Of a stretch of DNA of 47,295 nucleotides, positions 1 to 47,295 are shown one piece after another. The notes under the pieces are model-generated. The model was not told the origin of the DNA, did not search any database, and saw only the letters and a list, made by a program, of their open reading frames with translations. Positions within the stretch are counted from its first letter, which is position 1. Every line of letters begins with the position of its first letter. This DNA comes from a virus. Location of the stretch: IMG/VR virus record IMGVR_UViG_3300047548_000468, positions 1-47,295 of that record; one strand, 5' to 3'. Position numbers and translations under genes: made by a program.

Positions 1-743
1 GAGATAAAGAAGACAAACTTCTTTCTAAATATAACAGAAAAATGAACAAGAGACAAAAAGCCCTTGACGTAATATCACTACAAGAAGACGCTATTAACAA
101 AAAGTACGACGAACGCAAGAAAGCTCTTGAAGAAATTGCAAAACTTAATAGTCAAATTTCTGATCAACAAAAGGCTCAACTAGACATTGCCAATGCACTA
201 GCGTCTGGAGACATTGCTGCAGCAGCTAGGGCAGTTCAGGCAGAACGAGCAAGAGCAGCCTCATTTGCTCAAGAGCAACAAATGAAGGCTTTGGAAGAAC
301 AAAGACAAAATGAGCTAGGAAAGCTTTCATATGGAGGTAGAACACGTTCTGTGCTAGAAGCAGCAATTGCTTCATATGAACTTGCCATTGCTAAGAGAGA
401 GTATAAGCTTGCACCAGCCGCAAGTGGCGGTCTTATGGGATACTCTCTTGGTGGTAAAGTTAGAAACTATATGGCTGGTGGTGGCAAGACTATTGGAAGT
501 GATAGAATTCCTGCTATGCTTACCCCTGGAGAATTTGTGGTCAAGCGTCCAGCGGTACAAGGATTCGGAGTCAAGAACCTTGAAAAGATTAACAATGGCG
601 ATGCAAATGGTCTTGGTTCAGTGTATAATTATAATGTCAATGTTAATGTTGCTACTAATGCAGATGCAGACAAGATTGCAAGAACAGTAGTTACAAAGAT
701 TAGAAGCATTGACAAACAAAGACTTGGAGGAAATAGTTACTAA
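1..743 (+). CDS. Tail tape measure protein, C-terminal part
   Basis: The frame is open from base 3 of the window, so this is the end of a longer gene and the ATG at 42 is probably internal. The visible part starts with a charged, alanine/glutamine-rich coiled coil (about residues 1-120). A glycine-rich hydrophobic stretch follows, then the segment IPAMLTPGEFVVKRPAV, typical of the C-termini of phage tape measure proteins. The last 40 residues are NVNVNVAT-like and end in a basic helix. Tape measure proteins set tail length and are ejected with the DNA. The stop overlaps the next start (TAATG), as in a tail operon. Confidence 0.85.
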   Translation, partial: DKEDKLLSKYNRKMNKRQKALDVISLQEDAINKKYDERKKALEEIAKLNSQISDQQKAQLDIANALASGDIAAAARAVQAERARAASFAQEQQMKALEEQRQNELGKLSYGGRTRSVLEAAIASYELAIAKREYKLAPAASGGLMGYSLGGKVRNYMAGGGKTIGSDRIPAMLTPGEFVVKRPAVQGFGVKNLEKINNGDANGLGSVYNYNVNVNVATNADADKIARTVVTKIRSIDKQRLGGNSY

Positions 744-1432
744 TGACATATGTTGTAAATAGACAAAAGTACAATCGCCCCCAAGCGATTCTTTTTTCAG
801 AAAATGACGGAACTGCCGACGGATCTGGCAAGGTATACCCAGACGGATTTGAAATTGGAGCTAATACTGCATCAGCAACAACGTTCCTAATTCTTTCAGA
901 TCACAACAGAGCACCAATTGATATCTCTTATCAAAGACTAGAGAAGCGTGAGCGTATGATTAATGGTCGTATGCGTTCATTTCATATTGCAGATAAAATG
1001 AACTTGTCATTATCTTGGACAATGCTTCCATCAAGACGATATGCTGGAGATCCAGATTTTGAAATTGCTGAAGGATTAACACAGGGTGTTCCAACTAATC
1101 CAGCTTTTGCAAATTATTTAAATGATCCAAATGGATATATGGAATTTCAGTACACAGTAGATGGAGGTGCTGGTGGGGCAGACATACTAGAGTGGTATGA
1201 AGATCATACTGGACCATTCTTTGTTTATCTTTCATACGATAAGCCACAAAACTTTACAACAAACAAGTATGAACATCTTCAAGAATATACAGAGATTGTA
1301 GAAATGTATATTTCAGATATTTCATACACAATTAATAAAAGAGCACATATTAATCGAAAAAATATTGCAGAGTCAGAGGACGGTACTGGATTTGATTACT
1401 GGGATATTTCGTTGACATTGGAAGAGGTGTAG
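743..1432 (+). CDS. Minor tail protein, distal-tail-like
   Basis: A 229-residue protein directly after the tape measure gene, sharing its TAATG junction. This is where distal tail (Dit-like) proteins lie in siphoviruses. It is rich in aromatic residues and beta-type segments, with no membrane segment or enzyme motif. The C-terminus (DYWDISLTLEEV) looks like the final strand of a tail-tube or Dit domain. The assignment rests on position and general character, not on a recognised motif. Confidence 0.6.
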   Translation: MTYVVNRQKYNRPQAILFSENDGTADGSGKVYPDGFEIGANTASATTFLILSDHNRAPIDISYQRLEKRERMINGRMRSFHIADKMNLSLSWTMLPSRRYAGDPDFEIAEGLTQGVPTNPAFANYLNDPNGYMEFQYTVDGGAGGADILEWYEDHTGPFFVYLSYDKPQNFTTNKYEHLQEYTEIVEMYISDISYTINKRAHINRKNIAESEDGTGFDYWDISLTLEEV

Positions 1433-1433
1433 T

Positions 1434-4400
1434 TTGTACGAAAATACTCATCTTAAAACTCACTTAGAACAATCATCAACTGTAAAAACTGAAGCTGCAA
1501 TTTATGCAGAAATTAATATGAATGATGCTGAAAATATAAAAATTATTGGCAATTATCGCAATAGACCAGCAGCTCTTGAAACAATTCAGGCAACTTTTGA
1601 TGAAGACGACACCGCAGTTGCATACACAGGCTATACAGATTCTGATGTTGTTGTTGACGGAGGGTATGAGACAGATGAAGATACCCCAGTTCCAGTAGCT
1701 TTTACATCTACAGATGCAAAGAAAAAACTTTTGTTTTCACTAGAAGACTGTTTTAAGCAGTTTAGACCACGATCTGGTATTAATAAGGCTGTAGCATTTG
1801 GAGCATCTCTTGGTCACTACGGTCACGCAATGACAGCCGATATGATGACACGACCACGATACTACATTTCTGATAAAGATGATAAGTTTAAATATTGGAC
1901 ATCATTTAGAAAAGAACAAGTTGGCAATACCATTGTAACTGCAGAACGAGGTATTGCAAATAAAAAAGTAACTGGCGAAAGTTATTACTACATTGATGAT
2001 GCAGCACCATTTATTGTTTATAACAGTGCAGTGCCAGTAAATAGAATAATTATAAAAATGCAAACTCACGTGGGTACTGCAAATCAAAGAAAAGCATTTG
2101 ATGGAACAAGTATTATTGGTGATCCATTCTATGAGCCAGAAAATGAAATTATAAATAGAGTTGTTCCAATTGACTGGAAAGTTCAGTACCTTCCACAAAA
2201 TAGTGATACTTGGACAACAGCAATTTCATTTAATGAAACAAACAATTCTGTTACACCAGTCGTGGGAAGAGACGGATACCTAGAATTACATTACAGCTCT
2301 GGCTCTTGGTCAAAAGGTAGTGAAACAGTTTCATCAACCACGCCATTCTTTTCAGATTTTACCAATACCTCTTCTACAGATTTTGTATATATTCGTGGAC
2401 TAAGAGTGATTGTAGATACACTAAGCAGAGCAGACTACCCATTCGATTTAATTGAACTTTCTCCAAGACTAGCAATTGACTTAACAGATATTACTGCAGA
2501 TTATTCAATAAATAAAGTGGCTTCAGATCTTGGAGTTAGTGGTATGCCAGTTGGTCAACTGCTTGCTTCAAACGGAAACATTACCATTGCAGATTTTGAC
2601 CAGGCATTAAATACAAATAATCCAGATAGTGTAATTGCAAATTATGTAAAACGTAATATGCAAATAAAGTTTTACGAAATTGTTAAAGATGTTCCATCAC
2701 CAAGCACTTTAGTGGATTACTACGTTCCTATTAAGGTAATGTACGCAAACTCTTTTCCCGAAATAAACACTAGAGACAGAGTTGCTACAATACAACTTAG
2801 AGATCTATACTTTTACTTTGAATCAATTACTGCACCAGAATTATTTGTAACTGATGCAAGCTTTAGCTATATTGTTGCAACATTGTTTGACTCCATTGGT
2901 TTTTCTAATTATATATACTCAAAGTCAGATAATGATCCAGAACCAATTATTCCAAACTTATTTGTTGCACCAAACACAACTATTGCAGAAATTTTAGAAG
3001 AACTCGCAGTAGCCACTCAAACATCTATGTTCTTCGATGAATATAATAATTTTGTTTTAATGAGCAGAAGTTATATGATGGCTAATGCTGGAGATAGAGA
3101 TCCAGATGATCCATCATCAGAAGTTAGTCTTGTACTTCGTGGAACAAAGGATAGCGAAAAATCTGGTGTACTTAAAAACTCAACAACATCTGCAGAGTTA
3201 GCTAATATTATTGAAGTAAGTGATAAGAAGAACGATGTATTTAATGATGGGAAAATTACATATACATCACGATATATTCAAAAAACATATAGCGAAATTA
3301 GACAAGCCGCACTGCTTGATGAAGAAAAAACTTGGGTATACAAACCAGCACTGCTATGGGAAGTTGCACCAAGCGAAACAACAAAGTCGATCAACGAGCA
3401 AAAAGCTTCTCAGTCTGCATATTCATTAGCTGCCGTACCAATTAATTCCGATCTATCAAACACAATTCCATCTGTATCTAGTGGTCAATTAATAAATAAT
3501 ACAATTGATCTTGGAGATGGTGTTTACTGGCTTCCTCGCTATAATGGATATCTATATGCAAATGGTGAAATTATTAGATATGATGCAGTAGAATATAGCA
3601 TTTCACAGCCATCAACCACTGCCGAATTTGTAGTAAACCTTGCAAATACATCCACAAACATTGTATCTGTTACTTCTGGAACAACTGCTGGACTTAAAGT
3701 CGGTGACAAAATTTCGGTAACATCTACTGGTGTGGGTGTTTTTGGAGCCAATACAACTGTAACTGAAATAACAAACACAACATCATTCAAGGTTGTTAGT
3801 AACCATCAAACGCTTGGCTCAACAAATGTTATTGGAAGATCGGCAACTACAAATTACTGGATTCGTGATGTTGAAGAATATCAAAAATATTTTGCAGAAA
3901 TTCCATTTAATGGAAAGCTGTATCCAACTGGTCGTGTAAGAATTTATGCAGAGCCATATTATGAAACAGTTGATAGCGTTGTCACAATTAAAGATGGTCC
4001 AGTTAAGAAACACGGACGAGGAGAGTTTAATACTGAGATTAAAGTTCATTCAAGAAATCTTCCAGATTGGGCTACTCAAAATGTCGGCGGTATTGAAATG
4101 GAGTCTAAGCTTCTTCTTAATGACAAATACATTACTGCTAAAAATGTAAACATTAGAAATGGTGCTAATGGAGGACTTGGCTATAGTGGAAAAACTATAT
4201 ATCTTGAAGCCGCTTATAGAAAATATGTTATTGTTGGTCAAACGGTTACTGGAACAAATATTCCATCTGGAACAGTAGTTACAGCAAAAGTTTCTGGAGG
4301 AATGAAAGTAAATAAAACTCCAACAGGAACCCTCGGAGCAACCGTTAAGCTTAGCGGTAAAAAGATTTATGATAGTTATCTGACAACAACAGATAATAAT

Positions 4401-6170
4401 GGTGGCAATGGTTTTGGAACACAAAATGTTACAGTTTCAAACTTGTCACAAAGTGCTTCTTACAAAAAGGGTGCGTCAGCAACCAGGGTTTCTGTAATCA
4501 AAAACTATATGTCTGCCCCATATGTTTCTGAAAATGCAAACACAACAGTAACAACAACACAAACTGGAAAAGTTCAATCTTCAGCACTTGTGTTTACTGG
4601 TCCAAATTTTGACACTACAGATAAAGCAAAAGATTTTATTTCTTATTCATACGCAGACTTGGGAAGTATGTACAATCACTTTGGAACAAGATTACGTATT
4701 ATTGGCACTCCAGAAAATAATGAAAATGCATATCAAACTCCAACAGGCGGAATGACATATATTTCTGCAGATGCTACAGACACTACTGCAGCAGTTTCAA
4801 TTAGCGGTGGTTCTGGTGGCATTGGGATTATGGTCGATCCAACAAAAAATACTGGATACTTTTTAGAGATTGCAGCACTATCTTCAACCAACATTGCCGA
4901 TTTTGGAAATGCAGAAGATATTGCAAACATATTTTTCTACAAAGTGGTTGGAGACACAACAGCCAATACTGCTACTAAAGCAATTCCAGTTAAACTTTGG
5001 ACTGGCTTGACAAGCATCCTTGTAGATGATGGAAGATTTACTGGACAGTATAGAATGAAGGGTGAAGAAAAGCCAACGGTATATGACATTGCTGTAGAAG
5101 TAAGAACAACTCGTGGGTCAAATAAGCCCAACTCTACAGAAGTCGCTTCAGTTCAATCATACGAGTTCTTGATTTATATGAATAACAAACTTATTGGTCG
5201 TGTAGAAGACACGTCTCCAATTGAGGTTGCAACACCAAAAACAGCATTATTTGTTAGAGGCACATCAAAGGTTATGTTTGAAAACATTTATGCAGTAAAA
5301 AACAATGATGCATCAAACTACTATGATACCGCAGAAACGCCATTAAATGCAGCTATATCATTTAACGATGAATTTGTGACAGACGACGTATTTGATAAAT
5401 ATTGCATACAACCAGCAATTAGAGACACTTATCTAACTGGAATTAGTCCAATCGCCCCACGTAGTGCAGATATTTTCTTTGAAGAGTTTGGAACAATTAT
5501 GCGAGAAGCTGCTTACTTTAATATTAGATATGATAAGGCATACCCTGCACTAGTAGCAAAAATAGCACCAACATTTAATAGACTAAAGGGATATTCTATA
5601 TCTGGATTTGTTTCAAATGCATATGGGGCAGAGTTTTTAGTTTTTAATACAACAGATAAGATTTTAAACTTAGACGAAACTAGTGGAAACTATCTAAGAA
5701 TTCTTGGGGTAACATTTACGCAAGAGTCGCAACACGACCTAACAGTAGATGAATTCTTTAAAGAAAATGGAAATATAACTGATGTAGACACATATGGTCG
5801 AATTGATGCTAACGAAGTTTTTGATAATAAGAGAGATTATCGATCTATTAAAAATAGTAGAATTAGCTACGGTAGAAAAGAATTTAACATTTCATCAGAG
5901 TACATTCAGACACAAGATGCAGCAGAATCGCTTATGTCTTGGATGATTGATAAAATTGTTAAACCAAGAAAGTCGATAGGTCTCACGGTATTTCCAATTC
6001 CAACACTTCAACTTGGAGATATTGTTAACATAGACTATAAGGATGCAGATAATGTTGACCAAATTGCAAACAACGATACCAGGTTTGTTGTGTACAATAT
6101 TGAATACAAGAGATCTTTGAACGGTCCAGATATGACAGTATATCTTAGTGAAATTCCAGGAGGTGCATAA
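1434..6170 (+). CDS. Large minor tail / baseplate hub-like protein
   Basis: This 1578-residue protein is the largest in the window. It starts at TTG 1434, preceded by GAAGAGG at 1421-1427. The N-terminal half is beta-rich. Around residues 480-560 is a hub-like segment (ILEELAVATQTSMFFDE). Around 1060-1300 a lectin-like (LamG or concanavalin-type) region is likely. The last 150 residues (QLGDIVNIDYKDAD to VYLSEIPGG) resemble the C-termini of tail hub or tip proteins. A beta module with the pattern VGDKISVTST..TTVTEI..TTSFKV near residues 735-790 recurs in the neighbouring fibre gene. Host binding or baseplate formation is likely, but the exact role is inferred from size and order. Confidence 0.65.
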   Translation: MYENTHLKTHLEQSSTVKTEAAIYAEINMNDAENIKIIGNYRNRPAALETIQATFDEDDTAVAYTGYTDSDVVVDGGYETDEDTPVPVAFTSTDAKKKLLFSLEDCFKQFRPRSGINKAVAFGASLGHYGHAMTADMMTRPRYYISDKDDKFKYWTSFRKEQVGNTIVTAERGIANKKVTGESYYYIDDAAPFIVYNSAVPVNRIIIKMQTHVGTANQRKAFDGTSIIGDPFYEPENEIINRVVPIDWKVQYLPQNSDTWTTAISFNETNNSVTPVVGRDGYLELHYSSGSWSKGSETVSSTTPFFSDFTNTSSTDFVYIRGLRVIVDTLSRADYPFDLIELSPRLAIDLTDITADYSINKVASDLGVSGMPVGQLLASNGNITIADFDQALNTNNPDSVIANYVKRNMQIKFYEIVKDVPSPSTLVDYYVPIKVMYANSFPEINTRDRVATIQLRDLYFYFESITAPELFVTDASFSYIVATLFDSIGFSNYIYSKSDNDPEPIIPNLFVAPNTTIAEILEELAVATQTSMFFDEYNNFVLMSRSYMMANAGDRDPDDPSSEVSLVLRGTKDSEKSGVLKNSTTSAELANIIEVSDKKNDVFNDGKITYTSRYIQKTYSEIRQAALLDEEKTWVYKPALLWEVAPSETTKSINEQKASQSAYSLAAVPINSDLSNTIPSVSSGQLINNTIDLGDGVYWLPRYNGYLYANGEIIRYDAVEYSISQPSTTAEFVVNLANTSTNIVSVTSGTTAGLKVGDKISVTSTGVGVFGANTTVTEITNTTSFKVVSNHQTLGSTNVIGRSATTNYWIRDVEEYQKYFAEIPFNGKLYPTGRVRIYAEPYYETVDSVVTIKDGPVKKHGRGEFNTEIKVHSRNLPDWATQNVGGIEMESKLLLNDKYITAKNVNIRNGANGGLGYSGKTIYLEAAYRKYVIVGQTVTGTNIPSGTVVTAKVSGGMKVNKTPTGTLGATVKLSGKKIYDSYLTTTDNNGGNGFGTQNVTVSNLSQSASYKKGASATRVSVIKNYMSAPYVSENANTTVTTTQTGKVQSSALVFTGPNFDTTDKAKDFISYSYADLGSMYNHFGTRLRIIGTPENNENAYQTPTGGMTYISADATDTTAAVSISGGSGGIGIMVDPTKNTGYFLEIAALSSTNIADFGNAEDIANIFFYKVVGDTTANTATKAIPVKLWTGLTSILVDDGRFTGQYRMKGEEKPTVYDIAVEVRTTRGSNKPNSTEVASVQSYEFLIYMNNKLIGRVEDTSPIEVATPKTALFVRGTSKVMFENIYAVKNNDASNYYDTAETPLNAAISFNDEFVTDDVFDKYCIQPAIRDTYLTGISPIAPRSADIFFEEFGTIMREAAYFNIRYDKAYPALVAKIAPTFNRLKGYSISGFVSNAYGAEFLVFNTTDKILNLDETSGNYLRILGVTFTQESQHDLTVDEFFKENGNITDVDTYGRIDANEVFDNKRDYRSIKNSRISYGRKEFNISSEYIQTQDAAESLMSWMIDKIVKPRKSIGLTVFPIPTLQLGDIVNIDYKDADNVDQIANNDTRFVVYNIEYKRSLNGPDMTVYLSEIPGGA

Positions 6171-6631
6171 TGGTTAATTCAGTAAATCCATTTTTACCAG
6201 AACCAATTTATGCCAAAATTAAAAAAGGTGTTCAGGTAGCAAGCCCAGACATTATTCTAGATGATCCATATATGTCTGTAGAGTCAATGGCTGATTATAT
6301 TTTTGCAACAATTGGTGGGACAGAGATTTTGTCAGCTTCTAGATCAGATCTAATTGATAGCCCCCTTAACAAAAACTATACTCCAATTGCCGATGCAGGA
6401 GCAGCATTTGTTGGAGAGCCGTCAATATCATTTAGCGATAGCTCTGAAAATATATTTATTGGATATGGAATTGATTTAAATAGACACGTTCCAATAGACG
6501 ATATAGCCTATCCGTTAGTTGAAGATGGAACAAACGGTACAATTAAAATTAATTTGAGAGATATGAAGCCAGGGTATTATGTTGAAGTAGAAATTTTAAC
6601 TAATGGCGATCTCGTAGATGGTACAATATAA
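6170..6631 (+). CDS. Tail-associated protein
   Basis: A 153-residue acidic protein whose ATG overlaps the stop of the hub-like gene (TAATG). No catalytic motif is visible. The C-terminal half (IKINLRDMKPGYYVEVEILTN) looks like a beta-sandwich. Position between the hub and fibre-like genes suggests a baseplate or fibre-adaptor subunit. Function otherwise unknown. Confidence 0.55.
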   Translation: MVNSVNPFLPEPIYAKIKKGVQVASPDIILDDPYMSVESMADYIFATIGGTEILSASRSDLIDSPLNKNYTPIADAGAAFVGEPSISFSDSSENIFIGYGIDLNRHVPIDDIAYPLVEDGTNGTIKINLRDMKPGYYVEVEILTNGDLVDGTI

Positions 6632-6636
6632 GTAAT

Positions 6637-8202
6637 ATGATTACATCAACTGGACAATCAATTATTGCTAAGTATATGGTGGATCAAGCACCAGCATATG
6701 CATCATATATTGCTATTGGTTGTGGAGCAAGACCAAGAACAGCATATTCTGATAGCATTACTTCTTATACAATTTCAAGCAATACTGCTAATGTTTCTGC
6801 AACAGGTCATCCATTTTTAGTTGGAGATTTAGTAACAATTTCAAGCAATGTATCTGCAATTAATGGAACATATACTGTTACTGCAAAAACTACAGATTAT
6901 TTTGAATTTTCTAAAACAAGATCGAATGAGGGACCAATTTCTTTAAGTGGTACAGCAATTCTTAATTTTAAAAACAAAGAAACCCTTGACTTTGAAATGT
7001 TTAGAGTTCCAATTACATCAAGAACATTTGAGCAAAATGTTACTAGTGGAACAACAACTGTAATTCTTTCTGGAGATCTTCCGTCTCAAGAAAGATACTA
7101 TATTACTGAGGCTGGGGTATTTTCAGCTGGCTCAAATCCAATTGCAGCTGGTATTGATAGCAGAAGCATAACAACATTTACAACTTCTGAAAACTGGGAA
7201 AGTCACAATAAAACAGCTGCAGTGTCAATTTTTTCTCCTACCACAACGATATATAGTACTTCAACTGGAGTTATAGATACGGCTGTTACTCAAACTGTAT
7301 TTTCAATAGAAAACACTAACGCAGTTTTTGAAGACACAAACAGATCTTCTTTATTGGAAAGACCACGAATGCTCCAGTCTTCTATTGCTGTTTCTACAGG
7401 ATTATCAAGAATTAATACTTCAAGCACGGTTTGGACTGCAACAGAAGAACCACATATACATCTTATAGGCAAAGCATTCTCTTTTGATAAAAATGCATCA
7501 TCTGATGAATTAAAGCTTGCGTTTTCATTGTTTAGCGTAGATCCGTCAGCATCAGTGCCAACCAATATGTATATGATGCTAGAATTTAGTTCAGATGAAA
7601 CAGAAACAGCTGGAGTATCTAGTGATTATGCAAAAGCACAATTTTCAGTATCATCTTCAGATTTTATTGGTGGCAATAGATACCTTGTAAAAACACTATC
7701 TCTTGGAGCTTTAAAAAAGAGTTCTGGGTTTAACTGGTCTGCAGCAGACATTGTAAAGGTCTATGTGTCCGTTCCTACAAGCAATTTGACAGTAAACACT
7801 GTTGCAGTTACAAATAACATAGCAACAATAACAACAACAGCTACACCCAAAATTATTCCAGGTCAAATATTTACCACTAGTGGATTAACAAATTCAGTAC
7901 TAAACGGCACATTTGAAGCTACTGCTGTAAATACTTCGTCAAACACAATATCGTTTGCAATTACAACTTCTAACATAACATCAACTTCAGATAGTGGGTC
8001 TGTTTTTTCTTCAGACGGATCTTATTACGTAATTCTTGATGGGCTAAGATTTGAAAACAATAGGGATAGGGAAAATAACCCAATTTATGGAATGGTATCA
8101 TATTCACCAGTTCAAACATCAACCAACCAGCCAGCACTAAAAGAGGTTAACTCTGCAAACATATTTGAAGCAAAATTCAATCTTGATTTGGGTGTAGAAT
8201 AA
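6637..8202 (+). CDS. Tail fibre-like protein
   Basis: A 521-residue Ser/Thr/Asn-rich protein. Its N-terminus (TSTGQSIIAKYMVDQAPAY) resembles attachment domains of phage fibre or collar proteins. Two copies of a beta module (HPFLVGDLVTISSN..NGTYTVT near residues 50-95, and TPKIIPGQIFTTSG..NGTFEAT near 400-440) recur here, and a third occurs in the hub-like protein. The C-terminus (KEVNSANIFEAKFNLDL) looks like a coat-docking strand. It probably forms part of the receptor-binding apparatus. Start at ATG 6637, five bases after the previous stop. Confidence 0.55.
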   Translation: MITSTGQSIIAKYMVDQAPAYASYIAIGCGARPRTAYSDSITSYTISSNTANVSATGHPFLVGDLVTISSNVSAINGTYTVTAKTTDYFEFSKTRSNEGPISLSGTAILNFKNKETLDFEMFRVPITSRTFEQNVTSGTTTVILSGDLPSQERYYITEAGVFSAGSNPIAAGIDSRSITTFTTSENWESHNKTAAVSIFSPTTTIYSTSTGVIDTAVTQTVFSIENTNAVFEDTNRSSLLERPRMLQSSIAVSTGLSRINTSSTVWTATEEPHIHLIGKAFSFDKNASSDELKLAFSLFSVDPSASVPTNMYMMLEFSSDETETAGVSSDYAKAQFSVSSSDFIGGNRYLVKTLSLGALKKSSGFNWSAADIVKVYVSVPTSNLTVNTVAVTNNIATITTTATPKIIPGQIFTTSGLTNSVLNGTFEATAVNTSSNTISFAITTSNITSTSDSGSVFSSDGSYYVILDGLRFENNRDRENNPIYGMVSYSPVQTSTNQPALKEVNSANIFEAKFNLDLGVE

Positions 8203-8663
8203 TGGCAACTGAAGATATTAAAGTAGTCTCAATTGTTGATGTGCCGTTTCAAAGAGTTGACGAAAATAATAATTACGTTATTAGAGTTAGGGTTTCTAAC
8301 ACAGATGGATCGCAAAAGTCGTCTTGGTCTCAATATAAAACAGTTCCTGCTAAAGCTATAGGAACAATAGATAGTAGTGCATTTACAATTTCTCAAAGTG
8401 GAGAAATGCTTTCGGTATCTTTTTTAGTCGATGCAAATTCTTATAGACCACTATACGATGTCTTTGCTAAATGGTCAACTGATTCTGGAAGCAATTATAC
8501 TAATTTTGAATATTATGATACAATTTCTGTAACATCGCTTCCTATAGATATTCCAAATGTAAGTGTTAACAGGGCAATAATTAGAATACAGGCTGCAGGT
8601 CTTAAGCAAGAAGAAAACAACAATCTTCTAATAGGAACTTCTTCTGCATTTACAGTGACTTAG
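8202..8663 (+). CDS. Virion-associated beta-sandwich protein
   Basis: A 153-residue protein with regularly alternating beta segments (NYVIRVRVSNTDGS, SVSFLVDANS, DVFAKWSTDSGSNY) that look like a fibronectin-III/Ig-type fold. No signal peptide. It joins the fibre gene through a TAATG overlap and closes the first block of tail genes. Such domains commonly decorate tails and bind carbohydrate weakly. No specific family is claimed. Confidence 0.5.
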   Translation: MATEDIKVVSIVDVPFQRVDENNNYVIRVRVSNTDGSQKSSWSQYKTVPAKAIGTIDSSAFTISQSGEMLSVSFLVDANSYRPLYDVFAKWSTDSGSNYTNFEYYDTISVTSLPIDIPNVSVNRAIIRIQAAGLKQEENNNLLIGTSSAFTVT

Positions 8664-8678
8664 TGATATACTAGTACT
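8664..8678 (+). promoter_or_regulatory. Extended -10 promoter, leaderless gene 8679
   Basis: TGA-TATACT (8664-8672) and a six-base spacer put +1 on the A of the ATG at 8679. No good -35. Confidence 0.6.
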
Positions 8679-9122
8679 ATGAAATTACCAGTTCCTCAGC
8701 GTGGTCAGCCATTCGACATTTCTTTTGTCTACAAAATGACAGAATCTATTAATGCATTGTGGGATCGTATTGCAATTAATGTTTCTGCATATGCATCCCT
8801 TGCAGTAACAGGCGGTACAAAATCAGTAAGATCAAGTGAAGTTAAAATTGTTACTGGAAAAGCAGCACTAGATCTTGGAACATCAGTAAAGCTAGATGAA
8901 GAAAAGCCATTTTCTTATGATTTTTATCCTCCATTTGCAGATGTACCAATTGTAACTGCAACACCAGTTATTACTGGAACAGTAACCACAGCAAGTAAAA
9001 ATGCTTATGCAGTTATTAGTTCAGTAACAACATCTGGAGTAAAAGGATTTGTTAAATTTGACAAAGCTGGAAATATTGGTGGTATGTCTGTAAACATTAT
9101 CGCAATTGGTGTACCAGTATAA
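8679..9122 (+). CDS. Putative structural protein with its own leaderless promoter
   Basis: A 147-residue protein with a short helical N-terminus (FDISFVYKMTESINALWDRI) and a beta-rich C-terminal part. This pattern is common in short fibre or collar proteins that trimerise. It is the only tail-region gene with its own promoter: TGATATACT ends at 8672 and the ATG at 8679 falls at the predicted +1. Its stop overlaps the next start (TAATG), so the same transcript can continue into the replication operon. Function unproven. Confidence 0.55.
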   Translation: MKLPVPQRGQPFDISFVYKMTESINALWDRIAINVSAYASLAVTGGTKSVRSSEVKIVTGKAALDLGTSVKLDEEKPFSYDFYPPFADVPIVTATPVITGTVTTASKNAYAVISSVTTSGVKGFVKFDKAGNIGGMSVNIIAIGVPV

Positions 9123-9643
9123 TGGACAGGGAGCAGTATAATTCTGCCCCACCAATTCCAGGCAGCAAGAAAGTTTGGTTTCTTAATGGTGATCTTGTTA
9201 GAATTCATCACCTTAATAGATCAAACGGCATTATGTCTGTCTATAACATAACTAAAGATCAAATAGAAAGCTGCCTTGTAACAGATTTTAAACGCAATCG
9301 TGAACGAGCATACACTGTTGGAGAAACAGCAATATTAGTAAATCGTCATAAAAAGTATATGCCTTCATTGATGAAGCGAGGAGTTATCCCAGAGCCTATG
9401 GGTGCTCAAAAGGGTGGAGAAAGAGGCTGGCAAGTAAGATGTTACTACTCAGAATCGCAGGTACGAGGAATTCGTGATATACTTGCTACCTATCACATTG
9501 GTAGACCACGCAAAGACAAATTAATAACAAACGACATAACTCCCTCGCCACAAGAGTTGACAAGGCGTATGGGAGATGGTATACTGACATATACAAGAAC
9601 TGACGATGGGCGATTCGTGCCTGTATGGTCAGAATCTATTTAG
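9122..9643 (+). CDS. MerR-like helix-turn-helix DNA-binding protein
   Basis: 173 residues. A winged HTH of the MerR/excise type is suggested at residues 60-125: YTVGETAILVNRHKKYMPSL, a loop rich in Gly/Arg, then RCYYSESQVRGIRDILATYH. The tail is basic (RPRKDK). It has neither the C-terminal effector domain of true MerR activators nor a paired integrase, so a local transcription regulator or a replication-linked DNA-binding role is more likely than excision. It sits at the boundary between tail and replication genes. Confidence 0.6.
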   Translation: MDREQYNSAPPIPGSKKVWFLNGDLVRIHHLNRSNGIMSVYNITKDQIESCLVTDFKRNRERAYTVGETAILVNRHKKYMPSLMKRGVIPEPMGAQKGGERGWQVRCYYSESQVRGIRDILATYHIGRPRKDKLITNDITPSPQELTRRMGDGILTYTRTDDGRFVPVWSESI

Positions 9644-9659
9644 TCCATAAGGAGAGACA

Positions 9660-9866
9660 ATGGAAAACGATAACACAAAGGTAAATATTGCACTTGGGTA
9701 CACACTCAATCTTGGCAATTTTCAATCGCTACGCATCGATCTTGGAGTAGAAGACTCACGACGTGAGGGAGAAACTATTCAAGATGCGTTTGAGCGTGTA
9801 TACAGCTTTGTTGAAGCAAAGCTTGTTGAAAAGATTAACGAAGCCAAATCTGAGATTCCAGAATAA
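9660..9866 (+). CDS. Conserved-type small phage protein
   Basis: A 68-residue acidic protein with a clear ribosome site (AAGGAGAG at 9650-9657). Beta strands come first (VNIALGYTLNLGNFQSLRIDLGV), then a long helix (AFERVYSFVEAKLVEKINEAKSE). The stop overlaps the next start (TAATG). No function can be read from the sequence. It is co-transcribed with the replication genes. Confidence 0.6.
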   Translation: MENDNTKVNIALGYTLNLGNFQSLRIDLGVEDSRREGETIQDAFERVYSFVEAKLVEKINEAKSEIPE

Positions 9867-10174
9867 TGGCAGACCGCAAAGACCGTATGGCTTTGCTTAG
9901 TCGCTATAGCAAATTACATTTGCAAAGGTATGAGGCAAAGCCTGTGCTTAACCTAAACACAGAACAGTGGGCTGCAGACGCACTCATTGAATCTTTTGGT
10001 TTGCCAGAGTGCTACGACTTGCTTGCATACTACTTTGAAGCAAGCCAGAACCCAAGCTGGAAGTTTTTTATTAACAACGCTGACAAAATTGTAGAAGCAG
10101 TGCAAGCACAAAAACAAGACATTGATGAACGAGCAGAACGCCGTAAGAGGGCTAAGGAGTGGTTAAATGACTAA
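9866..10174 (+). CDS. Hypothetical protein upstream of the helicase
   Basis: A 102-residue, mostly helical protein with a charged C-terminus (DIDERAERRKRAKEWLND). Its 3' end overlaps the helicase gene by eight bases, so the two are translationally coupled. The position suggests a helicase loader or accessory factor. No ATPase motif is present and the family is not recognised, so that role is inference only. Confidence 0.55.
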   Translation: MADRKDRMALLSRYSKLHLQRYEAKPVLNLNTEQWAADALIESFGLPECYDLLAYYFEASQNPSWKFFINNADKIVEAVQAQKQDIDERAERRKRAKEWLND

Positions 10175-11387
10175 CACAGAGGCAAAGCTGATCTCTGCGG
10201 TACTAGAAGATAAGCAAGCACACGTATTGCTACAGGCAAACGTAGATAATATTCTTCGTACACACAATGATATCTGGCAGTTTATTCGTAACTATTTTGA
10301 GAATAATGGCACAGTCCCACCAACTAGCCTTGTTGTAGAAAAGTTTCGTGACTTTGAGCCAGTTGCTGGTATTGGAGCCACTAAGCACCACCTGGATGAA
10401 CTACAGGCAGAATATCTAAATGATAGCCTTAAGGACATTGTTCGTAACGCTGCAACTGATATTCAGGGTGGCAAGGGCGTAGAAGCACTTGAGTCACTAA
10501 TTACGCTAACATCACAACTAAAGAAAAATACATCGGCAATCCGTGATATTGATGTGACAGACATTGACGATGCAATTGCATACTACCGACAGGTACAAGA
10601 GCAAGCAGAGCTAGGTATTACAGGTATCAAGACTGGTTTGCCAGGATTTGACAACTATCTACCTGCAGGTATTATGCCAGGACAGCTTGGCGTATTCCTT
10701 GCCTATCCAGGTATTGGTAAGTCTTGGCTGTCGCTTTACTTTGCGGTACAGGCTTGGAGACAGGGCAAGTCACCTATGGTGATTAGCCTTGAAATGAGCG
10801 AGACAGAGGTTCGCAACCGTGTTTTTACAATTATGGGGGATGGTCTTTGGTCACACCGTAAGTTATCTGCAGGTCAGGTAGAGCTAGATATGCTAAAGTC
10901 GTGGCATCAAAAGAACTTGCAGGGCAAGCCTGAGTTCCACATCATCTCTAATGATTCTGGCGGAGAGGTCACACCTTCCGTTCTGCGAGGTAAGATTGAT
11001 CAGTACAAGCCAGACTTCATCATTGTAGACTACCTGCAACTTATGTCTCCAAATCAGAAGGCTGATAATGAGACGGTACGTATGAAGAACCTCTCTCGTG
11101 AACTAAAGCTTATGGCTATTAGTGAAGAGATTCCAATCATTGCTATCTCGTCAGCCACACCAGACGACGTTAATAAGCTTGACACTGTTCCTACACTGGG
11201 ACAAACTGCCTGGTCACGTCAGATTGCATACGATGCTGACTGGGTGCTTGCTCTTGGTCGTGCTACAAACTCAGATGTCATTGAGTGTGTCTTCCGTAAG
11301 AACCGTAATGGCTTTATGGGCGAGTTTCTTATTGAGACTGATTTTGACAAGGGTATGTATCGATACAAGGACTTTGAAGATAACTAG
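10167..11387 (+). CDS. dnaB: Replicative DNA helicase, DnaB type
   Basis: A 406-residue RecA-fold helicase. An N-terminal helical domain (about 1-110) is followed by a linker and the DnaB C-terminal core. Walker A is AYPGIGKSW near residue 180, the helicase motif LEMSETEVRNR follows, and Walker B is DFIIVDYLQLM near 282. The C-terminus has an arginine-finger-type region (FRKNRNGFMG). It would unwind the fork ahead of the phage DnaE polymerase and interact with the primase encoded two genes downstream. It is shorter than cellular DnaB (about 450-470 residues), as is common in phages. Confidence 0.93.
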   Translation: MTNTEAKLISAVLEDKQAHVLLQANVDNILRTHNDIWQFIRNYFENNGTVPPTSLVVEKFRDFEPVAGIGATKHHLDELQAEYLNDSLKDIVRNAATDIQGGKGVEALESLITLTSQLKKNTSAIRDIDVTDIDDAIAYYRQVQEQAELGITGIKTGLPGFDNYLPAGIMPGQLGVFLAYPGIGKSWLSLYFAVQAWRQGKSPMVISLEMSETEVRNRVFTIMGDGLWSHRKLSAGQVELDMLKSWHQKNLQGKPEFHIISNDSGGEVTPSVLRGKIDQYKPDFIIVDYLQLMSPNQKADNETVRMKNLSRELKLMAISEEIPIIAISSATPDDVNKLDTVPTLGQTAWSRQIAYDADWVLALGRATNSDVIECVFRKNRNGFMGEFLIETDFDKGMYRYKDFEDN

Positions 11388-11388
11388 T

Positions 11389-11394
11389 TATAAT
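11389..11394 (+). promoter_or_regulatory. -10 box near the start of gene 11400
   Basis: TATAAT ends five bases before ATG 11400. No convincing -35. Confidence 0.4.
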
Positions 11395-11399
11395 GGAGT

Positions 11400-11744
11400 A
11401 TGCAAAATGTACACCATAAGCCAATTAAGATCTTTAGTCTAGATGGTATAATTACAGATGACGGATCAATTGGACGACTTAAGGAAGAGTATATTAGACT
11501 TCTAAAAGCCGAAATGGTTCTAACAGGATATGTCCCAAGGCTAGATATTGACATTGACTGGACGTTAGATTACAATCATCAAAGACAACACTACCAATTT
11601 GAAATATCAATGTACGGAGTATATTTAGGAAAGAGTAAATCACAATGGATATCAGGAATAGACGGAACAAAAATAATACCTTCACTCAAGAGCAAATTAA
11701 AAGAGTTCTCACAGGATCAGGAGTCACAATCGAATCAGAAGTAG
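11400..11744 (+). CDS. Hypothetical protein between helicase and primase
   Basis: 114 residues; family not recognised. Beta-type segments (DIDWTLDYNHQRQHYQFEIS) dominate the centre and the C-terminus is polar. A TATAAT box ends at 11394, five bases before the ATG, so a leaderless or near-leaderless transcript is possible in addition to read-through from the helicase. Its last 100 bases overlap the primase gene in another frame, an unusually long overlap. Confidence 0.55.
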   Translation: MQNVHHKPIKIFSLDGIITDDGSIGRLKEEYIRLLKAEMVLTGYVPRLDIDIDWTLDYNHQRQHYQFEISMYGVYLGKSKSQWISGIDGTKIIPSLKSKLKEFSQDQESQSNQK

Positions 11745-12589
11745 ATTCTGATTACATTATCTTCTGCCCTTTTCACGGAAACTACCGAACACCAGCTGGT
11801 GAGGTAGACAAGCGTAGTGGCATATTTTTCTGCTTCTCCTGTCAGCATATCTGTGACCTCACTGACCTAGTTATTAAATACTCTGGTCGTACATATTTTG
11901 AAGCAATACGCTTTATTAAGTCTAAAGAAACAGAATCAAACCTTGCTGACGAAGTAAACCAAAAGCTTATTGTCAGACCAGACTACATCCAGTTTGACGA
12001 GTTGCTTATTCAGCGACTAAATCAGCAAGCACTAGAGTCGCCTCGTGCTATGCGTTACTACAATGGTCGCCTAATTACTGATGAATCTGTTAACAAGTTT
12101 AAACTTGGATTCTCAGAAAAACAAGATATGGTGACTATTCCAGTTCACTCACCAGACGGTATGGCTGTAGGGTTCGTGGGTAGATCGGTAGAAGGTAAAG
12201 AGTTTAAGAATACTCCAGGACTACCAAAAGCAAAGCTTCTGTTTAACCTACACAGGGTCAAAACAGCAGACAGGGTATATGTTGTCGAATCATCTTTCGA
12301 TGCCATACGCCTTGATCAAGTTGGGCTGCCAGCAGTGGCAACACTAGGAGCCAATGTGTCCAACATACAAATAGAACTGCTAAAGAAATATTTCAACACA
12401 ATCTATGTTGTTGCAGATAATGATGAAGCAGGTGGAAATATGAAAGACAAGATCGTTGAGAAGCTGGGTTCTCGTGTGACTGTCGTTCAGCTAGATAAAG
12501 AATACAAGGATATCGGAGATATGACAGACGAACAAATAAAAAATATCGATTATACATTTGACAAATCTATCCTATCTATGCTAAACTGA
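11645..12589 (+). CDS. dnaG: DNA primase, DnaG type
   Basis: A 314-residue primase. It has a CHC2-type zinc finger with ligands C41, H44, C63 and C66 (CPFH...CFSC). A TOPRIM domain follows, with the catalytic Glu in VVESSFDAIRL (about 214) and the Asp pair in ADNDEAGG (about 258). It makes RNA primers for replication. It lacks the C-terminal helicase-binding domain of full-length cellular DnaG (about 600 residues), a common phage reduction. The start at 11645 lies well inside the preceding gene; AGGAAAGAG upstream can serve as the ribosome site. Confidence 0.9.
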   Translation: MDIRNRRNKNNTFTQEQIKRVLTGSGVTIESEVDSDYIIFCPFHGNYRTPAGEVDKRSGIFFCFSCQHICDLTDLVIKYSGRTYFEAIRFIKSKETESNLADEVNQKLIVRPDYIQFDELLIQRLNQQALESPRAMRYYNGRLITDESVNKFKLGFSEKQDMVTIPVHSPDGMAVGFVGRSVEGKEFKNTPGLPKAKLLFNLHRVKTADRVYVVESSFDAIRLDQVGLPAVATLGANVSNIQIELLKKYFNTIYVVADNDEAGGNMKDKIVEKLGSRVTVVQLDKEYKDIGDMTDEQIKNIDYTFDKSILSMLN

Positions 12590-12616
12590 TAACCTCAACA
12601 ACACAAGGAGAAAACT

Positions 12617-13267
12617 ATGAGTGGAATTAAGGGACTAAAAAATCTAAACGCCCTACTCGAAAAACCAAAATATGAAGGCACAAAGGTTCGCTGGCTTAAG
12701 CTTGCTGACGGACAGTCTGCCACAATTCGATTCGTCGAAGAGCTGGATGCAGATTCAGCACACTACTCGGAAGACCGTGGACTTGCTGTGGTCTTTGCAG
12801 AGCACACCAATCCCAAGGACTACAAGCGTAAGGCTGCTTGTACCATTGAGTCAGAGGGTCGTTGCTACGGCTGCGAAATGGCTCGTAAGGAGCCTAAGTC
12901 TGGCTGGAGAGCACGTAACCGCTTCTATTGTAACGTTCTCGTTGACGATGGCTTGGAGGCTCCCTACGTGGCTGTTTGGTCGCAGGGTATCTCAAAGCAG
13001 TCGGCTGTACCAATGCTTATGGAGTTCTATGGCGACACCAACGGTATCTCAAACCTTGAGTGGAAGATCAAGCGTAACGGTCAGGGAACTGAAACCAGCT
13101 ACACTTTGATTCCCAAGGGACCAGACACAGAGCCTTTCGACTGGTCAGCAGTTGAGGCACACAGCCTTGATGCAGTTCTTCGTGAGGTTCCTTACGCTGA
13201 GCAGGAAGCATTCTACTTCGGTTTTGAAGCTCCCTCAGCAACCTCTGCAACTAACGCAGACTGGTAA
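12617..13267 (+). CDS. Single-stranded DNA-binding protein, T4 gp32-like
   Basis: 216 residues with a zinc site resembling that of gp32: H63-x11-C75-x7-C83-x2-C86. The surrounding beta-rich OB-like region contains aromatic and basic residues, and the C-terminus is acidic to neutral. A strong ribosome site (AAGGAG at 12605-12610) fits the high expression expected of an SSB. It would coat single strands at the fork and assist the RecA-like recombinase encoded downstream. It lies between primase and polymerase. The family assignment rests on the zinc pattern and context. Confidence 0.8.
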   Translation: MSGIKGLKNLNALLEKPKYEGTKVRWLKLADGQSATIRFVEELDADSAHYSEDRGLAVVFAEHTNPKDYKRKAACTIESEGRCYGCEMARKEPKSGWRARNRFYCNVLVDDGLEAPYVAVWSQGISKQSAVPMLMEFYGDTNGISNLEWKIKRNGQGTETSYTLIPKGPDTEPFDWSAVEAHSLDAVLREVPYAEQEAFYFGFEAPSATSATNADW

Positions 13268-13333
13268 TATCTGTGAGCTGGGCATCTCCAAAAACTGCCC
13301 ACCTAAACTTTTCATCTACAACGTAAGGATATA

Positions 13334-16300
13334 ATGAGTTACGCTGGACTACACGTTCACACGCATTACTCACTCTTCGACGGAATTGCTACACCACAGG
13401 AATATGTGGATCGTGCCGTTGAGTTGGGAATGCCAGCGATTGCAATCACTGACCACGGATCACTTTCAGGACACCGTGAACTTTATCGTGCCGCTAAATT
13501 AGCAGGTATCAAGCCCATTCTTGGAATCGAAGGGTATATTACAGAAGACCGTTTCGACCAACGAGACCCTGCAGACCGCACATCACCACTAGACTTGGTA
13601 TATAACCACCTTATTATTCTCGCAAAGAATCCACAAGGACTTGAGAACCTCAACAAGCTTAATGAAATTGCTTGGACAGAAGGATTTTACAAAAAACCTC
13701 GTATGGACTGGGCATCGCTTGAGAAGTACAAGGAAGGTCTTATTATTACTTCTGGATGCCTTTCTGGATTTTTGGCAAAAGCAATTGAAGCAGATGATCT
13801 TGCTGTAGCAAAAGAGCACTTAACGTGGGCTAAGAATACATTCGGAGACGACTACTACATTGAGGTAATGCCACATAATCCTGCAGAGATTAACAAGACT
13901 ATCTTAGATCTTGCAGACGAGTTTGGCATTAAGCCAATTGTCACACCAGACTGCCATCACGCAGACCCATCACAGCGTGAGATTCAAGAACTTAAGCTTA
14001 TCCTTAACACTTACTCAAACAAGGTGCAAAAAGATTCAACTTACGCTGGTAGCACTAAGCACGAGAATCTTATGGATCGTCTAGACTATCTCTACGGTGC
14101 AGACCGTCAAATGAGTTTTCGTGACTTTGAGATCCACCTGCTCTCTGATGAAGAGATGCACAACGCTATGGGTGCTCAGGGTATTGATCGCCAGGATATG
14201 TACGATAACACTATTGAAATCGTAAACAAGATTGAAGACTACGGAATCCAAGACCACCTTGACCTACTTCCTGCACAGTATCAGAATCCAAACCAGGAGC
14301 TTGCCAATCTTGCAATGCAGGGACTTCGTGAGCGTGGACTAGACAAGACAGATGGCTATGTTCAACGACTTGAGGAAGAACTTCAGGTAATCGCTGACAA
14401 AAACTTTGGTCCATACTTCTTGGTTGTTCGTAATATGATTAACTGGGCTAAAAAAGAAGGAATTATGGTTGGACCAGGACGTGGTTCAGCCGCTGGCTCA
14501 CTATTGTGCTACGCATTGGGAATTACAGACATTGACCCAATTGTTCACGGTCTTTTGTTTTTCCGATTTATTAACCCAGAGCGTAATGACTTCCCAGATA
14601 TTGATACAGATATTCAGGATAACAGACGTGAAGAAGTCAAAGACTATCTAGTACGTCAGTACCGTCACGTTGCTTCTATTGCCACGTTCCTACAGTTTAA
14701 GGGCAAGGGTATTGTGCGAGACATCGCACGTGTCCTGAACATCCCACTTCCTGATGTTAACAAGGTTCTAAAGCTTGTAGACGACTGGGACGAATACTGC
14801 ACATCAAAATCAACTGAAGAGTTCCGACTTAAGTATCCAGAGATTGAAAAGTATGGAGAACTTCTTCGTGGTCGTATTCGTGGTACTGGTATTCACGCTG
14901 CAGGTGTTGTTACTGCAAGAGAACCTATCTTTAAGTATGCACCACTAGAAACTCGTACATCGCCAGGTAGCAAGGAGCGTATCCCTGTTGTAGCAGTAGA
15001 TATGGAGGAAGCAGAGCGTATCGGTCTGATTAAGATTGATGCTCTTGGTCTAAAGACCCTATCTGTTATTCAGGATACTCTTGCCATTATTGAAGAACGT
15101 GAAGGCAACCGCATTGACCTACACGATATCAATATGGAAGATCGTAATGTGTACGGTATGCTTTCAGATGGATATACTAAGGGTGTCTTCCAGTGTGAAG
15201 CCACACCGTACACCAACCTGCTTGTCAAGATGGGGGTCAAGAACTTTGCAGAACTTGCTGCATCTAACGCTCTTGTCCGTCCAGGTGCTATGAATACTAT
15301 TGGTAAGGACTACATTGCTCGTAAGCACGGCAAGCAGAATATTGCATATCACCACCAAGTTATGAAGACGTTCACAGAAGATACATACGGATGTATTCTG
15401 TACCAGGAGCAGGTTATGCAAGCCTGTACAGAACTTGGCGGTATGACGATGGCAGAAGCTGACAAGGTTCGTAAGATCATTGGTAAAAAGAAAGATGCTA
15501 AGGAATTCAAGCAGTTCCAGGACCAGTTCGTAAAGGGTGCTTCACGCTACTTGTCTCCAAATGCTGCAGAAGAGCTGTGGCACGACTTTGAGGCTCACGC
15601 TGGATACTCGTTTAACAAGTCACACGCTGTAGCATACTCCACAGTCTCGTACTGGACTGCTTGGCTCAAGTACTACTACCCACTTGAGTTTATGTTTGCA
15701 CTTCTTAAAAACGAGAAGGACAAGGATGCTCGTACAGAGTACCTTATCGAAGCTAAGCGTATGGGTATCCCAATCAAGTTGCCACACGTCAACGACAGCG
15801 ATGCAGACTTCAAGATTGAGGGCAAGGGTATTCGCTTCGGTCTTACTGGAATCAAGTACATCTCTGACGGTATTGCCAGCAAGTATATTGAAGCACGTCC
15901 ATTCAATTCTTACAAGGAGCTGGAAGAGTTTACGTTTGGCAAGGGTAATGGGGTTAACTCTCGTGCTTTATCTGCTATGCGATTAATTGGTGCTGCAACG
16001 TTTACAGATAATCCTCGTAATGATGAAGAGGTACGAGAGAATCTATATGAGTACCTAAACCTACCAGAATTCAATATGTCAGTACCATCTCACTATCACG
16101 CATACATTTCTGAGGCAGAAGAGTACGAAGAAAAGGGTGCATACATTATTATGGGTATGGTAAAAAATATCAAGAGAGGCAAAGGCTGGTCACGAGTAGA
16201 AATACTTGACAAGACTGGTGTAGTTGGCATCTTTGATGATGAACAGAGCAAGATTGAAACAGGTAGAACCTATATCATTCTTGCAAGCGATAACAGAATT

Positions 16301-16612
16301 TCGTCTGCTATTCCAGTGGACGAGATCAAGACATCAGATTCGGCACTTATTAAGTATATGAACTATCGTATGCTACCTTATAAGGACGATGAAATGTATG
16401 TAGTTAGCTTCAGACCACGTGTAACAAAAGCTGGTAAGAAGATGGCTTATATGGTAGTTGCAGACTCTTCAAGAGAACTGCATAGTATTACAGTGTTTCC
16501 TACTTCATTTGCTAAAGCGTATATGAAGATTAAGGAAGGATCTGTATACAAATTTTCATTCGGAAAAACAAAAGAAGGAACTATTATATTGGAGGATGTA
16601 TTCGATGTTTGA
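13334..16612 (+). CDS. dnaE: DNA polymerase III alpha subunit, DnaE type
   Basis: A 1092-residue replicative polymerase. The N-terminal PHP domain carries HVHTHYSLFDG (about 7-17) and ITDHGSLSG. The palm has the GPGRGSAAGS motif near residue 380 and the catalytic acidic motif DFPDIDTDI near 420; further fingers motifs follow (GIRGTGIHAAGV type, about 520). The C-terminus has an OB-fold region (about 930-1000). No separate sliding clamp or clamp loader is visible in the window, so host factors may be used. It is translated from AAGGAT/ATG and overlaps the MazG gene by eight bases. Confidence 0.95.
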   Translation: MSYAGLHVHTHYSLFDGIATPQEYVDRAVELGMPAIAITDHGSLSGHRELYRAAKLAGIKPILGIEGYITEDRFDQRDPADRTSPLDLVYNHLIILAKNPQGLENLNKLNEIAWTEGFYKKPRMDWASLEKYKEGLIITSGCLSGFLAKAIEADDLAVAKEHLTWAKNTFGDDYYIEVMPHNPAEINKTILDLADEFGIKPIVTPDCHHADPSQREIQELKLILNTYSNKVQKDSTYAGSTKHENLMDRLDYLYGADRQMSFRDFEIHLLSDEEMHNAMGAQGIDRQDMYDNTIEIVNKIEDYGIQDHLDLLPAQYQNPNQELANLAMQGLRERGLDKTDGYVQRLEEELQVIADKNFGPYFLVVRNMINWAKKEGIMVGPGRGSAAGSLLCYALGITDIDPIVHGLLFFRFINPERNDFPDIDTDIQDNRREEVKDYLVRQYRHVASIATFLQFKGKGIVRDIARVLNIPLPDVNKVLKLVDDWDEYCTSKSTEEFRLKYPEIEKYGELLRGRIRGTGIHAAGVVTAREPIFKYAPLETRTSPGSKERIPVVAVDMEEAERIGLIKIDALGLKTLSVIQDTLAIIEEREGNRIDLHDINMEDRNVYGMLSDGYTKGVFQCEATPYTNLLVKMGVKNFAELAASNALVRPGAMNTIGKDYIARKHGKQNIAYHHQVMKTFTEDTYGCILYQEQVMQACTELGGMTMAEADKVRKIIGKKKDAKEFKQFQDQFVKGASRYLSPNAAEELWHDFEAHAGYSFNKSHAVAYSTVSYWTAWLKYYYPLEFMFALLKNEKDKDARTEYLIEAKRMGIPIKLPHVNDSDADFKIEGKGIRFGLTGIKYISDGIASKYIEARPFNSYKELEEFTFGKGNGVNSRALSAMRLIGAATFTDNPRNDEEVRENLYEYLNLPEFNMSVPSHYHAYISEAEEYEEKGAYIIMGMVKNIKRGKGWSRVEILDKTGVVGIFDDEQSKIETGRTYIILASDNRISSAIPVDEIKTSDSALIKYMNYRMLPYKDDEMYVVSFRPRVTKAGKKMAYMVVADSSRELHSITVFPTSFAKAYMKIKEGSVYKFSFGKTKEGTIILEDVFDV

Positions 16613-16943
16613 TGAAGTAACACAGCACTTGCACGAGGTTGCAGTGGAAAAGGGATTCTGGAATTCCGTTGTGGGAGATGTTCCACAAGAACAAATTGAT
16701 ATCTTTATGACCAAACAGTTAATGATGATTGTGTCAGAAGCTGTAGAGGTTATGGAGGCTATTCGTAAGTCGCGTGGTCCAGAGGCTATTGCTGACGAGA
16801 TGGCAGACATTCTAATTAGAACTTTTGATCTCTACGCTGGACTTGTAGAGTTCGAATATACAAATGTCTCCCTTGACGAAGCATTCGAAAAGAAGACGGC
16901 ATTTAACAAGACACGTCCAGAGAAGCACGGAGTAAAATTCTAA
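16605..16943 (+). CDS. MazG-like NTP pyrophosphohydrolase
   Basis: 112 residues, all-alpha. The metal-binding acidic motifs are SEAVEVMEAIRK (about 44-55) and ADEMADILIRTFDL (about 64-77). This family hydrolyses (d)NTPs to NMPs and can lower abnormal nucleotides or ppGpp-type alarmones. I chose ATG 16605 rather than 16596 because GGAGG at 16591-16595 is nine bases from 16605 but directly abuts 16596. The gene overlaps the polymerase and is coupled to the redoxin gene (TAATG). Confidence 0.85.
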   Translation: MFDEVTQHLHEVAVEKGFWNSVVGDVPQEQIDIFMTKQLMMIVSEAVEVMEAIRKSRGPEAIADEMADILIRTFDLYAGLVEFEYTNVSLDEAFEKKTAFNKTRPEKHGVKF

Positions 16944-17167
16944 TGACAGTAACAGTATATACAAAGCCCAACTGCGTACAGTGTGATGCAACAAAGCGTC
17001 TTATGGATAAGCTCAGCATTGCATACAACACAGTTGACATTACAGTAGATGCAGAAGCATATGAAATGCTTATTGAAAAGGGATTTAGGGCAGCACCAGT
17101 AGTCATTACTGACGACGATGCTTGGGCTGGTTTTAATCCAGATAAGATCAACGAGTTGGTGGACTAA
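16943..17167 (+). CDS. nrdH: Glutaredoxin-like NrdH redoxin
   Basis: 74 residues with a thioredoxin fold. The redox motif CVQC at residues 11-14 follows VYTKPN, and the cis-proline segment AAPVV is near 51-55. NrdH-type redoxins supply electrons to class Ib ribonucleotide reductase. This agrees with NrdI, NrdE and NrdF encoded at 23354-26821, although here the redoxin is separated from that operon. Both ends overlap neighbouring genes by TAATG junctions. Confidence 0.88.
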   Translation: MTVTVYTKPNCVQCDATKRLMDKLSIAYNTVDITVDAEAYEMLIEKGFRAAPVVITDDDAWAGFNPDKINELVD

Positions 17168-18180
17168 TGACAACAATTGAAGAAGCTCTAGCACAGCTAG
17201 ATCCAAAGATCCGCAAGCGTCTTACGACAGGCGTAGGCTTTAAGACTGACTTTCAACCTACCCCTAGCTATGGTCTAAATCGTGCTTTAGGTGGAGGACT
17301 GCCATATGGTCGCCAGGTTTTGATTTGGGGAAGCAAGTCTTCTGCTAAGTCTTCTGTGTGTCTTCAGATGATTGCTCTAGCTCAGAAGGAAGGTAAGCTC
17401 TGTGCGTGGATCGATGCAGAGATGTCTTATTCAGAAGACTGGGCTATGAGACTTGGGGTAGATACAGAAAACCTAATCGTATCACAGGCTCGTACTATCA
17501 ATGAGATGGTAGACGTTGGGATTGCTCTAATGGAAGCAGGAGTAGACCTAATCGTTGTTGATTCAATCACATCATTGCTTCCAGCGATCTATTTTGAAAA
17601 GGGTACTGATGAACTCAAGGAGTTGGAAAACACTAAGCAAATTGGAGCAGAGTCTAGAGACTTCAGCAATGCTTGGAAGATGCTCAACTATGCCAACAAT
17701 AAGGTCAAGCCTACTCTTCTTGTCCTTATTAGTCAGTCTCGTAATAACATTTCTGCTATGTATACAAGCCAGCAGCCTTCTGGTGGGCAAGCGACTAAAT
17801 TCTATTCGTCAACAGTTATTAAACTATTTTCGTCTGAATCAGACAATCAAGCTATTAAGGGCAAGATTGCAGTTGGAGATAAACTCATTGAAGAGAAGGT
17901 AGGTCGTAAGGTACGCTGGGAAGTACAGTTCAGCAAGACCTCGCCAGCCTTTACAAGCGGTGAATACGACTTCTACTTCCGTGGAGACGAAGTTGGAATT
18001 GACAGCGTTGGAGACCTTGTAGACACCGCTGAGATGATGGGTATTGTGTCTCGTACAGGTGCTTGGTATATCGTCTCTGACGATAAAAAGGTTCAGGGTA
18101 GAGATGCATTCATTACTTATGTCAAAGAAAATGAAGACTTCCGCAAGGAAATTGAGGATAAGGTCAATGGCGAAATATGA
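17167..18180 (+). CDS. RecA-like recombinase
   Basis: A 337-residue RecA/UvsX-type ATPase. Walker A is GSKSSAKS (55-62), with Ala where most P-loops have Gly. Walker B is VDLIVVDSITSLLP (about 125-138), followed by the L1/L2-type DNA loops (SGGQATKFYSSTV). It pairs homologous strands in phage recombination and recombination-dependent replication. The neighbouring resolvase-like, Cas4-like and RuvC-like genes form a full recombination set. The last 14 bases overlap the next gene. Confidence 0.9.
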   Translation: MTTIEEALAQLDPKIRKRLTTGVGFKTDFQPTPSYGLNRALGGGLPYGRQVLIWGSKSSAKSSVCLQMIALAQKEGKLCAWIDAEMSYSEDWAMRLGVDTENLIVSQARTINEMVDVGIALMEAGVDLIVVDSITSLLPAIYFEKGTDELKELENTKQIGAESRDFSNAWKMLNYANNKVKPTLLVLISQSRNNISAMYTSQQPSGGQATKFYSSTVIKLFSSESDNQAIKGKIAVGDKLIEEKVGRKVRWEVQFSKTSPAFTSGEYDFYFRGDEVGIDSVGDLVDTAEMMGIVSRTGAWYIVSDDKKVQGRDAFITYVKENEDFRKEIEDKVNGEI

Positions 18181-18352
18181 CATTCATAAGGGACAGTTTG
18201 TTTGTCACACTTGCAAAGAAGTTGTCTACTCAATGCGTTGGTATTACGAAATAAAAGAAATGAGCTGGATGTGCAAACAGGGACACGTCAGTGAAGTAAG
18301 TCTAAACCTTAAAAAGAAAAGAGATGCTAGTGACAGAGAAATCGGAGAGTAA
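18167..18352 (+). CDS. Small zinc-ribbon-like protein
   Basis: 61 residues. The start at ATG 18167 lies inside the recA-like gene, with GAGGATAAGG just upstream. Candidate zinc ligands are C-x2-C (CHTC near 14-17) and C..H (MCKQGH near 37-41). The C-terminus is basic. It probably binds nucleic acid or a partner protein of the recombination machinery. Longer upstream readings of this frame lack a ribosome site and only overlap the recombinase. Confidence 0.6.
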   Translation: MAKYDIHKGQFVCHTCKEVVYSMRWYYEIKEMSWMCKQGHVSEVSLNLKKKRDASDREIGE

Positions 18353-18617
18353 AAGAATTGGGGCTAAACAACATAAAAATTCGGGTCGCAATACACAAAA
18401 GGGTGATGCCTCTTGGGGACAGTTTGTTATTGACTTTAAAGAGGTTGGAAAGTCGTTTACTATCAACAAGGAAGTTTGGGCTAAGGCTACGACTGACGCA
18501 ATTCGCAACGGCAAAGACCCAGCTATTGTTGTTGTACTTGGCGAGGGTAATTCTAAAGTAAGACTAGCAGTCATTGAACTAGCAGTACTAGAACAATTGA
18601 CTAAAGACTCTGAGTAG
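18324..18617 (+). CDS. Holliday-junction-resolvase-like nuclease
   Basis: 97 residues. The layout matches small PD-(D/E)XK resolvases: an acidic residue in ESKRIGAKQH (E8), then SGR...KGD (D28), then the active-site-like IDFKE (D37, K39), then KSFTINKEVWAKATTDAI and a final strand pair PAIVVVLGE. The usual E-x-K is D-x-K here. It may cut branched DNA made by the RecA-like protein. A RuvC-type protein is encoded 1.4 kb downstream, so the phage may have two resolvases. The start could also be GTG 18330. Confidence 0.55.
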   Translation: MLVTEKSESKRIGAKQHKNSGRNTQKGDASWGQFVIDFKEVGKSFTINKEVWAKATTDAIRNGKDPAIVVVLGEGNSKVRLAVIELAVLEQLTKDSE

Positions 18618-18625
18618 TGTATAAT
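18597..18625 (+). promoter_or_regulatory. Consensus promoter of gene 18652
   Basis: TTGACT, 17-bp spacer, TATAAT (18620-18625). Predicted +1 near 18632, leader about 20 nt. Confidence 0.85.
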
Positions 18626-18651
18626 AGTAAGAACGATAGAAATTGGAAACA

Positions 18652-18957
18652 ATGGAAACAAACAATACAACAATAGATATGGTAAATGGTTTGGCAGAGA
18701 TTGCAGACTTTATGAATGACGAAGAACTTACTACAGCTCTTACGTTTATTGCTAAGGTCATTCTTAAGCCAGACATTCCTCCACAGGTCGCATCTGTAGA
18801 GATTGTACGCCTTCAGGCTATCGCCGCTAAGATGCAGTTTAAAGCAACTTGGCTTACTAATGTAGATAAAGGAGATAGAGCGAAAAAGAATATTTATTAT
18901 ACAGCCGCAGAAGCAATTAATCAGCTTGTGTCAGCTCTTAAATATATTATTCGCTAA
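18652..18957 (+). CDS. Hypothetical helical protein with a strong promoter
   Basis: 101 residues, mostly alpha-helical (ALTFIAKVILK, VRLQAIAAKMQFKATW). No recognised family. It starts at ATG 18652, 26 bases after a near-perfect promoter (TTGACT, 17 bp, TATAAT), giving a leader of about 20 nt. The gene is therefore likely transcribed early and independently of the replication operon upstream. Confidence 0.65.
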   Translation: METNNTTIDMVNGLAEIADFMNDEELTTALTFIAKVILKPDIPPQVASVEIVRLQAIAAKMQFKATWLTNVDKGDRAKKNIYYTAAEAINQLVSALKYIIR

Positions 18958-18966
18958 AATAGTATT
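18955..18966 (+). promoter_or_regulatory. -10 box of leaderless Cas4-like gene
   Basis: TAAAAT (18955-18960) and six bases precede ATG 18967. Confidence 0.45.
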
Positions 18967-19770
18967 ATGGCTAAAAACCTATTACAGCAAGTTATGCTCA
19001 AGAAAGCAGACGACCCAAACTCGTCCTTCCTGAACACTCAAGATCTAATTGCAAAGATTCAGCAGGGATATACAATCAACCGTGTTGATAAGTTCCAGAC
19101 TAAGAAAACATTTGCACCTAGCACAATTGCATTCTCTCACGGAGAGTGTCCACGCTACTGGTATCTTGCATTTGAAGGAGCAATATTTACCGACAATGCA
19201 GATGCCTACGGTGGTGCAAATATGACAGCTGGCACAAAGTCACACGAGCGTATTCAACAGGCTATGAGCAATGTTCCAGATCTGTTAGTTGACTCTGAAT
19301 TTAAGGTAACAAGCAATGACCCACCTATCTTTGGATATGGTGACGTTATTCTTAAGTGGGGTGGTGAAGATCTTCTTGGTGAGATCAAGACTATGCCAAA
19401 TGAGGGATTTGAATATAGAAAAGCATCTGGCAAGCCAAAAACTGGTCACCTTGTACAGTTGCTTATCTATATGAAAATTCTCAATCGTAAGAGAGCCGTT
19501 CTTATCTATGAAAACAAGAACAACCACGAACTGTTGGTTATTCCTGTAGAAATGAATGACTATCTTAAAGGGTGGGTAGACCGTGCATTTGATTGGATGC
19601 GAGAAGTTCGTGCAGCGTGGGAGCGTAAAGACCTTCCAGTAAAGAACTATCGTAGCAATTCAAAGATTTGCAAGACGTGTCCCATTAGGGATGCTTGCGA
19701 TAAGGCTGGTCCAGGGACGTTACAAATAAAGTCTTTGGAGCCTATCGATGAAACATTGTCAATGGTGTGA
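18967..19770 (+). CDS. Cas4/RecB-like PD-(D/E)XK exonuclease
   Basis: 267 residues. An Fe-S-type cysteine is in ECPRYWYLAFEG (about 59-70) and three more are in ICKTCPIRDAC (about 237-247). Between them are the nuclease motifs GTKSHERIQ, GYGDVIL, the E-x-K pair in LLGEIKTM and HLVQLLIYM. Cas4-like proteins are 5'-3' single-strand exonucleases; in phages without CRISPR they serve recombination and DNA processing. A TAAAAT box ends six bases before the ATG, so a leaderless transcript is likely. No CRISPR array is present. Confidence 0.85.
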   Translation: MAKNLLQQVMLKKADDPNSSFLNTQDLIAKIQQGYTINRVDKFQTKKTFAPSTIAFSHGECPRYWYLAFEGAIFTDNADAYGGANMTAGTKSHERIQQAMSNVPDLLVDSEFKVTSNDPPIFGYGDVILKWGGEDLLGEIKTMPNEGFEYRKASGKPKTGHLVQLLIYMKILNRKRAVLIYENKNNHELLVIPVEMNDYLKGWVDRAFDWMREVRAAWERKDLPVKNYRSNSKICKTCPIRDACDKAGPGTLQIKSLEPIDETLSMV

Positions 19771-20041
19771 TAATCAATTTAACGCATCTGTAAGTTATCA
19801 AATTTACTGTTCGCCAGAGTGTCGTGAGCAAGCAACTAAAGAAAAGATAGCAGAAAGATACGCTAAAAATAGAATTGCTAAACGTTCAAAGAAGAACAGA
19901 AAATGCAAAAATTGTGGATCAAGTTTGTCTATGTACAATGATGCACAAACTTGTACTGCTTGTGAGATTAATCCATTGGATGTTTCAAAAGCTCTCAAAG
20001 AAATAAAGGGTATTGCTGATGGTAAAATTGAGCTTGATTAA
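19748..20041 (+). CDS. Double zinc-ribbon protein
   Basis: 97 residues with two cysteine clusters: CQWC...CSPEC (C4, C7, C21, C25) and CKNC...CTAC (about C53, C56, C69, C72). A strongly basic linker (IAKRSKKNRK) joins them. The first cluster resembles a DNA-binding zinc ribbon. It overlaps the Cas4-like gene and is overlapped by the RuvC-like gene, so it may assist nuclease or recombination steps. Confidence 0.65.
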   Translation: MKHCQWCDNQFNASVSYQIYCSPECREQATKEKIAERYAKNRIAKRSKKNRKCKNCGSSLSMYNDAQTCTACEINPLDVSKALKEIKGIADGKIELD

Positions 20042-20594
20042 TACCCAACCAAAGACCGTCTGTGCTATTGATGCAAGCACAAATAGTTTGGCATTTGCCA
20101 TCTTTGAAGATAAGTCTTTAGTTAGATTTGGAAAGATTAACTTTACTGGTCGTAATACATATGATAAAGTTGGAGATGCTGCAAAGAAATGCGTAGCATT
20201 CTTTAAACAATTTAATATTGACTCTATTGTTATTGAGCATACAGTATTTATCAATAGCCCTAAGACTGCTGCAGACCTTGCACTTGTTCAGGGGGCTATG
20301 CTTGGAGCAGCTCAAATCAATGGTATCAAGATCGCAGGTTCTGTTAATCCAATTACTTGGCAATCGTTTATTGGAAACACAAAACTTTCTGCGGTAGAGA
20401 AGCAAGAGCTTCGCAAAGACAATCCTAATAAATCTGAGTCTTGGTATAAGGGGCAAGAACGTGAAATTAGAAAACAAAAAACAATACGCTATGTTAGCAC
20501 GTATTATAATAAGTCTATTAGTGATAATGACGTGGCAGATGCTATCGGAATTGGTCACTGGGCTATCCACAATTGGGAGAGGGTTGACAAATAG
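20019..20594 (+). CDS. ruvC: RuvC-like Holliday junction resolvase
   Basis: 191 residues of the RNase H fold. The catalytic acids are D18 in CAIDAST, Glu near 74 in SIVIEHTVF, and the DNDVADAIGIGHW segment near 169-181. It should resolve four-way junctions before packaging. I chose ATG 20019 because AAAGGG at 20005-20010 is eight bases upstream; the upstream TTG 20013 is too close. The C-terminus ends five bases before the next gene. Confidence 0.85.
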   Translation: MVKLSLINTQPKTVCAIDASTNSLAFAIFEDKSLVRFGKINFTGRNTYDKVGDAAKKCVAFFKQFNIDSIVIEHTVFINSPKTAADLALVQGAMLGAAQINGIKIAGSVNPITWQSFIGNTKLSAVEKQELRKDNPNKSESWYKGQEREIRKQKTIRYVSTYYNKSISDNDVADAIGIGHWAIHNWERVDK

Positions 20595-20598
20595 GCTT

Positions 20599-20754
20599 AT
20601 GGGTGGTAAACTGTATACTAGTGAAGCTTGGCTACGCAAGCGTTATTATGTTGATCGTAAGACCCCAGAACAGATTGCAAAAGAGTGTGGCGTTAGCGTA
20701 GAGACAATTTATGTATATCTGGCAAAATTCGGACTAAGGAAGAGTAAGCGATAA
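20599..20754 (+). CDS. Small helix-turn-helix protein
   Basis: 51 residues consisting almost entirely of one HTH: KTPEQIAKECGVSVETIYVYLAKFGLRKSKR, with basic ends. It resembles the DNA-binding part of resolvase- or terminase-type regulators. It begins five bases after the RuvC-like stop and its stop overlaps the next start (TAATG). It could be a small repressor or a DNA-recognition subunit working with the packaging genes that follow. Confidence 0.6.
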   Translation: MGGKLYTSEAWLRKRYYVDRKTPEQIAKECGVSVETIYVYLAKFGLRKSKR

Positions 20755-21044
20755 TGGCACGACGTAAAATTGAAACAACAGCTGTAATTAATGATCCTTT
20801 TAACCGTGTATACGAAATGCAGTATGAGAACTTTATAATTGAGCGTGGAGACCTTATCAAGATTACTGGTGAGTACGGAACACGATTTAAATTTGAGTCT
20901 GTGACCACAAATCCTGCAAATGGTGCTGTCTGGGTAGACTGCTTTGAAATGTGGAGAGGTCGCCAGGGAGCGTACCGATCTTTCTCTGTTGACCGTGTAA
21001 AGCGTATTCCAAAGCGTAGACCAAGGAAGGCAAAGAGCGTATGA
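20754..21044 (+). CDS. Conserved-type hypothetical phage protein
   Basis: 96 residues, basic at the C-terminus (RIPKRRPRKAKS). A small beta-barrel-like core is visible (RGDLIKITGEYGTRFKFESV). I associate the GEYGTRFKF segment with a DUF7246-type family, from memory only. Position before the terminase genes suggests DNA binding or packaging support. Function unknown. Confidence 0.6.
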   Translation: MARRKIETTAVINDPFNRVYEMQYENFIIERGDLIKITGEYGTRFKFESVTTNPANGAVWVDCFEMWRGRQGAYRSFSVDRVKRIPKRRPRKAKSV

Positions 21045-21577
21045 CAAACTTCGAAGACCTAACAGTAGAACACCTTGATGAAATGAACAAGGTGGTAGAA
21101 CGCTATTTGCAAGGCTCAGATCCTACACAAATTTCTAAAGAACTCGCTCTTCCACGTCAAAAGGTAGTTGCACACCTAAATCAGTGGAAGGCTATGGCTG
21201 CAGACAATGCTGCTATCCGTGCTCGTGCTAAAGAAGCACTGGTTGCTGCAGATACGCATTATAACCACCTTATTAATAAAGCCTATGAAGTTATTGACGA
21301 GGCTACCACTGTTGGCAATCTTGGTGCAAAAAACGGAGGCATCAAGCTAGTTCTTGATATTGAGTCTAAGCGTATTGATATGCTACAAAAAGCTGGTCTG
21401 CTTGAAAACAAAGAGCTTGCGGAAGAGATGCTAGAGATCGAACGTAAGCAAGAAGTATTAAAAGAAATCCTTAAAGACATTGCTGCAGAGCACCCAGAGA
21501 TTCGTGACAAGATTATGCGTAGGCTATCTGAAGTAGCACGAAAGGGAGAAGTGATCACTGTTGTCAGAGATGTTTGA
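21041..21577 (+). CDS. Putative terminase small subunit
   Basis: 178 residues. An N-terminal HTH (RYLQGSDPTQISKELALPRQKVVAHLNQW, about 22-50) is followed by long helices rich in Glu/Lys and a basic C-terminal segment. This is the usual plan of small terminases: DNA binding, oligomerisation, then contact with the large subunit. It directly precedes and overlaps the large terminase gene, which is the main support. It would recognise the packaging site. Confidence 0.65.
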   Translation: MTNFEDLTVEHLDEMNKVVERYLQGSDPTQISKELALPRQKVVAHLNQWKAMAADNAAIRARAKEALVAADTHYNHLINKAYEVIDEATTVGNLGAKNGGIKLVLDIESKRIDMLQKAGLLENKELAEEMLEIERKQEVLKEILKDIAAEHPEIRDKIMRRLSEVARKGEVITVVRDV

Positions 21578-23345
21578 TGAATTCTTTGAGGTACTTCAAG
21601 ACAGCCCATTTGAAGAGATCCCTGTAGATGCTCGTACATTTGTTGAGGGTGAAGATTATCTGGGACAGCCACAGCTATCAGAAGTTCAGTATGACATCGT
21701 AGAGGCTATGAGCCAAATCTACAAGCAAAAAGATTTAATGGACATTATGGGTACTGAAGAGGGTGCTCGTTATTACAAGAAGTACACAAAGAATGAGGTT
21801 ATCCTTCAACTTGGGAAGGGTAGCGGTAAAGACTTTGTGTCTACAGTAGCCTGTGCATATATTGTATACAAGCTTCTGTGCCTAAAGGATCCAGCTCGTT
21901 ACTTTGGCAAGCCACCAGGCGATGCCATTGATATTATTAACGTGGCTATCAACGCACAACAGGCTAAAAACGTCTTCTTCAAGGGGTTCAAGACTAAGAT
22001 TGAAAAGTCTCCCTGGTTTGCTGGCAAATACTACGCCAAGGTAGATAGCATTGAGTTTGACAAAACAATTACTGTTTACTCAGGTCACTCAGAACGAGAA
22101 TCTCACGAGGGTCTAAACCTTATCCTCGCCGTCCTTGACGAGATCTCTGGTTTTGCTAGTGAAGTTGCTACAGGTAATGAGCAGGGTAAAACAGCAGATA
22201 ACATCTATAAAGCCTTCCGTGCATCCGTAGATTCACGTTTCCCAGACTTGGGCAAGGTAGCTCTACTGTCCTTCCCTCGTTATCCTGGAGACTTTATTTC
22301 ACAACGATATGAAGATGTAATTGTAGATAAAGATATTATTACAAAGACTCATAAGTTTATTATGAATCCAGATCTTCCAGAAGATGCAGAGGGTAACTCT
22401 CTAGAAATCTCTTGGGATGAAGACACAATTATCAACTATAAGTATCCTGGTGTATTTGCATTAAAACGTCCTACTTGGGTAGTTAATCCTACTCGTAAGG
22501 TTGACGACTTCAAGCTTGCATTCTATACTGATCTTGGGGATGCTATGCAACGTTTTGCCTGTGTTCCCACATTCTCGTCAGACAGATTCTTTAAACAAAC
22601 AGAAAAGCTTCAGGACGCTATGACGATTCGAAATCCATTGGACAGCAATAGACGATTTGACGAGACATTTGTTCCAGACCCAGACAAGACATATTTTGTT
22701 CACGCTGACCTTGCACAGAGGCACGACAAGTGTGCTGTTGCTATTGCTCACGTAGAAAAGTGGGTAAACATTCAAGTAATTAAAGACTATGAGCAAGTAG
22801 CACCAATCGTAGTGGTAGATGCTGTAGCGTGGTGGGAACCACGTATTGAAGGTCCTGTCAATCTATCGGAAGTTAAGCAGTGGATTCAGAACCTACGCAG
22901 ACTTGGATTTAATATTGGAATGGTCAGCTTTGACCGCTGGCAGTCGTTTGATATTCAGAATGAGCTAAAGCAGGTAGGAATGAAAACCGAGACTGTTTCT
23001 GTTGCCAAAAAGCACTATGAAGATATGGCAATGCTTGTGTATGAAGACAGGCTCGCTATGCCTATGATTGACCTACTATTTGAAGAGTTGTCAGAGCTAA
23101 AGATTGTTAAGCAGAACCGTGTAGATCACCCTCGTAAGTCTTCTAAGGACTTGGCAGACGCTGTGTGTGGTGCTATCTTCGGTGCTATCTCTCACACACC
23201 TAAAAATAAGAATGAAGTTGTAGAAATTCATACATTTAGGAATAGACCCAAGTCTGAACTTGCGGAACGTCCTAAAGGTGTGATAGAATATAAATCCGTA
23301 CCAGACGATGTTCGGGATTATCTTGAACAGTTTAAAATGATTTAG
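21561..23345 (+). CDS. Terminase large subunit
   Basis: 594 residues. The N-terminal ATPase has the P-loop LQLGKGSGKDF (residues 83-93) and Walker B LILAVLDEIS (near 188). The C-terminal RNase H-type nuclease begins at YFVHADLAQRHDKCAVAIAH (near 377), with further acids near SSKDLADAVCGA. It cuts concatemeric DNA and drives it into the prohead. It lies in the replication block rather than next to structural genes. The start may be TTG 21561 or ATG 21570. Confidence 0.92.
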   Translation: MSEMFDEFFEVLQDSPFEEIPVDARTFVEGEDYLGQPQLSEVQYDIVEAMSQIYKQKDLMDIMGTEEGARYYKKYTKNEVILQLGKGSGKDFVSTVACAYIVYKLLCLKDPARYFGKPPGDAIDIINVAINAQQAKNVFFKGFKTKIEKSPWFAGKYYAKVDSIEFDKTITVYSGHSERESHEGLNLILAVLDEISGFASEVATGNEQGKTADNIYKAFRASVDSRFPDLGKVALLSFPRYPGDFISQRYEDVIVDKDIITKTHKFIMNPDLPEDAEGNSLEISWDEDTIINYKYPGVFALKRPTWVVNPTRKVDDFKLAFYTDLGDAMQRFACVPTFSSDRFFKQTEKLQDAMTIRNPLDSNRRFDETFVPDPDKTYFVHADLAQRHDKCAVAIAHVEKWVNIQVIKDYEQVAPIVVVDAVAWWEPRIEGPVNLSEVKQWIQNLRRLGFNIGMVSFDRWQSFDIQNELKQVGMKTETVSVAKKHYEDMAMLVYEDRLAMPMIDLLFEELSELKIVKQNRVDHPRKSSKDLADAVCGAIFGAISHTPKNKNEVVEIHTFRNRPKSELAERPKGVIEYKSVPDDVRDYLEQFKMI

Positions 23346-23353
23346 GAGCAAGG

Positions 23354-23744
23354 TTGAATCCAAGCATCGTTTATTTTTCCAATTATTCTGGAAACACTAA
23401 AAGGTTTATAGAAAAGTTGGGCATAGAGGCTATTAGAATCCCCATTGGTGATGATAATGACCCAATAATAGTACAAGAACCTTTTGTACTATTTGTTCCT
23501 ACCTATGGCGGTGGTAGCGAAGGTCACGCAATTCCTAGACAAGTTCGCTCGTTCCTAAATGTAGCAAGTAATAGAGACAGGCTAATAGGCGTTGTAGGTC
23601 TTGGGAACACAAATTTTGGAGAACACTACTGCAAGGCTGCAGACCTAATTGCAGCTAAGACTGGTGTACCCATATTAGGCAGGGTAGAGATATTCGGCAC
23701 AGACGAAGACGTAATCAATATAAAAGAAAGGCTGGCGATGCTAG

Positions 23745-23755
<11 letters not shown>
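23354..23755 (+). CDS. nrdI: NrdI flavodoxin-like protein
   Basis: 133 residues. The FMN-binding flavodoxin signature is [16 protein letters not shown] at the start and [10 protein letters not shown] at about 50-59. NrdI supplies the oxidant that forms the Mn(III)2-tyrosyl radical cofactor of NrdF. The gene starts at TTG 23354 (AGGAGCAAGG upstream) and overlaps nrdE, giving the common class Ib order nrdI-nrdE-nrdF. Confidence 0.92.
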
Positions 23756-26821
<3,066 letters not shown>

Positions 26822-26833
26822 ACATAAGAGATT

Positions 26834-26860
26834 GGGCTGCTTTGGCAGCCCTTTCTTTTT
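26834..26860 (+). terminator. Intrinsic terminator after nrdF
   Basis: GGGCTGC (26834-26840), loop TTTG, GCAGCCC (26845-26851), then TTTCTTTTT. It separates the nrd operon from the PA14 gene. Confidence 0.9.
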
Positions 26861-26869
26861 GCAAAGAAA

Positions 26870-26905
26870 TGGTATAATTATATAGTTAAGCTTCCCCAGC
26901 TTAAC
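26870..26905 (+). promoter_or_regulatory. Extended -10 promoter with hairpin at +1
   Basis: TGG-TATAAT ends at 26878. The predicted +1 (26885) is the first base of a perfect 8-bp stem GTTAAGCT/AGCTTAAC (26885-26892, 26898-26905), directly followed by AAAGGAG. Confidence 0.7.
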
Positions 26906-26921
26906 AAAGGAGTGAAGGGAA

Positions 26922-27947
26922 ATAAAAAGAGCTGTTGCCTATACTGGTTTAATCTCTTTAATGACAATATTCTTTGTCATTGCCTTTGCTGTACCTGCAA
27001 AATCTGAAATTGAGCAGGGGCTATATGTAGACGTTTATACCTACAGCCCAGAATATTTGCCAGAAAGACAGCCATATACGCTCTGTAAGGACAGCGTAGA
27101 GACAACTTGGACATCAGTTACCAATGTTAATCACGACTGGTACGGAGACATAGTAGCAGGATGCCAGGGGGATTTTGTGCTCATTCATTATTACGGATAC
27201 ATCACTATGCCAATCACAGGTGAAGTTACATTTCAATCATTAGCAGACGATGGATTTTTTATGACAATAAATGATCAAATAGTTATAGATAATTGGTGGC
27301 TAAAGGGCTGCTCAGGAGGACAGGGAATACATTACTTTGAAGAAGGAATAAGTCAAAAGATAGATATTTGGTGGTATGAATATGGTGGGGGAGCTTGCAA
27401 TATGCTTTACACATACACAGAAGAACTAGGATATAATACATTGCCCGATGAAGTATTTACAAGAGATGCAATTCCAGTGGTTGTTGAGCCTACCCCAGAA
27501 CCCACACCTACACCAACAGAAGAGCCTACACCAGAGCCTACACCCACTGAGCAGCCCACAGAAGAGCCAAAGCCACAACCAGAGCCACAGCCAGAACCTA
27601 AGCCAGAAGTCGAAGAAGAGACACAGGTAATCATTGAGCCACCAGCATTGCCAGAAATAATGGAGCCAACAAAAGAAGAGGTTATGCAAGAACTGCTTGC
27701 CGAAGCACAAGAAAATGACATTATAGTTCCAGAAGAACTTGCAAGTGTACCAGTTATTGGGGCAGCAGTTGTGGCACTAGCTGACGCACTTAATTACTTG
27801 GGGAACGCAGGTGCAGATATGACACCAGAAGTTAGAGAGAAAGCAGAAGAGGTTGTAGTAGCTGCAATTGTAGCTGGACAGGTTGCACAAGTAGCTACAA
27901 CAGCATCTGCAAGTGCTGCAGCCGCAGCAACAAGGAGAGTGAAATGA
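26922..27947 (+). CDS. Secreted PA14-domain protein with proline-rich linker
   Basis: Residues from the likely start read K-R, then a hydrophobic stretch (TGLISLMTIFFVIAFAVPAKS) that is a clear signal peptide. A PA14-like beta domain follows (YVDVYTYSPEY to about residue 155, with FQSLADDGFFMTIND). Then comes a low-complexity Pro/Thr/Glu/Lys linker (TPEPTPTPTEEP-type repeats) and an Ala-rich helical C-terminus. PA14 domains bind glycans, so a role at the cell wall or surface is plausible. AAAGGAG at 26906-26912 is nine bases before an in-frame ATA at 26922; the first ATG (26961) would remove the charged N-terminus. Confidence 0.7.
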   Translation: MKRAVAYTGLISLMTIFFVIAFAVPAKSEIEQGLYVDVYTYSPEYLPERQPYTLCKDSVETTWTSVTNVNHDWYGDIVAGCQGDFVLIHYYGYITMPITGEVTFQSLADDGFFMTINDQIVIDNWWLKGCSGGQGIHYFEEGISQKIDIWWYEYGGGACNMLYTYTEELGYNTLPDEVFTRDAIPVVVEPTPEPTPTPTEEPTPEPTPTEQPTEEPKPQPEPQPEPKPEVEEETQVIIEPPALPEIMEPTKEEVMQELLAEAQENDIIVPEELASVPVIGAAVVALADALNYLGNAGADMTPEVREKAEEVVVAAIVAGQVAQVATTASASAAAAATRRVK

Positions 27948-28120
27948 AATTAATTAAACAAATAGTAAAAGACTTAATTGACCAATCTTGGACACTTTTG
28001 GGTATGATTGTTGCTTGGTTAGTTTTGGAGGGTACTGCTAAAGATCTTACAGGAAACTTGATCTTGGTAACTCTCGCAGTCTGGATAATAACATTCAGAC
28101 TAAGAAATCCAAAAGAATAA
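27944..28120 (+). CDS. Small two-helix membrane protein, holin candidate
   Basis: 58 residues. Two hydrophobic segments (WTLLGMIVAWLVLEG and LILVTLAVWIITF) are separated by a short polar turn (TAKDLTG). Both ends are charged (KLIKQIVKDL, RLRNPKE). This hairpin layout is that of class II holins. ATGA overlap with the PA14 gene and AAGGAGAG upstream support translation. It lies about 0.95 kb before the endolysin gene. Holin function is inferred. Confidence 0.6.
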   Translation: MKLIKQIVKDLIDQSWTLLGMIVAWLVLEGTAKDLTGNLILVTLAVWIITFRLRNPKE

Positions 28121-28132
28121 GGAGTGATACAT

Positions 28133-28378
28133 ATGGATAAAGAAACAGTAATAAGTCTACTTGGTAGAATTGTTGCACTATTTTTAGTATCAGCATTGAC
28201 AACAATTGGTGCTGGTGCTATCATTGGCATTGACACATTGCAAACTGCTATCTTGGCAGGTGTAATGGGAGTTGCTAATGTACTAGAAGATCTTTCTCGT
28301 GGCTATCTAAAAGATGGTAAGCTTTCAAAGAAAGAGATTGACGACGCATTTGCAGCAAACACACCAGAAAAGCGATAA
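28133..28378 (+). CDS. Membrane protein, holin candidate
   Basis: 81 residues with two adjoining hydrophobic segments (LLGRIVALFLVSALTTIGAGAI and LQTAILAGVMGVANVL) and a charged C-terminal tail (KDGKLSKKEIDDAF). The start at ATG 28133 is eight bases after AAGGAG; GTG 28124 lies inside that site. Size, topology and nearness to the endolysin make this the best holin candidate of the three membrane proteins in the window. Confidence 0.65.
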   Translation: MDKETVISLLGRIVALFLVSALTTIGAGAIIGIDTLQTAILAGVMGVANVLEDLSRGYLKDGKLSKKEIDDAFAANTPEKR

Positions 28379-28383
28379 GCTAC

Positions 28384-28412
28384 TTGACATCCCTCTTAGG
28401 TTCCTGTATAAT
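28384..28412 (+). promoter_or_regulatory. Consensus promoter of the tRNA cluster
   Basis: TTGACA (28384-28389), 17 bp, TATAAT (28407-28412). An inverted repeat (28391-28432) spans the -10. Confidence 0.85.
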
Positions 28413-28432
28413 AAATATACAACTTAAGAGGG
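28391..28432. repeat. Inverted repeat spanning the tRNA promoter -10
   Basis: Arms CCCTCTTA (28391-28398) and TAAGAGGG (28425-28432) are perfect complements and enclose the TATAAT box. They could act as an operator or form a stem in the non-transcribed strand. Confidence 0.6.
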
Positions 28433-28441
28433 TTTGTCTAT

Positions 28442-28513
28442 TCCTCCTTAGCTCAGAGGCAGAGCAGAGAGCTGTTAACTCTAAGGTCCCTGGTTCGATC
28501 CCAGGAGGGGGAG
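28442..28513 (+). tRNA. tRNA-Asn(GTT)
   Basis: A full cloverleaf of 72 nt. Acceptor TCCTCCT pairs with AGGGGGA (one GU), D-stem GCTC/GAGC, anticodon loop CTGTTAA, T-arm CCTGG-TTCGATC-CCAGG. The outermost anticodon-stem pair (27-43) is G-A. CCA is not encoded. First tRNA after a consensus promoter at 28384-28412. Confidence 0.93.
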
Positions 28514-28517
28514 CGAG

Positions 28518-28564
28518 TGATAACTTGGATGCTCCAGTAGCTACCCAACTTGCAAGAGTTATCA
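28518..28564 (+). other. Spacer hairpin between tRNA-Asn and tRNA-Asp
   Basis: GATAAC (28519-28524) pairs with GTTATC (28558-28563), continued by TTG/CAA across a two-base bulge. The sequence does not fold as a tRNA. It may be a processing signal in the tRNA precursor. Confidence 0.45.
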
Positions 28565-28570
28565 TTCTTT

Positions 28571-28646
28571 GGTCCTGTAGAGCAGCGGAGTGCTCGCTAC
28601 CCTGTCACGGTAGAGGTCGTGGGTTCAAATCCCATCAGGATCGCCA
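28571..28646 (+). tRNA. tRNA-Asp(GTC)
   Basis: Cloverleaf with acceptor GGTCCTG/CAGGATC (one GU), D-stem GAGC/GCTC, anticodon arm CTACC-CTGTCAC-GGTAG, T-arm GTGGG-TTCAAAT-CCCAT, discriminator G. The 3' CCA is encoded (28644-28646). Confidence 0.95.
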
Positions 28647-28704
28647 TACACCTTGTTAGGTGTAGAGGTCCCTTGTGGATCACCCTAGTCGAAAGGCTAG
28701 GTGT
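28647..28704 (+). other. Two spacer hairpins between tRNA-Asp and tRNA-Thr
   Basis: TACACCT-TGTT-AGGTGTA (28647-28664) is a perfect 7-bp stem directly after the CCA of tRNA-Asp. CACCCTAG/CTAGGTG (28681-28703) forms a second stem with one bulged C. They may guide processing of the tRNA precursor. Confidence 0.5.
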
Positions 28705-28706
28705 TT

Positions 28707-28779
28707 GCCGCCTTAGCTCATTTGGTAGAGCAGGTCCTTTGTAACGATCAGGTGCTCGGTTCGAATCCGAGAGGTGGCT
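28707..28779 (+). tRNA. tRNA-Thr(TGT)
   Basis: 73 nt with acceptor GCCGCCT/AGGTGGC (one GU), D-stem GCTC/GAGC, anticodon loop TTTGTAA, T-arm CTCGG-TTCGAAT-CCGAG. The pair closing the anticodon loop is C-C, a mismatch. CCA is not encoded. Confidence 0.9.
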
Positions 28780-28780
28780 C

Positions 28781-28867
28781 GGAAATATGGCTGAGTGGTC
28801 TAAAGCACGTCACTGCTAATGACGAGTAGGGTAAAATCTACCGTAGGTTCGAATCCTACTATTTCCG
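28781..28867 (+). tRNA. tRNA-Ser(GCT)
   Basis: 87 nt with the long variable arm of class II tRNAs. Acceptor GGAAATA/TATTTCC, anticodon arm CGTCA-CTGCTAA-TGACG, T-arm GTAGG-TTCGAAT-CCTAC, discriminator G. Reads AGC/AGU codons. Confidence 0.94.
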
Positions 28868-28868
28868 C

Positions 28869-28948
28869 TCCGTGAGTGCTGGGACACACAGGGGTCTGTA
28901 AAATCCCTCCCTCTGGGTAGCTGAGTTCGATTCTCAGGCACGGAACCA
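28869..28948 (+). tRNA. tRNA-Tyr(GTA) with short D-arm
   Basis: Class II tRNA with acceptor TCCGTGA/GCACGGA (the innermost pair is A-G), anticodon arm GGGGT-CTGTAAA-ATCCC, variable arm with stem CCC/GGG, T-arm CTGAG-TTCGATT-CTCAG, and encoded CCA (28946-28948). Only 15 nt lie between acceptor and anticodon stem, so the D-arm is reduced to about 3 bp. It may be functional but is atypical. Confidence 0.82.
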
Positions 28949-28951
28949 CCT

Positions 28952-29024
28952 GTCCCTCTAGCTCAGTTGGTAGAGCAACAGACTTTTAATCTGTGGGTCC
29001 ACAGTTCGATCCTGTGGGGGGACA
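28952..29024 (+). tRNA. tRNA-Lys(TTT)
   Basis: 73 nt. Acceptor GTCCCTC/GGGGGAC, D-stem GCTC/GAGC, anticodon arm ACAGA-CTTTTAA-TCTGT, T-arm CACAG-TTCGATC-CTGTG, discriminator A. Last tRNA of the first cluster. Confidence 0.95.
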
Positions 29025-29034
29025 CAAACAATCC

Positions 29035-29043
29035 TGATATACT
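29035..29043 (+). promoter_or_regulatory. Extended -10 promoter of endolysin
   Basis: TGA-TATACT ends at 29043. Predicted +1 at 29050, right before AAGGAGG, so the leader is only about 16 nt. Confidence 0.6.
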
Positions 29044-29065
29044 TGTATAGAAGGAGGTCATATTT

Positions 29066-29845
29066 ATGGCTAAAGCACAATTCCCTATTGATGGGAAACC
29101 AGGAAAGGCGTGGAAGGTCACGTCTAGAATGGGGTGGCGTATGCACCCTGTTCACAAAGAGAAGCGTCACCACAACGGAACCGATATTTGGGCAAAGGCA
29201 GAGCCTTGCTGGATCGAAGCTCCATACGACGGAAAGGTTATCAACGTTGGCAACAACCCCAACGGATTCGGTAATTCAGTAACACTTCTACACAACATTG
29301 ACGGAAAGCACTACGTCACACTATACGCACATATGGCAAATGGATCTGTTAAGGTTAAGAAGGGGCAAAAGGTTGAAGCTGGAACACCTTTAGGAAAAAT
29401 GGGTTCTACAGGTATCTCAACTGGTAAGCACCTACACTGGGAGCTCCAGAAGGGTAAGAAGTGGGTCTGGAACACTAATGGTAAGAACTTTGTCGAGCCA
29501 GTAGCATTCTTTGACGCACTCATTAAAAAAGAAGCAATTGAAGCAACTGCTGCAGATGTTACACCACCAGATGCTCCAGTAGCACCTGCACCCACTCACG
29601 ACGATAAGGGAGCGGCAGAGCTTGCAAAGGCTGAAAAGCCAGCTCCTGCAGCAAAGCCAGCATTCAAAGTTCTTAAAGTAGGCTCTAAGGGTGCTGCTGT
29701 TAAGAAGGTTCAAGCTGCTGTTGGTGCAACTGCAGATGGCGTATTTGGACCTAAGACTAAGGCTGCAGTCGCTGCATTCCAAACAAAGAAAGGTCTCAAG
29801 GCAACAGGTATTGTTGACGAAGCAACCTGGAATGCACTTGGATAA
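29066..29845 (+). CDS. Endolysin: M23 endopeptidase with peptidoglycan-binding domain
   Basis: 259 residues. The N-terminal LytM/M23 zinc peptidase has HHNGTD (about 35-40) and HLHWEL (about 122-127) as metal motifs. An Ala/Pro linker (about 155-195) leads to a C-terminal PG_binding_1 domain (VGSKGAAVKKVQ, DGVFGPKTKAAVAAFQ). It cleaves peptide cross-links in the cell wall, most likely for lysis; a tail-lysin role is less likely given the nearby holin candidates. No signal peptide. AAGGAGG at 29051-29057 is close to the predicted mRNA 5' end. Confidence 0.93.
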   Translation: MAKAQFPIDGKPGKAWKVTSRMGWRMHPVHKEKRHHNGTDIWAKAEPCWIEAPYDGKVINVGNNPNGFGNSVTLLHNIDGKHYVTLYAHMANGSVKVKKGQKVEAGTPLGKMGSTGISTGKHLHWELQKGKKWVWNTNGKNFVEPVAFFDALIKKEAIEATAADVTPPDAPVAPAPTHDDKGAAELAKAEKPAPAAKPAFKVLKVGSKGAAVKKVQAAVGATADGVFGPKTKAAVAAFQTKKGLKATGIVDEATWNALG

Positions 29846-29866
29846 ATAGCTACTTTGTAGTATAAT
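29838..29866 (+). promoter_or_regulatory. Promoter before the 29915 gene
   Basis: TTGGAT, 17 bp, TATAAT (29861-29866) overlapping the end of the endolysin gene. Predicted +1 is 29873, the first base of the hairpin below. Confidence 0.6.
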
Positions 29867-29872
29867 AGTAGT

Positions 29873-29900
29873 CCCCCTAGAATTTTTCTGGGGGGATTTA
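29873..29900 (+). terminator. Strong hairpin: 5'-terminal stem and possible endolysin terminator
   Basis: CCCCCTAGAA (29873-29882) pairs with TTCTGGGGGG (29886-29895) through a TTT loop, with one GU pair. The following bases (ATTTACTTT) are a poor T-run. It may end endolysin transcription and also cap the downstream transcript. Confidence 0.65.
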
Positions 29901-29914
29901 CTTTAAGGATTAAT

Positions 29915-30091
29915 ATGGCATACTATGAATACAAGTGTCAGGAATGTGAGACACTAAAGACAGTTAGTCGTGGGATGACAGAAGATGACCCTGGATATTC
30001 GTGTGAGACTTGCAATTCTGAGCTAATTAGGGTATACTCTAATATAGGAGTTAGTTTTAAAGGCTCTGGTTTTTATTCCACCGATAAGTAG
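29915..30091 (+). CDS. FmdB-like zinc ribbon protein
   Basis: 58 residues. The N-terminus YYEYKCQECE and the second pair CETCNSELIRVYSNIG form a zinc ribbon (C8, C11, C30, C33). The C-terminus SFKGSGFYSTD is typical of FmdB-family small regulators. In phages their role is unknown; DNA or ribosome contact is possible. AAGGAT at 29905-29910 is the ribosome site. It is the first gene behind a promoter with a 5'-terminal hairpin. Confidence 0.8.
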   Translation: MAYYEYKCQECETLKTVSRGMTEDDPGYSCETCNSELIRVYSNIGVSFKGSGFYSTDK

Positions 30092-30100
30092 GAGGTCGCA

Positions 30101-30337
30101 ATGACTGAGACTGAAGTAAAAGAGTTTATTCTTTCCGCCCTTGATCGATGTGATGCCTGTGGCTCACAAGCATATGTAAAGGCTACAGGAGTAACAGGAG
30201 ATCTTCTGTTTTGTGCTCACCACTTTGGAAAAATTGAAAATGATCCAGCAGCATCTGTAAAAATGCTGGAGTTCGCATTTGATCTTATTGATGAACGTGA
30301 AAAACTTATTGAAAACCGACTGAAGGGTGACGACTAA
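30101..30337 (+). CDS. DUF7455-like zinc-binding protein
   Basis: 78 residues. RCDACGSQAYVKA and LLFCAHHFGK give a C-x2-C...C-x2-H zinc site (about C17, C20, C38, H41). I recall this pattern from the DUF7455 family of actinobacterial and actinophage proteins, whose function is unknown. A long charged helix forms the C-terminus. GTAGGAGG lies just upstream and the stop overlaps the next ATG. Confidence 0.7.
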   Translation: MTETEVKEFILSALDRCDACGSQAYVKATGVTGDLLFCAHHFGKIENDPAASVKMLEFAFDLIDEREKLIENRLKGDD

Positions 30338-30657
30338 TGAATCACAGCAAGATTGATGAGCTTATCTTAAATGGAAGTCTTGAGGTCAGCGGTATTACAG
30401 ATGATGGCAACTTTACTTTTGTTTTTACCGACAAGCTAAAAGAAAATGATCCAGAAACTTACGCAGCAGTCGTAACACACTTTTATTCACTAATTGCAAA
30501 GTTTTGGGAACTAGGCTTTATTGAGTTTGATATGTCCGATGCTAATCCATTGGTAACACTTACTGAAAAAGCATTTGATAAGACTGAAATTGATAAGCTT
30601 TCTGAAATTGAAAGAATTAATCTTGGTTTAGTAATTCAATCATTCACTCAACAGTAA
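30337..30657 (+). CDS. Hypothetical acidic protein
   Basis: 106 residues. No family recognised. The N-terminal third (IDELILNGSLEVSGITDDGNFTFVFTDKL) and helical remainder resemble many small phage proteins that read as beta-hairpin plus helices. Coupled to the DUF7455-like gene by a TAATG junction. Confidence 0.55.
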   Translation: MNHSKIDELILNGSLEVSGITDDGNFTFVFTDKLKENDPETYAAVVTHFYSLIAKFWELGFIEFDMSDANPLVTLTEKAFDKTEIDKLSEIERINLGLVIQSFTQQ

Positions 30658-30659
30658 TA

Positions 30660-30665
30660 TATAAT
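30660..30665 (+). promoter_or_regulatory. -10 box of near-leaderless gene 30675
   Basis: TATAAT; the predicted +1 is three bases before ATG 30675. No clear -35. Confidence 0.4.
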
Positions 30666-30674
30666 AGGTGTAGT

Positions 30675-31103
30675 ATGGAATACTTACTTGGCTCTGTTGT
30701 TACAGCACTAACTATTTTAGTTATGAATCGCTGGGTTGAGTCACGACACTCAAATAAAAACAATTTAAAAATTGATATAAGGCAAAGCAAGAATTTTAAA
30801 AATTTTATGAAGATTCTTATGCCAGAGCCATCATTTAGCAAAGCTGATTCCCAGTCACTAAAGCACTTTGACAGCAAGCATCTAAGAATTTTAGTTCTTG
30901 AAAATAATGCCTACTGGATTGCAAATAATATTTTTTATACAGCAGACATTGTAAACGGAGACATTGACAAAGACAATGCACGACAAGTTGACACAATGAC
31001 TATGGATAAGGTACAATTGAAAAAGATGATGTTTATAATCGAAAAACTAACAGAAGGGTTAGACAATGATAGTAGGAATTCAGGGGACAAAGGCATTCAG
31101 TGA
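30675..31103 (+). CDS. Membrane-anchored hypothetical protein
   Basis: 142 residues with an N-terminal transmembrane segment (YLLGSVVTALTILVM) followed by a basic, polar region that would face the cytoplasm. TATAAT at 30660-30665 places transcription start about 3 nt before the ATG, so the mRNA is almost leaderless. The 3' end overlaps the next gene by 38 bases. Function unknown. Confidence 0.55.
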   Translation: MEYLLGSVVTALTILVMNRWVESRHSNKNNLKIDIRQSKNFKNFMKILMPEPSFSKADSQSLKHFDSKHLRILVLENNAYWIANNIFYTADIVNGDIDKDNARQVDTMTMDKVQLKKMMFIIEKLTEGLDNDSRNSGDKGIQ

Positions 31104-31419
31104 TTACAATGTCTTCCTCAGAGCTATGCGTGTCATTCTTTCAGATTTTCAGCAGGGTGAGGATAACGAGTTCGTAATCTATTCTGCTGGTCCTGCAAAT
31201 GTAAATTCTTTTGCAATGGGATTTATTAACATTACAGAAAATAGTCTTAAGTCTCTTGGAATTAAGACTCGTGTAATTAAACTTCCACCAAAAGCACTAA
31301 AGGAAAAGATGCACGATATTAGTTACTTTGCATTCTTTAGTGAGCCAAAAGAAAATGTGTCCGATCTTGTGCGAGAAGCAGAAGATAAGGATGTAGAGGT
31401 TGGGATCTTCAGATACTAA
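31066..31419 (+). CDS. Rossmann-like hypothetical protein
   Basis: 117 residues. The N-terminus (MIVGIQGTKAFSDYNVFLRAM) resembles nucleotide-binding starts of SLOG/DUF2493-type proteins, in which a short strand is followed by a G-rich loop and a helix. The match is weak. AGAAGGGT upstream serves as ribosome site. It shares a TAATG junction with the deaminase gene, so nucleotide sensing or metabolism is possible. Confidence 0.5.
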   Translation: MIVGIQGTKAFSDYNVFLRAMRVILSDFQQGEDNEFVIYSAGPANVNSFAMGFINITENSLKSLGIKTRVIKLPPKALKEKMHDISYFAFFSEPKENVSDLVREAEDKDVEVGIFRY

Positions 31420-31799
31420 TGGAGAGCGACCTGAGCAAGAGAGAAAAGGCTTACCTCTCAGTTGCACGATACTTTGCCAGCAAGTCTAAGGCACGTAGAA
31501 TGCACGGAGCGGTAGTAGTAAAATCTGGACGAGTAATCGGTACAGGTTATAATAAGGATCGCAATAATCCTTATTATGTATCACCTGAGCACATCAAGAC
31601 ACACTGTTCTGTTCACGCAGAGGTAGATGCAATCAGGGATGCAAACTGGAATGTTAAGGGTGCTGTCCTGTATGTGGCTAGAGTAAATAGCCAGGGTATG
31701 GACAGAGACAGCAAACCTTGCATTCGTTGCCAATCAGTAATTGATGCGGCAGAAATCAAAAAGGTAATATATACAATAGGAGAAGGTAATGAAGATTAA
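31419..31799 (+). CDS. Cytidine/deoxycytidylate deaminase
   Basis: 126 residues with the zinc-dependent deaminase signature H66-A-E68 (SVHAEVDAI) and P100-C101-x2-C104 (KPCIRCQ). In phages such enzymes usually convert dCMP to dUMP, the substrate of ThyX, which is encoded at 39091-39780. Size and motif spacing fit the dCMP/riboflavin-type deaminase family. It overlaps the following gene by 11 bases. Confidence 0.85.
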   Translation: MESDLSKREKAYLSVARYFASKSKARRMHGAVVVKSGRVIGTGYNKDRNNPYYVSPEHIKTHCSVHAEVDAIRDANWNVKGAVLYVARVNSQGMDRDSKPCIRCQSVIDAAEIKKVIYTIGEGNED

Positions 31800-32010
31800 C
31801 TCTCTTGAAGTAATGGAGACCATTGTAGAAAACAATAAGTCTCTAGAGTGGAATGGTTGGGACGTTGTAGAAATTCAAAAGTCACCAACTGGATGGATGA
31901 AGCCAAATGGTATGTTCCGTAATGGAGAATGGTTTATCCAGAAACACTTCAATCTTAATAGCAACGGTTGGGACATTCCTAACAAGTTTGTGAGGAATGA
32001 TGCAAAGTGA
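31789..32010 (+). CDS. Hypothetical small protein, Trp-rich
   Basis: 73 residues with six Trp and repeated NG turns (WNGWDVV, NGWDIP). No family recognised. ATAGGAGAAGG gives a good ribosome site. Lies between the deaminase and WhiB genes with overlaps on both sides. Confidence 0.55.
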   Translation: MKINSLEVMETIVENNKSLEWNGWDVVEIQKSPTGWMKPNGMFRNGEWFIQKHFNLNSNGWDIPNKFVRNDAK

Positions 32011-32287
32011 ACGATGGAAAGAGCAGGGTCGTTGCGTAGGCTATGATACTAATCTATTCTTTGATAAATATGAAGAAGACGAAGACCTACGAATAGCAAT
32101 CGACAATCTCTGTGCAGGATGCCCTGTTGCAAGACTATGCTTTGCCACTGGAGTCTCCAATAAAGAATGGGGAGTCTGGGGAGGTGTTTATCTAGAAAAT
32201 GGTAAGATCTCTAGAGAATTTAATAAGCATCGAACAAAAGCTGACTGGGCAGAGACCTGGAAAAATCTAACAACCGATAAGGAATAA
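31997..32287 (+). CDS. whiB: WhiB-family transcription factor
   Basis: 96 residues. The four Fe-S cluster cysteines are C13, C39, C42 and C48 (C-x25-C-x2-C-x5-C), followed by the GVWGG turn (59-63) and a basic C-terminus. WhiB proteins are restricted to Actinobacteria and their phages. They bind the primary sigma factor and can be dominant inhibitors of host Wbl proteins. This is the strongest single pointer to the host phylum. The start could be ATG 32000. Confidence 0.92.
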   Translation: MMQSERWKEQGRCVGYDTNLFFDKYEEDEDLRIAIDNLCAGCPVARLCFATGVSNKEWGVWGGVYLENGKISREFNKHRTKADWAETWKNLTTDKE

Positions 32288-32288
32288 A

Positions 32289-32534
32289 ATGTATACAGAT
32301 GAAATGAAACGTGCTGTACATTCTATTACTGCACCCAAAGGATTTGGCTTAGATATTATTGAGCATAATACTGAGGGAATTACGTGGATCGAACTCGTAG
32401 CAGATGAAATAAAGTTTATGAAGCTACTTGACAACGACAAGCGTAGTGCGGTAGAATATATGGTAAGAGTAAAACAAGCACTTGAAGACAACGGTGCAAT
32501 CGTACAACTAACACGAAGGGCTGTCCCACAGTAA
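32289..32534 (+). CDS. Hypothetical small protein
   Basis: 81 residues, alpha-rich, with DNDKRSAVEYMVRVKQALEDNG as the clearest helical stretch. No recognised family. Joined to the next gene by TAATG. Confidence 0.5.
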   Translation: MYTDEMKRAVHSITAPKGFGLDIIEHNTEGITWIELVADEIKFMKLLDNDKRSAVEYMVRVKQALEDNGAIVQLTRRAVPQ

Positions 32535-33013
32535 TGCAAACATTTCTTCCATATGCCGACTTTCAGAAGTCTGCAGAAGCACTTGATAACAAGCGTCTCA
32601 ACAAGCAGATTCTAGAGGGCTATCAGATCCTCAAGGTTCTTGGTAATCCAGATCCTCGTGCTGGTTGGCGTAATCATCCTGCAGTCAAGATGTGGCGTGG
32701 ACACGAGTTTTCATTGTTTGGATATGTAATGACGATGGTTGAAGAAGCCAAGACTCGTGGCATTAAGACTGATAAGAACGAAGAGAACTTGTGGAATCTT
32801 CACGCAGACCGATTCCCTGAATGGGGAGTTGGTGCTCCAGAATGGTGGGGGGACGATGCAAAGATGGCTCGCATTGTTACTACACACAAGGCTAATCTGT
32901 ATAAGAAAGATCCATCCTACTACTTTGAGTTTATCGATGCGGTAGATGATGAAGACAACAAGCCTTGTTGCGATACTTGTAACTACTACTGGGTAACTCA
33001 TAAGGTGGCATAG
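32534..33013 (+). CDS. Pyrimidine-dimer-glycosylase-like protein
   Basis: 159 residues. MQTFLPYADFQKSAEALDNK, LNKQILEGYQIL and GWRNHPAVKMWRGHE agree with actinobacterial proteins annotated as pyrimidine dimer DNA glycosylase (MSMEG_6728-like), distantly related to T4 endonuclease V. It may repair UV damage. The C-terminus adds a C-x-x-C-like cluster (CCDTC). The catalytic assignment is from family resemblance only. Confidence 0.7.
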   Translation: MQTFLPYADFQKSAEALDNKRLNKQILEGYQILKVLGNPDPRAGWRNHPAVKMWRGHEFSLFGYVMTMVEEAKTRGIKTDKNEENLWNLHADRFPEWGVGAPEWWGDDAKMARIVTTHKANLYKKDPSYYFEFIDAVDDEDNKPCCDTCNYYWVTHKVA

Positions 33014-33432
33014 TGGAAGTTATCTTAATTGCAATACTAAGTTTTCTAGTTATAGCATTATCTTTTATTTTTGTTAAAGTACGCTTGGATACTATCAAGC
33101 TTGCTAAAAACAATCTAGAGCTTAACTTTGAAAATACAATGATGCTTGAAAAGCTAGTTGAGCAACAAGATGTTATTAATGAAATATCGTTCAAAAAGAA
33201 TGATGATTTTGTTGCATTCTTGTCAGAATCTCGTGACTGGGCATTTTCATATATTGAAGATGTTCAAACAAGCATTGCTAAGTTTGTCGAAAAGGTTGGT
33301 CCAGTACTAGCTTACTACGACAAGTTCGGAAGAATCAATGAAAACCCATCAATGAATACAATCTTTGATGCGTATACAGATCTCATTAAGGTTCTTCCAG
33401 AAAACACAACACAAGGAGAAAATAATGAGTAA
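33013..33432 (+). CDS. Membrane-anchored coiled-coil protein
   Basis: 139 residues starting at GTG 33013, which shares its first base with the previous stop. It has an N-terminal transmembrane helix (VILIAILSFLVIALSFIFV) and then a coiled coil (about 30-65). The layout fits a spanin-like or membrane-regulator protein. It directly precedes the small membrane protein gene, so a lysis role is possible, but no family is recognised. Confidence 0.5.
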   Translation: MEVILIAILSFLVIALSFIFVKVRLDTIKLAKNNLELNFENTMMLEKLVEQQDVINEISFKKNDDFVAFLSESRDWAFSYIEDVQTSIAKFVEKVGPVLAYYDKFGRINENPSMNTIFDAYTDLIKVLPENTTQGENNE

Positions 33433-33700
33433 CACACTAAAGGCACTACTTGCCTCATATGGTCGTAGCGTCCTCGCAGGTGCTGCAACACTCTACCTCG
33501 CAGGAGTAACTGATCCTATGGACCTTCTCTGGTCTCTAGTCGCTGCTTTTGCACCAGTAGCAATTCGCTACATCAATCCAAATGACCCTGCTTTTGGTCG
33601 TCTTCCATCAGCAGACAAGGTTGATGCTGCAGCTCGCAAGGCAACGCCCAAGAAGGCTCCTGTCAAGACAGCAGCAAGAAAGACTACTACAAAGAAGTAG
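33425..33700 (+). CDS. Membrane protein with Lys-rich tail, holin candidate
   Basis: 91 residues. Two hydrophobic stretches (VLAGAATLYLAG and LLWSLVAAFAPVAIRYI) are followed by PNDPAFGR and a strongly basic tail (KKAPVKTAARKTTTKK). Phage membrane proteins with a NPNDPAFG turn are often listed as holin or holin-like. The start at ATG 33425 follows AAGGAGAAA; an upstream in-frame start at 33365 lies inside the previous gene. A terminator follows the stop. Confidence 0.6.
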   Translation: MSNTLKALLASYGRSVLAGAATLYLAGVTDPMDLLWSLVAAFAPVAIRYINPNDPAFGRLPSADKVDAAARKATPKKAPVKTAARKTTTKK

Positions 33701-33713
33701 TCAATAGTGAAAG

Positions 33714-33738
33714 GGCTAGTCTTCGGACTAGCCTTTTT
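33714..33738. terminator. Terminator between convergent operons
   Basis: GGCTAGTC (33714-33721), TTCG loop, GACTAGCC (33726-33733), then TTTTT. It ends the forward run and overlaps the 3' end of the reverse glycosyltransferase gene. Confidence 0.9.
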
Positions 33739-34765
33739 CTATGCCTAAAAGTTTTTGATACTTTGGCAATAGACGCTCTGGAGAAAAATGCTTATGTCCA
33801 ATTTCATAGGCTTTCTTTTTTTCTTCGTCAATGTTTTCGTTTTCAAAAAAATTATCAATCATACGTGCCATTGCTTTTGGATTAGCACTATAAGATGGAA
33901 TAGATGTTTTAGTTCTAATCATACCTATGTCTTCGGATACGCAAAGCCATTCTTTTGGAAGAATAAAATTGTTTGGTGAGATATCTGTCATAAAGACTGG
34001 TATGCCACTAAGAAGTGCTTCATTCATTGGCAAACACAAGCCAGCATATCTGCGAGGTAAAATCATAGCGTCATACCCAGCATACATATCTCCACGCTCG
34101 TCAATGTCACCATATTCTATTTTTACCCTAGAATCTCTACATTTTATGTCATACTCGGTCTGAACACGAATTACAAGTTCATAGTCAGCCCTAGAAAACT
34201 TGAGCATTTCAAGAACGCTCTTGGTTCCATTTCTATCTGCTTTTGCTGGCTTACCTGCAATATGAAGAAGTCTGTTGTGACGCTGAGAGTTTATTTCTTT
34301 TGCGTTAGCAAATGTTGCTGGATCAGTTGGTGGTGGCAAGTACTCAACTTTATTTGGATATCTTTTTTGCATAATGTCAAGATTCCACACACTTGGTGCA
34401 ATTAGTTTATCTGAAACTGGATATGTTGGATTCCCAAATCCACCGAATAGTTCAAAGTTGTACTGTAAATAACTCTTTACCCCATTAGTTCTTCTTGCAA
34501 GCTTTGGAGTATTGTCATTATAAAAAGTTTCACAACTAAAAACTGCATCGACTTGCATCAAAAATTCTGCCATCTGTCTGTCCGTTGGCATACCTTTCAC
34601 ATAGACCGCATTAAACCCTGCATATCTTTCTGGGTACTGTTTGAATTGATTGTGAGCAGAAAAATCAATAACCATTACTGCGTGTGGCTTTAACATTTGT
34701 GCAAGCTCATACGTTTGATTTCCAAGACCAGAGTTGTCTGCTCTTACAATTAATCCAAGTTTCAT
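33728..34765 (-). CDS. GT-B glycosyltransferase
   Basis: 345 residues. The C-terminal half shows the GT4-type acceptor/donor pattern: RLLHIAGKPAKADRNGTKSV, YDAMILPRRYAGLCLPMNEALLSGIPV and a final SPERLLPKY helix. It would transfer a nucleotide-activated sugar. ATG 34765 overlaps the previous stop (ATGA) and is preferred to the start five codons upstream. It ends the four-gene reverse cassette, partly inside the terminator hairpin at 33714-33738. Confidence 0.8.
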   Translation of the reverse strand: MKLGLIVRADNSGLGNQTYELAQMLKPHAVMVIDFSAHNQFKQYPERYAGFNAVYVKGMPTDRQMAEFLMQVDAVFSCETFYNDNTPKLARRTNGVKSYLQYNFELFGGFGNPTYPVSDKLIAPSVWNLDIMQKRYPNKVEYLPPPTDPATFANAKEINSQRHNRLLHIAGKPAKADRNGTKSVLEMLKFSRADYELVIRVQTEYDIKCRDSRVKIEYGDIDERGDMYAGYDAMILPRRYAGLCLPMNEALLSGIPVFMTDISPNNFILPKEWLCVSEDIGMIRTKTSIPSYSANPKAMARMIDNFFENENIDEEKKKAYEIGHKHFSPERLLPKYQKLLGIEKG

Positions 34766-35499
34766 TCTGTATATCCCCAATCCAGATCATCAGATGTAAA
34801 CTTTCTTGTACCAGCTCTTCCGTCAAGATGATAAGATCGCTTGATATTGTTTCCGTTGTCTGGATAGTATATCCAAAGCTTACTACGATCCCAAGCCCTG
34901 TCTTGCACATATCCGTGAAATGTATCTTCAATAAATGTTTTTTCTGGAACATTGTTAAGAACAGTTCTTCTATAATATGGCACAGTGCTAAGGTGAGGAC
35001 GCTGACTCCACTGCAAAGTCTTCATAAATCCATCTTCTACGCCTAGCATAAGATGTTGGTGTGGCTCTGGAATTACAGATTCAAAGTGAAATCTAATTGT
35101 ATTTGCTTTTCCAGAATCAAGCATATCCAAACAAGACTGCCAATCAATCGATAGATCTGGAGTCAATGGTGTATCTGACTCAACATATAATAGTGCTGGT
35201 GTACGAATAAGATTAATTGTTTGTCGCATCATATCCGTTTGATGCAAATGTTCATCAAAAATTACTGGCAAAACATTATGCCATTCGTGTAAACATTTCC
35301 ACAATAGTCTATTTTTGTATTCATCGTATTTTTCTTTCCAGTCTAACCTTTCATTACGCAACCCATCAACTTGAATTATTATTTCATTATCTGGCAAATG
35401 CACACGGATAGTGCTAATTGTTTCTTCGATAATGTCGGTACTTGGGTGGCTAGGAATAACTGATGTTGGAATTACAACAGTAATATCATTAATGTTCAT
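34762..35499 (-). CDS. GT-A (family 2-like) glycosyltransferase
   Basis: 245 residues. It starts with ITVVIPTSVIPSHPSTDII, typical of GT2 enzymes. Then come EIIIQVDG and YVESDTPLTPD, which holds a D-x-D-like metal site, and HGYVQDRAW near the end. It likely adds a sugar to a protein or to cell-envelope or DNA-linked groups. It overlaps both neighbours, so the four reverse genes are one transcript. Confidence 0.75.
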   Translation of the reverse strand: MNINDITVVIPTSVIPSHPSTDIIEETISTIRVHLPDNEIIIQVDGLRNERLDWKEKYDEYKNRLLWKCLHEWHNVLPVIFDEHLHQTDMMRQTINLIRTPALLYVESDTPLTPDLSIDWQSCLDMLDSGKANTIRFHFESVIPEPHQHLMLGVEDGFMKTLQWSQRPHLSTVPYYRRTVLNNVPEKTFIEDTFHGYVQDRAWDRSKLWIYYPDNGNNIKRSYHLDGRAGTRKFTSDDLDWGYTE

Positions 35500-36337
35500 T
35501 TATCTGCTCCATTATTTTATTTGCAAAATCTCTCTTATATTTAATCCACCAACAAACAGCTCTGTGTAAATTTGCTGGGTAGTCATTATTAAGACTGTCA
35601 ACTATTGATTGTAATTTATTCCAGTCGTCAGTCTGTACCACAGGCATAGTTTCAAATAGCAGTTCCCAGAAACCATAGTTCTCTCCAATACTACTAACAG
35701 AGTCTGCTATTGGCAAACACAACATTTCTAGTGCCTCATAAAATCTAAAAGAGTCTATCGTAGCGGCTCCAGCAGGTGATGGGGCATATTTTGCAAGAAA
35801 TAGTTTTTGATAATACTCTTTAGGATCATCACCTTTTGCAAATCCTTTAGTAAGGTTATACTTGGCATCTTTAATATTTACAATAGACTCTGCTAGTTGA
35901 GTCCTACGTTGATGCGTAATCTGTCCAGCAAAATAAACATCGTACTTTTTAGTTGAATATTCTGGCTTAAGATCGTGAATGTGTATTGGAGCACCAGTTG
36001 GAAGCTTGTGGTATTGGCTATGTCTTGGATATGGGTACTGAATCCATATAGTTATGTTGTTGTGTAATATATTGTCAACCCTAAGTCTCCCAACTTCGTC
36101 TGCAGTGACAAATAAAACAACACGATCAATTTTAGACAACTCTTTGGATAGTTTGTCTTCTTGTCCAGACCACTCTGCTCCAGGCACAACAACAAACGCA
36201 CGTTCATCTTTTGGTAAAGATCTAGACTGAACAACTTCTATTTTCTTTTTATTAAATGCTTCAGATAAAAAGCCAAAGTCCCACTTGTCATTTGAGAATC
36301 CGTGATTACCTAAGCTTAAACAGTACGCTTTCATCAT
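35489..36337 (-). CDS. Exostosin-like glycosyltransferase
   Basis: 282 residues. YDVYFAGQITHQRRTQLA and SPAGAATIDSFRFYEALEMLCLPI match the conserved core of exostosin (GT47-type) domains: a strand, then a basic loop, then the S-R-F-x-E-A-L element. The remainder resembles a GT-B fold. ATGA overlap with the gene upstream. It belongs to the reverse glycosyltransferase cassette. Confidence 0.7.
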   Translation of the reverse strand: MMKAYCLSLGNHGFSNDKWDFGFLSEAFNKKKIEVVQSRSLPKDERAFVVVPGAEWSGQEDKLSKELSKIDRVVLFVTADEVGRLRVDNILHNNITIWIQYPYPRHSQYHKLPTGAPIHIHDLKPEYSTKKYDVYFAGQITHQRRTQLAESIVNIKDAKYNLTKGFAKGDDPKEYYQKLFLAKYAPSPAGAATIDSFRFYEALEMLCLPIADSVSSIGENYGFWELLFETMPVVQTDDWNKLQSIVDSLNNDYPANLHRAVCWWIKYKRDFANKIMEQINEH

Positions 36338-37284
36338 AATTTAAGTTCTTTCAGGATTGTATCCCACCTGTGGACATAAGTGTGTTCTGCTTTAGCACGT
36401 TCGTGTCCAGCTCTACGAATAGCTTCACGCTCTTCGTCGTGCTCAAGATAATAATCAATCTTATTTTTTAAATCTTTAAGGTCTCCGTGCTCATAAAAAA
36501 CAATCTCTTTTTTGTCTTCAAAGAAAGCATCGAGCCCAAGAATGTTGGGGTAGATTGTAAAGCCACCACGACCAGTAGACTCAAACAATCTATCTGAAGA
36601 ATAGTAGGGATAGCTAAAGTTAATGTTAAGTGTGTCACCAATTGCAATCTTGCTGCGAGCATAGATTCTATTTAAATTATCGCCTCGTATAGTACCTGTG
36701 TCTCCGTCTCCTCCAACGTGCAAGAATCTAGTTCCGTATGTCTCACGCAAAAAGTTTACTAATTGTGGACGGTATGGATACTCAGGGTGATAGCCCTTGC
36801 TGCCAACAAAAATAACATCATAATCAAATGTGCCGTCATAATCTGGATGAATATAACACTCCTGACCGTAGACTCCAGCAGGTAAAAAATGCCCTCTGAC
36901 CGCAGTGTTTTCATTAAACCAATCAGCCATAAGCTTGTCGGTTGCAAAGAAGTGACCAATATTTTTATAGAAAGGATCGTTCTCAAGATCGTCCTGTCTT
37001 CTTAGTCCAAACCAAAGATCAAGGTGGTAAGTCATTGTAGGAATGCCAGCATACTTTAGTTCTTTAAGAATATCAATGCGGTGAGATCCTTTAGTGATCC
37101 ATCCGTGAGTATGCACCCACACAAAAAGATCTGACTGAAGAGCAGCACCGAGAATTTTACCAGCATTCATTTCGCTTTCTTGCAAACGCACAACTCTATG
37201 CCCAAGCTGCTCTAGTGACTTTGCGTGATGATTCTCACTGCTAAATGGAACTCTAAAGTTTCCTAAAAATGTAATTGTTGCCAA
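36334..37284 (-). CDS. CgeB-like glycosyltransferase
   Basis: 316 residues. FLHVGGDGDTGT, IYARSKIAIGDTLNI and SDRLFESTGRGGFTIYPN are typical of CgeB / DUF3880-type glycosyltransferases with the Glyco_trans_1_2 region. It is the first gene of the reverse operon and starts at TTG 37284, after GAGGG. TGGTAAAAT at 37310-37318 (reverse) is the likely promoter. Confidence 0.75.
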   Translation of the reverse strand: MATITFLGNFRVPFSSENHHAKSLEQLGHRVVRLQESEMNAGKILGAALQSDLFVWVHTHGWITKGSHRIDILKELKYAGIPTMTYHLDLWFGLRRQDDLENDPFYKNIGHFFATDKLMADWFNENTAVRGHFLPAGVYGQECYIHPDYDGTFDYDVIFVGSKGYHPEYPYRPQLVNFLRETYGTRFLHVGGDGDTGTIRGDNLNRIYARSKIAIGDTLNINFSYPYYSSDRLFESTGRGGFTIYPNILGLDAFFEDKKEIVFYEHGDLKDLKNKIDYYLEHDEEREAIRRAGHERAKAEHTYVHRWDTILKELKL

Positions 37285-37309
37285 GTTACCCTCATTCTCT
37301 TATGTAATA

Positions 37310-37318
37310 ATTTTACCA
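37310..37318 (-). promoter_or_regulatory. Promoter of the reverse glycosyltransferase operon
   Basis: Reverse-strand TGG-TAAAAT. The leader to TTG 37284 is about 19 nt with GAGGG. The -35 is weak. Confidence 0.5.
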
Positions 37319-37328
37319 TATTGTGTTG

Positions 37329-37334
37329 TATACT
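37329..37334 (+). promoter_or_regulatory. -10 box of the candidate RNA
   Basis: TATACT; six bases later, 37341 is the first base of the 11-bp stem. Confidence 0.5.
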
Positions 37335-37340
37335 ATAAGT

Positions 37341-37433
37341 GTCCCTCACACTATCTTAGGATGGACTAGTTACCCAAATGATAAGACCGTGGCTAACTGC
37401 AGCGGATTTCGGTGTGAGGGACTTCAACTTTTT
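37341..37433 (+). ncRNA. Candidate structured RNA, unrecognised class
   Basis: Arms GTCCCTCACAC (37341-37351) and GTGTGAGGGAC (37412-37422) give a perfect 11-bp closing stem. Inside, TCTTA (37354-37358) pairs with TAAGA (37382-37386). CCG/CGG (37387-37389, 37403-37405) forms a second hairpin. The loops can pair as AGTTA (37368-37372) with TAACT (37394-37398). A TATACT box ends six bases before the first base of the stem and a short T-run (37429-37433) follows it. Size is like a tRNA but no T-arm consensus exists. Confidence 0.55.
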
Positions 37434-37434
37434 G

Positions 37435-37443
37435 TGATATACT
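37435..37443 (+). promoter_or_regulatory. Extended -10 promoter, leaderless gene 37450
   Basis: TGA-TATACT and a six-base spacer put +1 on ATG 37450. Confidence 0.6.
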
Positions 37444-37449
37444 GGTGCT

Positions 37450-38574
37450 ATGCCATATCACGTTGGAGAAAAAGGGTCTTACGGTTGCTCAGGCTACCCA
37501 GCCGTTAAAGACGACGGAACAGTAATGGGTTGCCACGACACAGCTGAAGAAGCTGCTAATCAAATTTATGCAATCAATCAGTCAGAGGGAAACATTGACT
37601 CAAAGTCACGTCACTCTGGGATGGATGATGAAGAAAACGAACGAATGAGGGGTCGTGAAAGAATGTACAAAGATAATCATATCAAAGAGGGCGACTATGT
37701 AATGGGAATGACCACAGAGGGTATGGTCCACGGACGTGTCGAACACATAATGTGGGAAGGTGGAACTCTTGGAGAGCCAGGCACAGAGTATGCCATAGAG
37801 TCTATGCCACCAGAAAACCCAGCAATGTCTGTCAGAGTTTTTGAAGAAGAGGAAGACGGTATGTGGGAGGAGACCGCATACAGTATCGGTATGATGTACC
37901 AAGATGCTACACGACTTGACGAGCTTCAGGGTCACTCTATGAGCCAAGAAGATGAAGAAATGGAAATGATGTTTAAGGCAGAAACTTTTTCTCCAACAAG
38001 CGGTATGAAGGCTGCTGCTCGTCGTGCTCTTAAGTGGAAAGAAGATGGAAAGGCTACAGGTGCAGGTACTCCAGTCGGTTGGGGTAGGGCATCGGATATT
38101 GTAGCAGGACGTTCAATGTCTCTCAGTGTAGTCAGACGTATGTATTCTTTCTTCTCACGTCACGAGGTAGACAAGAAGGGTAAAGACTTCTACAACACTA
38201 GCAATCCAAGCAATGGTCGCATTATGTGGGATGCTTGGGGTGGAGATGCAGGTTTTTCTTGGTCAAGAGGCATTGTTAACCGAATGAAGGACAAGGCACT
38301 CTTTGCTGATTTTGGTAAGGACTACACTAAGTCTGAAAGAATGGTAGTTAAAGCAATCGGTGTTGGCTCTATGGTTAGCTGGAATTCTTCTGGCGGTAGG
38401 GCAACAGGCAAGATTACAAGAATTATTCGTAATGGATCGTACAACGTTCCTGGCACAGAAGTGACTGTCAATGGCACTCCAGACAACCCAGCTGCTGTCA
38501 TTCGTTTGTATCGTGACGGTAAGCCAACAGATACGATTGTTGCACACCGTATGGACACACTCAGAGCATCCTAG
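37450..38574 (+). CDS. Double TUDOR-like (HVA1-type) structural-region protein
   Basis: 374 residues, mosaic. The N-terminus (GCSGYPAVKDDGTVMGCHDT) is a module found in actinophage capsid-region proteins. Two TUDOR-like repeats follow, one near 75-160 (GDYVMGMTTEGMVHGRVEHI) and one near 305-370 (GSMVSWNSSGGRATGKITRI). Between them lies a Lys/Arg-rich helical module (TSGMKAAARRALKWKEDGKA, GRIMWDAWGGDAGFSWSR) also known from phage prohead-protease proteins. A protease active site is not visible. A leaderless start fits TGATATACT ending at 37443. A DNA- or scaffold-binding role is inferred. Confidence 0.65.
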   Translation: MPYHVGEKGSYGCSGYPAVKDDGTVMGCHDTAEEAANQIYAINQSEGNIDSKSRHSGMDDEENERMRGRERMYKDNHIKEGDYVMGMTTEGMVHGRVEHIMWEGGTLGEPGTEYAIESMPPENPAMSVRVFEEEEDGMWEETAYSIGMMYQDATRLDELQGHSMSQEDEEMEMMFKAETFSPTSGMKAAARRALKWKEDGKATGAGTPVGWGRASDIVAGRSMSLSVVRRMYSFFSRHEVDKKGKDFYNTSNPSNGRIMWDAWGGDAGFSWSRGIVNRMKDKALFADFGKDYTKSERMVVKAIGVGSMVSWNSSGGRATGKITRIIRNGSYNVPGTEVTVNGTPDNPAAVIRLYRDGKPTDTIVAHRMDTLRAS

Positions 38575-38605
38575 ACTTGACAATAGTCTGTTGTTACTGT
38601 AAACT
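38573..38605 (+). promoter_or_regulatory. Promoter with palindrome over the -35
   Basis: TTGACA (38577-38582), 17 bp, TAAACT (38600-38605). AGACT (38573-38577) and AGTCT (38585-38589) form an inverted repeat around the -35, a possible operator. Drives the membrane protein, groES and thyX. Confidence 0.7.
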
Positions 38606-38637
38606 ATACATATACAACTAACGCATTAGGAGAGACA

Positions 38638-38814
38638 ATGCATACGGATGAACTACTTGAGGTGATGTTCGGTACTGAACACGTTATTGCAGAAATGTTC
38701 TGGAATACTGTTTGGTTTGGCATTGCTTTTTTATTTGGAAGAATTATTGCATTCCGCAAGGTACACAAGTACATTGACGAGAAGCACGGAGTTACTCACG
38801 AGGAAGGATACTAA
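38638..38814 (+). CDS. Small single-pass membrane protein
   Basis: 58 residues with one transmembrane segment (WNTVWFGIAFLFGRIIAF, about 22-39) and a charged C-terminus (RKVHKYIDEKHG). A TTGACA promoter lies upstream and TTAGGAGAG gives the ribosome site. It is coupled to the GroES gene by TAATG. Function unknown; the pairing suggests that both are needed at the same stage. Confidence 0.6.
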   Translation: MHTDELLEVMFGTEHVIAEMFWNTVWFGIAFLFGRIIAFRKVHKYIDEKHGVTHEEGY

Positions 38815-39104
38815 TGATTCAGCCACTTTATGACAAAATTGTTCTAGATCCTATCAAGGATGAACAGGTTACATCTTCAGGATTTATTATTGCTGGAGAT
38901 AGGGAAAAGCCACAAGAAGCTATTGTAGTTGCAGTGGGGACTGGTGTAACAACATCAAATGGTGTACACGTTGAGATCCCACTTGAGGTAGGCAATAAGG
39001 TTTTGTTTGCTAAGTACAGCGGCACTGAGGTACGACACGACAACAAAGACTATATTGTTATCTCATACAACGACATCTTGGCGGTAATTGATGAACAAGA
39101 TTAA
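38814..39104 (+). CDS. groES: GroES-like co-chaperonin
   Basis: 96 residues with the Cpn10 plan: IQPLYDKIVLDPI, mobile loop (DEQVTSSGFIIAGDREKPQEA), then GVGNK-type and VLFAKYSGTEV, ending DYIVISYNDILAVI. Phage co-chaperonins (T4 gp31 is the known case) adapt host GroEL to fold the phage capsid protein, which is plausible here. No GroEL gene is in the window. It overlaps thyX. Confidence 0.9.
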   Translation: MIQPLYDKIVLDPIKDEQVTSSGFIIAGDREKPQEAIVVAVGTGVTTSNGVHVEIPLEVGNKVLFAKYSGTEVRHDNKDYIVISYNDILAVIDEQD

Positions 39105-39780
39105 TGTACTAGATAAGGGCTATGTACGTCTTGTAGATGTATTAGGAAATGATCTTTCTGTTGTGAATGCAGCACGAGTCTCGTATGATAAAGAGACTGA
39201 AGAGTTTGGTGATCGTGATGAAAAGCTCATCCAGTTTCTCATCCGTGAAGGACACACAAGCCCATTCCGTCACGCTGCCCTGACATTTGAAGTCTATGCC
39301 CCACTTTTTGTTGCACGTCAGTGGTGGAAGTATGCAGTAGCATCTACCCACGTAGATGATCAAAATGGCTGGAATGAGTCGTCACGCCGTTACATTACTG
39401 AGGATGAAGAGTTTTATGTTCCAAGAAACAACGAGTGGCGTAGCAAGCCTGAGAATAGCAAGCAGGGTAGTGGAGAGCCAGTAGACAAAAAGACTGGTGA
39501 CTACTTCTATCACGAACTTTTGCAAACAATTGATGATGGTGTACAGTTTTACCACGAAGCTATGGATGCAGGGATTGCACCAGAACTTGCACGTCTCTTT
39601 CTTCCAGCATATGCTATGTATGTCCGCTGGCGTTGGACGGTATCTCTGCAGGGAGTACTTACTTTCCTTGAACAGCGTATGGAGCACGATGCACAATGGG
39701 AGATACAGCAGTATGCTTTTGTTGTTAAAGATCTAGCACACGGTGCGTTCCCAGAAACCTTTAAGGCATTGCACCAGTAA
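39091..39780 (+). CDS. thyX: Flavin-dependent thymidylate synthase ThyX
   Basis: 229 residues. The fold and order of ThyX are present: GHTSPFRHAALTFEV, APLFVARQW, NESSRRY, ARLFLPAYAMYVRWRWT, LTFLEQRM. It makes dTMP from dUMP using FADH2 and methylene-tetrahydrofolate. The usual RHR of the ThyX motif reads W-K-Y here (near 79-81), with a longer insertion before NESSRRY. ATG 39091 is used; the TTG just before it is weaker. It supplies dTMP together with the dCMP deaminase at 31419. Confidence 0.9.
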   Translation: MNKINVLDKGYVRLVDVLGNDLSVVNAARVSYDKETEEFGDRDEKLIQFLIREGHTSPFRHAALTFEVYAPLFVARQWWKYAVASTHVDDQNGWNESSRRYITEDEEFYVPRNNEWRSKPENSKQGSGEPVDKKTGDYFYHELLQTIDDGVQFYHEAMDAGIAPELARLFLPAYAMYVRWRWTVSLQGVLTFLEQRMEHDAQWEIQQYAFVVKDLAHGAFPETFKALHQ

Positions 39781-39785
39781 GGATT

Positions 39786-39862
39786 GGGGCAGTAGCATAA
39801 CTGGTAAATGCAATACTCTTATAAGGTATCGATAGTGGGTTCAAGTCCCACCTGCCCTACCA
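39786..39862 (+). tRNA. tRNA-Ile(TAT)
   Basis: Cloverleaf with acceptor GGGGCAG/CTGCCCT (one GU), D-stem GCAT/ATGC, anticodon arm ATACT-CTTATAA-GGTAT, T-arm GTGGG-TTCAAGT-CCCAC, discriminator A and encoded CCA (39860-39862). The anticodon TAT reads ATA directly; most bacteria use lysidine-modified CAT instead. Confidence 0.93.
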
Positions 39863-39863
39863 C

Positions 39864-39936
39864 GCCCCTGTAGCTCAGAGGATAGAGCGTCGGACTTCTA
39901 ATCCGTGCGTCGCAGGTTCGAATCCTGTCAGGGGTG
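39864..39936 (+). tRNA. tRNA-Arg(TCT)
   Basis: Acceptor GCCCCTG/CAGGGGT (one GU), D-stem GCTC/GAGC, anticodon arm TCGGA-CTTCTAA-TCCGT, T-arm GCAGG-TTCGAAT-CCTGT, discriminator G. It reads AGA/AGG, abundant in this phage. Its 3' end overlaps the reverse gene at 39928. Confidence 0.95.
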
Positions 39937-40620
39937 CTCATAAGGAGAAGGGTCGGGAAATAAATCCTTCAGTATAAAGTTAAGTAAGAAGTCGAAGTTA
40001 GAATCGTGGCTAGACAAATAATTTAGATCTTCAGCAACGAGGTCATAGAACTTGCCTTTTAGCTCCGTATTACTATATACTTTGACATCATAAGTTTTTG
40101 TTCCACCAACTTTATAGACATTCCCATATGTTGATCTGTGCAATGTTTTTTCGTTTAGCACTGCAAGAAGTTTTTCTTTATTCATAGGCATAGGAATATG
40201 TAGTTCGTAATCAAGTGGATTAGAAACATTGCGTCTAGCTAGATACTTATATGTTTTGTTAAATAATCTTTGGTATCCATAGTTAGTTTGATTAGACTCT
40301 GCATAGAACTTTAGCACCTCTTGCATAGTCCCTGCATAAAAATATTCAACGCTATCAAGCTTTTTAACCGTAAAGAAGTCATCATTCATTAGCACAAAAT
40401 CATCAGATATTTCTGGGGTATTGCAAATAACACTTAATTGCTTCCAAACATTTTGATGCCCAGTGCCAGTCTGTTCAACATAAATATATTTGCCAGTGTA
40501 CCAATCTGGCTTTCCTCCAACTACCCATATGTTACCTTCTGGTAAATTTTTCAGGGTAGATCTAATTGAGTATCTTAACTCTTCATTATCTCCAGGACGA
40601 CATACATAAACGTAATCCAA
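39928..40620 (-). CDS. Stealth-like / glycosyltransferase-type protein
   Basis: 230 residues. RPGDNEELRYSIRSTLKNLP and WVVGGKPDWY at the start and DDFVLMNDDFFTVK in the middle resemble Stealth-family or capsular-sugar phosphotransferase-like proteins. The start is TTG 40620. The C-terminus overlaps the 3' end of tRNA-Arg in the opposite strand. It may work with the four-gene glycosyltransferase cassette at 33728-37284, though it has its own promoter. Confidence 0.6.
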   Translation of the reverse strand: MDYVYVCRPGDNEELRYSIRSTLKNLPEGNIWVVGGKPDWYTGKYIYVEQTGTGHQNVWKQLSVICNTPEISDDFVLMNDDFFTVKKLDSVEYFYAGTMQEVLKFYAESNQTNYGYQRLFNKTYKYLARRNVSNPLDYELHIPMPMNKEKLLAVLNEKTLHRSTYGNVYKVGGTKTYDVKVYSNTELKGKFYDLVAEDLNYLSSHDSNFDFLLNFILKDLFPDPSPYEHP

Positions 40621-40645
40621 TGTTTACATCCAATCTCTTTAGTCT

Positions 40646-40674
40646 ATTATAACATTTGATATAATGGTTGTGAT
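40646..40674 (-). promoter_or_regulatory. Reverse promoter of gene 40620
   Basis: Reverse-strand TGT-TATAAT (40651-40646) with ATCACA as -35 at 17 bp. Predicted leader about 19 nt. Confidence 0.55.
40657..40665 (+). promoter_or_regulatory. Forward promoter of the HNH gene
   Basis: TGA-TATAAT ends at 40665; ATG 40673 is one base after the predicted +1. It lies 8 bp from the reverse -10, so the two promoters overlap. Confidence 0.55.
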
Positions 40675-40933
40675 GTCAATTACAGAACATTTACCAGCCC
40701 TTCAGAGGTATAAAGAAGAGAGCGGCTGTTCTGATTGTGGTCTTAACTACCCACACTTTGTTTTAGAATTTGACCACAGACCAGGCGAACGTAAGTTTGG
40801 AAATGTCTATCGTGTACTTAAGAAGTACGGTGCTGAGAAGGCGTGGGCAGAAGTAAAGAAGTGCGACGTAGTATGTTCAAATTGCCACAAGCTTAGAACA
40901 TATGAGAGAGAGCAGCAGCTACTAGCCTCTTAA
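40673..40933 (+). CDS. HNH-type endonuclease, small
   Basis: 86 residues. GCSDCG gives a zinc pair (C19, C22), VLEFDHRPGER the first histidine segment, and VCSNCHKLRT the second pair with the HNH-type histidine. Actinophage proteins of this kind are small HNH nucleases. The ATG at 40673 is one base after the predicted +1; two earlier in-frame starts lie inside the -10 or spacer. Converges with the reverse gene at 40922. Confidence 0.75.
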   Translation: MSITEHLPALQRYKEESGCSDCGLNYPHFVLEFDHRPGERKFGNVYRVLKKYGAEKAWAEVKKCDVVCSNCHKLRTYEREQQLLAS

Positions 40934-41122
40934 GATACGGCTTAAAGCCCAGTCAAGAACTGCTACAGCAACGTGATCTCCACGCGAGTCCTTTTCCTGA
41001 ATCAGCTGTCTTATTTCTGTAAGGAACCTAGTACGTTCTTCCATTACTCCAGCCTCATAAAGTTCAATAAGATGATTTTCAATAATTGTTATATGAGTTT
41101 TTCCATCTCTGCCAATATTCAT
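40922..41122 (-). CDS. Small hypothetical protein with leaderless promoter
   Basis: 66 residues, mainly helical (IIENHLIELYEAGVMEERTR). On the reverse strand TGTATACT is followed by six bases and the ATG, so the start codon is at the predicted +1. Its 3' end overlaps the HNH gene by 12 bases, tail to tail. No function recognised. Confidence 0.6.
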   Translation of the reverse strand: MNIGRDGKTHITIIENHLIELYEAGVMEERTRFLTEIRQLIQEKDSRGDHVAVAVLDWALSRILRG

Positions 41123-41128
41123 ATACTA

Positions 41129-41134
41129 AGTATA
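41129..41134 (-). promoter_or_regulatory. Reverse -10 of leaderless gene 41122
   Basis: Reverse-strand TATACT, then six bases, then the ATG. Confidence 0.55.
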
Positions 41135-41143
41135 CAGTACTTC

Positions 41144-41152
41144 TGGTATAAT
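41144..41152 (+). promoter_or_regulatory. Extended -10, leaderless gene 41159
   Basis: TGG-TATAAT and six bases precede ATG 41159. Confidence 0.6.
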
Positions 41153-41158
41153 TAAAGT

Positions 41159-41278
41159 ATGCAGTTTGAATATCCAATTTATCCAGATCGTACCTATCGC
41201 ATCGATGTTGATGGCGAAAAGTACTACATTACAGGTGAAAATCTTATTGCCCTTGTACTTGACAAATTGAGCGAGTAG
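41159..41278 (+). CDS. Very small hypothetical protein, leaderless
   Basis: 39 residues (QFEYPIYPDRTYRIDVDGEKY...). TGGTATAAT ends at 41152 and the ATG at 41159 is exactly at +1. Its 3' end contains the -35 (TTGACA) and part of the -10 spacer of the next promoter. Back-to-back with the reverse gene at 41122. Confidence 0.6.
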   Translation: MQFEYPIYPDRTYRIDVDGEKYYITGENLIALVLDKLSE

Positions 41279-41287
41279 TGGGATAAT
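41259..41287 (+). promoter_or_regulatory. Promoter of leaderless gene 41294
   Basis: TTGACA, 17 bp, GATAAT; six bases later comes ATG 41294. Embedded in the end of the preceding gene. Confidence 0.75.
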
Positions 41288-41293
41288 AGGGGT

Positions 41294-41536
41294 ATGAGAA
41301 AAATATTTATACCTACACCCCGTAATCTCAGGCGTAGAGACGAACTAATGCGTAAGCTTGGTGCTCGTGATATGAAAGAGCGTCTTGTCGATTTTGTAGA
41401 GAACCGAATGGAAAACGGAATCATTGAGATTGAAGATGCGTATAAGCAGGGGCATCCAAAGACAGGAGACTATCTTAGTGGTGCTGTTGCTGCCTGTAAT
41501 GCAATTATCAGAACAATTAGGAGCAATCAATTCTAA
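41294..41536 (+). CDS. Hypothetical basic protein, leaderless
   Basis: 80 residues with a basic N-terminus (TPRNLRRRDELMRKLGAR) and an amphipathic helix. The promoter TTGACA, 17 bp, GATAAT is embedded in the end of the preceding gene and puts +1 on the ATG at 41294. Shares TAATG with the next gene. Family not recognised. Confidence 0.6.
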   Translation: MRKIFIPTPRNLRRRDELMRKLGARDMKERLVDFVENRMENGIIEIEDAYKQGHPKTGDYLSGAVAACNAIIRTIRSNQF

Positions 41537-41745
41537 TGACAAAATATGTAAATCTAGAGCTAAAAGGTTTGGAAAAGGATCAAGAAATGATTATCAATGC
41601 AGTAATTAATGAGGGAAAAATGCGACGTAACGATGAAGTGCTAGAAAAGATTGAACGTAAGATTACTGAAGCATATGCTAAGGATGATCGTGATTTGGTT
41701 CAATTTCTTGAAGAACTAATCAGGGATCTTGAACTTGATATGTAA
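41536..41745 (+). CDS. Hypothetical charged helical protein
   Basis: 69 residues, almost wholly charged helix (VLEKIERKITEAYAKDDRDL). Coupled to its upstream neighbour by TAATG. Its last 11 bases overlap a 26-codon zinc-type reading frame. No function recognised. Confidence 0.55.
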   Translation: MTKYVNLELKGLEKDQEMIINAVINEGKMRRNDEVLEKIERKITEAYAKDDRDLVQFLEELIRDLELDM

Positions 41746-41815
41746 AAAACACCGTACTCCCTACCGTGGGGGGTATTGCAGAATCTGTTATGACGAAAGG
41801 CAGAAGCGTGGCTAA
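41735..41815 (+). CDS. 26-residue C-x2-H / C-x2-C micro-protein
   Basis: A short frame starting at TTG 41735 with AGGGA eight bases upstream. It reads ICKKHRTPYRGG, then YCRICYDERQKRG. The C-x2-H...C-x2-C pattern (C3, H6, C15, C18) and basic ends are those of a minimal zinc knuckle. It overlaps the genes on both sides, as in tightly packed phage operons. It is shorter than usual annotation limits. Confidence 0.5.
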   Translation: MICKKHRTPYRGGYCRICYDERQKRG

Positions 41816-41918
41816 GACAATTGTACATTTCGGATCTCCAGAAGGGACGACATATGGAGACAAAGATACTTCAAAGATTGTTATTGTCGATGGGAGCAAT
41901 CGTGCCAACCCAAGTTGA
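41808..41918 (+). CDS. 36-residue hypothetical protein
   Basis: GTG 41808 lies seven bases after AAAGG (41796-41800). The protein begins AKTIVHFGSPEGTTYGDKDT and ends SNRANPS, with a beta-hairpin-like sequence. It overlaps the preceding micro-gene by eight bases and ends two bases before the next ATG. The alternative frame starting at ATG 41854 would overlap most of it. Confidence 0.5.
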   Translation: MAKTIVHFGSPEGTTYGDKDTSKIVIVDGSNRANPS

Positions 41919-41919
41919 A

Positions 41920-42147
41920 ATGCGTGTTAACGGAAGTATTATTCAAACACTTCACGTTGGTCGAATCGAAGGTACTGAGGATAAGCATTCAATCAATACC
42001 TACGTTGCAGTAATCCGTCGTCCAGGAGAGCAACCAGACTGGTATGCAGACGATGCCGTAGAGTTTCAGCACCAGTATGGCAATGGCATCGTAGAATTAA
42101 CTCGTAGAGCACTAAATGCAATTAAGGAGAATAATGAACTTGGATAA
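41920..42147 (+). CDS. Hypothetical protein
   Basis: 75 residues from ATG 41920 (RVNGSIIQTLHVGRIEGTED...). This start follows the stop of the 36-codon gene by one base and probably relies on reinitiation. A longer reading from ATG 41854 (with AAGGGA upstream) is possible but gives a poor N-terminus (ETKILQRLLLSMGAIVP). Stop overlaps the next gene's ribosome site. Family unknown. Confidence 0.5.
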   Translation: MRVNGSIIQTLHVGRIEGTEDKHSINTYVAVIRRPGEQPDWYADDAVEFQHQYGNGIVELTRRALNAIKENNELG

Positions 42148-42466
42148 GTTTGAGGCAGATGCTTCAAAAATATATAACGAAGCACTGGCAGTCCTAGTCA
42201 AGAAGCAAATGGACTATGGACCAAAGAACATTGCAGATGCTCCAGGAGGACCACTCAATGGTCTTCGTGTGCGTATGCACGACAAGATGTCTCGCATCAA
42301 TCATCTGATCGACAATGGAGCAGACCCAGAGAACGAGGCACTGATTGATTCGTTTCTCGATATGATGAACTATGCCGCTATTGGACAAATGGTTCTACTT
42401 GGTAAGTGGTCTGGAACTAAAGAAGGTGGCTCTAAGTCTTCTCACTGCAAGTGTGGCAAGAAGTGA
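42134..42466 (+). CDS. DUF1599-like (nucleotide-modification-associated) protein
   Basis: 110 residues. KKQMDYGPKNIA, GLRVRMHDKMSRINHLI and NEALIDSFLDMMNYAAIG match the DUF1599 / 'nucleotide modification associated domain 1' pattern, as I recall it, which is often found near phage base-modification genes. The Asp and acidic residues in SFLDMMNY would form a MazG-like helical site. The C-terminus adds a CKCGKK tail. AAGGAGAA precedes ATG 42134. Exact reaction unknown. Confidence 0.7.
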   Translation: MNLDKFEADASKIYNEALAVLVKKQMDYGPKNIADAPGGPLNGLRVRMHDKMSRINHLIDNGADPENEALIDSFLDMMNYAAIGQMVLLGKWSGTKEGGSKSSHCKCGKK

Positions 42467-42591
42467 CAGAGATAGAGCATACAGAAACAAAACAAATAGT
42501 CTTGGTAGACATTATTGCATATAACGGAATCTGGTTAATGGCAAGCGATGGCTACCAATACGATATGAGACATTGGAGACGAATTGACTGA
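42463..42591 (+). CDS. 42-residue hypothetical protein
   Basis: Begins at GTG 42463, overlapping the previous stop (GTGA). It reads TEIEHTETKQIVLVDIIAYN, then WLMASDGYQYDMRHWRRID: two beta strands and a short basic end. No function recognised. Confidence 0.5.
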   Translation: MTEIEHTETKQIVLVDIIAYNGIWLMASDGYQYDMRHWRRID

Positions 42592-42766
42592 TAGAAAAAC
42601 ACGCAGGGATAACAAGAAGATTCTTGATACAGTACGACGTAAAGCAAAGCAGGATATGGCAGATTGGATTGTTGAAATCAATCGTATGCCTACTGAAGCT
42701 GAGATTCTTGCTTTTCAGGCAGGGTATGTCTCAGGAATAAACAGAGGAGCAAACAATGCAGAATAA
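42584..42766 (+). CDS. Hypothetical small basic protein
   Basis: 60 residues starting at TTG 42584, with GGAGA upstream. The N-terminal 28 residues are strongly basic (TDRKTRRDNKKILDTVRRKAK), suggesting nucleic-acid contact, and the rest is helical. Overlaps both neighbours. Confidence 0.5.
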   Translation: MTDRKTRRDNKKILDTVRRKAKQDMADWIVEINRMPTEAEILAFQAGYVSGINRGANNAE

Positions 42767-43040
42767 GATAGAGATTAAGTACGTAGGAGATAGCGATAGC
42801 TGGGAAATGACAGTTTGGACTGACATTGTTGGTAAGCAGGTTGTTCAGCTTTCTACAGATCAGGCTATGGTGGTTGCACTTGCAATTGGAATTGCTAAAC
42901 AAGTTGGAAAAGAAGAAGGGTACGACAAGGCAAAAGAAAAGTACGTTGCTATCAAAAAACTATCCAACTATGATATGCCTTGGCAAGATGCAGAATATCC
43001 TATGACTTGGAATATGAAACTAAATGATCCAAACGCATAA
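42756..43040 (+). CDS. Hypothetical protein
   Basis: 94 residues with two likely beta strands (IEIKYVGDSDSWEMTVW) followed by a helix (DQAMVVALAIGIAKQVG) and a charged C-terminus. No family recognised. Its 3' end overlaps the next small gene by 17 bases. Confidence 0.5.
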   Translation: MQNKIEIKYVGDSDSWEMTVWTDIVGKQVVQLSTDQAMVVALAIGIAKQVGKEEGYDKAKEKYVAIKKLSNYDMPWQDAEYPMTWNMKLNDPNA

Positions 43041-43167
43041 CTACCTTGAGTGTGTATGCGGTACAGTTTGTACAAATATGATTAAGCCAGAACAAATTGA
43101 AGATTTCTGGGAGGCACACGAAGAATGTTATACACTTGACAAGAAAGACCCCAAGATGTATAATTGA
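43024..43167 (+). CDS. 47-residue zinc-type micro-protein
   Basis: ATG 43024 inside the preceding gene. The sequence has C10, C12, C16 and H32-x2-C35 (ECVCGTVC, AHEEC), a possible zinc site. Its 3' end carries the TTGACA and TATAAT of the promoter for the next gene. Start and translation are supported by the frame and its size only. Confidence 0.45.
   Translation: MIQTHNYLECVCGTVCTNMIKPEQIEDFWEAHEECYTLDKKDPKMYN
43136..43164 (+). promoter_or_regulatory. Consensus promoter of leaderless HNH gene
   Basis: TTGACA, 17 bp, TATAAT; six bases later comes ATG 43171. Confidence 0.85.
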
Positions 43168-43170
43168 TGT

Positions 43171-43887
43171 ATGAGAGACATCAAGACGTTTGCAGACCTG
43201 TTGTGGTATCTTCAAGAATCAAAGCGAGCACAGTCACCTAAGACACAGGCTGTCCTCAAGATTCTGGGAGATAACCCTACAGGTCTCTTTCGTTGTTGCC
43301 TTCGTGCCACGCTCCACGAGCAGGGTATCGATGTAGGGCAACCTGCAGCACAAATCCGTGACCTTCGTAGTGCTGGTGTCAATATTCCCAAGCAACCTAG
43401 CAAGGGATACTGCGAGACCCATAACCGTGTAGATACTCTGGATATGATTGATACTCCGTACCTGACTGGTAACGAGTATGCACGAGCCAATTACTCGCCC
43501 AAAGAGATTAAGGCTATCCAGTCATTACTTGGTGAGACAGATGCTTTCACGATGATCAAGACCAGCACACAACTTGAGGTGGACCACCGTATTCCTGTTG
43601 GTCGTATGATGCTGTCTGAAGAGGACATTGAGAGCAAGGTAGATGTCACAGATTTTGAAGCGGTAAACAAGCAGTACCAACTCCTCACTAGAGAAACCAA
43701 CCTATACAAATCACGTATCTGTGAACGCTGTGTAGAGACAGACACCAAGCCATTGGTATTCCTTGGAATCCCTGTCCCAAAGTCTGCTGGTGGAGGACAA
43801 CCATTTGTAGAGGGAAAGAATGACTGCTCGTCCTGCCCATTCGCATTCCCTGAAAAGTTTAGAAGCAAATTAGTCTACGTAGATTAG
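43171..43887 (+). CDS. HNH nuclease, restriction-endonuclease-like
   Basis: 238 residues. The core is LEVDHRIPVGRM (His near 139), then NKQYQLLTRETNLYKSRICERC, an HNH (beta-beta-alpha-metal) nuclease with a CxxC pair. A second pair (CSSCPF) is near the end. The N-terminal half (RAQSPKTQAVLKILGDN...RDLRSAGVNI) looks like a winged-helix DNA-recognition domain. This layout resembles type II HNH restriction enzymes. No methyltransferase partner is in the window. A perfect promoter puts +1 on the ATG. Confidence 0.75.
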   Translation: MRDIKTFADLLWYLQESKRAQSPKTQAVLKILGDNPTGLFRCCLRATLHEQGIDVGQPAAQIRDLRSAGVNIPKQPSKGYCETHNRVDTLDMIDTPYLTGNEYARANYSPKEIKAIQSLLGETDAFTMIKTSTQLEVDHRIPVGRMMLSEEDIESKVDVTDFEAVNKQYQLLTRETNLYKSRICERCVETDTKPLVFLGIPVPKSAGGGQPFVEGKNDCSSCPFAFPEKFRSKLVYVD

Positions 43888-43895
43888 GAGAAATA

Positions 43896-44129
43896 ATGAT
43901 TAAATTTGAAAGCAATATGCTTGTGCTCAACAACGCATTCTCTAATGAGGATGTAGAAGAGATCAATGCCTTTGCAGATTATGTTCGTAACCAAGAACGT
44001 GAACGCATCATTGATTTGCTAGACTCAGAACATTCCGAGTACACATACCAACACCAAGAGAATAAGGGTGCATACATTGATGATTGTTCTGCTTGTTTCG
44101 CTATTGCTATTATAAATGGAGAGAACTAA
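43896..44129 (+). CDS. Tandem small paralog 1 (ERERII type)
   Basis: 77 residues: RNQERERIIDLLDSEH, then DDCSACFAIAIINGEN. It is the first of three neighbouring genes that share E-R-x-R/E-R-I-I-x-L-L, a Cys pair and an A-I/L-I-x-G-E-N ending. AGGAGAAAT precedes ATG 43896. Function unknown; the Cys pairs may bind metal. Confidence 0.6.
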   Translation: MIKFESNMLVLNNAFSNEDVEEINAFADYVRNQERERIIDLLDSEHSEYTYQHQENKGAYIDDCSACFAIAIINGEN

Positions 44130-44308
44130 TGGCTAGTCCAGAGATCGAACAACTGCAAGAAGCAATGGAACTAGGTGCATATCGTGAACGTCAACGTATC
44201 ATCAGACTATTAGAAGAAAACCTTTATCACGATGATGAATGTAATTGTGATGGCTGTATGATAGCTGGATACGTATTTGCACTTATCAAGGGGGAGATTA
44301 ATGAATGA
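44129..44308 (+). CDS. Tandem small paralog 2 (ERQRII type)
   Basis: 59 residues: YRERQRIIRLLEEN, DDECNCDGCMIAGYVFALIKGEINE. The repeated ALIKGE tail is encoded by bases that contain the ribosome site of the next gene. Starts at ATG 44129 on a TAATG junction. Function unknown. Confidence 0.6.
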   Translation: MASPEIEQLQEAMELGAYRERQRIIRLLEENLYHDDECNCDGCMIAGYVFALIKGEINE

Positions 44309-44393
44309 ACCTAATCTATATGATTGGCAGATTGCAATCCTAGACTATTACAAGAAAAATGGGCATCTTATATTTACAAAAGGTAGAAACTAA
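44301..44393 (+). CDS. 30-residue micro-protein
   Basis: ATG 44301 overlaps the stop of the preceding gene and follows GGGGGAG. It reads NEPNLYDWQIAILDYYKKNG, then HLIFTKGRN. Its stop overlaps the next ATG (TAATG). It has the size and packing of the other small genes in this run. No function recognised. Confidence 0.5.
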   Translation: MNEPNLYDWQIAILDYYKKNGHLIFTKGRN

Positions 44394-44593
44394 TGAAACG
44401 ATTTGACATTATCAAACCAGTAGAAAACCACCCAGACCACATTTGTTGCACAGAATGTTGGCAACGTGGGATTGAGTGGGGTGGTGCTGGTGAGCAGGAA
44501 CGCATAATCGCACTACTGGAAGCAGAGCATAAGTGCGAACCATACTTTTGCGGTATTCACCAAGTTATCGCACTTATCAAAGGAGAAAACTAA
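44393..44593 (+). CDS. Tandem small paralog 3 (QERII type)
   Basis: 66 residues: ICCTECWQRGIEWG, EQERIIALLEAEH, then CEPYFCGIHQVIALIKGEN. It is the third copy of the family. The last codons (AAAGGAGAAAAC) are the ribosome site of the next gene. Shares TAATG on both sides. Confidence 0.6.
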   Translation: MKRFDIIKPVENHPDHICCTECWQRGIEWGGAGEQERIIALLEAEHKCEPYFCGIHQVIALIKGEN

Positions 44594-44772
44594 TGAATGA
44601 GGAAACAACAATGGATTTAATTGAAGAAGTATATCTTGCCATTGGACAGGCATCTACTTGCTGGACTGATCTTGGAAATGCTGGGGTATTTGATAGTGGA
44701 CGTGCTACCACCATTGCAGAAGATCTCATTGGCAAGATTGCCGCATATATTGAAATTAAGGCAGAGAACTAA
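44593..44772 (+). CDS. Hypothetical small helical protein
   Basis: 59 residues from ATG 44593 (MNEETTMDLIEEVYLAIGQAS...). It ends in IEIKAEN, similar in letters and ribosome-site coding to the KGEN ends upstream, but lacks the ERII motif. No family recognised. Confidence 0.5.
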   Translation: MNEETTMDLIEEVYLAIGQASTCWTDLGNAGVFDSGRATTIAEDLIGKIAAYIEIKAEN

Positions 44773-44957
44773 TGGCAGTAATCTATTGCGACAACTGTGA
44801 AGTCGGTGTCCACCATACCGATATCTGTTGGGGTGGCAAGAACGGAAAGCCACGTCTTACAAAACAAGAACACAGAAACCTTACCATTAGATACTGGACA
44901 ATTGCAATAGGCATAGTATTTGGAATTAATGCGATAGTCCTATTTCTGCTGAAATAA
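44772..44957 (+). CDS. Zinc-type membrane micro-protein
   Basis: 61 residues with a Cys/His cluster at the N-terminus (YCDNCEVGVHHTDIC) and a C-terminal transmembrane helix (TIAIGIVFGINAIVLFLL). Such tail-anchored zinc proteins are common small accessory proteins. TAATG junction with the gene before. Confidence 0.5.
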   Translation: MAVIYCDNCEVGVHHTDICWGGKNGKPRLTKQEHRNLTIRYWTIAIGIVFGINAIVLFLLK

Positions 44958-44958
44958 A

Positions 44959-45024
44959 TTCGGCGGAAAAGTTCGGCGGTATAGAGTACCAACGCTTGAC
45001 AAACAAGCGACCAAACAGTATAAT
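44959..45024 (+). promoter_or_regulatory. Operator-like promoter of gene 45050
   Basis: TTGACA (44996-45001), 17 bp, TATAAT (45019-45024). The palindrome CGCTTG-ACAAA-CAAGCG (44993-45009) covers the -35. Upstream, TTCGGCGG is repeated at 44959 and 44972, 13 bp apart. Confidence 0.8.
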
Positions 45025-45049
45025 AGATATAACAAACAAAGGAGACACA

Positions 45050-45271
45050 TTGGCTATTAAGAAAACATTCGAAGCATTCGATGCTCGTGGATGGCGAAAG
45101 CACAAGAGCAACGAACGTTTTATTACACTCTATGTCCAGGGACATCACGGAGCAGTCCAGCACGATCTCTCATTGGCAGAGGTTGTAGAGCTTCAGGAAC
45201 TTCTTCAGAAGGCAGTAGCTCAGTCTGGTGAAGAACCAAAGGACAATCCTTGGGGAGAAATGCCTTTCTAA
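45050..45271 (+). CDS. Small basic protein behind an operator-like promoter
   Basis: 73 residues from TTG 45050. AAAGGAG at 45038-45044 is five bases upstream and decides this start; the longer in-frame reading begins inside the promoter. The sequence is basic at the N-terminus (AIKKTFEAFDARGWRKHKSN) with a helix (LAEVVELQELLQKAV). It ends the forward gene run before the non-coding region. Function unknown. Confidence 0.6.
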   Translation: MAIKKTFEAFDARGWRKHKSNERFITLYVQGHHGAVQHDLSLAEVVELQELLQKAVAQSGEEPKDNPWGEMPF

Positions 45272-45297
45272 TTCGGAGGTAGACGCACCACAAAAGT

Positions 45298-45323
45298 GGG
45301 GGGTATCAGAAATGGTATCCCCC
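45298..45323 (+). terminator. Hairpin after gene 45271
   Basis: GGGGGGTATC (45298-45307) pairs with GGTATCCCCC (45314-45323), two GU pairs, six-base loop. There is no T-run, so a rho-independent role is uncertain. Confidence 0.5.
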
Positions 45324-45751
45324 ATTACCTATATAACATATAACCTATAGTACATAGAATCCCCTATATTACAAGATGGTTTTGAGGCTATGGAGCTATT
45401 TGCCATCAAGAGATAGACCTCGCCACAGCTCATTCTGACGCTTCTGAGACAGTGTTTTATGCTGATTTTTACGATAAAGATCTTACTGATATGAAAAATA
45501 TGTGACTGAAAGAGAATGTTTGATAGGGTGTTTGTGTAATAGAGCACTATATATTGGGGGTTCGTAATGTCCCAAACACCACATATGGGGGTTGACAAAC
45601 ATCCAAACATATGCTACAGCCCCATCCCAAACACTATATCTAGTATCTACCCTCCCCAAACACCACAATATGTAGTATTTAATCATATAAAAACACATTG
45701 TTTTTTGTCCAAAACATAACAATTTGGTATCAAAAATGTACAAAATGTACA

Positions 45752-45788
45752 ACTTTCTGGGATTTTTTCAAAAGGGATCGTAATGTCT
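45752..45788 (+). repeat. Composite direct repeat, copy 1
   Basis: ACTTTCTGGGATTTTTT (45752-45768), then six variable bases, then GGATCGTAATGTCT (45775-45788). Confidence 0.8.
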
Positions 45789-45970
45789 TTTTACTATAGG
45801 GGATTGTTGTTATATAGGGTATCAGGTACACTTCTCGCTGCCCCCAAACATCTGTACCAAACAATCCTATTAGACATCTGCACATTTCGGGGGTATCAAA
45901 CAGAGGATCGTAATCCCTATAGGTATATACACTATATAGGTAATAGACAGTACTTCCTGATACCGTCCAA

Positions 45971-46007
45971 ACTTTCTGGGATTTTTTGGAGAAGGATCGT
46001 AATGTCT
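45971..46007 (+). repeat. Composite direct repeat, copy 2
   Basis: The same 17-base element (45971-45987), six variable bases and GGATCGTAATGTCT (45994-46007), 219 bp after copy 1. Confidence 0.8.
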
Positions 46008-46092
46008 AAATTTGGGGAAAAATATTTGGGGATCGTAATGGTTTGTTCGTAAAGGTGTTTGTTAGTATGTTATGACAAAGTTGCGCCCCACC

Positions 46093-46113
46093 TGGGGATA
46101 ACTCTGTGGATAA
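46093..46113 (-). promoter_or_regulatory. DnaA box and near-match
   Basis: TGTGGATAA (46105-46113) is the reverse complement of the consensus TTATCCACA. TGGGGATAA (46093-46101) has one mismatch and lies 12 bp away in the same orientation. Confidence 0.6.
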
Positions 46114-46139
46114 GAGCTACCCCCTGTGGGGAATGATTA

Positions 46140-46406
46140 CTAGTCTGTAGACTCTGCCATTAGGACATCATCAAGGCTCTCAAACCCTGTGTCATCAATC
46201 CCAATCCCAGCAAGCAAGAGGTCGAAGGTCTCATTGATAAAGTTACTAGCAGTTTCGGTACTATCAACAATGCCCTCGCTGATTGCGTAAGCCAGAGGCA
46301 GACCCAAATCGTTATATGAAACAAAGTCTACAAAGTCTTCATCATTACGATAGTTGAGCCAGAGGTCAGACAGGATTAGTGTCTTGTTCTCAAAACTAGT
46401 AGTCAT
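46140..46406 (-). CDS. Hypothetical acidic protein
   Basis: 88 residues, strongly acidic, helical (NFINETFDLLLAGIGIDDTG). It overlaps the neighbouring reverse gene by 11 bases. Small acidic proteins in phage early regions often mimic DNA or bind host factors, but nothing specific is seen. No family recognised. Confidence 0.55.
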   Translation of the reverse strand: MTTSFENKTLILSDLWLNYRNDEDFVDFVSYNDLGLPLAYAISEGIVDSTETASNFINETFDLLLAGIGIDDTGFESLDDVLMAESTD

Positions 46407-46590
46407 AGTGTGTTACCTTTTCTTCCTCGTTGTATGTTTCCAGCAGGTCAGCCATTAGCAGAATACGGTTGATTGCGACATTGGGTGAAATCTGTTTGAT
46501 GTAGAAAGCCACATAATCCAAATCCAATCGCAAGTCTGAAATCAAATCACCAATCCGCTTGGCTACTTTCTCTTCGTCTGATATTGCCAT
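46396..46590 (-). CDS. Hypothetical small protein
   Basis: 64 residues, helical (IGDLISDLRLDLDYVAFYIK). AGGAGT lies just upstream of the reverse start. A TGGTAAAAT box with a TTG-type -35 precedes it. Co-transcribed with the acidic protein gene downstream. Confidence 0.55.
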   Translation of the reverse strand: MAISDEEKVAKRIGDLISDLRLDLDYVAFYIKQISPNVAINRILLMADLLETYNEEEKVTHYDY

Positions 46591-46609
46591 TTATTACTCC
46601 TATGAATCC

Positions 46610-46638
46610 ATTTTACCAGAAGTGGGGGTAGAACGCAA
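46610..46638 (-). promoter_or_regulatory. Reverse promoter of gene 46590
   Basis: TTGCGT (reverse), 17 bp, TAAAAT with TGG extension. Leader of about 13 nt with AGGAGT. Confidence 0.55.
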
Positions 46639-46705
46639 GAGCGAAAGGAAAACTCTCTCACGCCTACCCCCTAGTTCGTAGACGGAACCCCCATTCATCG
46701 TCTAC
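46624..46705. other. Two hairpins between reverse gene blocks
   Basis: GGGGGTAG (46624-46631) pairs with CTACCCCC (46664-46671), and GTAGACG (46678-46684) with CGTCTAC (46699-46705). They could end transcription from the 46716-47206 genes. No T-run is seen. Confidence 0.5.
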
Positions 46706-46715
46706 TCATCCACCA

Positions 46716-47066
46716 CTACATTGTGGTAGGTCCTGTGTATGTTAGCACTGATGCATTCTTCTTAGTCTTATACAAATCGATCTGATTTAGTATCTTAGCA
46801 ATGCGTCGTGTAGGAATCTGAGTCTCGTCAGCAAATACCCAGAAGTCACTGCCGTACTCGTCCATAGGGTACTGGTATGAAAGTTCTTGTGTTTCGAATT
46901 CATCACACTCAATCAGAACGCCAGTCTCAATGTTGTATACCGCTCCGTTGTCGTCGTACACACGAACATAGGGTTCTATAGTGAATGTCTCACTCCAGGT
47001 TGTTTCAGTTTCTTCAGACCAGTCTTCACGGTAGAAGATGTTTAGGTCAAGCACACGGTTGTCCAT
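46716..47066 (-). CDS. Hypothetical acidic protein
   Basis: 116 residues, acidic and aromatic-rich (WSEETETTWSETFTIEPYVRVYDDNG). Its start overlaps the upstream stop. A hairpin covers its stop codon. No family recognised. Confidence 0.55.
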   Translation of the reverse strand: MDNRVLDLNIFYREDWSEETETTWSETFTIEPYVRVYDDNGAVYNIETGVLIECDEFETQELSYQYPMDEYGSDFWVFADETQIPTRRIAKILNQIDLYKTKKNASVLTYTGPTTM

Positions 47067-47206
47067 CAGTCAGCCTTTCTAACATTGATAGAAGTGTCTT
47101 GCCATACCGCTTCGGCTACCTCGTCTTCTGTGTAGTCTTCAGGGTAGTCCACGGTAAATGTGACATAGTGCCCAGTAACACTGTGAATAATCTCTATTTC
47201 AAACAT
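47066..47206 (-). CDS. 46-residue hypothetical protein
   Basis: Reads FEIEIIHSVTGHYVTFTVDYPED and ends VWQDTSINVRKAD: a beta hairpin and a short helix. AGAGAGG lies about seven bases upstream of the reverse ATG 47206. Stop and next start share one base. Confidence 0.5.
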   Translation of the reverse strand: MFEIEIIHSVTGHYVTFTVDYPEDYTEDEVAEAVWQDTSINVRKAD

Positions 47207-47220
47207 TATCTAGCCTCTCT

Positions 47221-47295
47221 TTAGAAGTGGAAGTCCACAGGTACAAGATACCATTGACCACCGACATTTATCCTATCACTGTTCATATGAAGAGG
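47221..47295 (-). CDS. Partial small protein at the window edge
   Basis: The reverse frame is open to the window end. The last 21 codons read NSDRINVGGQWYLVPVDFHF after a possible ATG (47286). The real start may lie beyond the window. No function can be assigned. Confidence 0.45.
   Translation of the reverse strand, partial: PLHMNSDRINVGGQWYLVPVDFHF

Follow-up and report, generated by a model that had tools for sequence, protein, structure and literature searches.

A candidate class of phage small RNAs carrying interrupted antisense of helix 69 of host 23S rRNA

Viral contigs were found to carry a small RNA presenting an interrupted antisense of helix 69 (H69) of the 23S rRNA of their hosts. 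The complementarity to host 23S rRNA is strongly supported, and it is very likely that the RNA evolved to pair with this rRNA. We consider it fairly probable that such RNAs form a widespread class, encoded by phages that infect at least two phyla of bacteria, and that they evolved interrupted antisense of host 23S helices 69–72 by which the phage halts or redirects the production or the function of host ribosomes; the class would then inhibit ribosomes through a natural RNA, with a host range set by rRNA pairing. The RNA described below in detail is located in a stretch of viral DNA of 47,295 nucleotides (IMG/VR record IMGVR_UViG_3300047548_000468, positions 1 to 47,295), which is referred to as the window.

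The RNA gene in the window and its family

The features of the gene, in coordinates of the window, are as follows.

37329-37334, + strand: -10 box TATACT, read from the sequence, 6 nt before the first stem base at 37341
37341-37422, + strand: small RNA to the end of the closing stem; fold z = -3.8, homologues with a covarying closing stem
37341-37352, + strand: 5' arm of closing stem P1, GTCCCTCACACT; 12 pairs, all with compensatory changes
37411-37422, + strand: 3' arm of closing stem P1, GGTGTGAGGGAC; the same 12 pairs
37355-37363, + strand: left arm of antisense element A, CUUAGGAUG; exact complement of actinobacterial 23S 1921-1929 (E. coli numbers), host-matched variant CUUAGGACC
37364-37366, + strand: spacer GAC opposite 23S 1917-1920; the true complement GUUA occurs in 0 of the 106 listed RNAs
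37367-37374, + strand: right arm of antisense element A, UAGUUACC, with the AGTTA loop; complement of 23S 1909-1916, which is the helix 69 5' strand and loop
37385-37410, + strand: second module, GACCGTGGCTAACTGCAGCGGATTTC, hairpin 2; its counterpart in other architectures is antisense to 23S ~1944-2012, its own match is not significant
37429-37433, + strand: T-run TTTTT, a weak terminator-like end read from the sequence; 34 of 89 homologues have TTTT after the 3' arm

An earlier sequence-only reading of this DNA had described a TATACT box that places the transcription start on the first base of a stem, and this arrangement was confirmed. The stem itself, described as a perfect 11-bp helix closing about 60 nt, is present, but its size differs: the two arms form 12 bp, 11 Watson-Crick pairs and one U.G, and enclose 58 nt. 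The minimum free energy of positions 37341-37433 was -32.6 kcal/mol (z = -3.8), a stability that none of 200 shuffled sequences reached, and the predicted fold is a three-way junction with two hairpins bearing the loops ACUAGUUAC and UAACU. The transcript probably ends at the T-run near 37433. As the earlier reading had noted, this T-run is followed by a separately promoted gene, which starts at 37450 and has its own TATACT at 37438-37443, 6 nt before the ATG; this gene therefore appears to be nearly leaderless, a kind of start that is common in Actinobacteria, and separate from the RNA.

The RNA is flanked (window 36334-39780) by a minus-strand glycosyltransferase gene on one side and a gene for a Hva1_TUDOR-domain protein on the other, followed by genes for a GroES homologue and ThyX. 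Some relatives (L011, L014, L016) lack the RNA at the same place, which indicates that it is an accessory element. Eight tRNA genes are present in two clusters (window 28442-29025 and 39786-39937), so that the phage has several translation-related RNAs besides the small RNA.

The view that the RNA resembles no tRNA, riboswitch or ribozyme agreed with the database searches. No Rfam covariance model matched the window RNA above its gathering threshold, the matches obtained at permissive settings were at chance level, and the only RNAs that Rfam and ARAGORN found in the window were tRNAs. At twelve other family loci, Rfam likewise returned only tRNAs and no ribozyme. A tRNA, a ribozyme or a known Rfam family was ruled out by these searches.

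The first homologues were collected by a protein-neighbour search and an exact core search, and the family pattern CTTAGGATGN{0,4}TAGTTACC matched at least 119 stretches in viral contigs. The matches listed comprise 106 distinct sequences with the core motif, which fall into several architectures and probably include a few chance matches; L108, L162, L174 and L193, for example, lack the anatomy of the unit and look like chance occurrences of the motif. Because the motif itself recruited most homologues, its invariance in these is partly by construction. Not more than one copy of the RNA was found per contig in the 18 contigs that were searched whole. The family occurs commonly in metagenomic phages that are relatives of actinobacterial phages. 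The motif was not found in the isolate phages NootNoot, Mildred21, Myrna, D29, BillNye, Coruscant, Jay2Jay, Mandalore, Phosso and Atu_ph07, and a match in PinkFriday is the ribosome-binding site ahead of a gene start and therefore a chance match.

Compensatory changes in the closing stem, which the sequence-only reading had named as support for the RNA, were observed at 12 of 12 pairs in an alignment of 35 type-1a homologues. Double-sided changes occurred in 60 cells, compared with 22 expected by shuffling, and none of 500 shuffles gave as high a count; the signal was lost when the pairing partners were slid. Cells with G.U outnumbered those with A-C (43 vs 9) in this stem, which identifies the + strand as the RNA strand. 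Of 89 distinct homologues, 77 have a -10-like hexamer ahead of the closing stem, at a distance of 1-8 nt and mostly of 6 nt; at the mirror position on the opposite strand, no homologue has one. Promoter-like hexamers upstream, together with strong terminator hairpins directly 3' of the motif, were also recognized by eye in L106, L109, L143 and L123, and a perfect promoter and a terminator are present in the type 4 RNAs. The covarying stem, the strand signal and the -10 boxes together make it very probable that the element is an RNA gene, with transcription from the + strand in the direction first proposed. Its -10 box, covarying stem and strand bias are those of an independent short transcription unit, as expected of a trans-acting sRNA, with a weak terminator in the window.

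Two further arrangements were observed among the relatives. In L085, L087, L090, L113, L159, L141, L124 and L130, a reordered version of the RNA, with the second module before the motif or with a longer three-hairpin body, adjoins tRNA genes. In L358, L364, L368, L373 and their relatives, a conserved short hairpin, GTCGGGGGAGACAGCGAC, lies just after a TATAAT-like box upstream of the RNA and is perhaps a 5' extension of the transcript.

Complementarity to 23S rRNA and match to the host phylum

In loop 1, the invariant motif CUUAGGAUG-N(0-4)-UAGUUACC reads as an exact antisense to helix 69 of actinobacterial 23S rRNA, at 1921-1929 and 1909-1916. A scan of 84,980 prokaryote species, each represented by one genome, with the motif pattern gave at least 119 rows; among the bacterial matches listed, 119 of 119 were 23S genes, matched on the antisense strand at helix 69 GGTAACTATAACCATCCTAAG, all of them in actinobacterial records by title and all with the spacer GTTA. 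The spacers of the 106 listed viral RNAs are 0-4 nt long and of 24 kinds, none of them GTTA, and 23S 1917-1920 would therefore not be fully paired with any listed phage RNA.

Substitutions within the motif were compatible with pairing. Among sequences with the common spacer, the tested A was replaced in 47 contigs (28 distinct), in all 47 by G, which keeps a G.U pair opposite U1926. These A-to-G forms look like few lineages and thus represent a small number of events. L080 carries an A-to-G change at a second A, and no substitution of the tested G and C in the loop was found in viral contigs.

The complementarity follows the host phylum. Helix 69 has the sequence GGCCGUAACUAUAACGGUCCUAAGG in E. 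coli and many other bacteria, and the complement of this sequence with a shortened spacer was found in nine viral contigs, as one conserved RNA type of which four distinct sequences were aligned; this proteobacterial-type RNA lacks just the A opposite U1917. The DNA polymerase of L324, which carries the proteobacterial version, is closest to those of Sinorhizobium and Agrobacterium jumbo phages (47-50%), whereas the DnaE-type polymerase of the window is closest to Streptomyces phages (56%), as is the capsid protein of another member with the actinobacterial version (63%). A hybrid of the two versions, used as an equal-length control, gave zero matches in viral contigs. The antisense version is thus matched to the host phylum, and the RNAs show the conserved complementarity to a target encoded elsewhere that is expected of trans-acting sRNAs, with host-matched versions and the hybrid absent. 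The search with the proteobacterial pattern also returned L321, L322, L326, L329, L331 and L333, which lack the unit anatomy and look like chance matches.

In folds of the free RNA, the motif is predicted as a hairpin exposing a AUUAGUUA-type loop in many family members, and in the minimum-energy fold it is partly paired. Cofolding of the RNAs with 23S rRNA gave modest gains of -0.3 to -11 kcal/mol, and zero for L102; the energies favored the matching host in every case with any binding. Ranking with RNAduplex was supportive for types 1b and 2, mixed for types 1a and 3, and weak for L102.

Some members extend the antisense beyond the motif. In 15 clusters other than type 1, the best antisense match outside the motif, compared with all 16S and 23S windows, fell on 23S windows starting at 1944-1974, up to 6.3 sd above the spread. 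Upstream of the motif, L106 contains a near co-linear antisense to 23S ~1950-2012 that was 14.8 sd above dinucleotide shuffles, with no signal on the sense strand, and near co-linear 23S antisense was also detected in L143 (7.3 sd), L109 (6.5 sd) and L197 (4.5 sd). When all 106 listed RNAs were taken together, 7-10-mers antisense to 23S were not enriched outside the motif. The 23S antisense match of the second module of the window RNA was not significant, so that the claim for this RNA rests on the 17-nt motif.

Matches to 16S rRNA were also considered. Those at 16S 797-827 originated from the G/C-rich closing stem and were equal in sense and antisense. The proteobacterial-type RNAs L323, L324, L325 and L330 share a conserved CGGCUGCUG that is antisense to the 16S 530 loop over 10-11 nt, a match length not clearly beyond chance for the length of the rRNA; GGAGUCGUGCCC and AAGUGAGC are also conserved in these four RNAs.

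Possible action on the ribosome and alternative explanations

From these sequence relations we infer that, inside infected cells, this RNA base-pairs with the 23S rRNA. It would be the product of a stand-alone phage sRNA gene, in which a long stem closes an RNA presenting the interrupted antisense of host helix 69, and its most likely mode of action is base pairing in trans with domain IV of the 23S rRNA. The exposed AUUAGUUA-type loop could kiss the H69 loop first: in the proposed first step, the UAGUUAC loop would contact 1910-1916, and in the next step CUUAGGAUG would invade 1921-1929 and open H69, leaving 1917-1920 bulged. Through its interruptions the duplex may escape RNase III, or an enzyme may gain access to 1917-1920.

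H69 makes a bridge between the two subunits and is mostly occupied in completed 70S ribosomes, and the segments at 23S ~1950-2012 should be largely buried in finished 50S subunits. Because the longer relatives match 23S ~1950-2012, nascent or immature 23S rRNA is favored as the main target, in which case new 50S subunits would be blocked, or H69 made unusable, during infection. Methylation at N3 of position 1915 by RlmH would hinder pairing, and RlmH was not found in the eight actinobacterial genomes tested, with control genomes positive; U1915 would therefore be free to pair in these hosts, and the RNA may also act on mature ribosomes. A synthetic antisense PNA against H69 inhibits the growth of E. 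coli (Kulik 2017, cited in PMC7038079). This inhibition and the bridge role of H69 make an inhibitory outcome plausible. We infer that the RNA is transcribed during infection and affects the assembly or activity of ribosomes, and lean toward the interpretation that it pairs with domain IV of host 23S rRNA and probably blocks the assembly or use of 50S subunits.

The earlier reading had proposed instead a self-contained structured RNA in which an internal kissing loop holds hairpins 1 and 2 together, and the window fold, with its three-way junction and 5-nt complementarity, is consistent with it. The two hairpins with complementary loops are indeed in the window fold, but the inner helices are not part of the conserved consensus, as RNAalifold retained the closing stem alone for the 35 type-1a homologues. 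The AGTTA/TAACT kissing pair failed in the comparison: AGTTA is invariant, but its partner TAACT (UAACU) was seen in 8 of the 89 RNAs with the stem, and these 8 are nearly all closely related to the window. The conservation of AGTTA is explained by its place inside the 17-nt sequence antisense to helix 69, and its likely partner is therefore ribosomal RNA rather than hairpin 2; the loop-bearing motif moreover switches with the host phylum. An internal kissing loop is accordingly extremely unlikely, and what stands of the proposed new phage RNA is that it is structured, has a promoter-like box and is absent from Rfam. The very strong conservation of the 17-nt motif could also mark a DNA site that has a relation to the 23S gene and serves a homing endonuclease or recombination, or else an RNA motif bound by protein, with incidental rRNA pairing, and homing endonucleases and introns are known to target this part of 23S genes. 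Such a site is very unlikely in view of the variable 0-4 nt spacer in the middle of the motif, the covarying stem with its strand-specific G.U pairs and promoters, the occurrence of the two modules in either order, the replacement of the tested A solely by G, the switch of the motif with host phylum, and the antisense that extends past the motif.

Other explanations accept the pairing and differ in its consequence. The RNA might dock on H69 or shield it without inhibiting the ribosome, for instance for hibernation, for guarding H69/H70 against anti-phage toxins or RNases of the host, or for bringing phage functions to ribosomes. The same complementarity and host match would be expected, and a spacer and interruptions that keep the duplex imperfect would suit reversible docking; occupancy of H69 should, however, disturb the intersubunit bridge, and some members reach segments that are presumably buried in the mature 50S, and we regard this explanation as unlikely. 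Alternatively, the antisense arms might guide an enzyme that modifies or cuts 23S rRNA at the unpaired 1917-1920 between them. These positions are not fully paired in any of the 106 listed RNAs, the proteobacterial version leaves U1917 alone unpaired, the region is naturally modified (Psi1917 and the C1920 modified by TlyA), and TlyA homologues were found in eight of eight hosts tested. Against a guide function, which appears quite improbable, stand the lack of a conserved neighboring gene, of box motifs and of an Rfam guide family, and the interruption may do no more than escape RNase III or facilitate release.

Relation to known systems and implications

The host-matched complementarity to 23S rRNA suggests an unrecorded viral action on ribosomes through RNA, and no precedent for a phage RNA complementary to rRNA was found in Rfam or in the open-access literature searched. 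To our knowledge, no virus has been described that targets the ribosome with an RNA pairing to conserved rRNA. Should the pairing prove real, the RNA would offer a natural tool to inhibit or probe H69 and 50S assembly, a sequence handle to predict the host phylum of a phage, and a mechanism of host takeover that can be tested; antisense antibacterials directed at rRNA would also have a precedent in nature.

Several known systems share some of its properties. The phi29 pRNA is also a phage RNA with a closing stem, a three-way junction and loops able to kiss; it serves DNA packaging by loop-loop pairing between pRNAs, whereas here loop 1 complements rRNA and loop 2 is not conserved. The conserved mutual loop complementarity of the phi29 type was not found (UAACU in 8 of 89 RNAs), nor was an Rfam match. 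Guides of the snoRNA type are likewise small RNAs antisense to rRNA with unpaired target nucleotides between their arms, but the host of the present RNA is bacterial, its arms are contiguous in one loop instead of being split by a stem, it has no known partner proteins, and the window RNA matched no Rfam guide family. Some phage proteins bind to the ribosomes of the host at an early stage of infection (PMC10914614); they similarly accomplish host takeover at the ribosome, and differ in being proteins, not RNA.

The synthetic PNA against H69, as described in PMC7038079 citing Kulik 2017, has the same target helix and the same principle of strand invasion; it is man-made, whereas the phage RNA occurs in nature, is longer, and has both interruptions and a structure. 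The trans-acting antisense sRNAs of phages, such as PreS of lambda, VpdS and SprY (PMC12197685), are similar in being small phage RNAs with their own promoters and antisense elements in loops, with action in trans inferred. Their described targets are mRNAs or another sRNA, and the word rRNA is absent from this 2025 review of phage sRNAs; the target of the family described here would be 23S rRNA, in a sequence matched to the host phylum. The principle would thus be that of antisense pairing, and what would be new, with no precedent found, is 23S rRNA as the target and, through it, a route for a virus to act on ribosomes.
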